Shown here piece after piece: positions 1 to 37,916 of a stretch of DNA of 37,916 bases. A model generated the notes under the pieces. That model was given only the letters and a program-made list of their open reading frames with translations. It did not search any database and was not told the origin of the DNA. The translations under genes were made by a program, and so were the position numbers. Positions within the stretch are counted from its first letter, which is position 1. Each line of letters begins with the position of its first letter. The DNA is from Pseudomonadota bacterium (GTDB taxonomy: Bacteria > Pseudomonadota > Gammaproteobacteria > Pseudomonadales > Pseudomonadaceae), in contig JAEYXX010000147.1 of the NCBI GenBank assembly GCA_023431055.1, forward strand, positions 1-37,916, given 5' to 3'.

Positions 1-22
1 ACCACCCTGTCGACCGGCGCGC

Positions 23-50
23 ATTCTACACGCCAGATCCAGCCTTGCAA
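23..50 (-). promoter_or_regulatory. rRNA-type promoter, copy proximal to the left edge
   Basis: Reading leftward, a -35 TTGCAA (45-50) is followed after 16 bases by a -10 TAGAAT (23-28) and a GC-rich discriminator GCGCGCC. This layout (16-base spacer, near-consensus -10, GCGC discriminator) is typical of stringently controlled rRNA promoters. The AT-rich stretch at about 61-95 lies just upstream and could act as an UP element. The promoter points off the window; in P. aeruginosa an rRNA operon lies next to tyrS on this side. The target is inferred, not seen. Confidence 0.65.
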
Positions 51-115
51 GCCCTTCATTCAACTTAACTTATTGATTAACAAGAAGTTTTTGAAGCGCT
101 TCATCGCTGAAGTGG

Positions 116-144
116 CGCGCATTCTACATCCAGCAGAATGCGCG
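116..144. repeat. 10-bp perfect inverted repeat overlapping the upstream promoter
   Basis: CGCGCATTCT (116-125) and AGAATGCGCG (135-144) are exact complements around a 9-base loop. The left arm contains most of the -10 element and the discriminator. The right arm ends inside the -35. There is no T-run on either side, so a simple intrinsic terminator for tyrS is unlikely. It may be chance remodelling of promoter sequence, or a structure in read-through tyrS mRNA. Confidence 0.55.
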
Positions 145-148
145 TCAA
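121..148 (-). promoter_or_regulatory. rRNA-type promoter, upstream tandem copy
   Basis: On the minus strand TTGACG (143-148) and TAGAAT (121-126) are separated by 16 bases and followed by the same GCGCGCC discriminator as the second promoter 98 bases downstream. The 15 bases around the -10 are identical in both copies (16-30 and 114-128). It starts 18 bases after the tyrS stop, so tyrS transcription may read into it unless stopped by the overlapping hairpin. Confidence 0.6.
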
Positions 149-166
149 GCTTATTTTGCAGTTTTA

Positions 167-1366
167 TTACTCGGCCTTGAGGGTGACCCGAGCAAAAGCC
201 TTCTTGCCGGCCTGACAGACATGAGTAGCACCGATCTTGAACAGGAAAGCCCGGTCGACCACTTCACCATCGACGCGCACACCACCAGAGCCCAGCAGAT
301 CACGAGCCACGGCAGCATTCTTGACCAGGCCTGCCTTATTAAGGACGGACGAGATCGGCATATCTTCAGCCGAAGCCAGCTCGACCTCAGGCAGATCCTC
401 CGGCAGCTCACCATCCTTCATGCGATTACCCGCGGAGCGGTGCGCATTGGCCGCCGCCTCTTCACCATGGAAGCGCGCAACGAGCTCTTCAGCCAGCTTG
501 ATCTTGATGTCACGCGGATTGGCGCCCTGCTCGACATCACGCTTGAATTGCTCGATCTCATCCATTGAGCGGAAGCTGAGCAACTCGAAGTAGCGCCACA
601 TCAGAGCATCAGGCATGGACACCAGCTTGTTGTACATCACGCCCGGCGCTTCCTGGATGCCCACGTAGTTACCCAGCGACTTGGACATCTTCTTCACGCC
701 ATCGAGACCTTCCAGCAACGGCATGGTGACGATGCACTGCGACTCCTGCCCATAGGCGCGCTGCAGCTCACGCCCCATCAGCAGATTGAATTTCTGATCG
801 GTGCCGCCCAGCTCGACGTCGGCCTTGAGCGCCACGGAGTCGTAGCCCTGCACCAACGGGTAGAGGAATTCGTGGATGGCGATCGGCTGATTGCTGGCGT
901 AGCGCTTGTCGAAGTCATCACGCTCGAGCATCCGCGCCACGGTGTACTGCGAAGCCAGACGGATGAAGTCAGCAGGCTTGAGCTGATCCATCCAGGTGGA
1001 GTTGAAGGCGACCTCGGTCTTGGCCGGATCGAGGATCTTGAACACCTGCTGCTTATAGGTCTCGGCGTTATCCAGCACCTGCTCGCGAGTCAGCGGCGGG
1101 CGCGTGGCACTCTTGCCGCTGGGGTCGCCGATCATCCCAGTGAAGTCACCGATCAGGAACACCACCTGATGGCCGAGCTCCTGAAACTGACGCAGCTTAT
1201 TAATAAGGACAGTATGACCGAGGTGCAGATCAGGCGCGGTCGGATCGAAACCTGCCTTGATCCGCAGCGGCTGACCACGCTTGAGCTTTTCGATCAGCTC
1301 AGCCTCAACCAGAACCTCTTCCGCACCGCGCTTGATCAGCGCCAGCTGCTCTTCAACCGACTTCAT
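167..1366 (-). CDS. tyrS: Tyrosyl-tRNA synthetase (TyrZ-type class I aaRS)
   Basis: This cytoplasmic enzyme charges tRNA-Tyr with tyrosine using ATP. The 399-residue protein shows the class I signatures: HLGH in the N-terminal Rossmann fold (about residues 48-51), KMSKS near residue 228, and a C-terminal S4 RNA-binding domain ([15 protein letters not shown]). The start is set at the ATG giving [11 protein letters not shown], which matches the usual N-terminus; the reading frame stays open 21 codons upstream, but those residues are not family-like. A promoter candidate is seen 38 bases upstream. It diverges from the M23 peptidase gene. The short KMSKS spacing fits the TyrZ type found in Pseudomonas rather than the E. 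coli TyrS type; I infer this from length and synteny. Confidence 0.96.
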
Positions 1367-1403
1367 AAAATGACTCACAGTGACCGCGTTCAAAAGGGAA
1401 CCA

Positions 1404-1431
1404 ACCATACAAGAACGCTGACAAATCACAA
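1404..1431 (-). promoter_or_regulatory. Candidate sigma-70 promoter of tyrS
   Basis: TTGTGA (1426-1431) and TATGGT (1404-1409) on the minus strand, spacer 16 bases. This places the transcript start about 30 bases before the tyrS ATG at 1366. It is pattern-based only. Confidence 0.4.
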
Positions 1432-1479
1432 GTTTTGCTCAGCGTAAGGCAGACCATGCGTCGATCATCATCTGCAGGG

Positions 1480-1508
1480 TTGCCTCCTGACGGTTTTGGT
1501 TATATTTT
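1480..1508 (+). promoter_or_regulatory. Candidate sigma-70 promoter of the M23 peptidase-anmK pair
   Basis: TTGCCT (1480-1485) is followed after 17 bases by TATTTT (1503-1508) within an unusually AT-rich stretch (1490-1560) for this genome. An alternative -10, TATATT at 1501, would give a 15-base spacer. It lies about 70 bases before the chosen ATG at 1577. Confidence 0.4.
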
Positions 1509-1576
1509 ATACAGTTAGTGCATATTCATCATGCTCTTCTTTTAATCTTCATTTTTTCACTTCCAAAAGCAGCCCT

Positions 1577-3004
1577 ATGACCTCTACATCTAAAGCGCCG
1601 CCACTCTATCCAAAAACCCATATTCTCGCGGCGAGCGGCGTGGCCGCGCTGCTTAGCCTTGCCCTTCTGGTATTTCCTTCGCGTGAAGTCGAAGCACAGA
1701 AAACCTTCCTTGACCTGGATCTGGGCAACGACGCCGAGATGGTGCTGCAGGAAAAGGATGACCTCCGAACGGGGTTACCAGTTCCAGGTGCCGCCTCGCC
1801 ATTCGCCGAGATCGAGCAAAGCACTGAAACCGCCGAGAACAGCGCAGAAGACGCTGACGACAACATCCTAGAAACAGCCGACACCACTCCTCCCTCCGAC
1901 CCCAACCACCACAACATCACGGTTAGCAATGGCGATACCCTTTCTACCGTATTCGCCAAGGTCGGCCTGAGCGCTAATGACCTTCATGAAGCGCTCAACA
2001 GCACAAAGGACGCCAAGCAGTTCAGCCGCCTGAAAGTTGGCCAGGTGCTCGAGTTCGAACTGAATGAAGACGGCAAGCTAAAGAATCTGCAAAGCAAGCT
2101 CAGTGACCTGGAAACCATTCGCCTGAGCCGTACCGACAACGGCTTCCAGTTCGAGCGCGATCAGGTCAAGCCCGAGGTGGTGACAAGCTATAGCCGCGGC
2201 GTGATCAACAGTTCGCTGTTTCTCTCTGCAAAACGCGCCGGTCTGTCGCATAGCCTGACCATGGACCTGGCCAACGTCTTCGGCTACGACATCGACTTCG
2301 CCATGGATATTCGCGAAGGCGACGAATTCGAAGTGATCTATGAAGAGAAGGTGGTGAACGGCAAACGCGTCGGCACCGGCAACATTCTCTCGGCGCGCTT
2401 CACCAACCGCGGCAAGACCTACACAGCGGTGCGTTACACCAACAAGCAGGGCACCACCAGCTACTACAACGCCAATGGCGAAAGCATGCGTAAGGCGTTC
2501 ATCCGCACACCGGTGGACTTCGCGCGCATCAGCTCGCGTTTCTCCACTGGCCGCAAGCATCCGATCCTGAACAAGATTCGTGCGCACAAGGGTGTCGATT
2601 ATGCTGCGCCACGAGGCACACCGATCAAGGCAGCCGGTGACGGCCGCGTGACCCTGGCCGGCCGCAACGGCGGTTACGGCAATACCGTGATCATTCAGCA
2701 TGGCCAGCGCTATCGTACGCTCTACGCGCACATGCAAGGCTTCGCCAAGGGCATTCGTAACGGTGCGAACGTCAAGCAAGGCCAGATCATCGGGTATATC
2801 GGCACCACCGGTCTGTCCACCGGACCTCACCTGCACTACGAGTTCCAGGTCAACGGTGTACACGTCGACCCACTCAGCCAGAAGCTGCCGATGGCCGACC
2901 CCATTGCCGCGAGCGAGAAGCAACGCTTCATGCAGCTGAGCAAGCCGCTAATGGCACGCATGGACCAGGAAAAGGCCACCATGCTGGCCGCCAACCAGCA
3001 GTAA
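1577..3004 (+). CDS. M23 (LytM-type) peptidoglycan DD-endopeptidase, MepM-like
   Basis: This 475-residue envelope protein probably cuts peptide cross-links in peptidoglycan to allow wall growth. It opens with a short cytoplasmic tail and one membrane segment or uncleaved signal (HILAASGVAALLSLALLVF). A LysM/OapA-like region follows (ITVSNGDTLSTVFAKVG ... LKVGQVLEFEL). The C-terminal M23 domain carries the zinc ligands HKGVDY (His337, Asp341) and GPHLHYEF near residue 425. The ATG at 1577 gives MTSTSKAPPLYPKTH; an earlier in-frame ATG at 1496 would add 27 residues ahead of the signal and overlaps the likely promoter. Only 3 bases separate it from anmK, so the two are probably cotranscribed, joining wall cleavage with muropeptide recycling. 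Confidence 0.9.
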   Translation: MTSTSKAPPLYPKTHILAASGVAALLSLALLVFPSREVEAQKTFLDLDLGNDAEMVLQEKDDLRTGLPVPGAASPFAEIEQSTETAENSAEDADDNILETADTTPPSDPNHHNITVSNGDTLSTVFAKVGLSANDLHEALNSTKDAKQFSRLKVGQVLEFELNEDGKLKNLQSKLSDLETIRLSRTDNGFQFERDQVKPEVVTSYSRGVINSSLFLSAKRAGLSHSLTMDLANVFGYDIDFAMDIREGDEFEVIYEEKVVNGKRVGTGNILSARFTNRGKTYTAVRYTNKQGTTSYYNANGESMRKAFIRTPVDFARISSRFSTGRKHPILNKIRAHKGVDYAAPRGTPIKAAGDGRVTLAGRNGGYGNTVIIQHGQRYRTLYAHMQGFAKGIRNGANVKQGQIIGYIGTTGLSTGPHLHYEFQVNGVHVDPLSQKLPMADPIAASEKQRFMQLSKPLMARMDQEKATMLAANQQ

Positions 3005-4099
<1,095 letters not shown>

Positions 4100-4106
4100 A
4101 AACGAA

Positions 4107-4131
4107 AACGCCGCGCATCGAGCGCGGCGTT
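4107..4131. terminator. Bidirectional intrinsic terminator between anmK and erpA
   Basis: A 10-bp perfect stem AACGCCGCGC / GCGCGGCGTT with a 5-base loop. On the minus strand it is followed by TTCGTTTTC, a reasonable T-run for erpA. On the plus strand only TTGT follows, so it serves erpA best. Confidence 0.8.
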
Positions 4132-4148
4132 GTCATGAAATGACGGCT

Positions 4149-4499
4149 TCAGATCGAGAAGGACGAGCCGCAGCCACAGGTTGTAGTGGCGTTGGGGTTC
4201 TTGATCACGAAGCGCGATCCTTCCAATCCTTCCTGATAATCGACCTCGGAGCCCACCAGATATTGGAAGCTCATGGCATCGACCACCAGGCTGACGCCCT
4301 CACGCTCGACGATGGTGTCGTCTTCGGCCACATCCTCATCGAAGGTGAAGCCATACTGAAAGCCAGAGCAACCGCCGCCCGTGACGAACACGCGCAGCTT
4401 AAGGCGTGGATTGCCTTCTTCATCGACCAGGGTCTTCACCTTGCTGGCCGCCCCTTGGGTGAAGTGCAAGGGGGCAGGGGTGAAGGTTTCGACGCTCAT
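4149..4499 (-). CDS. erpA: A-type iron-sulfur carrier protein ErpA
   Basis: ErpA passes Fe-S clusters from the ISC machinery to apo-proteins, including IspG/IspH of isoprenoid synthesis. The 116-residue protein has the three conserved cysteines: Cys44 in [11 protein letters not shown] and Cys108/Cys110 in the terminal CGCGSSFSI. The ATG at 4499 ([13 protein letters not shown]) has a GGGAG ribosome site 8 bases upstream. A 9-codon upstream extension is open but lacks support. A 127-base gap separates it from the bactofilin gene on the same strand, so it likely has its own promoter, though none is clear. Confidence 0.95.
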
Positions 4500-4626
4500 G
4501 CTATAACTCCCGGCGCCATGCGCCACACTGCGTTAGCAGGTTTTGAAAGCCACCTGCGCTGCCTGGCCATCATCAACGACAGCCTGCTGGGCACGCATTA
4601 TCCGCTTGCCCTACAAAATTGGTCAA

Positions 4627-5037
4627 CTATTGCTCGACTTCCAGCGATGCCGGAAGCTCAAGTGGACGCTCGCCATCCTTGAGGTGGCACAGGCGCCCTT
4701 CGATCTGCGCGCCCATGGCCATTTCCATCAGGCCGTAGTGCAGATTGCCGCGCACCCGTGAACGGGCCCCCAGCTCCAGATGCCCACTGGCGAACACATC
4801 CCCATTGACCTCCCCATCGATCACGATATGGGGTGCACGTATCTCACCTTCAACCACGCCTCCAACACTGACGCGCACCAGCCCTTCGGTGGCCAGCAGG
4901 TTACCGGTGACCCGACCATCGACCTGCACTGCGCCCTGAAAGCGCATGTCGCCTACCAGCTCGGCACCCGCGGCAATCAGACTGGTCTTGCCGCTGAAAC
5001 GCTGCAGGTCGGGCTTGGTCTTGTCTTTACTCCACAT
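4627..5037 (-). CDS. Bactofilin (polymer-forming cytoskeletal protein, DUF583)
   Basis: This 136-residue protein has the bactofilin beta-helix pattern: regularly spaced short strands with small and hydrophobic residues (LVGDMRFQGAVQVDGRVTGN, VEGEIRAPHIVIDGEVNG). Bactofilins self-assemble without nucleotide into membrane-linked filaments that place wall enzymes or appendages. No transmembrane segment is present; membrane attachment could come from the neighbouring DUF6776 protein. It overlaps that gene by 11 bases, so translation is coupled. ATG start with a GGAG-like site inside the upstream gene. Its specific role in Pseudomonas is not known to me. Confidence 0.88.
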   Translation of the reverse strand: MWSKDKTKPDLQRFSGKTSLIAAGAELVGDMRFQGAVQVDGRVTGNLLATEGLVRVSVGGVVEGEIRAPHIVIDGEVNGDVFASGHLELGARSRVRGNLHYGLMEMAMGAQIEGRLCHLKDGERPLELPASLEVEQ

Positions 5038-5770
5038 GGGGGGTTATCGCTCCTGATTTTATCCATTCGAATGTACGGCTCAGCGGCTTGTCGCCTTCGA
5101 CCTCTGCCTGAACCTTGACCTGACGCGGCTCGAAGCCCTCAGGCAGTTGTAATTCGCCAAAGCGCCCGGCTTCGGGAAAAGACTGAAAGTGCTTGAAAGA
5201 GAACGGGATACGGCTCTCGCTCACCTCGTCGGACAGCGCCGCGAGTTCCAGCGTGGCCGGTTGTCCATTCTGCTGACCTTCGACCGTGATACGCAGCCGC
5301 CCTTGCAAGGCCTCATCACTGGCACCAACCCGACTCATCAGCAGCTTGTAGCGAAAACGCAGAGGCTCTTCCGTGGCTTGCAGTTCGAAGGCGCGAATGC
5401 GCATACCTTCGCGGCGACTGGCCGGTGCCAGTACGCCCTTGTAGAAAGCCAGATCCTGCTGCTGCTTGAAAATCTGCTCCTCCAAGAGCTTGATGGTCCG
5501 CCGATTCTGCTCCATGGCCTGCTGCGTAACCTTGTCACTGCTGCCGACCACGGCGAGCCGCTGACGCAACAGCTCCAGCTCCTGGTCCTGCTCGGCAAGC
5601 CGAGTCAGTAATGCGCGCGTATCCTCAGGCGCTGGCTGGGGCTGCATCTGCGGCCAATACCAACCCAGAGCAAAGGCACCCGGCACAGCGAGCACCAGCA
5701 AGAGCAGCAAGCAGCGGCGCCTGCGCTCTCGACGCGGATCGCTGAGGCGGACCTCCCAGCCCGGTGTCAC
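5027..5770 (-). CDS. DUF6776-type membrane protein with coiled coil
   Basis: Function unknown. The 247-residue protein starts at a GTG overlapping the argC stop by 4 bases (GTGA). It has a basic N-terminus (RRERRRR), one transmembrane helix ([20 protein letters not shown], about residues 20-39), a heptad-rich coiled coil (about 55-105) and a C-terminal beta-rich domain ([12 protein letters not shown] ... [21 protein letters not shown]). The topology is consistent with a cytoplasmic tail and a periplasmic coiled coil. Gene coupling to the bactofilin on one side and argC on the other suggests it anchors or partners the bactofilin; this is inference from operon structure only. Confidence 0.8.
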
Positions 5771-6801
5771 GGCAGCAGGGCCGCGTGCGACAGACCAAGA
5801 CGTTCGTCGAGACCGAAGAGGATGTTCATGTTCTGCACGGCCTGACCGGAGGCGCCCTTGACCAGGTTGTCGATCACCGACAGCACCACTACCAGATCAC
5901 CACCCTGCGGGCGGTGCACGGCGATGCGGCAAACGTTGCCACCGCGCACACTGCGGGTTTCCGGGTGGCTGCCGGCCGGCATCACGTCGACGAAGGGCTC
6001 GCCGGCGTAGCGCCTCTCGAACAGCGCCTGGAGATCGACCGAGGTGTCGGCCACACGTGCATACAGGGTCGCGTGGATGCCGCGAATCATCGGCGTCAGG
6101 TGCGGCACGAAGGTCAGACCGACGTCGCCGCCAGCAGCCTGGCGAAGGCCCTGGCGAATTTCCGGCAGGTGACGATGGCCCTTGACCGAGTAGGCCTTCA
6201 TGCTCTCGCCTGCCTCACAGAACAGCGAGCCAACGCTGGCACCACGGCCGGCGCCACTGACGCCACTCTTGCAGTCGGCGATCAGGCTGCTTGCATCGGC
6301 CAGGCCGGCTTCCAGCAGAGGGATGAGACCAAGCTGAGTCGCGGTCGGGTAGCAGCCTGGAACGGCAATCAGACGCGCCGCCTTGATCGCCTCACGATTG
6401 ACTTCGGGCAGGCCGTACACAGCTTCGCTCAACAGCTCGGGCGCGCCGTGCGGCTGGCCGTACCACTTAGCCCACTCCTCGGCGTCCTGCAGGCGGAAGT
6501 CGGCGGACAGGTCGATCACCCGCGTGCCTGCGGCCAACAACTCGCCCGCCAGTGCATGGGCCACGCCGTGCGGGGTGGCGAAAAACACCACATCACAGGC
6601 ACCCAGGGTGGCGACATCCGGCACGCTGAAGGCCAGCTCCGGATAGTGGCCGCGCAGGTTGGGGTACATTTCATCGACGCGCAGGCCGGCCTCGGAGCGG
6701 GAAGTGATCACGGTCACTTCTGCCTGCGGGTGTTGCGCCAGCAGACGCAGCAGTTCGACACCGGTGTAGCCCGTGCCGCCGACGATACCGACCTTGATCA
6801 T
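5767..6801 (-). CDS. argC: N-acetyl-gamma-glutamyl-phosphate reductase
   Basis: ArgC reduces N-acetylglutamyl-5-phosphate to the semialdehyde with NADPH, the third step of arginine synthesis. The 344-residue protein has the NADP-binding [10 protein letters not shown] at its N-terminus, the catalytic cysteine in [16 protein letters not shown] (about residue 149), and the substrate-binding region KGHRHLPEI. The ATG at 6801 has an AAGGGG ribosome site 6 bases upstream. The frame is open a further 40 codons upstream, but that part is not family-like. It heads the argC-DUF6776-bactofilin operon and diverges from hemJ. Confidence 0.96.
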
Positions 6802-6935
6802 CACATGCCCCTTTGCAAAAGCCATTGGAAAGCTGCCGATGATAAAGCCGCATCGGCCAAGCGCCAAACCCGGAGGTGACGCAGACCGTGGCCTGCCTCT
6901 ACTATCGAGACCATTTTTCATCGCGAGAGGCGAAA

Positions 6936-7364
6936 ATGCTCTATCTCTGGCTCAAGGCTCTGCACATCATCGCCATAGTCTGCTGGTTCGCCGGCCTGTT
7001 CTATCTGCCGCGTCTGTTCGTCTACCACGCCATGAGCAGCGATGCCGCCAGTCACGACCGTTTCTGCGTCATGGAGCGCAAGCTCTATCGGGGCATCATG
7101 ATGCCGTCGATGATCGCTACCCTGGCCCTGGGCATCTGGCTGCTCAGCCTCAATTCGGCTTACTACTTCAGCCAGGGCTGGATGCACGCCAAGCTGACCC
7201 TGGTAGTGGCGCTGGTGATCTATCACCACCTGTGCGGCGCGCAGCTCAAGCGCTTTGCCCGTGGCGAGAACCGCCGCAGTCACGTGTTCTATCGTTGGTT
7301 CAATGAAGCGCCGGTGCTGGCCCTGCTGGGGATCGTAATCCTGGTCGTCGTCCGCCCCTTCTGA
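6936..7364 (+). CDS. hemJ: Protoporphyrinogen IX oxidase HemJ
   Basis: HemJ is the membrane enzyme that oxidises protoporphyrinogen IX to protoporphyrin IX in bacteria lacking HemG or HemY. The 142-residue protein is all helical, with four membrane spans, and conserves the N-terminal motif [19 protein letters not shown] with its histidine, followed by RLFVYH. The ATG at 6936 has a GAGAGG site 5 bases upstream; an upstream in-frame ATG at 6876 would add a soluble tail untypical of the family. The next gene starts 10 bases downstream, so cotranscription is likely. Confidence 0.9.
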
Positions 7365-7374
7365 GGAGTTCGCC

Positions 7375-8337
7375 ATGTCTCTGCCCGCCCTGCTCGAACA
7401 TCGCCTGCGCCTGCCACTGGTGGCTGCGCCGATGTTCCTGGTATCCAACCCGGCACTGGTCAGTGCCTGCTGCAACAGCGGCATCGTCGGCAGCTTTCCG
7501 GCACTGAACCAGCGTGAGAGCGCCGGTTTCGCTGCCTGGCTCGAGGAAATCGAAGCCAGCCTCTCGGCTGACGCCGCGCCCTTCGCCGTCAACCTGATCG
7601 TGCATAACAGCAATCCACGGCTGCAGGCGGACCTGGCCATCTGCGTCGAACGCCGCGTGCCCATCGTCATCACCAGCCTGGGCGCAGTGAAGGAAGTGGT
7701 CGATGCCGTGCACAGCTACGGTGGCCTGGTGTTCCATGACGTGACCACCCGCCGCCACGCGGAAAAGGCCGCCGAGGCTGGCGTGGATGGGCTGATCGCC
7801 GTAGCCGCCGGCGCTGGCGGCCACGCCGGCACCTGGAGCCCCTTCGCCCTGTTGGCCGAGATTCGCCAGTTCTTCGACAAGACCGTGCTGCTGTCCGGCT
7901 GCCTCAACCACGGCCACGAAATTCTCGCAGCCCAGTTGCTCGGCGCCGATCTGGCCTACATGGGCACCCGCTTCATCGCCACCACCGAGAACAATGCCTC
8001 GGCCGACTACAAGCAGATGATCCTCGATGCACGAGCCGCCGACATCATCCACACGCCCGCCGTGTCCGGCGTACCGGCCAGTTTCATGCGCCAAAGCCTG
8101 GAGCAGGCCGGCTATGACCTGAAACAGCTGCAGAACAAAGGCGATATCAATTACGGCGAGAAACTCAAGCCAATGGACGAAGAAGCCAAGGCCTGGAAAA
8201 CCGTATGGTCGGCCGGCCAGGGCGTCGGCGGCATCGACGATCTGCCCTCGGTGCAGGAGCTGGTAGCGCGGCTCGACAACGAGTACCGCGCCGCGCTGAC
8301 ACGCTGCCAGCAGTTGGGGCAACGCTGGCCACGATGA
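7375..8337 (+). CDS. Nitronate monooxygenase (class I, NMO/2-nitropropane dioxygenase family)
   Basis: This FMN-dependent TIM-barrel enzyme oxidises alkyl nitronates such as propionate-3-nitronate, a detoxification role. The 320-residue protein shows the N-terminal LPLVAAPMFLVSNP, the phosphate/FMN-binding AVAAGAGGHAGTWSPF (about residues 142-157) and GADLAYMGTRFIAT near residue 184. A GAGGAG ribosome site lies 6 bases before the ATG. It overlaps the downstream PLP-enzyme gene by 4 bases (ATGA). The physiological substrate is not shown by the sequence. Confidence 0.88.
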   Translation: MSLPALLEHRLRLPLVAAPMFLVSNPALVSACCNSGIVGSFPALNQRESAGFAAWLEEIEASLSADAAPFAVNLIVHNSNPRLQADLAICVERRVPIVITSLGAVKEVVDAVHSYGGLVFHDVTTRRHAEKAAEAGVDGLIAVAAGAGGHAGTWSPFALLAEIRQFFDKTVLLSGCLNHGHEILAAQLLGADLAYMGTRFIATTENNASADYKQMILDARAADIIHTPAVSGVPASFMRQSLEQAGYDLKQLQNKGDINYGEKLKPMDEEAKAWKTVWSAGQGVGGIDDLPSVQELVARLDNEYRAALTRCQQLGQRWPR

Positions 8338-9596
8338 AGCGTCGCCACCTGCTGGGGCTGGGCGCGCTTGGACTACTTGGCGGCTGGGCGCTGCGCCCGG
8401 CAGATCAGGGTCGTGCGCATGACGCCTACTTCGCCGAGCTCAACCGGCAGTTGCAGCGCGATGGTGAAGGCGTACCCACCTTGCTGCTCGACCTCGACCG
8501 GCTCGACGCCAATGCCGATCTGCTGGCGGCACGCCTGGCTGGACGCTTCCAACTGCGCCTGGTCGCCAAGTCCCTGGCCAGCACCGGCCTGCTGGAGTAC
8601 CTGGCCAAGCGCCTGCAAACCCAGCGCTTCATGGTCTTCCATCAGCCGCAGCTCAATCGCCTGGCCAGAAGTTTCCCGCAGGCCGACCTGCTGCTGGGCA
8701 AGCCCATGGCGGTTGCCGCCGCGCTGAACTTCTATCGCCAGCTGCCACGTCATCTCGTTTTCGATCCCGATCTCCAGGTGACCTGGCTCATCGACAGCGA
8801 ACAACGCATGACGCAGTACGCCGAACTGGCCAAGGCGCTGGGACGGCCACTGCGCATCGCACTGGAGATCGACATCGGTCTCGAGCGCGGCGGCTTCGCC
8901 ACAGCGCAGGTTCTGACTCAGGCAATGCGGCAGCTTGGTCGACTACCGGGCCTGCAGCTGCAAGGGCTGATGGGTTACGACGCGCATGTCGCCCATAACC
9001 CACCCTGGCAAGATCAGAGCAGAGCGTTCAACGAGGCCGACACGCGTTATCACCAGTTTATCGCCAGCGCCCGGGCGTTCAGCGAGCTATGGCCGACCGC
9101 GCCGCTGCTAAATGGCGGGGGCAGCCTGACCTACTTGCTGCACAGCCAGCAGCAAAGTTCGCTCAATGAGGTCGCCGTCGGTTCTGCCTTGCTCAAGCCT
9201 GCGGAGTTCGATACGCCATTGCTGCAGGCGCATCAGCCAGCGCTGTGGATCGCCAGCCCGGTACTCAAGGCGCTCGACGGCGCGCTGCCCTACCTGCAGT
9301 CGCTGCAACCGCTGATCGCAGCCTGGAACCCCAACCGCCAGCACGCCTACTACCTCTACGGCGGTCGCTGGCCAGCGCAGCCCGTCTCACCAGCAGGGCT
9401 CGACTTTGACCAACTCTACGGCCGCAGCGCCAATCAGGAACGCCTGATCGGCAGCGCCGCCACCCGGCTGACGAATCAGGACTGGGTATTTCTGCGCCCC
9501 GCGATCAGCGAACGCCTGCTCGGCGATTTCAGCGAAATACGTCTACTACGCCGCGGCCAACTGGTCGGCCGCTGGAGCACAATAGGCAACGCCTGA
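8334..9596 (+). CDS. Probable exported PLP enzyme, alanine racemase-N / D-threonine aldolase-D-serine dehydratase-like
   Basis: The 420-residue protein has a fold-type III PLP barrel: VPTLLLDLDRLDANADLLA followed by LRLVAKSLASTGLLEYL, where the lysine of VAKS is the expected Schiff-base residue, and LEIDIGLERGGF. The C-terminal half (LNGGGSLTYLL ... NEVAVGSALLKP) continues the DSD1-like pattern. The start overlaps the previous stop (ATGA) and gives MKRRHLLGLGALGLLGGWAL, a twin-arginine-like leader, so the protein may cross the membrane folded with cofactor. The substrate is unknown; D-amino acids or beta-hydroxy amino acids are plausible from the family. Translational coupling to the nitronate monooxygenase is clear. 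Confidence 0.75.
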   Translation: MKRRHLLGLGALGLLGGWALRPADQGRAHDAYFAELNRQLQRDGEGVPTLLLDLDRLDANADLLAARLAGRFQLRLVAKSLASTGLLEYLAKRLQTQRFMVFHQPQLNRLARSFPQADLLLGKPMAVAAALNFYRQLPRHLVFDPDLQVTWLIDSEQRMTQYAELAKALGRPLRIALEIDIGLERGGFATAQVLTQAMRQLGRLPGLQLQGLMGYDAHVAHNPPWQDQSRAFNEADTRYHQFIASARAFSELWPTAPLLNGGGSLTYLLHSQQQSSLNEVAVGSALLKPAEFDTPLLQAHQPALWIASPVLKALDGALPYLQSLQPLIAAWNPNRQHAYYLYGGRWPAQPVSPAGLDFDQLYGRSANQERLIGSAATRLTNQDWVFLRPAISERLLGDFSEIRLLRRGQLVGRWSTIGNA

Positions 9597-9721
9597 AATT
9601 CCTCGACTGCGGCACTTCAGGCCGCTTGTATATTGGCCTCACGGCACTCTAGGCTTATGCCTCGCTCGTTGCTGAACAGACGCCTCACTCCTCCTCACTT
9701 CCCGCCGACAAGGAAGCTCGC

Positions 9722-10678
9722 ATGAACCCACCGCGCTACAAGATAGTGTTCGACGGCCAACTGATGCCCGAGGCCTCGTTGGAAATGGTCAAAACAAACC
9801 TGGCCCGCCTGTTCAAGAGCGACCTTGCCCGTATAGACAGTCTGTTCAGCGGAACGCCGGTGGCGCTCAAGCGTGATCTGGGCGAGAGCGAGGCACAGCA
9901 GTACCTGACTGCGCTGCAGAAGGCCGGCGCCAAGGTGCGCAAGGAGCTGGATCAGGCCGCCAGCCTCAGCCTGGTGCCGACCGAGGCTGAAACTGTGGAG
10001 GCCGAGCAAGCCGCAACGCCGACCATGACCTGCCCGAAATGCGGCCATGAACAAGCCAAGGCCGTCGAGTGCTCCGCCTGCGGCATCATCATCGAGAAGT
10101 ACCTCGCCCGTCAGGCGCAACTGGCCGAAGCGGCGCCTGTACAAGCCCCGGCGGCAGCCTCGCCCTACGCGCCGCCGCAGACGAATGTCGCCGAGCAGTT
10201 GCCGCAATACTCGGAACTCAAGGTGTTCAGCGTCAACGGCCGGATTGGCCGCGTACGTTACCTGGGCTGGACCATGGCCATGCTGCTGTGCATGTTGCCA
10301 CTGATGCTGTTGTTCGCCGGTGCTTCGGTCATGTCCAGCGTGCTGGGCACGCTGATCATGGCCGTCGGCGTGATCGCCATGATCGTCATCGGGGTGTTCA
10401 TCGGCGTCCAGCGTCTGCACGACATTGGCTGGTCCGGCTGGCTGTGGCTGCTCAACTTCGTGCCGTTCATTGGCAGCGTATTCGCACTGCTGATGCTGAT
10501 CATTCCCGGCACTCAGGGCGTAAACCGCTACGGCCCGCCGCCGCCACCGAACAGCACCGGGGTGAAGATCCTGGCCTGGCTGTTCCTGCTGGTGCCAGTG
10601 ACCGGCATCATCGCCGCCATCGCCCTGCCCCAGTATCAAGGCTATGTCGAGCGTGCCGCCGAGTATCAGGGGCAGTAA
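9722..10678 (+). CDS. DUF805 membrane protein with N-terminal Pseudomonas-type domain, zinc ribbon and pilin-like tail
   Basis: Function unknown. Order of parts in 318 residues: an N-terminal soluble domain (YKIVFDGQLMPEASLEMVKTNLARLFK; about 1-80), a short zinc-ribbon (CPKCGHEQ ... CSACG; about 102-121), an Ala/Pro linker, and a DUF805-type membrane domain with several helices and the motif GVQRLHDIGWSGWLWLL. The last helix reads VTGIIAAIALPQYQGYVERA, strikingly like the helix of type IV pilins (IIGILAAIAIPQY), although here it sits at the C-terminus with no prepilin cleavage site. An AAGGAA site precedes the ATG. The 125-base gap to the previous gene holds only a weak 5-bp hairpin. Confidence 0.75.
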   Translation: MNPPRYKIVFDGQLMPEASLEMVKTNLARLFKSDLARIDSLFSGTPVALKRDLGESEAQQYLTALQKAGAKVRKELDQAASLSLVPTEAETVEAEQAATPTMTCPKCGHEQAKAVECSACGIIIEKYLARQAQLAEAAPVQAPAAASPYAPPQTNVAEQLPQYSELKVFSVNGRIGRVRYLGWTMAMLLCMLPLMLLFAGASVMSSVLGTLIMAVGVIAMIVIGVFIGVQRLHDIGWSGWLWLLNFVPFIGSVFALLMLIIPGTQGVNRYGPPPPPNSTGVKILAWLFLLVPVTGIIAAIALPQYQGYVERAAEYQGQ

Positions 10679-10687
10679 AGCCCGACC

Positions 10688-11476
10688 ATGCGCAGCTATG
10701 CATTGATCACAGGTGCCTCCAGCGGCATCGGCCTGGCCCTGGCCGAAGCCCTGGCACGCCGGGGTCGCAATCTGATTCTGGTGGCACGCAGGCGTGACGC
10801 CCTGGAGAGCATCGCCTGCGAGTTGGCGCAGCGCTTCGGGGTCGAGGTGCTGTTTCGCCTCTGCGACCTGAGCGAGCCGCTGCAGCTGTCCGGCCTGTTA
10901 CTGGAGCTGGAGGAAGGCCAGTGGCAGATCGACCTGCTGGTGAACAATGCCGGCCTGGGCTGCGCCGGCCCGTTCCTCGAGCAGGACTGGAATCGCGAGC
11001 TGGAGCAGCTGGAGGTCAATGTGCTGGCGCTGACCCGTCTGTGTCATGCACTTGGCCAACGCATGGCCGAGCAGGGCGCTGGGCAGATTCTCAACGTCGC
11101 CTCGGTCGCCGCCTTCCAGCCCGGCCCCGGGATGAGCAGCTACTACGCCAGCAAGGCGTACGTGCTGCACTTTAGTGAGGGTCTGCGCGAGGAGCTGAAA
11201 AGCCGCGGCGTGCGCGTATCGGTGCTCTGCCCCGGGCCAACCCACAGCGCCTTCTTTCGCGCGGCGCAGATGGACGTCACCCGTCTCGCCGGCAGCAAGC
11301 TGATGATGAGCGCCGAGGAGGTGGCGCTGTTCACCGTTCGCGCGCTGGAAAAGAGCCGCGCTATCATCATTCCCGGTTGGCGCAACCGCCTGCTGGCACT
11401 GAGCCCTCGCCTCGGGCCACGCTGGCTGGTGCGCAAACTCAGCGGTCGCCTGACCCGCCCCTTCACTGGCACCTGA
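10688..11476 (+). CDS. Short-chain dehydrogenase/reductase (SDR)
   Basis: The 262-residue protein is a classical SDR: NAD(P)-binding TGASSGIGLALAEALARRG (residues 8-26), NNAG at about 90, and the catalytic Ser ... YYASK (Tyr-X-X-X-Lys, about 155-160). The arginines after the first strand (VARRRDAL) suggest NADP preference. The substrate is unknown; it resembles the DltE/YqjQ-like group of orphan SDRs. It begins 9 bases after the DUF805 gene and its stop codon abuts, without any gap, the stop codon of the convergent AAA ATPase gene. Confidence 0.85.
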   Translation: MRSYALITGASSGIGLALAEALARRGRNLILVARRRDALESIACELAQRFGVEVLFRLCDLSEPLQLSGLLLELEEGQWQIDLLVNNAGLGCAGPFLEQDWNRELEQLEVNVLALTRLCHALGQRMAEQGAGQILNVASVAAFQPGPGMSSYYASKAYVLHFSEGLREELKSRGVRVSVLCPGPTHSAFFRAAQMDVTRLAGSKLMMSAEEVALFTVRALEKSRAIIIPGWRNRLLALSPRLGPRWLVRKLSGRLTRPFTGT

Positions 11477-13033
11477 TCAACCGGCGTTAACCGTTCGTCC
11501 ATCCGCCCAGGCACGCAAGGCTGCCAAGCGCTCGGCCATCACCACCGACAGCGGCGCGGTGTTCTGCAGCGTGCGCAACAGCAGCTGCTGATCGACCGCC
11601 TGTTGCTGCGCCTGTCCGGCGTACAAGGCGCTGACCACGGCCTGTTCGATCTCGGCGCCGGAATAGCCCTCGCTGGCCGCGGCGAGCTGCGCCAGGTCGA
11701 AGGTGGCGGGCTCCAGTTCGCGGCGCTGCAGGTGGATACGGAAGATATCGGCACGCACTTCGGCACTGGGCAGGTCGACGAAGAAGAGTTCGTCGAAGCG
11801 CCCCTTGCGCACCAGCTCGGGCGGCAGGCGGTCGATGGCGTTGGCCGTGGCGACGACGAATACCGGCGCCTTGCGCTCGGCCATCCAGGTCAGCAGGGTA
11901 CCCAATACGCGCTGGCTCACCCCACCGTCATGGTCGCCACTGGCCAGGCCCTTCTCCACCTCGTCCATCCACAGCACGCAGGGCGCCATCTGTTCGGCCA
12001 GGCGCAACGCCTCGCGCAGGTTGCGCTCAGTCTCGCCGAAGAACTTGTTGTACAGGCAGGCAAAATCCAGACGCAGCAGCGGCAGGCCCCAGAGCCCGGC
12101 AACGGCCTTGGCGGCCAGACTCTTGCCGCCGCCCTGCACGCCGACCAGCATCACGCCCTTGGGCGCATCGATGCCCTTGCCTTCGAGAAAGCCCGCCTGA
12201 CGCTCGGCCAACCAGCGCTTGAGGTTGAGCAGGCCACCGACTTCGGCGAAGCGCGCAGTGTCGTATTCGAAGCTGAGCACGCCCTCCAGATCCAGCAGCT
12301 GGAACTTGGTCTTGTTCAACTCGGGGATGTCTTCCTGGGTGATCGCCCCGTCGTCGCAAATTACATTGCGCGCCAGCGCCCGCGCCTCGGCATGGCTAAG
12401 GCCGCGCAGGTTCTTCACCACCTGCTGCAGGGTACGGTTGTCGGTGCGCACGCGTGCACCGCGATTGCCTTCGCTCCAGCGCGCCGCCTCGTCGCGCACG
12501 ATGGTAAGCAGCTCGTCCTCCGACGGCAGCGCGAGACTGAATCGCGCCGCGTAACGCTGTACCTCGGCCGGCAGTTTGAGCGCATGCGACACCAGCACCA
12601 GTGTCGGCTTGTGAGCCGCCTCGCTCATGGCGATTTCCTTGAGCAGGCGCACCAGCCGGGGGTTGTCATCGAGAAATGGATGCAGATCGCACATCACGTA
12701 GAGGTTCGGCTGCGGGTCGACCTTGATCATGCGCAGCGCCGCTTCCGGCTCCAGGGTCGGCGACTCGTCGACCGGCGCGCCGCCGAAGCCCAGACGCTGC
12801 AGGCCCTCGGTCACCGACCAGGTGTGCAGACCGAGACCACGCCTGACCGCCAGGCCAGTGAGGGTTTCCAGCACGCGCCTCTCGTCCCACGACTCGATCA
12901 CCACCAACTTGACCTTGGAATCGAGCACCAGCCCGAGATCATGAATATCGTTCTTCAACACCCGCTCCTTGTGAAGTTTGGCCAGCCGGACAAGCAGGGT
13001 TACCATCCGCGATTTCGCAGAATCGGAGTTCAC
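11477..13033 (-). CDS. AAA family ATPase, Ycf46-like
   Basis: The 518-residue protein has an N-terminal domain (about 1-240) like that of plastid/cyanobacterial Ycf46 proteins and a C-terminal AAA module: Walker A GVQGGGKS (about 299), Walker [11 protein letters not shown], sensor-1 VVATANAI, arginine-finger region [15 protein letters not shown], and lid [13 protein letters not shown]. The second-region motif [11 protein letters not shown] is FtsH/Cdc48-like. Its role is not established; Ycf46 has been linked to carbon uptake in cyanobacteria. Translation may begin at GTG 13033 or ATG 13006; neither has a strong ribosome site. It diverges from the FGE-like gene with only 47 bases between starts. 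Confidence 0.82.
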
Positions 13034-13080
13034 AGCATGGACCGTCTGAACAGGCAGATCGTCGCCGCAGGTCTCACGTC

Positions 13081-13917
13081 GTGCAAGTGCTGAAAGCGCG
13101 CGGCGTCACAGCCGTCGTCTCCATTGCCATCGCCACTGGTGCGCTGCTGATGAACCGGGCGGCCGTCGCCATCGAGGCCATCAGCGATCCGCTATCCAGC
13201 GGCGGCCAGGGCCCTGAAATGGTGGTTGTTCCGGCTGGCGAGTTTGCCATGGGCGATTTCAGCGGTCGCGGCAACGACAACGAGCGCCCGCCAAGGACCA
13301 TCGCCTTCGATCAGCCCTTCGCCATCGGTCGCTACGAAGTCACTTTTGCCGACTGGCAGAAGTATGCCGAAGCGAACAAGTTGCCCATGCCCGATAACGA
13401 GGGCTGGGGGCTCTCCGCGCAACGCCCGGTGATCCACGTGTCCTGGCGCGACGCCCATGCCTATGCGCAGTGGCTATCACGCGAGACTGGCGCGCGTTAT
13501 CGCCTGCCGACCGAAGCCGAATGGGAGTATGCGGCGCGTGGCGGCAGCCAGAGCTACTACTGGTGGGGCGACGAGCTCGACAGCAACGAACAGGCACCAC
13601 GCGCCCATTGCCGTGGTTGCGCCAGCTCGCGCCTGCTGCGTAACAAGACGGCCGCCGTCGGTCAGTTCCCGGCCAATGGCTTCGGCCTGCATGACACCGC
13701 TGGCAACGTCTGGGAATGGACAGCTTCGAACTACACGCAGCGCTTCGACGGCAGCGAAACGCAGAGCGCCGGGCTGCTCGACAACAGCCCGCGAGCGGTG
13801 CGCGGCGGCGCGTGGAACAGCGGCCCGGCCTACCTGCGCAGCAGCATGCGCGACCTCAAGCAGCCACATCATCGCGACTATGCGCTGGGGTTTCGCGTGC
13901 TGCGCGAGCTGCCCTGA
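13081..13917 (+). CDS. Exported formylglycine-generating-enzyme (FGE/SUMF1) domain protein
   Basis: The 278-residue protein has a signal-peptide-like start (VTAVVSIAIATGALLMNRAAVA) and a C-type-lectin-like FGE-sulfatase domain: MVVVPAGEFAMGDF, PVIHVSWRDAHAYAQWLS, YRLPTEAEWEYAARGG, FGLHDTAGNVWEWTASNY, AVRGGAWN, GFRVLR. In true FGE these surround the copper/cysteine active site; here the active-site cysteines are not evident, so it more likely has a non-catalytic or ligand-binding role in the periplasm. It has a CRGC pair (13616-13627 region) that could bind metal or form a disulfide. The GTG at 13081 is the first usable start in the frame. Confidence 0.8.
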   Translation: MQVLKARGVTAVVSIAIATGALLMNRAAVAIEAISDPLSSGGQGPEMVVVPAGEFAMGDFSGRGNDNERPPRTIAFDQPFAIGRYEVTFADWQKYAEANKLPMPDNEGWGLSAQRPVIHVSWRDAHAYAQWLSRETGARYRLPTEAEWEYAARGGSQSYYWWGDELDSNEQAPRAHCRGCASSRLLRNKTAAVGQFPANGFGLHDTAGNVWEWTASNYTQRFDGSETQSAGLLDNSPRAVRGGAWNSGPAYLRSSMRDLKQPHHRDYALGFRVLRELP

Positions 13918-13979
13918 ACGCGGACGTCTCCACTCACTTTGCAGTAGACTAGTCACGTTGTGTTTTTCGGAGGTGCCCC

Positions 13980-14627
13980 ATGGCCAGCGAACGCCAGTAT
14001 TCCCCCGTCGACCGCCTGCTGCTGCAAGCCGATGCTGCGCTGCGTACCCTGCTGCCCTTCAGCGGCGCATCGGGCCGACCATCACCCGCCATCGTGCAGA
14101 ACGATACGGAACTGAGCAGCGAGGAGTCGCGCCATGTCGCCGGCCTGATGCGCATCAACCACACCGGCGAAGTCTGCGCCCAGGCGCTCTATCAGGGGCA
14201 GGCGCTGACCGCCAAGCTGCCGGAAGTGCGCAGCGCCATGGAACATGCCGCCGATGAGGAAATCGACCACCTGGCCTGGTGCGAACAGCGCATTCGCGAG
14301 CTGGGCAGCCACCCGAGCGTGCTCAACCCCTTGTTCTATGGCCTGTCTTTCGGCGTGGGTGCGGTTGCCGGGCTGGTCAGTGATCGCGTCAGTCTGGGGT
14401 TCGTCGCTGCCACCGAAGATCAGGTATGCAAGCACCTGGATGAACACCTGGAACAACTGCCCGAGCATGATGCCAAGTCACGCGCCATTCTCGAGCAGAT
14501 GCGCGTCGACGAGCAGCAACATGCCAACAGCGCCCTGGCCGCTGGCGGCATACGCTTCCCGGCACCGGTGAAGTTCGGCATGACCTTGCTGTCGAAGGTC
14601 ATGACCAAGAGCACCTACCGCATCTGA
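13980..14627 (+). CDS. coq7: 2-polyprenyl-3-methyl-6-methoxy-1,4-benzoquinone monooxygenase Coq7
   Basis: Coq7 carries out the last ring hydroxylation of ubiquinone synthesis at the membrane using a di-iron centre. The 215-residue protein contains the ferritin-like ligand sets: [43 protein letters not shown] and [12 protein letters not shown], giving the usual Glu/His ligands. A strong GGAGGT ribosome site lies 5 bases before the ATG. A clean intrinsic terminator follows immediately. In P. aeruginosa I recall speD between this gene and the OsmC gene; it is absent here. Confidence 0.95.
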
Positions 14628-14635
14628 ACGAACGA

Positions 14636-14657
14636 GGGCGCCGTCCGGCGCCCTTTT
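14636..14657 (+). terminator. Intrinsic terminator of coq7
   Basis: GGGCGCC (14636-14642), loop GTCC, GGCGCCC (14647-14653), then TTTT. It begins 8 bases after the coq7 stop and could also act, less well, on the convergent OsmC transcript. Confidence 0.85.
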
Positions 14658-14675
14658 CATTTGTAGCGAGCCTGC

Positions 14676-15098
14676 TCAGCCCAACTCGACGATCTCGTAG
14701 TCGTGACTGATATCGACGCCGGCACGGCCCAGCATGATCGAGGCCGAGCAGTACTTCTCTGCCGACAGCTCCACCGCTCGCTTGACCTGGGCCTCCTTCA
14801 GCCCACGGCCCTTGACCACGAAGTGCAGGTGGATCTTGGTGAACACCTTCGGCTCCTCACCTGCACGCTCGGCATCGAGGAACACTTCGCAGCTTTCTAC
14901 CGGCTGGCGGCCCTTGCGCAGAATGCTCACCACATCGAAGTTGCTACAGCCACCCAGGCCGATCAGTAGCATCTCCATTGGCCGAATACCGAGGTTACGT
15001 CCACCGGCTTCAGGCGGGCCGTCCATTACCACGGCATGGCCGCTACCGGACTCGCCCAGGAACAGAGCTTCACCGGCCCATTGCACACGCGCTTTCAT
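14676..15098 (-). CDS. OsmC family protein (YhfA-like)
   Basis: This 140-residue protein belongs to the OsmC/Ohr fold, thiol peroxidases that reduce organic hydroperoxides. It has the two conserved cysteine sites, GLGGCSNFDVVSIL (about residue 60) and EKYCSASIMLG (about residue 120). The sequence is of the YhfA subgroup, whose members pair with crp/vfr in many gamma-proteobacteria and whose substrate is not well defined. The ATG at 15098 (MKARVQWAGEALF) has a GGAG site 9 bases upstream; the upstream in-frame codons are not family-like. It diverges from vfr across a 234-base spacer. Confidence 0.88.
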   Translation of the reverse strand: MKARVQWAGEALFLGESGSGHAVVMDGPPEAGGRNLGIRPMEMLLIGLGGCSNFDVVSILRKGRQPVESCEVFLDAERAGEEPKVFTKIHLHFVVKGRGLKEAQVKRAVELSAEKYCSASIMLGRAGVDISHDYEIVELG

Positions 15099-15332
15099 CG
15101 ATATTGGCTCCATGAGTTGCAAAGTGCGGCAGATTAGCACAGGCGCAAGGCCGCCCGGCGTGCATCAATTGGGCTAAAGTTCCCTTAGGTTGTGTTATCC
15201 AGGTCGCAAAAAAGCTCCCGGTCATCGCATGTCTGTTAAGCTGACGTCGGATTGCTGGCACACTTGGCCGGATAACTAATAAGAAATTGCCGTTGGACAA
15301 AGGCCTTCATCTTTCATTTTCGGGACTCGGGC

Positions 15333-15977
15333 ATGGTTGCTATTACCCTTACACCTAAAATCAAGAATCTCGACAAGCTTCTCGCGCACTGTCATCGCCG
15401 TCGCTACACCGCCAAGAGCACGATCATCTACGCAGGTGATCGCTGCGAAACCCTGTTCTTCATCGTCAAAGGCTCGGTCACCATCCTCATCGAGGATGAC
15501 GACGGCCGCGAAATGATCATCGCCTATCTCAACGCCGGCGACTTCTTCGGCGAGATGGGCCTCTTCGAAAAGGAAGGTGCGGAGAAGGAACGCAGCGCCT
15601 GGGTACGCGCCAAGACCGAATGCGAGGTCGCGGAGATCAGCTACGCCAAGTTCCGCGAGCTGACCCAACAGGATCCGGACATTCTTTTCGCCCTGGGCAG
15701 CCAGATGGCAGAGCGCCTGCGCAACACCACGCGCAAGGTCGGAGATCTGGCCTTCCTCGACGTCACCGGCCGCGTCGCCCGCACCCTGCTCGATCTGTGC
15801 AAGCAGCCGGACGCCATGACCCATCCGGATGGCATGCAGATCAAGATCACCCGTCAGGAAATCGGTCGCATCGTCGGCTGCTCACGGGAGATGGTCGGTC
15901 GCGTACTCAAGTCCCTGGAAGAACAGGGCCTGGTACACGTCAAGGGCAAGACCATGGTGGTGTTCGGCACGCGCTGA
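15333..15977 (+). CDS. vfr: cAMP-responsive global regulator Vfr (CRP family)
   Basis: Vfr is the Pseudomonas CRP homologue that binds cAMP and controls virulence, twitching and quorum-sensing genes. The 214-residue protein has the cyclic-nucleotide domain with FGEMGLFE and [14 protein letters not shown] (the Arg-Ser pair that contacts cAMP), the dimer helix, and a C-terminal helix-turn-helix [23 protein letters not shown] (about residues 170-192). No clear Vfr palindrome was found in the 234-base upstream spacer, so autoregulation cannot be supported from this sequence. A GGGAC-like site precedes the ATG. Confidence 0.96.
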
Positions 15978-15992
15978 ACCAGCCCCAAAAGC

Positions 15993-16019
15993 AAAAGCCG
16001 GCTTGATCGCCGGCTTTTT
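15993..16019. terminator. Bidirectional intrinsic terminator between vfr and trpC
   Basis: AAAAGCCGGC (15993-16002) pairs exactly with GCCGGCTTTT (16009-16018) around a 6-base loop, giving a T-run in both directions. It ends vfr and, on the other strand, the trpGDC transcript 9 bases beyond the trpC stop. Confidence 0.9.
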
Positions 16020-16027
16020 CATGCGCG

Positions 16028-16867
16028 CTATTCGGGGTCGTTGCCGACCGCCGCAACGCGGCCGCGCTCGGGAAAGAACAGGCGCTGCAATTCGCTACCC
16101 GGACTTTCCGCGCGCATGAAGGCTTCGCCGACCAAGAAGGCATAGACCTCGTTGATCTCCATCAGCTCGACATCGGCGCGATTGAGAATGCCGCTCTCGG
16201 TGACCACCAAACGGTCACGCGGAACGCGCGGCAGCAGGTCGAGGGTGGTTTCCAGGCTGACATCGAAGGAGTGCAGGTTGCGGTTGTTGATCCCCACCAG
16301 CGGCGTGTCCAGGGTATTCAGCGCCCGCTCCAGCTCGGCGCCATCATGCACCTCGACCAGTACATCGAGGCCGACATCCTTGGCCACTGACGCCAATTCG
16401 GCCATGCGCACGTCATCCAGGCAGGACACGATCAGCAGCACGCAGTCGGCACCCAGCGCGCGGGCCTCGACGATCTGGTACGGATCGACCATGAAATCCT
16501 TGCGGATTACCGGCAGCGCGCAGGCCGCGCGGGCCTGCTGCAGGTACTGGTCGGCGCCCTGGAAGAAATCGATATCGGTGAGCACCGACAGGCAGGTGGC
16601 ACCGCCTGCCTCGTAGCTGCGGGCGATATCCGCCGGCACGAAGTCGGCGCGCAGCACTCCCTTGCTCGGCGACGCCTTCTTGATCTCGGCAATCACCGCT
16701 GGCTGCTTGCGCGCTGCTTGCTCCAGCAGGGCGCGAGCAAAGCCACGCGGCGCATCGGCGGCGCGGGCGGCTGCTTCGAGTTCGGCGAGGCTGACCTGGG
16801 CGCGGCGCGCGGCAACCTCCTCGAACTTACGGGCGACGATCTTCTCCAGTACGGTTGGTACGCTCAC
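16028..16867 (-). CDS. trpC: Indole-3-glycerol-phosphate synthase
   Basis: TrpC closes the indole ring from CdRP with loss of CO2 and water, the fourth step of tryptophan synthesis. The 279-residue TIM-barrel protein shows [14 protein letters not shown] (catalytic lysine), [34 protein letters not shown] and VTESGI. It begins at a GTG overlapping the trpD stop by 4 bases. It is monofunctional (no fused TrpF), as usual in Pseudomonas. Last gene of trpGDC. Confidence 0.97.
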
Positions 16868-17910
16868 CCTTCGTTCTCCTGTTTGAATACCGCGGTAAAG
16901 GACACCAGCTCTTCCAGCTTCTCGCGCGCCAGCCCAGTGTGCAGGGCGTCATGCGCCAGCTGGATACCTTCGCGCAGACTGCTGGCATGGTCGGCAGCAT
17001 AGAGCGCGGCGCCAGCATTGAGCACGATCATGTCGGCCGCCTTCTGGCCGTTATCGGTCTTGCGTCGGCCGAGGGCATCGCGGATCAGCTCCAGCGACTG
17101 TTCAGCGTTGTCGACGGTCAGGCCGATGAGGCTCTGGCTCTTGATGCCGAAATCCTCGGGCTGGATACGGTACTCGCTGACCTTGCCGTCCTTGAGCTCG
17201 GCGACGAAGGTCGGTGCTGCCAGGCTGATCTCGTCCAGACCGTCCTGCGCATGCACCACCAGCACGTGCTCGCTGCCCAGGCGCTGCAGCACTTCGGCCA
17301 TCGGCCGGCACAGCGCCTGGCTGAACACGCCGATGACCTGATGCCTGGCGCCTGCCGGATTGGTCATCGGGCCGAGCATATTGAAGATGGTGCGCAGGCC
17401 CAGCTCGCGGCGCGGGCCGATGGCATGCTTCATCGCGCCGTGATGAGACGGGGCGAACATGAAGCCGACACCAACGCTTTCGACGCAACGCGCCACCTGC
17501 TCGGGCTTGAGCCCCAGGTAGACGCCAGCCGCCTCCAGCAGATCGGCGCTGCCGCTCTTGCCGGACACCGCACGGTTACCGTGCTTGGCCACCTTGCCAC
17601 CGGCCGCCGCGACGACGAAGGCCGCAGCAGTGGAGACGTTGAAGATGTTCATGCCGTCGCCGCCGGTGCCGCAGGTATCGACCAGACGCTCGGCGTCGAT
17701 CACCACTGGTGCAGCCAGTTCACGCATGACGCTGGCCGCGCCGACGATCTCGTCGATGGTCTCGCTCTTCATGCGCATGCCCATGAGGAAGGCGCCGATC
17801 TGCGCGTCGGTGCATTGGCCGGTCATGATTTCGCGCATGACCGCCTGCATTTCCTCGGTGGTCAGATCGAGCTGAGCGACGATGCGGTTGAGGGCTTCCT
17901 TGATATTCAT
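16864..17910 (-). CDS. trpD: Anthranilate phosphoribosyltransferase
   Basis: TrpD joins anthranilate to PRPP. The 348-residue protein has the PRPP-binding [17 protein letters not shown] (about residues 80-96), [19 protein letters not shown] and the anthranilate-site [13 protein letters not shown]. Starts and stops overlap its neighbours by 4 bases on both sides, so trpG, trpD and trpC are translationally coupled. It is a separate gene, not the TrpG-TrpD fusion of enteric bacteria. Confidence 0.97.
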
Positions 17911-18503
17911 GCGCGCACGCCTCCGGTCTGCTTGAGGAAGTTGGCAAACAGTTCGTGGCCCTGCTCGGTGAGGATGGACTCGGGGTGGAACTGCACGCCC
18001 TCGACGTTCAGGGTCTTGTGGCGCAAGCCCATGATCTCGTCGACCGAGCCGTCTTCATGCTGGGTCCAGGCGGTGATTTCCAGGCAATCCGGCAGGGTCT
18101 CGCGCTTGACCACCAGGGAATGATAGCGGGTCACGGTGAGCGGGTTATTGAGGCCGGCGAACACGCCCTTGTCCTCATGGAACACCGGGCTGGTCTTGCC
18201 GTGCATCACCTGGCGCGCGCGCACCACATCACCGCCGTAGGCCTGGCCGATGCTCTGGTGGCCGAGGCAGACGCCGAGGATCGGCAGCTTGCCGGCGAAA
18301 TGCAGAATGGCCTCGATGGACACGCCCGCTTCGGTCGGCGTACAGGGGCCGGGAGAGACGACGATGCGCTCGGGCTTGAGTGCTTCGATTTCAGCGATGG
18401 TCAGTTCGTCGTTGCGAATCACGTGCACGTCAGCGCCCAGCTCACCCAGGTACTGCACGACGTTGTAGGTAAAGGAATCGTAGTTGTCGATCATCAGCAG
18501 CAT
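17907..18503 (-). CDS. trpG: Anthranilate synthase glutamine amidotransferase subunit
   Basis: TrpG supplies ammonia from glutamine to TrpE. The 198-residue class I amidotransferase has the oxyanion motif VVSPGPCTP, the nucleophile in [15 protein letters not shown] (about Cys79) and the His-Glu pair in [10 protein letters not shown] (about 170-172). First structural gene of trpGDC, it lies 131 bases downstream of a Trp-rich leader peptide. Its partner trpE is 7.6 kb away across the catabolic island. Confidence 0.97.
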
Positions 18504-18610
18504 GGTATGCGTTGCCTCTTGATGTACTGCCTTGGTGGCCCCGAAGAGTAGGTTTCACGTCCGAGCACGGCTCGAGGACAGGGGAAACAACGGGGGCAAA
18601 CGATAACGTA

Positions 18611-18623
18611 CCGGCTGGGCCGG
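18611..18623 (-). promoter_or_regulatory. Attenuator-like hairpin after the trpG leader peptide
   Basis: On the minus strand CCGGC-CCA-GCCGG is followed by TACGTTATCGTTTGCC. It begins 11 bases after the leader stop. The stem is short and the T-run weak, so it is a candidate terminator element only. A second hairpin with GAGC/GCTC core lies nearer trpG, at about 18558-18580. Confidence 0.4.
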
Positions 18624-18634
18624 CAAGGGAAAGG

Positions 18635-18679
18635 TCAGGCGCGCCAGCGCCAACGAGCCAGGGCCTTGAGGACACGCAT
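18635..18679 (-). CDS. trpGDC leader peptide ([14 protein letters not shown])
   Basis: A 14-codon ORF ending Trp-Arg-Trp-Arg-Ala-stop, placed between a promoter candidate and trpG. Its twin, 13 of whose bases of context and 11 of 14 residues are identical, precedes trpE at 27642-27686. Two Trp codons two apart just before the stop, followed by a GC-rich hairpin, is the structure of an attenuation leader: scarce charged tRNA-Trp stalls the ribosome and alters RNA folding. Attenuation of trpE and trpGDC has been reported in P. putida. The ribosome site is weak. GC-rich repeats within the Trp-codon stretch (GGCGC / GCGCC) can pair on themselves. Confidence 0.82.
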   Translation of the reverse strand: MRVLKALARWRWRA

Positions 18680-18731
18680 CAGGAGGGTGCTGCTGAAGGT
18701 CACGGGGGGTATCTCGCATCACGATTGCCGC

Positions 18732-18760
18732 ACAGTAGCCCAGCTCATGGCCATGCGCAA
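18732..18760 (-). promoter_or_regulatory. Candidate promoter of the trpGDC leader transcript
   Basis: TTGCGC (18755-18760), 17-base spacer, TACTGT (18732-18737) on the minus strand, about 50 bases before the leader ATG. It lies just beyond the stop of the gntR-type gene, which is on the same strand, so some read-through into trpGDC is possible. Confidence 0.45.
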
Positions 18761-18774
18761 CCGTGAGCGGCGGA

Positions 18775-19437
18775 TCAACGGGCGCGACGCGCATAGGCAG
18801 CCAGCACGGTGCGCTCGGACTGCACCAGGTAAGCATCAAGCGCCTGCGCAGCCTCTTGAGCCTGACCGGCTTCGAGGCGCTGCAGAATGGCCGCATTCAT
18901 GTCGATGTAGGGCGAATGGAGGAACTCGGCATCGTTGAGCAGACCGAAGGCCAGGCGCAGCTCGGCGGACAGATGGGCATAGAAGGTATTGAGGCGCTCA
19001 CTGTCGGCCAGTTCGACGATGGCGGCATGAAACGCCATGTTGGCGGTCCCCGCGCCGCTCCAGTCCTGCGCCTCACGACAACGTTCGGCTGCGGCCACGG
19101 CCTGTGCCATACGCTGCACGGCGGGATGCTTGGGGTAGGCCTGAGCCAGTGCCTGACATTCGATGAACCGGCGCACCCGGTATATATCGATGATCGAGGC
19201 CATATCCGGTACGGCGACGAACACGCCACGATTGGGCTCGTGCTTGAGCAGACCTTCCTGGGTCAGCACACGGAAGGCCTCACGCAGGGTATTGCGGGAA
19301 ATATCCAGGCTTTCACTCAGCGCCGCCTCTGACAGGCGCTGACCAGGCACCAGCTCACCCTCGACCAGCTTGCGGCGGATTTCGGCCGTCACTGTTTCAC
19401 CAAGAGTGCGCGAGTTGTCGGGCATGTCTTTGCTCAT
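18775..19437 (-). CDS. GntR family transcriptional regulator, FCD (FadR) subfamily
   Basis: The 220-residue protein has an N-terminal winged helix (TVTAEIRRKLVEGELVPGQRLSEAALSESLDISRNTLREAFRVL; about 14-57, motif within) and a C-terminal helical FCD effector domain with the expected metal/ligand residues (IDIYRVRRFIE, ANMAFHAAIVELADSERL). FCD regulators usually sense organic acids or amino acids. It is divergent from the permease-pxpA operon, and a perfect match to the FCD operator lies between them, so it likely represses that operon until substrate appears. Start chosen at ATG 19437 (MSKDMPDNSR) with GGATGGAA just upstream; ATG 19449 and 19425 are alternatives. Confidence 0.87.
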   Translation of the reverse strand: MSKDMPDNSRTLGETVTAEIRRKLVEGELVPGQRLSEAALSESLDISRNTLREAFRVLTQEGLLKHEPNRGVFVAVPDMASIIDIYRVRRFIECQALAQAYPKHPAVQRMAQAVAAAERCREAQDWSGAGTANMAFHAAIVELADSERLNTFYAHLSAELRLAFGLLNDAEFLHSPYIDMNAAILQRLEAGQAQEAAQALDAYLVQSERTVLAAYARRAR

Positions 19438-19598
19438 CGTTCCATCCATTGTGCTTGGTGGGGCTGCGGGGCTCGCAGATGCTCCATGAGTCCGCCCCCT
19501 GAAGCAAGCGCTGCCGGGTGTCACCAGTTGCACAACAATGGAACACAAGCGGGTAATTAGGTAACAAAACAGTGCATATTGATGAACCATAAAATATT

Positions 19599-19613
19599 TA
19601 TTGTTGAACAATA
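19599..19613. promoter_or_regulatory. Operator palindrome for the FCD-type GntR regulator
   Basis: TATTGTTGAACAATA is a perfect 7+1+7 palindrome. Its core, 19601-19611, fits the FCD-family consensus TNGTNNNACNA exactly. A further half-site-like CAACAAT lies at 19628-19634. It sits in an AT-rich stretch between the regulator and the permease gene, overlapping a promoter candidate. Binding by the neighbouring regulator is inferred from family and position. Confidence 0.7.
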
Positions 19614-19629
19614 TGGTCAGCATTAATCA
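19601..19629 (+). promoter_or_regulatory. Candidate promoter of the permease-pxpA-BC operon
   Basis: TTGTTG (19601-19606), 17-base spacer, TAATCA (19624-19629). The -35 lies inside the operator palindrome, so a bound regulator would block RNA polymerase. Pattern-based. Confidence 0.4.
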
Positions 19630-19712
19630 ACAATGCAGCCCGGCTCGAAGGGTATTGGCACAGTGATTGCCTTGTCATGGACAACAGATCCTCCCCCATC
19701 CAGGAGCGCCCC

Positions 19713-20948
19713 ATGCAAGCCCAGACCACCGCTGACTTCGCCCGCTCACGCCGCTCATCATTGATCGCGGCCATTTTCCTGATGGCCACTTCGGCCATTG
19801 GCCCCGGCTTCATCACCCAGACCGCCACCTTCACAGCAACCATGGGCGCCGCCTTTGCCTTCGGCATCCTCGCTTCGATCCTCATCGACTTCGTGGTCCA
19901 GCTGAACGTCTGGCGTATCGTCACTCTGACCCGCATGCGCGCCTCGGATCTGGCCAACGCGGCAATTCCCGGTAGCGGCTATCTGCTGGCGGTGCTGGTG
20001 ATCTTCGGCGGGCTGGTGTTCAACGTCGGCAACATCGCTGGTGCCGGCCTGGGCCTGAATGCGCTGATGGGGCTGGATCCGAAATGGGGCGGCGGCCTCA
20101 GTGCGCTCGTCGCCATCGGTATCTTCCTGTCCAAGCGCGCAGGCATCGCTGTTGATCGTCTGATCGTGGTGCTGGGCCTGCTGATGATCCTGCTCACCCT
20201 GTTCGTCGCCATCGCCTCGAATCCACCACTGGGCGAAGCGTTGCGCCAGACCGTGTGGCCGGACACGATCAACTTCGCCACCATCACCACCATCGTCGGC
20301 GGCACCGTGGGCGGCTATATCACCTACGCCGGCGCACACCGCCTGCTGGATCGCGGCCTGGTCGGCAAGGAGCATGTGAAGGAAGTTACCAAGGCAGCGC
20401 TGAGCGGTATCGCGGTCACCGGCGTAATGCGCTACATCCTGTTCCTGGCGATTCTCGGCGTAGCCGCCAGCGGCGTGGTCATCGACACCTCAGGCCAGGG
20501 CGCCAACCCGGCGGCACAAGCCTTCCAGGCGGCGGCGGGTCAACTCGGCCTGCGCGCTTTCGGCCTGGTGCTCTGGGCTGCGGCCATCACCAGCGTGATC
20601 GGCGCGGCCTATACCTCCATGTCCTTCATCACCGCCTTCATGCCTGGCATCAGCGAACGGGGGCGTAACCGCGCCACGGTGTTGTTCATTGCTCTGTCGC
20701 TGAGCGTTTATCTCATGCTCGGCACTGCGCCAGCCGCTCTGCTGGTGTTCGCTGGCGGCTTCAACGGCCTGATTCTGCCGATTGGCCTGAGCATCTTCAT
20801 CTACGTCGGCTGGCGTCGATCCGACCTGATGGGCGGCTACCACTATCCACGCTGGTTGCTGATCCTGGGTGCCGTTACCTGCATCCTGACCTGGTACATG
20901 GCGGTCAAATCGGTCGGCCCGATTTTCGCCTTCCTCAACGTAGCCTGA
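19713..20948 (+). CDS. NRAMP-like permease without metal-binding motifs (YcsG-type)
   Basis: The 411-residue membrane protein has about 11 helices of the NRAMP/LeuT-like fold. The TM1 segment reads [17 protein letters not shown] where true NRAMPs have the DPGN metal motif, and the TM6 segment reads [19 protein letters not shown] where they have MPH. All four usual Mn/Fe ligands are therefore absent, so automatic naming as a divalent metal transporter would mislead. B. subtilis ycsG, in the same kind of cluster (ycsFGI-kipIAR), is the likely counterpart. Position first in the pxp operon suggests uptake of the substrate, perhaps 5-oxoproline; this is inference. An AGGAG site lies 6 bases before ATG 19713; an earlier ATG at 19677 is less likely. 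Confidence 0.8.
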
Positions 20949-20964
20949 CTCCAGGAGACCCAAC

Positions 20965-21735
20965 ATGCCAACCATCGACCTCAACAGCGACCTGGGCGAG
21001 AGCTTCGGCCAGTGGTGCATGGGCGACGATGCCGCAATGCTCGACATCGTCACCAGCGCCAACGTCGCCTGTGGTTTCCACGCCGGCGACCCGGCCGGCA
21101 TCCTGCGCACCCTCAGGGCCGCAGCGGCCAAGGGCGTGACCATCGGCGCCCATGTCGCCTACCCGGACCTGGTCGGCTTCGGCCGCCGCAACATGGATAT
21201 CGCCAGCGACGAGCTGACTGCCGACGTGATCTACCAGATCGGCGCCCTGCAGGCCCTGGCCACTGCCGCCGGTACATCGGTGCGCTACGTGAAGCCCCAT
21301 GGCGCGCTGTACAACACCATCGCCCACGACACACGCCAGGCTCTGGCGGTGATCGAGGCGATCCGCGCCGTCGATGCACGCCTGGTGCTGGTCGCCCTGG
21401 CCGGCTCGCCGCTGATCGAGCTGGCGCGCCAAGAAGGCCTGGCCTGCATCGCCGAAGCCTTTGCCGACCGCGCTTACACGCCAACGGGCGCCTTGGTGTC
21501 GCGCCGCGAGCCAGGTGCCGTGCTGCACGACGCCGAGCAGGTGGCCCAACGCATGCTGCGCCTGGTGCAGACCGGTGAGATCGAAGCCATCGACGGCAGC
21601 GTCACCCGCATCGAAGCCGACTCCATCTGCGTGCACGGCGACAGCCCCGGTGCCATCCAGATGGCCCGCGAGGTGCGCCAGTTGCTGGAGCAGTCCGGCG
21701 TATCCCTGCAATCCTTCGCCGGAGCCGCCCGATGA
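20965..21735 (+). CDS. pxpA: 5-oxoprolinase subunit A (LamB/YcsF family)
   Basis: PxpA is the hydrolase-like subunit of the ATP-dependent bacterial 5-oxoprolinase PxpABC, which opens 5-oxoproline to glutamate. The 256-residue protein shows the family signatures: [12 protein letters not shown] at the start, [13 protein letters not shown] (about 31-43), [24 protein letters not shown] (about 110) and [14 protein letters not shown]. An AGGAG site precedes the ATG. It overlaps the DUF1445 gene by 4 bases. Whether the true substrate is 5-oxoproline or another lactam/amide cannot be read from the sequence, given the added biotin carboxylase. Confidence 0.92.
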
Positions 21736-22538
21736 ACGCCATCCAACGCGCCCAGCAGGCGGCCATTGCCGCCGCCCGCCAGGCCCGCGCCGAGTACCGC
21801 AACGGCCGCGTCGCGCCTACGGCCGGTATCGCGCCGGGCATGACCCAGGCCAACCTGATCGCCCTGCCCCGCGACTGGGCCTATGACTTTCTGCTCTACG
21901 CCCAGCGCAACCCCAAGGCCTGCCCGGTGCTCGACGTGAGTGACGCCGGCAGCCCGCACACGGTACTGGCCGAAGGCGCCGACCTGCGCACCGACCTGCC
22001 GCTGTACCGCATCTGGCGTGATGGCAAGCTGGCCGAGGAAGTCAGCGACGCTACCGCCGCCTGGGCGGAACACGCCGACATGGTGACCTTCCTGATCGGC
22101 TGCAGCTTCACCTTCGAGACCGGCCTGCAGGAAGCCGGCATCGAAGTGCGGCATATCACCGATGGCTGCAACGTGCCGATGTACCGCACCAACCGCGCCT
22201 GCCGCCCGGCAGGCCGCCTGCATGGCGAGATGGTGGTGTCGATGCGGCCGATCCCGGCGGATCGCGTCGCCGAGGCGGCCGGTATTTCCGGGCGCTATCC
22301 CTCGGTGCACGGCGCTCCAGTGCATATCGGCGAGCCGGATCGCCTCGGCATCAAAGACCTGCACAAGCCGGATTTCGGCGACGCGGTGCGTATCGAGCCC
22401 GGCGAGGTGCCGGTGTTCTGGGCCTGCGGCGTGACGCCCCAGGCGGCGGTCATGGCCTCCGGCGTCCCCTTCGCCATCACCCACTCGCCGGGCCATATGT
22501 TCATCACCGACGTGCCTGACAGCACGTACCACGTATAG
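21732..22538 (+). CDS. DUF1445 putative hydro-lyase (YcsI-type)
   Basis: The 268-residue protein belongs to the DUF1445 (D-glutamate cyclase-like/putative hydro-lyase) family: [86 protein letters not shown] and [13 protein letters not shown] mammalian relative, DGLUCY, interconverts D-glutamate and 5-oxo-D-proline, which makes its place beside pxpA telling: it may provide or remove the D-isomer of oxoproline. The start overlaps the pxpA stop (ATGA). Its exact reaction here is inferred. Confidence 0.85.
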
Positions 22539-22547
22539 GACAAGCCC

Positions 22548-24161
22548 GTGCGTTTTCTCCCCGCCAACCTCGATACGTTGCTCGTCGAACTGGCCGATCT
22601 CGACGAAACCCTGGCGCTGTTCGACGCGCTGCAGGCCGAGCCTATCGCCGGGGTCGAGGAAATCGTCCCGGCGGCGCGGACGCTGCTGATCCAGTACCGG
22701 CCCAGCGCTATCGACCGCCAGGCGTTGATCGACGATCTCGCCGGCCGCGACCTGAGCCGGCGCAGCACCCGCGACAGCTGCCGCGTGGAAATCCCCGTGC
22801 ACTACAACGGCGAGGACCTCGACGAGGTCGCCGGACTGCTCGGCATCAGCCGTGAAGAAGTGGTGCGCCGCCACACCAGCGCCGATTACGAAGTGGCCTT
22901 CTGCGGCTTCGCCCCCGGCTTCGGCTACCTGACCGGCGGTGCCGACTTCCAGGTGCCGCGCCGGCAGACGCCGCGCACGCGCATTCCCGCTGGCGCCGTA
23001 GCCCTGGCTGGCAACTTCAGCGGCATCTACCCCAAAGCCAGCCCCGGTGGCTGGCAGATCATCGGCGTCACGCCGTTGCAGATGTGGGATTTGCAGCGCG
23101 ACGAGCCGGCTCTGCTGCGCCCTGGCTACAAGGTGCGCTTTCAGGATGCCGGCCCGCTGCCGGCAGGTGGCCTGCCCGCCCATAAACACACGACAGCCAG
23201 CAAGCCGCCGGCCGGTGCCCATCTTGAAATTCTCAGCCCCGGCCTGCAAACAGTGCTGCAGGACCTTGGCCGCGCAGGTCATACCGACCAGGGCGTGTCG
23301 ATGTCCGGCGCCCTGGATCGCGGTGCCCTACGCGCGGCCAATCGCACAGTGGGCAATGACTCGGCCTGCGCCTGCCTGGAAGTGGTGCTCGGCGGTCTGA
23401 GCTTCCTCTGCCACGGTCACACGCTCATCGCCATTACCGGCGCGCAAACGCCCATCACCGTCACCACCGCCAGCGGCCTGCAATGGCAGCCCGGCAATTA
23501 CCAGCCCATCGAACTAGACGACGGCGACCGCGTCAGCCTCGGCGCGCCCCAGGCCGGGCTGCGCAGTTACCTGGCGATTCGCGGCGGCTTTGCCGTGGCG
23601 CCGGTGCTGGGCAGCCTGTCCTACGACAGCCTGGCCCAGGTCGGCCCGCCGCCGCTGAAAGCTGGAGACAGGCTGGGTTTCGAGACAATCAGCGCCGGTA
23701 GCAGCGTATCGACGAGTGAAGGCCCGGCTTTCGAGCTGCCCACCGCCAAGGACATCATCACTCTGGATGTGGTGATGGGGCCGCGCAGCGACTGGTTCAC
23801 CCCGGCGGCCATCGAACGCCTGAGCAGCCAGCTGTGGCGCGTCACCGCGCAATCCAACCGGGTCGGCATTCGCCTGGAAGGCGAGGTGCCGCTGGAGCGC
23901 TGCAAGCATGCCGAGTTGCCCAGCGAAGGCACCTCACTGGGCGCCATTCAGGTGCCTGCCAGCGGCCAACCGGTGCTGTTTCTCGCCGACCATCCGCTGA
24001 CCGGCGGCTACCCGGTGATCGCCGCCGTGGCCAACCACCATCTGGATCTGGCCGGGCAAATCCCGATCAACGCGCAGATTCGCTTCAACCCCGTCGAGGC
24101 GTTCGCCGAGCTCAAGCCCGACGTCTCCCCTCTCACTGCCGATGCGAAGAACCCATCATGA
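22548..24161 (+). CDS. Fused PxpB-PxpC / KipI-KipA carboxyltransferase-domain protein
   Basis: The 537-residue protein joins two parts usually separate in E. coli and B. subtilis. Residues about 1-210 are PxpB/KipI-like ([18 protein letters not shown] ... [13 protein letters not shown] ... [14 protein letters not shown]). Residues about 225-530 are PxpC/KipA-like ([20 protein letters not shown] ... [18 protein letters not shown] ... [18 protein letters not shown] ... [18 protein letters not shown]). The same two domains form the carboxyltransferase of urea carboxylase. Start is a GTG with AGGA upstream, 9 bases after DUF1445; the stop overlaps the biotin carboxylase start (ATGA). With PxpA it should make a 5-oxoprolinase; with the next gene it could act as a biotin-dependent carboxyltransferase. 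Confidence 0.9.
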
Positions 24162-25888
24162 AAAAAGTCCTGATCGCCAACCGTGGTGAAATCGCCGTGC
24201 GCATCGCCCGCGCCTGCCGTGATTACGGTGTGGCCTCCGTGGCCGTGTATGCCAATGCCGATATCGACGCCCTGCATGTGCGCCACGCCGACGAAGCCTA
24301 CGCCCTGGATGGCGAGCGCCCGGCCGACACCTACCTGAATATCGATAAGCTGCTGGCCATCGCCAAGCGTGCCGGCGCCGATGCCGTGCACCCCGGCTAC
24401 GGTTTTCTCTCCGAGCGCGCCGACTTCGCCCGTGCCGTGCAAGGCGCCGGGCTGATCTGGATCGGCCCGAACCCGGAAACAATCGACGTGCTCGGCGACA
24501 AGGTCGAGGCGCGCAAACTCGCCCAGCAGGTCGGCGCACCCCTGGTGGCCGGCACCCCCGGCCCGGTGCAGAGCGCCGCCGAAGTGCTGGCCTTCGCCGA
24601 GCAACATGGCCTGCCCATCGCCATCAAGGCCGCATTCGGCGGTGGCGGGCGCGGCATGAAGGTCGCCTGGCGCATGGACGAAGTGGCCGAGCTCTATGCT
24701 TCGGCGGTGCGTGAAGCCGAGGCCGCTTTCGGGCGCGGCGAATGCTTCGTCGAGCAGTTCCTCGACCGCCCAAGGCATATCGAAGCGCAGGTCATCGCCG
24801 ACACTCACGGCAATGTGGTGGTGGTCGGCACCCGCGACTGCTCGTTGCAACGGCGCAACCAGAAACTGGTGGAGGAAGCGCCAGCGCCCTTTATCAGCGA
24901 CGAGCAGCGCCAGCGTATTCATCAGTCCGCTCATGATATTTGTGCCAAAGCCGGCTATGTCGGCGCCGGCACCGTGGAATACCTGCTTAGCGCCGATGGC
25001 ACCCTGTCGTTCCTGGAGGTGAACACCCGCCTGCAGGTCGAGCACCCGGTCACCGAGGAAACCGCTGGGGTCGACCTGGTGATCGAACAGCTGCGCGTCG
25101 CCGACGGCCTGCCACTGTCATTCCGTGAAACGCCGACGCCGCGCGGCCACAGCTTCGAGTTTCGTATCAACGCCGAAGACGCCGGCAAGGGCTTTCTGCC
25201 CACCCCCGGCAATATCAGCGAATTCCGCGCCCCGAGCGGCCCCGGCGTGCGCCTGGACAGCGGCGTGGAAAGCGGCTCCAGTGTGCCTGGCACCTTCGAC
25301 TCGATGATGGCCAAGCTGATCGTCACCGGCGCCACCCGCGAACAGGCCATCGCCCGCGCGCGCCGCGCCCTGACCGAGTTCCAGATCGAGGGCATCGCCT
25401 CGGTGCTGCCCTTCCATCGCGCGGTGATGGATCACGACGATTTCACCGGTGGGCACTTCGCCGTGCACACGCGCTGGATCGAAACCGACTTCGCCGAGCA
25501 GATCACCCTGGCACCGCGCACCTTGCCGGCTGCTGGCGATGCGGTGCTGCGCACCTTTATCGAGATCGATGGCAAGCGCCATGAACTGGGCCTGCCCAGC
25601 GCTCTGCTGCAAGGTCTGGCGCCATTGGGCGGTAACGTCCAGCCTGCATCCCAGGCTGCAGCGCCTGCTGCCGAAGAAGGCCTGGTCAGCGCACCGATCT
25701 CCGGCAACCTGCATGCCTGGCTGGTCGAGGATGGCGCTCAAGTCAAAGCCGGCGACGTGATCGCGGTGATGGAGGCGATGAAGATGGAAACCCAGGTCAC
25801 CGCGCCGACGGACGGCAACCTGCGCATCCGTGAACAGGCCGGCGCTTATCTGGACGCCGGGGCAACGTTGGCCAAGCTGGAAGGCTGA
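24158..25888 (+). CDS. Biotin carboxylase with C-terminal biotinyl domain (AccC-like, accessory)
   Basis: The 576-residue protein has the complete biotin carboxylase core: [39 protein letters not shown], the glycine loop [14 protein letters not shown] (about 164-177), [38 protein letters not shown] and [10 protein letters not shown] linker of about 60 residues leads to a BCCP domain with biotin lysine Lys542 in [11 protein letters not shown]. Housekeeping AccC in Pseudomonas is shorter (about 450) and uses a separate AccB, so this is a dedicated carboxylase. Tight coupling to the KipI-KipA protein gives, as a pair, the parts list of urea carboxylase. The acceptor is unknown. Last gene of the island operon. 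Confidence 0.9.
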
Positions 25889-25934
25889 GCAAGGCGCCGC
25901 GACTTTGTGAGGAACGGACAGGGATGCCCAACAC

Positions 25935-25969
25935 GGTAGGGCGTACTCGCGAAGCAGTACGCCGTTACC
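25935..25969. repeat. Imperfect intergenic palindrome
   Basis: GGTAGGGCGTACT (25935-25947) and AGTACGCCGTTACC (25956-25969) pair with a one-base bulge around CGCGAAGC. The shape resembles short repetitive palindromes common between Pseudomonas genes. The rest of 25889-26053 includes another GAGCGAATCGATACCC stretch reminiscent of such repeats, but no gene. Confidence 0.5.
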
Positions 25970-26053
25970 CTTGTGCCAGGATTGGCATGATTTGGCGGAC
26001 TGCGACCGAGGTAGCCCGGCGTTGAGCGAATCGATACCCAGGAAGTCGAAAAC

Positions 26054-26081
26054 AAGAGGGGCAGCCTAAGCTGCCCCTCTT
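26054..26081. terminator. Bidirectional intrinsic terminator between the biotin carboxylase gene and trpE
   Basis: AAGAGGGGCAGC and GCTGCCCCTCTT form a perfect 12-bp stem around a 4-base loop. The minus strand continues TTGTTTTC, so trpE termination is best supported. It also closes the convergent island operon. Confidence 0.85.
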
Positions 26082-26095
26082 GCTATCCGCTACGA

Positions 26096-27574
26096 TCAGA
26101 GCGAGCCCTGCTCCGCCAGGGCCACGGCCTTGAACATGGCGCGGCGCTTGTTCAGGGTTTCTTCCCACTCAAGGGCGGGCACCGAGTCGGCGACGATGCC
26201 GGCGCCGGCCTGCACGTGCAGCTCGCCGTCCTTGATCACCGCGGTGCGGATGGCGATGGCGGTGTCCATGTTGCCGTTCCAGGCGTAGTAACCGACCGCA
26301 CCGCCGTATACGCCGCGCTTGACCGGCTCCAGCTCGTCGATGATTTCCATCGCGCGAATCTTCGGAGCACCGGACAGCGTGCCGGCCGGCAGGATGGCGC
26401 GCAGGGCGTCCATCGAAGTCAGGCCTTTTTTCAGCTCGCCGGTGACATTGGAGACGATGTGCATGACGTTGGAGTAGCGCTCGATGACCATCTTCTCGGT
26501 CAGTTTCACCGAGCCAACTTCCGAGACGCGGCCCGTATCGTTACGGCCCAGGTCGATCAGCATCAGGTGCTCGGCGATTTCCTTGGCGTCGGACAGCAGG
26601 TCTTCTTCCAGCGCCTTGTCCGCCTCCTCGCTGGCGCCGCGCGGGCGGGTGCCGGCGATGGGGCGCACGGTGACCAGGTTGTCTTCGACGCGCACCAGCA
26701 CCTCCGGCGAGCTGCCGACCACATGGAAATCGCCGAAGTTGAAGAAGTACATGTACGGCGTCGGGTTGATGCAGCGCAGCGCGCGGTACAGGTCGATGGG
26801 CGCGGCCTTGAAGGGGATCGACATGCGCTGGGAAATCACCACCTGCATGCAGTCGCCGGCCAGGATGTAATCCTTGATCGAATCCACCGCTCGCTCGTAA
26901 TCCTCACGGCTAAAGCTGGAGCGGAACGCTGGCTCTTCGCCCGCCGGCTTGTTCAGGTCCACACCCAGGCGCGGCGTGAACGGCTGACGCAACTTGTGCA
27001 GGATATCCTGCAACTGCTGCTGGCCACGGGCGAAGGCATCGGCTTCGGCTGGGTCGGCCAGCACGATGGCGTGCATCTTGCCGGCCAGGTTATCGAACAC
27101 CACCACGGCGTCGGAGACGTTGAGCAGGATATCCGGCGTGCCCAGCGCGTCAGGGTTCACCCCGGCGGCCAGCTTGGGCTCGACGTAACGCACGCTGTCA
27201 TAGGCGAAGTAACCGACCAGGCCGCCATTGAAGCGCGGCAAGCCGGCGATGGTCGGCACCTTGTAACGCGCCTTGAACTGCTCGACGAAGGCCAGCGGGT
27301 CGGCACATTCGTGGCGCTCGATTTCGACACCGTCGGTGGTGATCACCACGTCATGACCGTGCACACGCAGCACGGTGCGCGCCGGCAGGCCGATGATCGA
27401 GTAACGACCCCATTTCTCGCCGCCCTGCACGGACTCCAGCAGGTAGGAGTTGGGCGCATCGGCCAGTTTCAGGTAGATCGACAGCGGCGTGTCGAAGTCG
27501 GCGATGGTTTCGCAGGCAAGCGGAATGCGGTTGTAGCCTTCAGCGGCTAAACGCAGAAATTCTTCATGGGTCAT
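26096..27574 (-). CDS. trpE: Anthranilate synthase component I
   Basis: TrpE converts chorismate to anthranilate with ammonia from TrpG; it is the feedback-controlled first step of the pathway. The 492-residue protein has the regulatory tryptophan-binding segment [18 protein letters not shown] (about 45-62), and the chorismate-binding core: [79 protein letters not shown] and [22 protein letters not shown]. Start at ATG 27574 ([10 protein letters not shown]) with GAGG 7 bases upstream; ATG 27586 would put the ribosome site inside the gene. It has its own leader peptide and promoter and is apart from gph. Confidence 0.97.
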
Positions 27575-27616
27575 GATCAGCCTCATGGCTCGGGGTAAAC
27601 AGTCGGGTGCAAACGG

Positions 27617-27629
27617 GCCGCGCAGCGGC
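27617..27629 (-). promoter_or_regulatory. Attenuator-like hairpin after the trpE leader peptide
   Basis: On the minus strand GCCGC-TGC-GCGGC is followed by CCCGTTTGC. It starts 12 bases after the leader stop, the same place as the hairpin before trpG; both are followed by CGTTTGC within 15 bases. Weak T-run, so the exact antiterminator/terminator pairing needs folding. Confidence 0.4.
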
Positions 27630-27641
27630 GGCAGGACGAGA

Positions 27642-27686
27642 TCAGGCGCGCCAGCGCCAACGGGCCAGGGCCTTGATCACTTTCAT
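27642..27686 (-). CDS. trpE leader peptide ([14 protein letters not shown])
   Basis: A 14-codon ORF with two Trp codons, nearly identical to the trpGDC leader at 18635-18679: residues 5-14 ([10 protein letters not shown]) are the same and the other differences are conservative. It lies 67 bases upstream of trpE. The layout of promoter, leader, hairpin and gene supports attenuation control by charged tRNA-Trp, as reported for these two operons in P. putida. The initiation site is weak (CTCTGG upstream). Confidence 0.82.
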
Positions 27687-27748
27687 CCAGAGTTTGCAGC
27701 TAACCACCACGGTGCGATCTCGACAGGCGGGGAATATGGAGAGCGGCC

Positions 27749-27778
27749 AAGGTAGCAGCTACACGCCAAGCGCTGCAA
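27749..27778 (-). promoter_or_regulatory. Candidate promoter of the trpE leader transcript
   Basis: TTGCAG (27773-27778), 18-base spacer, TACCTT (27749-27754) on the minus strand, about 60 bases before the leader ATG and just downstream of a REP-type pair that separates it from gph. Confidence 0.4.
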
Positions 27779-27799
27779 GCGCGGCAAAGCGATAGCTTG

Positions 27800-27858
27800 G
27801 TAGGAGCGGATTTATCCGCGATCTCGATCGCCGGTTTCGCGGATAAATCCGCTCCTAC
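27800..27858. repeat. REP-type inverted pair
   Basis: Two 22-base arms (27800-27821 and 27837-27858) are exact reverse complements around 15 bases. Each arm is GTAGGAGCGG + ATTT + ATCCGCGA, the typical Pseudomonas REP form in which each arm can itself fold (GCGGAT / ATCCGC). It lies between the end of gph and the trpE promoter, where it could terminate or insulate transcripts. Confidence 0.85.
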
Positions 27859-27881
27859 AAAAGCCCAATGGCAGGTCGTAG

Positions 27882-27907
27882 GGTGGACGACGTTTCACCC
27901 GTCCACC
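27882..27907. repeat. Second short palindrome, 3' of gph
   Basis: GGTGGACG (27882-27889) and CGTCCACC (27900-27907) pair perfectly around 10 bases. GTAGGGTGG at its left edge is like other repetitive Pseudomonas palindromes. It may stop gph transcription on the minus strand, although there is no T-run. Confidence 0.55.
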
Positions 27908-27937
27908 GACAAGGTCGCCTCGGTATCGCCATCCGCT

Positions 27938-28618
27938 CTAAAGCAAGTCGGCGAGGTTATCGACCACCAGGTTCGGTTCTTCTTCGGCGATTGGGCGGCC
28001 ATGGTTATAGCCGTAGCTCACCGCCACACAAGGTACGCCAGCAGCGCGGGCAGCCAGCACGTCGTTGCGCGAATCACCGACGAACAACGATTGCGCCGCC
28101 TCGACGCCTGCCAGATGCATCACCTGCAGCAGAGCGGCCGGATCGGGCTTCTGCTGCGGCAGGGTGTCGCCGCCGATGATCCAGCGAAAGTAGCCACCCA
28201 GGCCGACCTGCTCCAGCAACGGCGCGACGAAACGCTCCGGCTTGTTGGTCACCACCGCCAGCTCCACGGCCGCCGTGCTCAAGGCTTCGAGCAGCTCGTG
28301 CACTCCCGGATAGAGCGCGGTCAGGTTGTGGCAGTCGGCGTAGATATCGAGAAAGCGCGCCAGCGCCTGTTCCGTCTCGCCCTCGTCCACGGCCGAGTGA
28401 TCCAAGCCACCAGCCAGCGCGCGGCGCACCAGCACACGGGCGCCGTTGCCGACCCACTCGCGAACCTGTGCCACGCCAGCCGGCGCGCGGCCCAGCTCGA
28501 CCAGCATGCGGTCGACCGCTGCGGCCAAGTCAGGCACCGAATCGACCAGGGTGCCGTCCAGGTCGAACATCACCAGGCGCGGCAGCTCCCCGCCGCACAG
28601 CTCGCGCAGCGGTTTCAT
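27938..28618 (-). CDS. gph: Phosphoglycolate phosphatase
   Basis: Gph removes phosphate from 2-phosphoglycolate arising from DNA repair or oxygenation side reactions. The 226-residue HAD-superfamily protein has motif [13 protein letters not shown] (about 16-27), motif II VVTNKP, the KPDP lysine, and motif [18 protein letters not shown]. The start overlaps the rpe stop by 4 bases (ATGA). The rpe-gph-trpE order is conserved in Pseudomonas. Confidence 0.94.
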
Positions 28619-29289
28619 CCACGCACCTGAGCCAGCTCGGCGCGCATGGCGTCGATCACCGCCTTGTAGTCCGGCTGGTTGAAGATCGCCGAACCGGCAA
28701 CGAAGGTGTCCGCGCCCGCCTCGGCGATCTCGCGGATGTTCTGCACGTTCACGCCGCCGTCGATTTCCAGGCGAATCTCGCGGCCGCTGGCGTCGATCAG
28801 TGCGCGGGCTTCACGCAGCTTGTCGAGGGTACCGGGGATGAACTTCTGCCCGCCGAAGCCGGGGTTGACGCTCATCAGCAGGATCATGTCGACCTTGTCC
28901 ATCACGTACTTGAGCACGTCCAGCGGAGTGGCCGGGTTGAACACCAGGCCGGCCTTGGCGCCACCGCTCTTGATCAGTTGCAGGGAGCGGTCGACGTGCT
29001 CGCTGGCTTCCGGATGGAAGGTGATGTACGAGGCGCCGGCTTCGATGAAGTCGCCGATGATGCGATCCACCGGCTTGACCATCAGGTGCGCGTCGATGGG
29101 CGCAGTGATGCCGTACTTGCGCAGCGCCGAGCAGACCATCGGGCCGATGGTCAGGTTGGGCACGTAATGGTTGTCCATCACATCGAAGTGGACGATGTCC
29201 GCCCCGGCGGCGAGTACGTTGTCCACTTCCTCACCCAGGCGTGCGAAGTCGGCGGAAAGGATCGACGGAGCGATGGCGAAGGGTTGCAT
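28615..29289 (-). CDS. rpe: Ribulose-5-phosphate 3-epimerase
   Basis: Rpe interconverts ribulose-5-P and xylulose-5-P in the pentose phosphate pathway. The 224-residue TIM-barrel shows [57 protein letters not shown] and EIDGGVN with the metal-binding His/Asp residues. AGAGGTG lies 6 bases before the ATG. Its 5' region contains a long near-palindrome. Confidence 0.96.
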
Positions 29290-29342
29290 GGCGCACCTCT
29301 GAGAACCGGTTTGGGATCTCGCGAGCTAGAGCCGGGCTAGGC

Positions 29343-29400
29343 AAAAACAGGCGAGGAAGCGGAGTTTACGCGTGTAAATGAGCATTCCGAGCCTGTTTTT
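29343..29400. repeat. 58-base near-palindrome upstream of rpe
   Basis: Two 27-base arms around GCGT. The outer 10 bases (AAAAACAGGC / GCCTGTTTTT), a GGAA/TTCC middle and the inner TTTAC/GTAAA are perfect; about 8 internal positions mismatch. A-run on one side and T-run on the other make it terminator-like on both strands. It is 54 bases from the rpe ATG, within its probable 5' leader. I have an unverified impression that like segments recur in Pseudomonas intergenic DNA. Confidence 0.7.
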
Positions 29401-29510
29401 AACGACGGCTGGCCGACGCGCAGCAGATCGCAAACGGTTCGTAGTGCTGGATCACGGTGGCACGCATTGTAACGACTGTGGCGCCCTTGATCGACAAGCG
29501 CAGGAGACAG

Positions 29511-29578
29511 TAAGAGGCGCTTTAGCGGCGAGCTTCTGGCTTTTGTGCCAAGCCGGTCGCGGCTAAAGCCCCTCCCAC
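29511..29578. repeat. Degenerate REP-type pair, 3' of the aldehyde dehydrogenase gene
   Basis: The right arm (29557-29578) is a typical TCGCGGCTAAAGCC + CCTCCCAC REP; the left arm (29511-29531) is its reverse complement with several changes. A different REP family from that at 27800. It lies 14 bases beyond the dehydrogenase stop and may end that transcript. The 303-base gap 29290-29592 holds this, the 58-base palindrome and no gene I can support. Confidence 0.7.
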
Positions 29579-29592
29579 AATAGCAACCTGAT

Positions 29593-31053
29593 TCAGATAC
29601 CGCCGAGGCAGAGGTACTTGATCTCCAGATACTCATCCAGGCCGTACTTGGAGCCTTCGCGGCCGAGCCCTGAAGCCTTCATACCGCCGAATGGCGCCAC
29701 CTCGTTGGAGATCAGCCCGGTGTTGATGCCGACCATGCCGTACTCCAGAGCCTCGGCCACCCGGAAGGTGCGCCCCAAGTCGCGGGTATAGAAGTAGCCG
29801 GCCAGGCCGAACTCGGTATCGTTGGCCTGGCGCACCACCTCGGCTTCGTCGCGGAAGCGGAACAACGGCGCCAGCGGACCGAAGGTTTCCTCGCGGGCCA
29901 CGCGCATATCAGGGGTGACGTCGGTGATGACCGTCGGCTCGAAAAAGTGCCCGCCCAGCTCATGCGCCTTGCCGCCCTGCAGCACCTTGGCGCCCTTCTC
30001 CAGCGCATCGGCCAGATGCGCCTGTACCTTGGCCACGGCATTGCCGTCGATCAACGGACCAATGACGACGCCTGTTTCATCACCCGGGCCAACCCGCAGT
30101 TTGGCCACGGCCGCGGCCAGCTTTTCGGCAAAGGCGTCGTAGACAGCCTCATGCACATACAGGCGATTGGCACAGACGCAGGTCTGCCCGGCGTTGCGGT
30201 ACTTGGCCACCAGCGCACCTTCTACCGCTGCGTCGAGATCAGCATCCTCGAAGACGATAAACGGCGCATTGCCACCCAGTTCCAACGAGAGCTTCTTCAG
30301 GGTCGGCGCGCATTGCTCCATCAATTTGATGCCGACGCCGGTGGAGCCTGTGAACGACAACTTGCGCACGATGGGGTTGGCACACAACTCACTGCCCACC
30401 TCGCGAGACCGCTCGGCGTCGGCCGGCAGCACGCTGAACAGGCCAGCCGGGATACCAGCGCGTTCGGCCAGCACGGCCAAAGCCAGGGCGCTGAACGGTG
30501 TCTGCGGCGCCGGTTTGAGCACCATGGCACAGCCGGCGGCCAGGGCAGGACCGGCCTTCCGGGTGATCATCGCCGCGGGGAAGTTCCACGGGGTGATCGC
30601 CGCCGTCACGCCGACCGGCTCCTTGGTGACGATCAGGCGCTTGTCCGACTGGTGGCCGGGAATGGTGTCACCATAGACGCGCTTGGCTTCCTCGGCGAAC
30701 CATTCGATGAAGGAGGCGGCGTACAGCACTTCGCCACGGGCTTCGGCCAGCGGTTTGCCCTGTTCGGCGGTCATGATCTGCGCCAGGTCTTCCTGGTTGG
30801 CGAGCATCAGCTCGTACCATTTGCGCAGGCGCGCGGCGCGCTCCTTGGCGGTCAGCGCACGCCAGGCTGGTTGCGCGGGCTGGGCGGCTTCGATGGCGCG
30901 GCGGGTTTCGGCTGCGCCCAGGTTCGGGACATGGCCGAGGGACTCACCGTTGGCCGGGTTGAAGATCTCCGTGACGGCGCCGTCGGGCGCGTCACACCAC
31001 TGGCCGTCGATATAGGCCTGGTGGCGCAGCAGATCGGGGTCGTTGAGTTGCAT
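29593..31053 (-). CDS. NAD(P)-dependent succinate-semialdehyde-type dehydrogenase
   Basis: The 486-residue aldehyde dehydrogenase shows TPWNFPAAMITRKAGPALAAGC (cofactor loop), FTGSTGVGIKLM, the catalytic Glu in SLELGGNAPFIVF and the catalytic Cys in RNAGQTCVCANRLYV, where the extra Cys two residues on is typical of GabD-type enzymes under redox control. FGGMKASGLGREGSKYG closes the family pattern. ATG 31053 has GGAGGA 7 bases upstream. As last gene of the sigma-54 module it would oxidise the semialdehyde made by the iron-type alcohol dehydrogenase; succinate or glutarate semialdehyde are both possible. Confidence 0.88.
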   Translation of the reverse strand: MQLNDPDLLRHQAYIDGQWCDAPDGAVTEIFNPANGESLGHVPNLGAAETRRAIEAAQPAQPAWRALTAKERAARLRKWYELMLANQEDLAQIMTAEQGKPLAEARGEVLYAASFIEWFAEEAKRVYGDTIPGHQSDKRLIVTKEPVGVTAAITPWNFPAAMITRKAGPALAAGCAMVLKPAPQTPFSALALAVLAERAGIPAGLFSVLPADAERSREVGSELCANPIVRKLSFTGSTGVGIKLMEQCAPTLKKLSLELGGNAPFIVFEDADLDAAVEGALVAKYRNAGQTCVCANRLYVHEAVYDAFAEKLAAAVAKLRVGPGDETGVVIGPLIDGNAVAKVQAHLADALEKGAKVLQGGKAHELGGHFFEPTVITDVTPDMRVAREETFGPLAPLFRFRDEAEVVRQANDTEFGLAGYFYTRDLGRTFRVAEALEYGMVGINTGLISNEVAPFGGMKASGLGREGSKYGLDEYLEIKYLCLGGI

Positions 31054-31111
31054 GGATCGCTCCTCCCGCCAGGGCCTTGGCGCCCTGGCGGTACTGATGG
31101 ATGGGACAGGA

Positions 31112-32491
31112 TCATTCGCCCGGCGGCAGATCCTTGGTGAAGGTCTGGTCGTTCTCGCCGCGGAACATCCGTGTTCCATAGATCAGCGCACACAGACCAA
31201 CGCCGATGGCAAAGGCCCAGCCGGCACCTTTGATCGCCAGCACCGCGCCGATCACCCCGGCGATGCCCAGGTCACGCTGGCTACGTGCCTCCATGATGCC
31301 CAGGCGCACACTGACGTAGCCCTGGATCAGCAGGGTCAGCGCCAGCGCAACGCCGAGGATCGGCTGCACCAGCGTCACCACCGGCAACAGCAGCAGACCG
31401 GTGTTGGTGCCCCAACGGAACGAGCCGACGCCGCCGTAGATCGATTTCATCGCCTTGGCGCCACCCTTGAAGCGTTCGGTGATCACCACCTGCATGGCGG
31501 ACCACTGCGGACCACACATGGCCACGTCCGGCCCGAAGATGCTCATGAAGGCATTACGCCCACCAAAGATCAGGTGCGAGCGGTTGGGGTTGAAGTCGAC
31601 CTTCTCGTCACGGCGCACATGGTCGGCTTCGCCGAGGATCGCCTTGGCGCCGAGCACGTCACCGAACACCACCAGATAGGCGGCGAACACGGTGGGAATG
31701 GCGGTGACGAACATCATCAGTGGCGGCATGCCGAGGCCGAATACGGTGTATTCGTTCCACAGGGTGACGAAGTCCGGCTGGCTGATGCCCCACTCGATGT
31801 TCGGCCAGGGTGCCTCGCCAAAAATCGGCGCGATGATCACCGCCAGCAGGATGATCGGGAAGATGCCCAGCTTGGCGAAGTTCCACCAGAAGCGGTTGCG
31901 CTTCTTCAGCTCCTGGAAATGGATGGAAAACACCAGATAGAAGGCGATGCCGATGGCGATGGAAATGGTCCAGGGGAAGCTGTCGAAACGACCGCCTTCC
32001 TTGAATACCGTCACCACCGCGCTGAGGCCGGCACCCATGATGATGCCGGCCTTGAGCGCCGAGGGCACCAATGACACCACCTTGCGCGCCATGCCTGTCA
32101 TGCCCAGGCCTATAGAGAACGCCCCCAACATCAACTGGAAGGCAATCAGCGCATGCACCCGCTCCGGGCCCTCCGGAAACTGGCTGCAGTAGGCCATGAG
32201 CAACGGGATCGCCGGGGTGATCCAGCCGGGCACCACGGGATCACCCAGCAGGTGGTGGGTCAGATACAGCAGGCCATTGAGTATGACCACCGCCAGCGCC
32301 ACCTCGAACGGCATGCCGAGGAATTCGGTCATCAGCGGAATCGCCGCCAGATCCACCGCGCACATGAGCAGGCCCTGCATGTAGTCGGAGAGCTCGAAGC
32401 GGTAATGAATGAAAGGCAGACGCACCTTGAATGGCCCCACCGGCCAGTAGGGGGCTTCCACACCAAGGTCTTGTTGATGCAGTTCGGACAT
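31112..32491 (-). CDS. Multi-span permease, SLC23/NCS2-like
   Basis: The 459-residue protein has about 12-13 hydrophobic helices with short loops. Motifs such as LGDPVVPGWITPAIPLLMAYC near the N-terminus and a long family-specific stretch (GEAPWPNIEWGISQPDFVTLWNEYTVF) suggest the UraA/SulP-fold family, but I do not recognise a characterised member. Position between the alcohol and aldehyde dehydrogenases points to uptake of their organic-acid substrate. ATG 32491 has GGGTGA 4-5 bases upstream; a GTG at 32500 is less likely. Base use is like its neighbours. Confidence 0.7.
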   Translation of the reverse strand: MSELHQQDLGVEAPYWPVGPFKVRLPFIHYRFELSDYMQGLLMCAVDLAAIPLMTEFLGMPFEVALAVVILNGLLYLTHHLLGDPVVPGWITPAIPLLMAYCSQFPEGPERVHALIAFQLMLGAFSIGLGMTGMARKVVSLVPSALKAGIIMGAGLSAVVTVFKEGGRFDSFPWTISIAIGIAFYLVFSIHFQELKKRNRFWWNFAKLGIFPIILLAVIIAPIFGEAPWPNIEWGISQPDFVTLWNEYTVFGLGMPPLMMFVTAIPTVFAAYLVVFGDVLGAKAILGEADHVRRDEKVDFNPNRSHLIFGGRNAFMSIFGPDVAMCGPQWSAMQVVITERFKGGAKAMKSIYGGVGSFRWGTNTGLLLLPVVTLVQPILGVALALTLLIQGYVSVRLGIMEARSQRDLGIAGVIGAVLAIKGAGWAFAIGVGLCALIYGTRMFRGENDQTFTKDLPPGE

Positions 32492-32528
32492 TTGAGTCAC
32501 CCAGCTTTATTAGAGTTGTATTTCAGCC

Positions 32529-32548
32529 GGCCCCAGTACACTGGGGCC
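32529..32548. other. Perfect hairpin between the alcohol dehydrogenase and permease genes
   Basis: GGCCCCAG-TACA-CTGGGGCC, an 8-bp perfect stem. On the minus strand, where both genes lie, no T-run follows (GGCTGAAATAC), so it may process or partly stop the transcript rather than fully terminate. On the plus strand TTTC follows. Confidence 0.6.
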
Positions 32549-32568
32549 TTTCATCTTCGTTGCGGTAA

Positions 32569-33717
32569 TCAGTAGGCAGCGCGGTAGATCTGTTCGATAT
32601 CGCCCGCCGTCAGGCGCCGCGAATTGTTGCGCATCAGCCGATCGATCTTGCTCGCTTCCTCGGCCATGGCCGGGATGGCGTCTTCCGGCACGCCGAAGCT
32701 GCGCATGCCCTTGGGAATGTCGACGCTGGCGCACAGCTCGGCCATGGCCTCGACGGCCAAGTCGGCGGCGGCCTTGTCGCTCAGGCCATGGGTTTGCACG
32801 CCCAGAGCTGCGGCGATCTCGGCCATGCGCTCGACGCAGGCCAGCTTGTTCCAGGCCATCACGTAGGGCAGCAGCAAGGCATTGCTGACGCCATGAGCGA
32901 TGTTGAAGCGACCGCCCAGCGGATAGGCCAACGCATGCACGGCGCCCACGCCGGCATTGCCGAAGGCCATGCCGGCCATCAGGCTGGCGGTGGCCATGTC
33001 TTCGCGAGCGACCATATCCGCCGGGTTGGCATAGGCCTTGGGCAGCGCCTTGGCGATCAGCTTGATGGCGCCGATGGCCAGGGCATCGGTGATCGGCGAA
33101 GCGTTGACCGACAGGTAGGACTCCACCGCGTGCACCAATGCATCGACGCCGCTGGCAGCGGTCACGCCACGGGGGCAGGTCAGGGTCATCAGCGGGCTGA
33201 CCAGGGCCACGTCCGGCAGCAGATAGTCGCTGACGATGCCTTTTTTCAGTTGCGCCTGCTTGTCGGAGAGGATCGACACGTTGGTCACTTCCGAGCCGGT
33301 GCCAGCGGTGGTCGGGATGGCAATCAGCGGCGGCCCTTTGCGCTTGATCTGATCGACACCGAACAGTTCTTCCAGCGCACCGTCATGACCGACGTAGCCG
33401 GCCACGGCCTTGGCGATATCGATGGCGCTGCCGCCACCGACGCCGATCAGACCATCGTGACCGCCGTCGCGATAGACCTTGGCGCAGGCTTCGACGATGG
33501 CGATCTCCGGCTCTGGCTCGACACCGTCATAGATGCCATAGCGGCGCTCGCCGAGCTGCTTGAGGACATGCTCGACCGTACCGGACTTGATCAGGATGGC
33601 GTCGGTGACGATCAGCGGATTGGTGATATTCAGTCGAGGCAGTTCGAACGCCAGTTGCTCCACGGCACCCTGGCCGGTCAGCAGCTTGTTGGCGATCTTG
33701 AATGCGGCAGTGTTCAT
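32569..33717 (-). CDS. Iron-containing (group III) alcohol dehydrogenase
   Basis: The 382-residue protein has the NAD-binding GVGGGSAIDIAKAVAG (about 92-107), PTTAGTGSEVTNVSIL, and the metal-binding region DALVHAVESYLS ... GNAGVGAVHALAYPLGGRFNIAHGVSNALLLP with the conserved Asp and three His. Group III enzymes include 4-hydroxybutyrate, 1,3-propanediol and lactaldehyde dehydrogenases. The succinate-semialdehyde-type dehydrogenase downstream favours 4-hydroxybutyrate (or 5-hydroxyvalerate). ATG 33717 follows a GGGGCC site; a sigma-54 promoter match lies about 50 bases upstream. The frame is open 37 codons further upstream, but these overlap that promoter. Confidence 0.88.
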   Translation of the reverse strand: MNTAAFKIANKLLTGQGAVEQLAFELPRLNITNPLIVTDAILIKSGTVEHVLKQLGERRYGIYDGVEPEPEIAIVEACAKVYRDGGHDGLIGVGGGSAIDIAKAVAGYVGHDGALEELFGVDQIKRKGPPLIAIPTTAGTGSEVTNVSILSDKQAQLKKGIVSDYLLPDVALVSPLMTLTCPRGVTAASGVDALVHAVESYLSVNASPITDALAIGAIKLIAKALPKAYANPADMVAREDMATASLMAGMAFGNAGVGAVHALAYPLGGRFNIAHGVSNALLLPYVMAWNKLACVERMAEIAAALGVQTHGLSDKAAADLAVEAMAELCASVDIPKGMRSFGVPEDAIPAMAEEASKIDRLMRNNSRRLTAGDIEQIYRAAY

Positions 33718-33767
33718 CAGCAGGCCCCTTGTGCGTTGTTGTGCTGAGCGGTTTCGGGGCTTGCCAT

Positions 33768-33783
33768 AGCCATTCCTGTGCCA
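33768..33783 (-). promoter_or_regulatory. Sigma-54 (-24/-12) promoter of the alcohol dehydrogenase operon
   Basis: On the minus strand TGGCACAGGAATGGCT matches the -24/-12 consensus (TGGCAC-N5-TTGCW) with the GG and GC exactly 10 bases apart; the one change is TGGC for TTGC. It points at the dehydrogenase gene, whose upstream neighbour is a sigma-54 activator gene. The 33784-33894 stretch between holds a CAGCGCGCTG palindrome (33828-33837) and two AATCAATC copies (33858, 33893), possible activator sites of low confidence. Confidence 0.7.
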
Positions 33784-33894
33784 GCTCGCCGAAAGCGGCG
33801 TGGTAGAAGGCTTGCGTCGATTTGTCACAGCGCGCTGCGGGCTGCGCTTGATCAGAAAATCAATCAGAAGAGCCTATTACGATCCATTTTCCAA

Positions 33895-35265
33895 TCAATC
33901 CTGTTCCCAGCGCTTCATCTTCTGCACCAGCGTCGCCTGGCTCAGACCAAGTACCTTGGCTGCTTCGCGGGTGGTCTTGTGCTGCATCAGCGCACTGCGG
34001 ATGAGGCGCCGCTCGAGGTTCTCCACCTGCTTGCGCAGTGGCAGACGATCGTCTTCGCCTGCGTCGCTGCGGGCGATGCGCATCTCCTCCGGCAGGTCGA
34101 ACAGCTCGATACGTTCGCCGCTGGCGGTGACCACCAGGCGCTCGACCAGATTGATCAGCTCACGGATGTTGCCGGGCCAGGCGTAGTCGGTCAGTGCATC
34201 GAGCGCTTCGAGTTCCCAGCTCAGCGCGCGACCATAACGCTGGTTGAACTCGGCCAGGTAGAAATCCAGCAGCGGCTGAATTTCCTCGGGGCGCTCGCGC
34301 AGCGCCGGAATGTGGATCGGCACCACGTTGAGCCGGTAATAGAGGTCGGCGCGAAAACGCCCCTCGGCGACCATCGTGCGCAGGTCATGGTGGGTGGCGG
34401 TGATGATGCGCACGTCCACCTCCTTCAACTCCAGGCCACCGACCGGAATGAAGCGGCTCTCCTCGATCACCTTGAGCAGCTTGACCTGCAGCGGCAGCGG
34501 CAGATCGCCGATCTCATCGAGAAAAACCGTGCCCTGGTGCGCCAGTTCCAGCAGACCGCGCTTGCCCTTGCTGCCGGCGCCGGTGAACGCGCCCGGCACA
34601 TAGCCGAACAACTCGGCCTCGATCAAGTTTTCCGGCAGCGCACCGCAGTTCAGCGCCAGAAACGGCTGCGCCGCGCGCGGGCTGCTCTTGTGGATGTACT
34701 GGGCGATCAGGGTCTTGCCGACGCCGGTTTCCCCTTGCAGCAGCACCTTCACGTCGCTGGCCGCGACCTGCCGCGCCTGCATGAAGACGCGCCCGGAGGT
34801 GGGCTGATCGGCGACTGGCGAGGCATCGAGCAGATCTTCACGCTGCCCGGCATGCAGCTTGGCCGTGCTGTTGCGCAGCTGCTTCAGTTGCTGCAGTTCG
34901 TCGCGCTCGTGCTTCATGCGCAGCAGCTCGGTCATGTCGCGCACGGTACTGACCACGTAGCGCACACGTCCATCGGCGGCGAAGATCGGCGTGCCGGTGA
35001 CCAGCAGGCGTTTGCCCTGGCTGACGCTCTGCATCAGTGAAAGCGCCTTGCCTTCCTTGAGCACGCGCAGCGACACCGACTGCGAGATCACCCCCTGCTC
35101 CACCAGCGCCTGCATGTGTTGGCCAACGACATCCTCGCTACGCAGGCCGGTCAGGCGTTCGTAGGCGCTATTGACCTTGAGAGTGAAGCCGTTGGCATCG
35201 GTGATGTAGAGGCCATCGTGCAGCGCATCGATCAGCTCGCGAAATCCGGGATCATCGAAGTCCAT
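33895..35265 (-). CDS. PAS-domain sigma-54-dependent transcriptional activator
   Basis: The 456-residue protein has an N-terminal PAS sensor (LIDALHDGLYITDANGFTLKVNSAYERLTGL; about 10-115), a short coiled linker (about 115-140), and a sigma-54 AAA+ domain with Walker A GETGVGKT (about 179-186), the sigma-54-contacting GAFTGA (about 226), Walker B GTVFLDEIGDLP and the R-finger RFRADLYYRL. A Fis-type helix-turn-helix (TTREAAKVLGLSQATLVQKMKRW) ends the protein. GGGTGG precedes the ATG. No receiver domain is present, so it senses a small molecule or redox state via PAS. It likely drives the downstream dehydrogenase-permease-dehydrogenase operon. Confidence 0.9.
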   Translation of the reverse strand: MDFDDPGFRELIDALHDGLYITDANGFTLKVNSAYERLTGLRSEDVVGQHMQALVEQGVISQSVSLRVLKEGKALSLMQSVSQGKRLLVTGTPIFAADGRVRYVVSTVRDMTELLRMKHERDELQQLKQLRNSTAKLHAGQREDLLDASPVADQPTSGRVFMQARQVAASDVKVLLQGETGVGKTLIAQYIHKSSPRAAQPFLALNCGALPENLIEAELFGYVPGAFTGAGSKGKRGLLELAHQGTVFLDEIGDLPLPLQVKLLKVIEESRFIPVGGLELKEVDVRIITATHHDLRTMVAEGRFRADLYYRLNVVPIHIPALRERPEEIQPLLDFYLAEFNQRYGRALSWELEALDALTDYAWPGNIRELINLVERLVVTASGERIELFDLPEEMRIARSDAGEDDRLPLRKQVENLERRLIRSALMQHKTTREAAKVLGLSQATLVQKMKRWEQD

Positions 35266-35319
35266 CTGGCCACCCTGTTACAACTGGAGAAACCGCGCAT
35301 TCTACGCCCGGAAACGACA

Positions 35320-35349
35320 AAGGCCCCGCGGGTTTCCCGGCGGAGCCTT
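35320..35349 (-). terminator. Intrinsic terminator of the ABC transporter operon
   Basis: AAGGC ... GCCTT outer stem with inner CCGC/GCGG and GGG/CCC pairs and a TTT/AAA loop; one mismatch. On the minus strand CCTTTGTCG follows. It lies 20 bases past the permease stop and 54 bases before the activator gene. Confidence 0.7.
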
Positions 35350-35368
35350 CTGTCCACAGCCACGCAGC

Positions 35369-36196
35369 TTATTCCGGCGTCGAGGTGCGCAGCTTCTCGC
35401 TACGTCCGCGCAGCCATTCCAGAGTCAGCAACAGCAGGATGGAAAAGCCGATCAGCAGTGTGGCGGCAGCAGCGATGGTCGGCGACAGGTTCTCGCGGAT
35501 GCCGCTGAACATCTGCCGCGGCAGGGTGGCCTGTTCGGGCCCAGCGAGGAACAGCGTCACCACCACTTCGTCGAACGAGGTGGCGAAGGCGAACAGCGCA
35601 CCGGAGATCACCCCCGGCGCGATCAGCGGCAGGGTCACGCGGCGGAAGGTGGTCAGCGGCGAGGCGCCGAGGCTGGCGGCGGCGCGCACCAGGTTGTGGT
35701 TGAAACCCTGCAGCGTGGCCGACACGGTGATGATGACGAAGGGCACGCCGAGCACGGCATGCACCAGGATCAGCGACAGGTAGCTGTTGCCCATGCCCAG
35801 CGGCGCGAAGAACAGGTAACTGGCGACACCGATGATCACCACCGGAACGATCATCGGCGAGATCAGCAGGCTCATCACCAGCGCCTTACCGCGAAACTCG
35901 CCACGGGTCAGGCCGATGGCCGCCAGGGTACCGAAGACCATGGCCAGCATGGTCGCGGCCGGGGCGATGATCAGGCTGTTCTTCAGCGAGCGCATCCAGT
36001 CCGCGGACATGAAGAAGTCTTCGTACCAGCGCAGTGAGAAGCCCTGCAGCGGGTAGACCAGGAAGGTGCCGGAATTGAACGACAGCGGCACGATCACCAG
36101 CACCGGCAGGATCAGAAACAGCAGCACCAGGCCGCAGAGAATGCGCAGGCCGTAGTACCAGAGGCGCTCGACGGGTGACATGTAGGGGCTGAGCAT
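35369..36196 (-). CDS. ABC transporter permease, polyamine/GABA type (PotC-like)
   Basis: The 275-residue inner-membrane protein has six helices and the EAA coupling motif VRAAASLGASPLTTFRRVTLPLIAPGVISG (about 182-211) typical of PotC/YdcV subunits. In P. aeruginosa the operon beside rpe is, to my recollection, agtABCD (PA0603-PA0606), reported to import 4-aminobutyrate and 5-aminovalerate; this would be the AgtD counterpart. Here the hydroxy-acid module lies between it and rpe. ATG with GGAG 8 bases upstream. Orthology is inferred from order and subunit type. Confidence 0.85.
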   Translation of the reverse strand: MLSPYMSPVERLWYYGLRILCGLVLLFLILPVLVIVPLSFNSGTFLVYPLQGFSLRWYEDFFMSADWMRSLKNSLIIAPAATMLAMVFGTLAAIGLTRGEFRGKALVMSLLISPMIVPVVIIGVASYLFFAPLGMGNSYLSLILVHAVLGVPFVIITVSATLQGFNHNLVRAAASLGASPLTTFRRVTLPLIAPGVISGALFAFATSFDEVVVTLFLAGPEQATLPRQMFSGIRENLSPTIAAAATLLIGFSILLLLTLEWLRGRSEKLRTSTPE

Positions 36197-36223
36197 GGCT
36201 GTGACTCCATTTAGCGTTTAGCT

Positions 36224-36370
36224 CCCCTCTACTGCTTGCGGGAGAGGGGCTGGGGGAGAGGGCGCTCTTCATGCGCCATCCTCCCGAGTTCGGTTACCGA
36301 GAGGCAGTGGTGCCAACACAAGCACCCTCTCCCGCCCTTCGGGCACCCTCTCCCATAAATGGGAGAGGGT
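36224..36370. repeat. Cluster of inverted repeats between the two permease genes
   Basis: CCCCTCT/AGAGGGG (36224-36230, 36243-36249) makes one hairpin. ACCCTCTCCC occurs twice (36324-36333, 36345-36354) and its complement GGGAGAGGGT once (36361-36370), so alternative hairpins are possible; GCCC-TTC-GGGC lies between. The cluster occupies most of the 203-base spacer inside the ABC operon. Confidence 0.75.
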
Positions 36371-36399
36371 CATCAGATGGTCTGCTACGCAGACCGCTT

Positions 36400-37647
36400 T
36401 TATCCAAGCCTCAGCTTGCTCGCGCCGACCAGCCAGCTGTACACCACGTAGAGCACCAGGGTCGCGGCCAGCAGCAGGCCGCCGAGGGCCGTGGCCATGC
36501 CCCAATTGATGGTGGTGTTGGTGTAGAAGGCGACGAAGTAGCTGATCATCTGGTCGTTCGGGCTGCCCAGCAGCGCCGGGGTGATGTAGTAGCCGATGGA
36601 CAGGATGAACACCAGCAGGCAACCAGCGCCGACACCGGCCAAGGTCTGCGGGAAGTACACCCGCCAGAAGCTGGCGAACGGATGACAGCCGAGCGACACT
36701 GCCGCGCGCATGTAGCTGGGCGAAATGCCCTTCATCACGCTGTAGATCGGCAGGATCATGAACGGCAGCATGATGTGCACCATGGCCACGTACACACCAC
36801 TGCGGTTGAACACCAGCTGCAGGGGCTGCTCGATGATGCCCAGCGACATCAGCGCGCTGTTGATCAATCCGCCTGACTGCAACAACACGATCCAGGCCGC
36901 CACCCGCACCAGAATCGAGGTCCAGAACGGCAGCAGCACCAGAATCATCAGCAGGTTGCCCGAGCGGGTCGGCAGGTTGGCCAACAGATAGGCCAACGGA
37001 TAGGCCAGCACCAGGCAGATGGCGGTGATCACCAGGCTCATCCAGAAGGTACGGGCGAAGATGTCCAGGTAGATGGCCTGATCCGGCGTGGCCTTGGCCA
37101 GTTCGCCGAGGTCGTCGATGCGATGATCGAGTGCGGCCAGCAGGTAGTAGGGAGTAACCGGCGAGGCGTTGCGGCGGATTACTTGCCAGTAGGCGGGATC
37201 GCCCCAGCGCTCGTCCAGGTCGAGGAAGGCCTCCTGGTAGGACGCCGGCTCCTCGCGCAACGGCAGCTTGCGTGCGGTGCTGCTGACCAGGCTACGGAAG
37301 CCCGCCAGTTCCATGTTCAGGCGCTTGGACAGATCGCCCAGGCTCTGATTGCGCCGAGCTTCGAGCATATCAGTGGCAATCGCCCGGTACACCGCCTCGT
37401 CCGGCAGGCCACGGCCATCCCAGGCAGCAATCGCCTCGACGGTGCGTGGCAGGCTGCCGACCACTTCCGGGTTGTCCACACTGCGCATGAGCAGCGCGCC
37501 GATAGGCAGCAGGAAGGTCAGCAAGAGAAACAGCAACAGCGGCAGGATCAGTGCCTTGGATTTCAGGCGATTGAAACGCTCAGCACGGGCCAGTCGCTGC
37601 TTCAGGCTTGGCCCGGGCAAATCATTGGCAGGCAGTACGGCGGCCAT
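36400..37647 (-). CDS. ABC transporter permease, polyamine/GABA type (PotB-like) with large periplasmic insert
   Basis: The 415-residue protein is longer than typical PotB subunits (about 280-300). After the first helix (ALILPLLLFLLLTFLLPIGALLM) there is an insert of about 135 residues (about 57-190: VDNPEVVGSLPRTVEAI ... TPDQAIYLDIFARTFWM) expected outside the membrane. The remaining five helices follow with the EAA motif MRAAVSLGCHPFASFWRVYFPQTLAG. The ATG at 37647 has GGAG 6 bases upstream; a TTG two codons earlier is unlikely. It pairs with the downstream permease and upstream binding protein; probable AgtC counterpart. Confidence 0.86.
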   Translation of the reverse strand: MAAVLPANDLPGPSLKQRLARAERFNRLKSKALILPLLLFLLLTFLLPIGALLMRSVDNPEVVGSLPRTVEAIAAWDGRGLPDEAVYRAIATDMLEARRNQSLGDLSKRLNMELAGFRSLVSSTARKLPLREEPASYQEAFLDLDERWGDPAYWQVIRRNASPVTPYYLLAALDHRIDDLGELAKATPDQAIYLDIFARTFWMSLVITAICLVLAYPLAYLLANLPTRSGNLLMILVLLPFWTSILVRVAAWIVLLQSGGLINSALMSLGIIEQPLQLVFNRSGVYVAMVHIMLPFMILPIYSVMKGISPSYMRAAVSLGCHPFASFWRVYFPQTLAGVGAGCLLVFILSIGYYITPALLGSPNDQMISYFVAFYTNTTINWGMATALGGLLLAATLVLYVVYSWLVGASKLRLG

Positions 37648-37734
37648 GGACAACTCCGCAAGCTAAGGCCGCATCTGGCGGCAGAAATTCGGGGATACGA
37701 CAAACATCGATTGGGCAGCTCCGCCCCCTCATCC

Positions 37735-37768
37735 GGCGCTATGCGCCACCTTCTCCCGCAGGAGAAGG
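37735..37768. repeat. Paired hairpins between binding-protein and permease genes
   Basis: GGCGC-TAT-GCGCC (37735-37747) and CCTTCTCC-CGCA-GGAGAAGG (37749-37768), both perfect, stand side by side. The type (CCTCATCCGGCGC ... CCTTCTCCCGC) is a frequent intergenic repeat in proteobacteria. Between a binding-protein gene and its permease genes such elements can stabilise the upstream mRNA. Confidence 0.75.
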
Positions 37769-37801
37769 GGACGAGGAAGACGTCGCTGCGCGACGCACGG
37801 G

Positions 37802-37916
37802 TTAACGGGCCGCCCAGGCGTTGAAACGCTGCTCCAGCTGCTCGCCGTAGTCAGCCCAGAAGGTCACGTCGATGGCCACCTGGTTGGCGATGTTTTCCGG
37901 CGTGGTCGGCATCAGG
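37802..37916 (-). CDS. Periplasmic substrate-binding protein, C-terminal fragment (cut by window edge)
   Basis: Only the last 37 codons are in the window. They read LMPTTPENIANQVAIDVTFW followed by ADYGEQLEQRFNAWAAR and a TAA stop, the typical end of spermidine/putrescine-type (PotD-like) binding proteins. It lies upstream of, and on the same strand as, the two permease genes, so it is very likely the binding protein of this importer, probably an AgtB counterpart. The rest lies beyond 37916. Confidence 0.75.
   Translation of the reverse strand, partial: LMPTTPENIANQVAIDVTFWADYGEQLEQRFNAWAAR

Follow-up and report, generated by a model that had tools for sequence, protein, structure and literature searches.

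A candidate biotin-dependent 5-oxoprolinase operon combining PxpA, a PxpB-PxpC fusion, and a dedicated biotin carboxylase

INTRODUCTION

Corynebacterium glutamicum grows on 5-oxoproline via pxpTABC, and the available part of the report on this organism describes no biotin gene (PMC13274462). Its PxpR-pxpTABC system consists of a divergent GntR repressor, an NRAMP-type 5-oxoproline transporter, PxpA, PxpB, and PxpC; pxpB and pxpC are separate, and that part of the report describes neither a biotin carboxylase (BC)-BCCP gene nor a D-glutamate cyclase gene in the operon (PMC13274462). The PxpABC system of Bacillus subtilis, in the partial account available, likewise has ycsG. B. subtilis also has ycsI, of the cyclase family. 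The literature available to us does not explain the coupling of ATP use to lactam opening by PxpABC.

The two-component 5-oxoprolinase of Pseudomonas putida (Seddon, Li and Meister) is described in secondary accounts. Component A (64 + 51 kDa; a hexamer of dimers) is reported to be a 5-oxoproline-dependent ATPase, and component B (82 kDa) to be required for ring opening. Phosphorylation of 5-oxoproline was reported for this enzyme, and these accounts report no bicarbonate need. Elsewhere, masses of 75 and 63 kDa are given and the enzyme is assumed to be of the HyuAB type; the sequence was not reported, according to PMC6061476. The CapAB/OplAB lactamases perform an ATP-dependent lactam opening that needs bicarbonate, with a carboxylated lactim among the intermediates proposed; they belong to the hydantoinase/oxoprolinase family, are dissimilar to PxpABC, and, in the parts of the reports available, have proposed mechanisms without biotin (PMC8453981, PMC11033972).

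RESULTS

We analyzed a 37,916-nucleotide stretch of Pseudomonadaceae DNA (here, the window). A Pfam domain scan and the coordinates of the open reading frames confirmed that PxpA, a fused PxpB-PxpC (PxpBC), and a BC-BCCP protein share an operon, as an earlier reading of the sequence alone had proposed. That reading correctly gave 576 and 537 residues for the two overlapping genes (overlap, 4 nt) and named these three components. It overlooked three further genes, which encode a D-glutamate-cyclase-family protein, a transporter of the NRAMP type, and a divergently transcribed GntR regulator. The features are as follows.

18775..19449, minus strand: GntR/FCD-family regulator, PxpR-like (PF00392 and PF07729), divergent from the operon
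19600..19612, no strand assigned: predicted PxpR operator ATTGTTGAACAAT, within a 15-bp palindrome (19599-19613)
19677..20948, plus strand: NRAMP-family transporter, PxpT/YcsG-like, 423 aa (PF01566; E, 3e-21), first operon gene
20965..21735, plus strand: PxpA, LamB/YcsF family, 256 aa, 26.8 kDa (PF03746; E, 5e-103)
21732..22538, plus strand: D-glutamate-cyclase-family protein, 268 aa (PF07286; E, 1e-69), between PxpA and the fusion
22548..24161, plus strand: PxpB-PxpC (KipI-KipA) fusion, 537 aa, 56.8 kDa, GTG start (CT_C_D and CT_A_B)
24158..25888, plus strand: BC fused to BCCP, AccA3-like, 576 aa, 61.3 kDa (PF00289, PF02786, PF02785, and PF00364)

The regulator start was placed by hand in an open frame that extends to 19623, and the 19506 limit used in the scans was an arbitrary cut rather than a start codon. 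The fusion carries PF02682 (CT_C_D; residues 1 to 190) and PF02626 (CT_A_B; residues 249 to 515), and its structure matches were MSMEG_0435-0436 and TTHA0988. For the cyclase-family protein, 2PIF (UPF0317 protein PSPTO_5379) was the better of two PDB matches. DPGN is the metal-binding motif of NRAMP metal transporters, and the window's protein has GPGF in its place. Pfam detected neither an AccD-type carboxyltransferase (CT) domain nor Hydantoinase_A/B domains in the six scanned genes of the operon region, and it recognized no ATP-binding domain in PxpB/PxpC, which have the carboxyltransferase fold.

In gene content the locus belongs with PxpABC, given that PxpA (LamB/YcsF), CT_C_D, and CT_A_B share one operon. 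It has these three domains in common with the PxpABC 5-oxoprolinase as described in the sources available and adds the PxpB-PxpC fusion and a dedicated BC-BCCP; the operon is a new variant of PxpABC. PxpA exceeded the cut-off of its subfamily model (387 versus 226), the cut-off of the broader domain model TIGR00724 was also reached (252.8 versus 230.2), and the NCBIfam equivalog cut-offs for PxpB (133 versus 145.55 bits) and PxpC (179 versus 500 bits) were not reached. Urea carboxylase/urea amidolyase (K. lactis 3VA7, 5I8I) is a single chain of >1,200 residues in the order BC-CT-BCCP, unlike the window's arrangement, and the two window proteins scored 169.7 and 516.5 bits against the TIGR02712 cut-off of 1,303.85 bits. 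In a search for CT positions that the window's type has in common with urea carboxylase and that differ in BC-free PxpBC, 4 spoke for a urea-carboxylase-like split, 4 against it, and 5 for neither, and this signature was set aside.

The BC-BCCP protein carries the biotinylation motif EAMKM, and its closest PDB match was AccA3. It shares 69% identity with mycobacterial AccA3 and grouped with it at a support of 0.946 in a single FastTree run that included one AccA3 and left out L157 and L160; the placement of AccA3 as sister to or nested in the window's BC type had a support of 0.288. In the same tree the BC of urea carboxylase fell in a different clade. The nearest genome has five other BCs, to which identity was only 44 to 47%. 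Of the 95 loci of the window's type, all had the 12 BC positions intact and 94 had the biotinylation motif. In a second group, of split enzymes, a simple pattern search found the motif in 9 of 19 loci and not in 7, and BCCP was not found in 3; the BC positions were intact in the aligned loci (18 of 19), save for one gap and one substitution.

Homologous partners occur together in PDB entry 9YX5, for which we found no publication. As described in the part of the entry available, an AccA3-containing carboxylase complex has MSMEG_0435-MSMEG_0436 bound, that is, an AccA3-type BC-BCCP and homologues of PxpB/PxpC, as in the window. There, AccA3 is part of a long-chain acyl-CoA carboxylase complex; in the window the pair is co-encoded and PxpBC is fused.

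Linkage of BC to PxpBC was surveyed in several samples. From 159 confirmed relatives we kept the best 80 (L001 to L080), which come mostly from one genus and are hence nonindependent; BC directly adjoined PxpBC in all 80, a linkage spanning Pseudomonas, Rhizobium relatives, Photorhabdus, Xenorhabdus, and Achromobacter. BCCP was found in 79; the remaining locus, L016, stops at the end of its contig. In these 80, a cyclase-family gene was present in 67 and a GntR regulator in 77; transporter and cyclase genes varied in presence while BC linkage was constant. The second sample, from 398 Pseudomonadota genomes, comprised 98 CT_A_B loci (urea carboxylases excluded) hand-picked from the matches listed, which did not include the lowest-scoring ones. 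BC lay within about 6 kb in 34 of these 98, counting two loci cut by contig ends (L157 and L160) and one with BC on the opposite strand (L143), and was missing nearby in the remaining 64 among the matches listed. Given a chance rate of about 1.8% per locus, estimated by hand from six BC genes in a 4.7-Mb genome, the binomial P was about 4e-34, which serves as a guide only because related loci are not independent. BC adjacency is far above chance.

In the proposed survey of how often BC-BCCP genes accompany fused pxpBC, all 14 one-frame fusions among the matches listed in the Pseudomonadota sample had BC directly beside them. L191, with PxpB and PxpC in separate frames and BC adjoining, was counted apart from these. 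All 21 Pseudomonas genomes carrying the window's PxpBC type had BC beside it; in one of them (G477), PxpBC contains a stop. The window's type formed one clade (25 of 25; support, 1.0; single FastTree run). The BC-linked split enzymes occupy another clade, and no BC lies near 2 of its 15 members (L148 and L155). The HMMs that classified the sampled loci were built from those same loci, and L092 to L096 (1.5-kb flanks only; L093 is of the window's type) were left out of the counts. L161 has no BC, although in L160, to which it is closely related, a BC is present and truncated by the contig end. A lone BCCP near L187 was rejected as BC linkage; in our own reading of the sequence it sits in a 608-residue frame resembling pyruvate carboxylase/oxaloacetate decarboxylase.

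The gap between regulator and transporter contains the 13-bp sequence ATTGTTGAACAAT, whose reverse complement matches exactly the core of agattgttcaacaatct, the site tested in C. glutamicum; the operator core is identical in the two organisms, as far as the available part of the report gives it (PMC13274462). At ≤1 mismatch, 0.01 matches are expected per window. Such a match was present in 75 of 77 related loci having a divergent GntR; the random-window null used with this count includes real sites, and the search stretch was 1.7 to 3.3 kb in L177, L178, L189, and L204. Another GntR-type palindrome, TTGTATACAA, was looked for and not found. On sequence alone, the operon carries a predicted PxpR operator, the mark of 5-oxoproline-responsive control as known for C. 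glutamicum. With its divergent GntR regulator, transporter, and pxp genes, it resembles PxpR-pxpTABC as described in the accessible text (PMC13274462).

PxpA was present in all 149 sampled Pseudomonas genomes, including 128 of 128 without the window's type. The window's type was the sole PxpA in 11 of the 21 genomes carrying it (Fisher P, 3e-11, for 11/21 versus 128/128), and the other 10 keep another PxpA. Hydantoinase_B, which belongs to the other ATP-dependent oxoprolinase family (OPLAH, HyuAB, and CapAB), was also absent from 9 of those 11. Taken together, the operator, the transporter, the cyclase partner, and the gene displacement make 5-oxoproline the likely substrate.

DISCUSSION

We consider the operon a probable biotin-dependent 5-oxoprolinase under 5-oxoproline control (probability, roughly 0.7), as judged from a complete BC-BCCP, a CT-fold PxpBC, PxpA, and a PxpR-like operator in one operon. 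The BC domain would use ATP and bicarbonate to form carboxybiotin on the BCCP arm, which would swing to PxpBC for transfer of CO2 to the 5-oxoproline lactam, most simply to the ring nitrogen, a step modelled on urea carboxylase acting on urea. PxpA would then hydrolyze the activated ring, and loss of CO2 from the resulting N-carboxyglutamate would yield glutamate, at a net cost of one ATP and with bicarbonate acting catalytically. The sequence-only reading had suggested a possible biotin-dependent lactam- or amide-opening system, and as a reading of the sequence this is supported; the coupling of BC to PxpBC that it proposed is strongly supported by the conserved linkage, the intact residues, and the solved homologue complex.

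That reading had also raised a different substrate, which the operator, transporter, cyclase partner, and gene displacement disfavor. In this alternative, which we judge unlikely, the complex would be biotin-dependent but have some other amide, lactam, or urea-like compound as its main substrate, and PxpA would open the carboxylated product. Urea and guanidine are the known tested substrates of same-fold carboxylases. The second PxpA in 10 of 21 genomes and the two sets of genome G071, one linked to BC (L150) and one free of it (L218), make different jobs possible; against this stand the exact PxpR-type operator core, the PxpT-type transporter, the cyclase-family genes at 67 loci (of the best 80 among 159 relatives), and the 11 genomes with the window's type as sole PxpA.

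It is quite improbable, in our estimation, that BC-BCCP is an independent AccA3-like acyl-CoA carboxylase subunit, a bystander in an operon whose PxpABC acts alone. AccA3 itself serves acyl-CoA carboxylases, and an adjacent BC is missing in 64 of the 98 loci among the matches listed. A secondary account reports that PxpB and PxpC hydrolyze ATP when purified together (PMC8453981), and if so BC would be unnecessary, a point that also counts against the biotin-dependent reading. A bystander fits poorly with the lack of an AccD-type CT domain, and hence of the beta subunit, in the six scanned genes, with linkage in all of the best 80 of 159 relatives across diverse genera while transporter and cyclase vary, and with the homologous partners in the part of 9YX5 available. 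Binding in 9YX5 might also mean that BC-BCCP is purely a regulator or scaffold of PxpBC, tying glutamate recovery to the carboxylase state, and the complex that the homologues bind there, in the available description, is a long-chain acyl-CoA carboxylase rather than a dedicated one. We regard this as very improbable, since a pure regulator would need neither intact BC positions (95 of 95) nor a dedicated gene beside PxpBC.

Further points count against the biotin-dependent reading. BC-free PxpABC is common, 10 of 21 genomes have a second PxpA, the CT residues do not show a urea-carboxylase-like split, and the PxpB, PxpC, and urea carboxylase cut-offs were missed. The P. putida reports, as far as available, of 5-oxoproline phosphorylation and of no bicarbonate need weigh in the same direction. 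The masses of that enzyme in the available accounts (64 + 51 and 82 kDa) agree roughly with those of the window (61.3 + 56.8 kDa, and 80.5 kDa for PxpA ×3), and perhaps the window's operon corresponds to this unsequenced two-component enzyme of the 1980s, which we offer as a lead only.

A broader proposal, which we hold to be rather unlikely, is that bacterial PxpABC is fundamentally a biotin carboxylase system, in which ATP is used to form carboxybiotin, PxpBC carboxylates the 5-oxoproline ring, and ring opening falls to PxpA. The window's type would have its own BC-BCCP and the second group a separate BC and BCCP; BC-free PxpABC may borrow the housekeeping carboxylase in trans, as suggested by the AccA3-bound homologues of mycobacteria; and the P. 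putida enzyme would be of the window's type.

Since a dedicated BC, a 5-oxoproline-type operator, and a transporter lie in one operon, the carboxylation hypothesis is testable by one reconstitution. If it is true, a dedicated biotin (vitamin B7) enzyme would provide a new way of spending ATP on opening the ring of 5-oxoproline, a waste product, and genes could be assigned to an orphan enzyme first described decades ago. Biotin enzymes would then gain a role in amide-ring opening for damage repair and nutrient use.

Operon organization and conservation

The operon comprises five genes and faces a divergent regulator.

Features of the operon and its regulator
19677-20948, + strand, NRAMP-type transporter
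20965-21735, + strand, PxpA
21732-22538, + strand, D-glutamate-cyclase-family protein
22548-24161, + strand, fused PxpB-PxpC protein (PxpBC)
24158-25888, + strand, biotin carboxylase plus biotinyl domain protein (BC-BCCP)
Opposite strand to the operon, GntR/FCD regulator

The sequence-only reading, which had proposed a possible biotin-dependent lactam- or amide-opening system from PxpA, a KipI-KipA fusion, and a biotin carboxylase (BC), gave these genes and their sizes correctly and overlooked the cyclase-family gene (21732-22538). The last two genes, encoding PxpBC and BC-BCCP, overlap by 4 nt. The nearest contig on the basis of PxpBC was that of Pseudomonas oleovorans DSM 1045 (96% identity).

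A species-genome scan confirmed 159 relatives of PxpBC, and the best 80 were kept. All 80 loci contained PxpA and had BC directly downstream of PxpBC; BCCP was present in 79 (the exception, L016, stops at a contig end). Counts were lower for GntR (77), the transporter (75), and the cyclase (67). Thus, BC is a core component of the operon, and the cyclase is optional. These best 80 were mostly from Pseudomonas; the others were from Rhizobium and its relatives, Photorhabdus, Xenorhabdus, Achromobacter, and one unclassified gammaproteobacterium.

On a by-eye reading of the annotation, the operon is flanked by trpC/D/G-type genes (16028-18503) and a trpE-type gene (26096-27586). Within the stretch covered, TrpE and TrpG were both seen in 10 of the 80 related loci and in three further loci (L203, L209, and L214). 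Given that R/F-type pyocins occupy the same trp interval in P. aeruginosa, this interval may be an insertion hot spot.

History of the biotin carboxylase linkage

A CT_A_B search of 398 Pseudomonadota genomes (162 positive) provided 98 non-urea-carboxylase loci, taken from among the matches listed, in which three layouts were distinguished by eye from the locus table. Fifteen loci were of the window's type (i.e., a PxpABC set with PxpBC and an adjoining BC-BCCP); BC and BCCP were fused in all of these, and PxpB and PxpC were fused in 14, with separate frames in L191. BC lay near split PxpB and PxpC in 19 loci, and the remaining 64 had none inside ~6 kb. The one-frame PxpBC fusion was always BC linked among the 98 loci (14/14), and linkage overall (34/98) compares with a hand-estimated chance of 1.8% per locus (binomial P, ~4e-34).

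In the carboxyltransferase (CT) tree, the window's type formed a single clade (25/25; support, 1.0). BC linkage required at least 7 changes, versus at least 31 in 500 label shuffles, when 12 urea carboxylases were scored as BC linked; BC linkage is therefore inherited, with several gains or losses. A second BC-linked group (19 loci, L143 to L216) has a separate BC adjoining split PxpB and PxpC; in 2 of the 15 loci that make up its core clade, BC is missing. Split and fused BC-linked sets lie ~18 kb apart on one contig (L151 and L220).

Twelve BC positions (numbered after E. coli AccC) were intact in all 95 loci of the window's type, and 94 had the biotinylation motif. The nearest genome sampled (G001) encodes six BCs, of which the operon copy shares 98% identity with the window BC, versus 44 to 47% for the other five. 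In the BC tree, the window BC grouped with mycobacterial AccA3 (69% identity; support, 0.946), which was either sister to the window's type or nested within it. The main split group had its BCs (13 of the 17 in the tree) in a clade distinct from the window's type, and four others fell near a housekeeping-type BC of G001; thus, BC-linked PxpABC sets seem to have recruited different carboxylases.

Substrate

In Corynebacterium glutamicum (PMC13274462), 5-oxoproline is bound by PxpR, a GntR repressor that is encoded divergently from pxpTABC and regulates it. PxpT in this system is a 5-oxoproline transporter of the NRAMP type, and the tested PxpR operator includes ATTGTTCAACAAT. The exact reverse complement of this core lies in the gap that separates the GntR gene of the window from the transporter gene (19600-19612; expected matches in the window at ≤1 mismatch, ~0.01). 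Among loci with a divergent GntR, the core was exact in 51 and had one mismatch in 24 of 77 related loci (8 and 3, respectively, of 12 sample loci).

NRAMP metal carriers have DPGN at the metal-motif site, where the window transporter has GPGF, as do the NRAMPs adjoining PxpABC at L187, L188, and L199; a carrier of this family lacking the metal motif would fit a switch from metal to 5-oxoproline. A D-glutamate-cyclase-family gene also adjoins BC-free PxpABC (L170, L175, L176, L202, and L219). These five loci, together with the related operons encoding the cyclase, hint that D-glutamate or 5-oxo-D-proline is part of the pathway.

Proposed mechanism and alternatives

In the most likely scheme, BC-BCCP would form carboxybiotin from ATP and bicarbonate, PxpBC would transfer the carboxyl group to 5-oxoproline, and PxpA would open the activated ring, after which CO2 would be lost. 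Support for the first step comes from the intact BC residues. For the transfer step it comes from fold homology to urea carboxylase and from PDB 9YX5, in which PxpB-PxpC homologues (MSMEG_0435-MSMEG_0436) are bound to an AccA3-containing carboxylase complex, and for ring opening it comes from the PxpA family. CapAB and OplAB, enzymes unrelated to the window's PxpABC, are a precedent for bicarbonate-dependent lactam opening, with a carboxylated lactim as one proposed intermediate (PMC8453981 and PMC11033972).

Against biotin coupling, BC-free PxpABC is common (64 of the 98 sampled loci), BC is absent from two loci of the otherwise BC-linked split clade, and CT residues did not separate the window's type from BC-free enzymes in a urea-carboxylase-like way. 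C. glutamicum needs its BC-free PxpABC for growth on 5-oxoproline, and the accessible text describes no biotin gene (PMC13274462); copurified PxpB and PxpC hydrolyze ATP, according to a second-hand report (PMC8453981). This leaves two readings: biotin is not essential and BC linkage marks an alternative chemistry, or the forms that have no BC of their own make use of a borrowed carboxylase.

An orphan enzyme, the two-component 5-oxoprolinase of P. putida, is a possible counterpart of the window's type. A second-hand account describes component A as a hexamer of 64- plus 51-kDa dimers with 5-oxoproline-dependent ATPase and component B as 82 kDa (PMC8453981); another source gives masses of 75 and 63 kDa and the sequence as unreported (PMC6061476). 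The window masses are 61.3 kDa (BC-BCCP), 56.8 kDa (PxpBC), and 80.5 kDa (three PxpA chains). Even in the absence of the ring-opening partner, substrate-dependent ATPase activity would be conceivable for an enzyme that works through carboxybiotin. Identity of the P. putida enzyme with the window's type is only a lead; the masses agree to ~12%, and the original papers, judged by title and secondary report, argued for a phosphorylated intermediate.

A variant of PxpABC in Pseudomonas

The BC-linked PxpABC operon is real and well conserved. The fused protein is already named 5-oxoprolinase subunit B/C family protein in some sources; literature searches found neither an earlier description of a biotin-linked PxpABC operon nor a source tying a biotin partner to fused PxpBC. 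We rate the window's operon as a PxpABC variant with a biotin partner, previously undescribed as far as these searches show.

PxpA was detected in all 149 sampled Pseudomonas genomes, and the window's type (≥50% identity over nearly full length) was detected in 21, always with an adjoining BC-BCCP. In 11 of these 21, the sole PxpA comes from the window's type, versus a PxpA of another set in all 128 remaining genomes (Fisher P, 3e-11); Hydantoinase_B is also missing from 9 of the 11. The 10 genomes that retain both sets leave room for a second substrate. Given the 11 genomes with a sole PxpA, the simplest reading is that the window's type replaces ordinary PxpABC.
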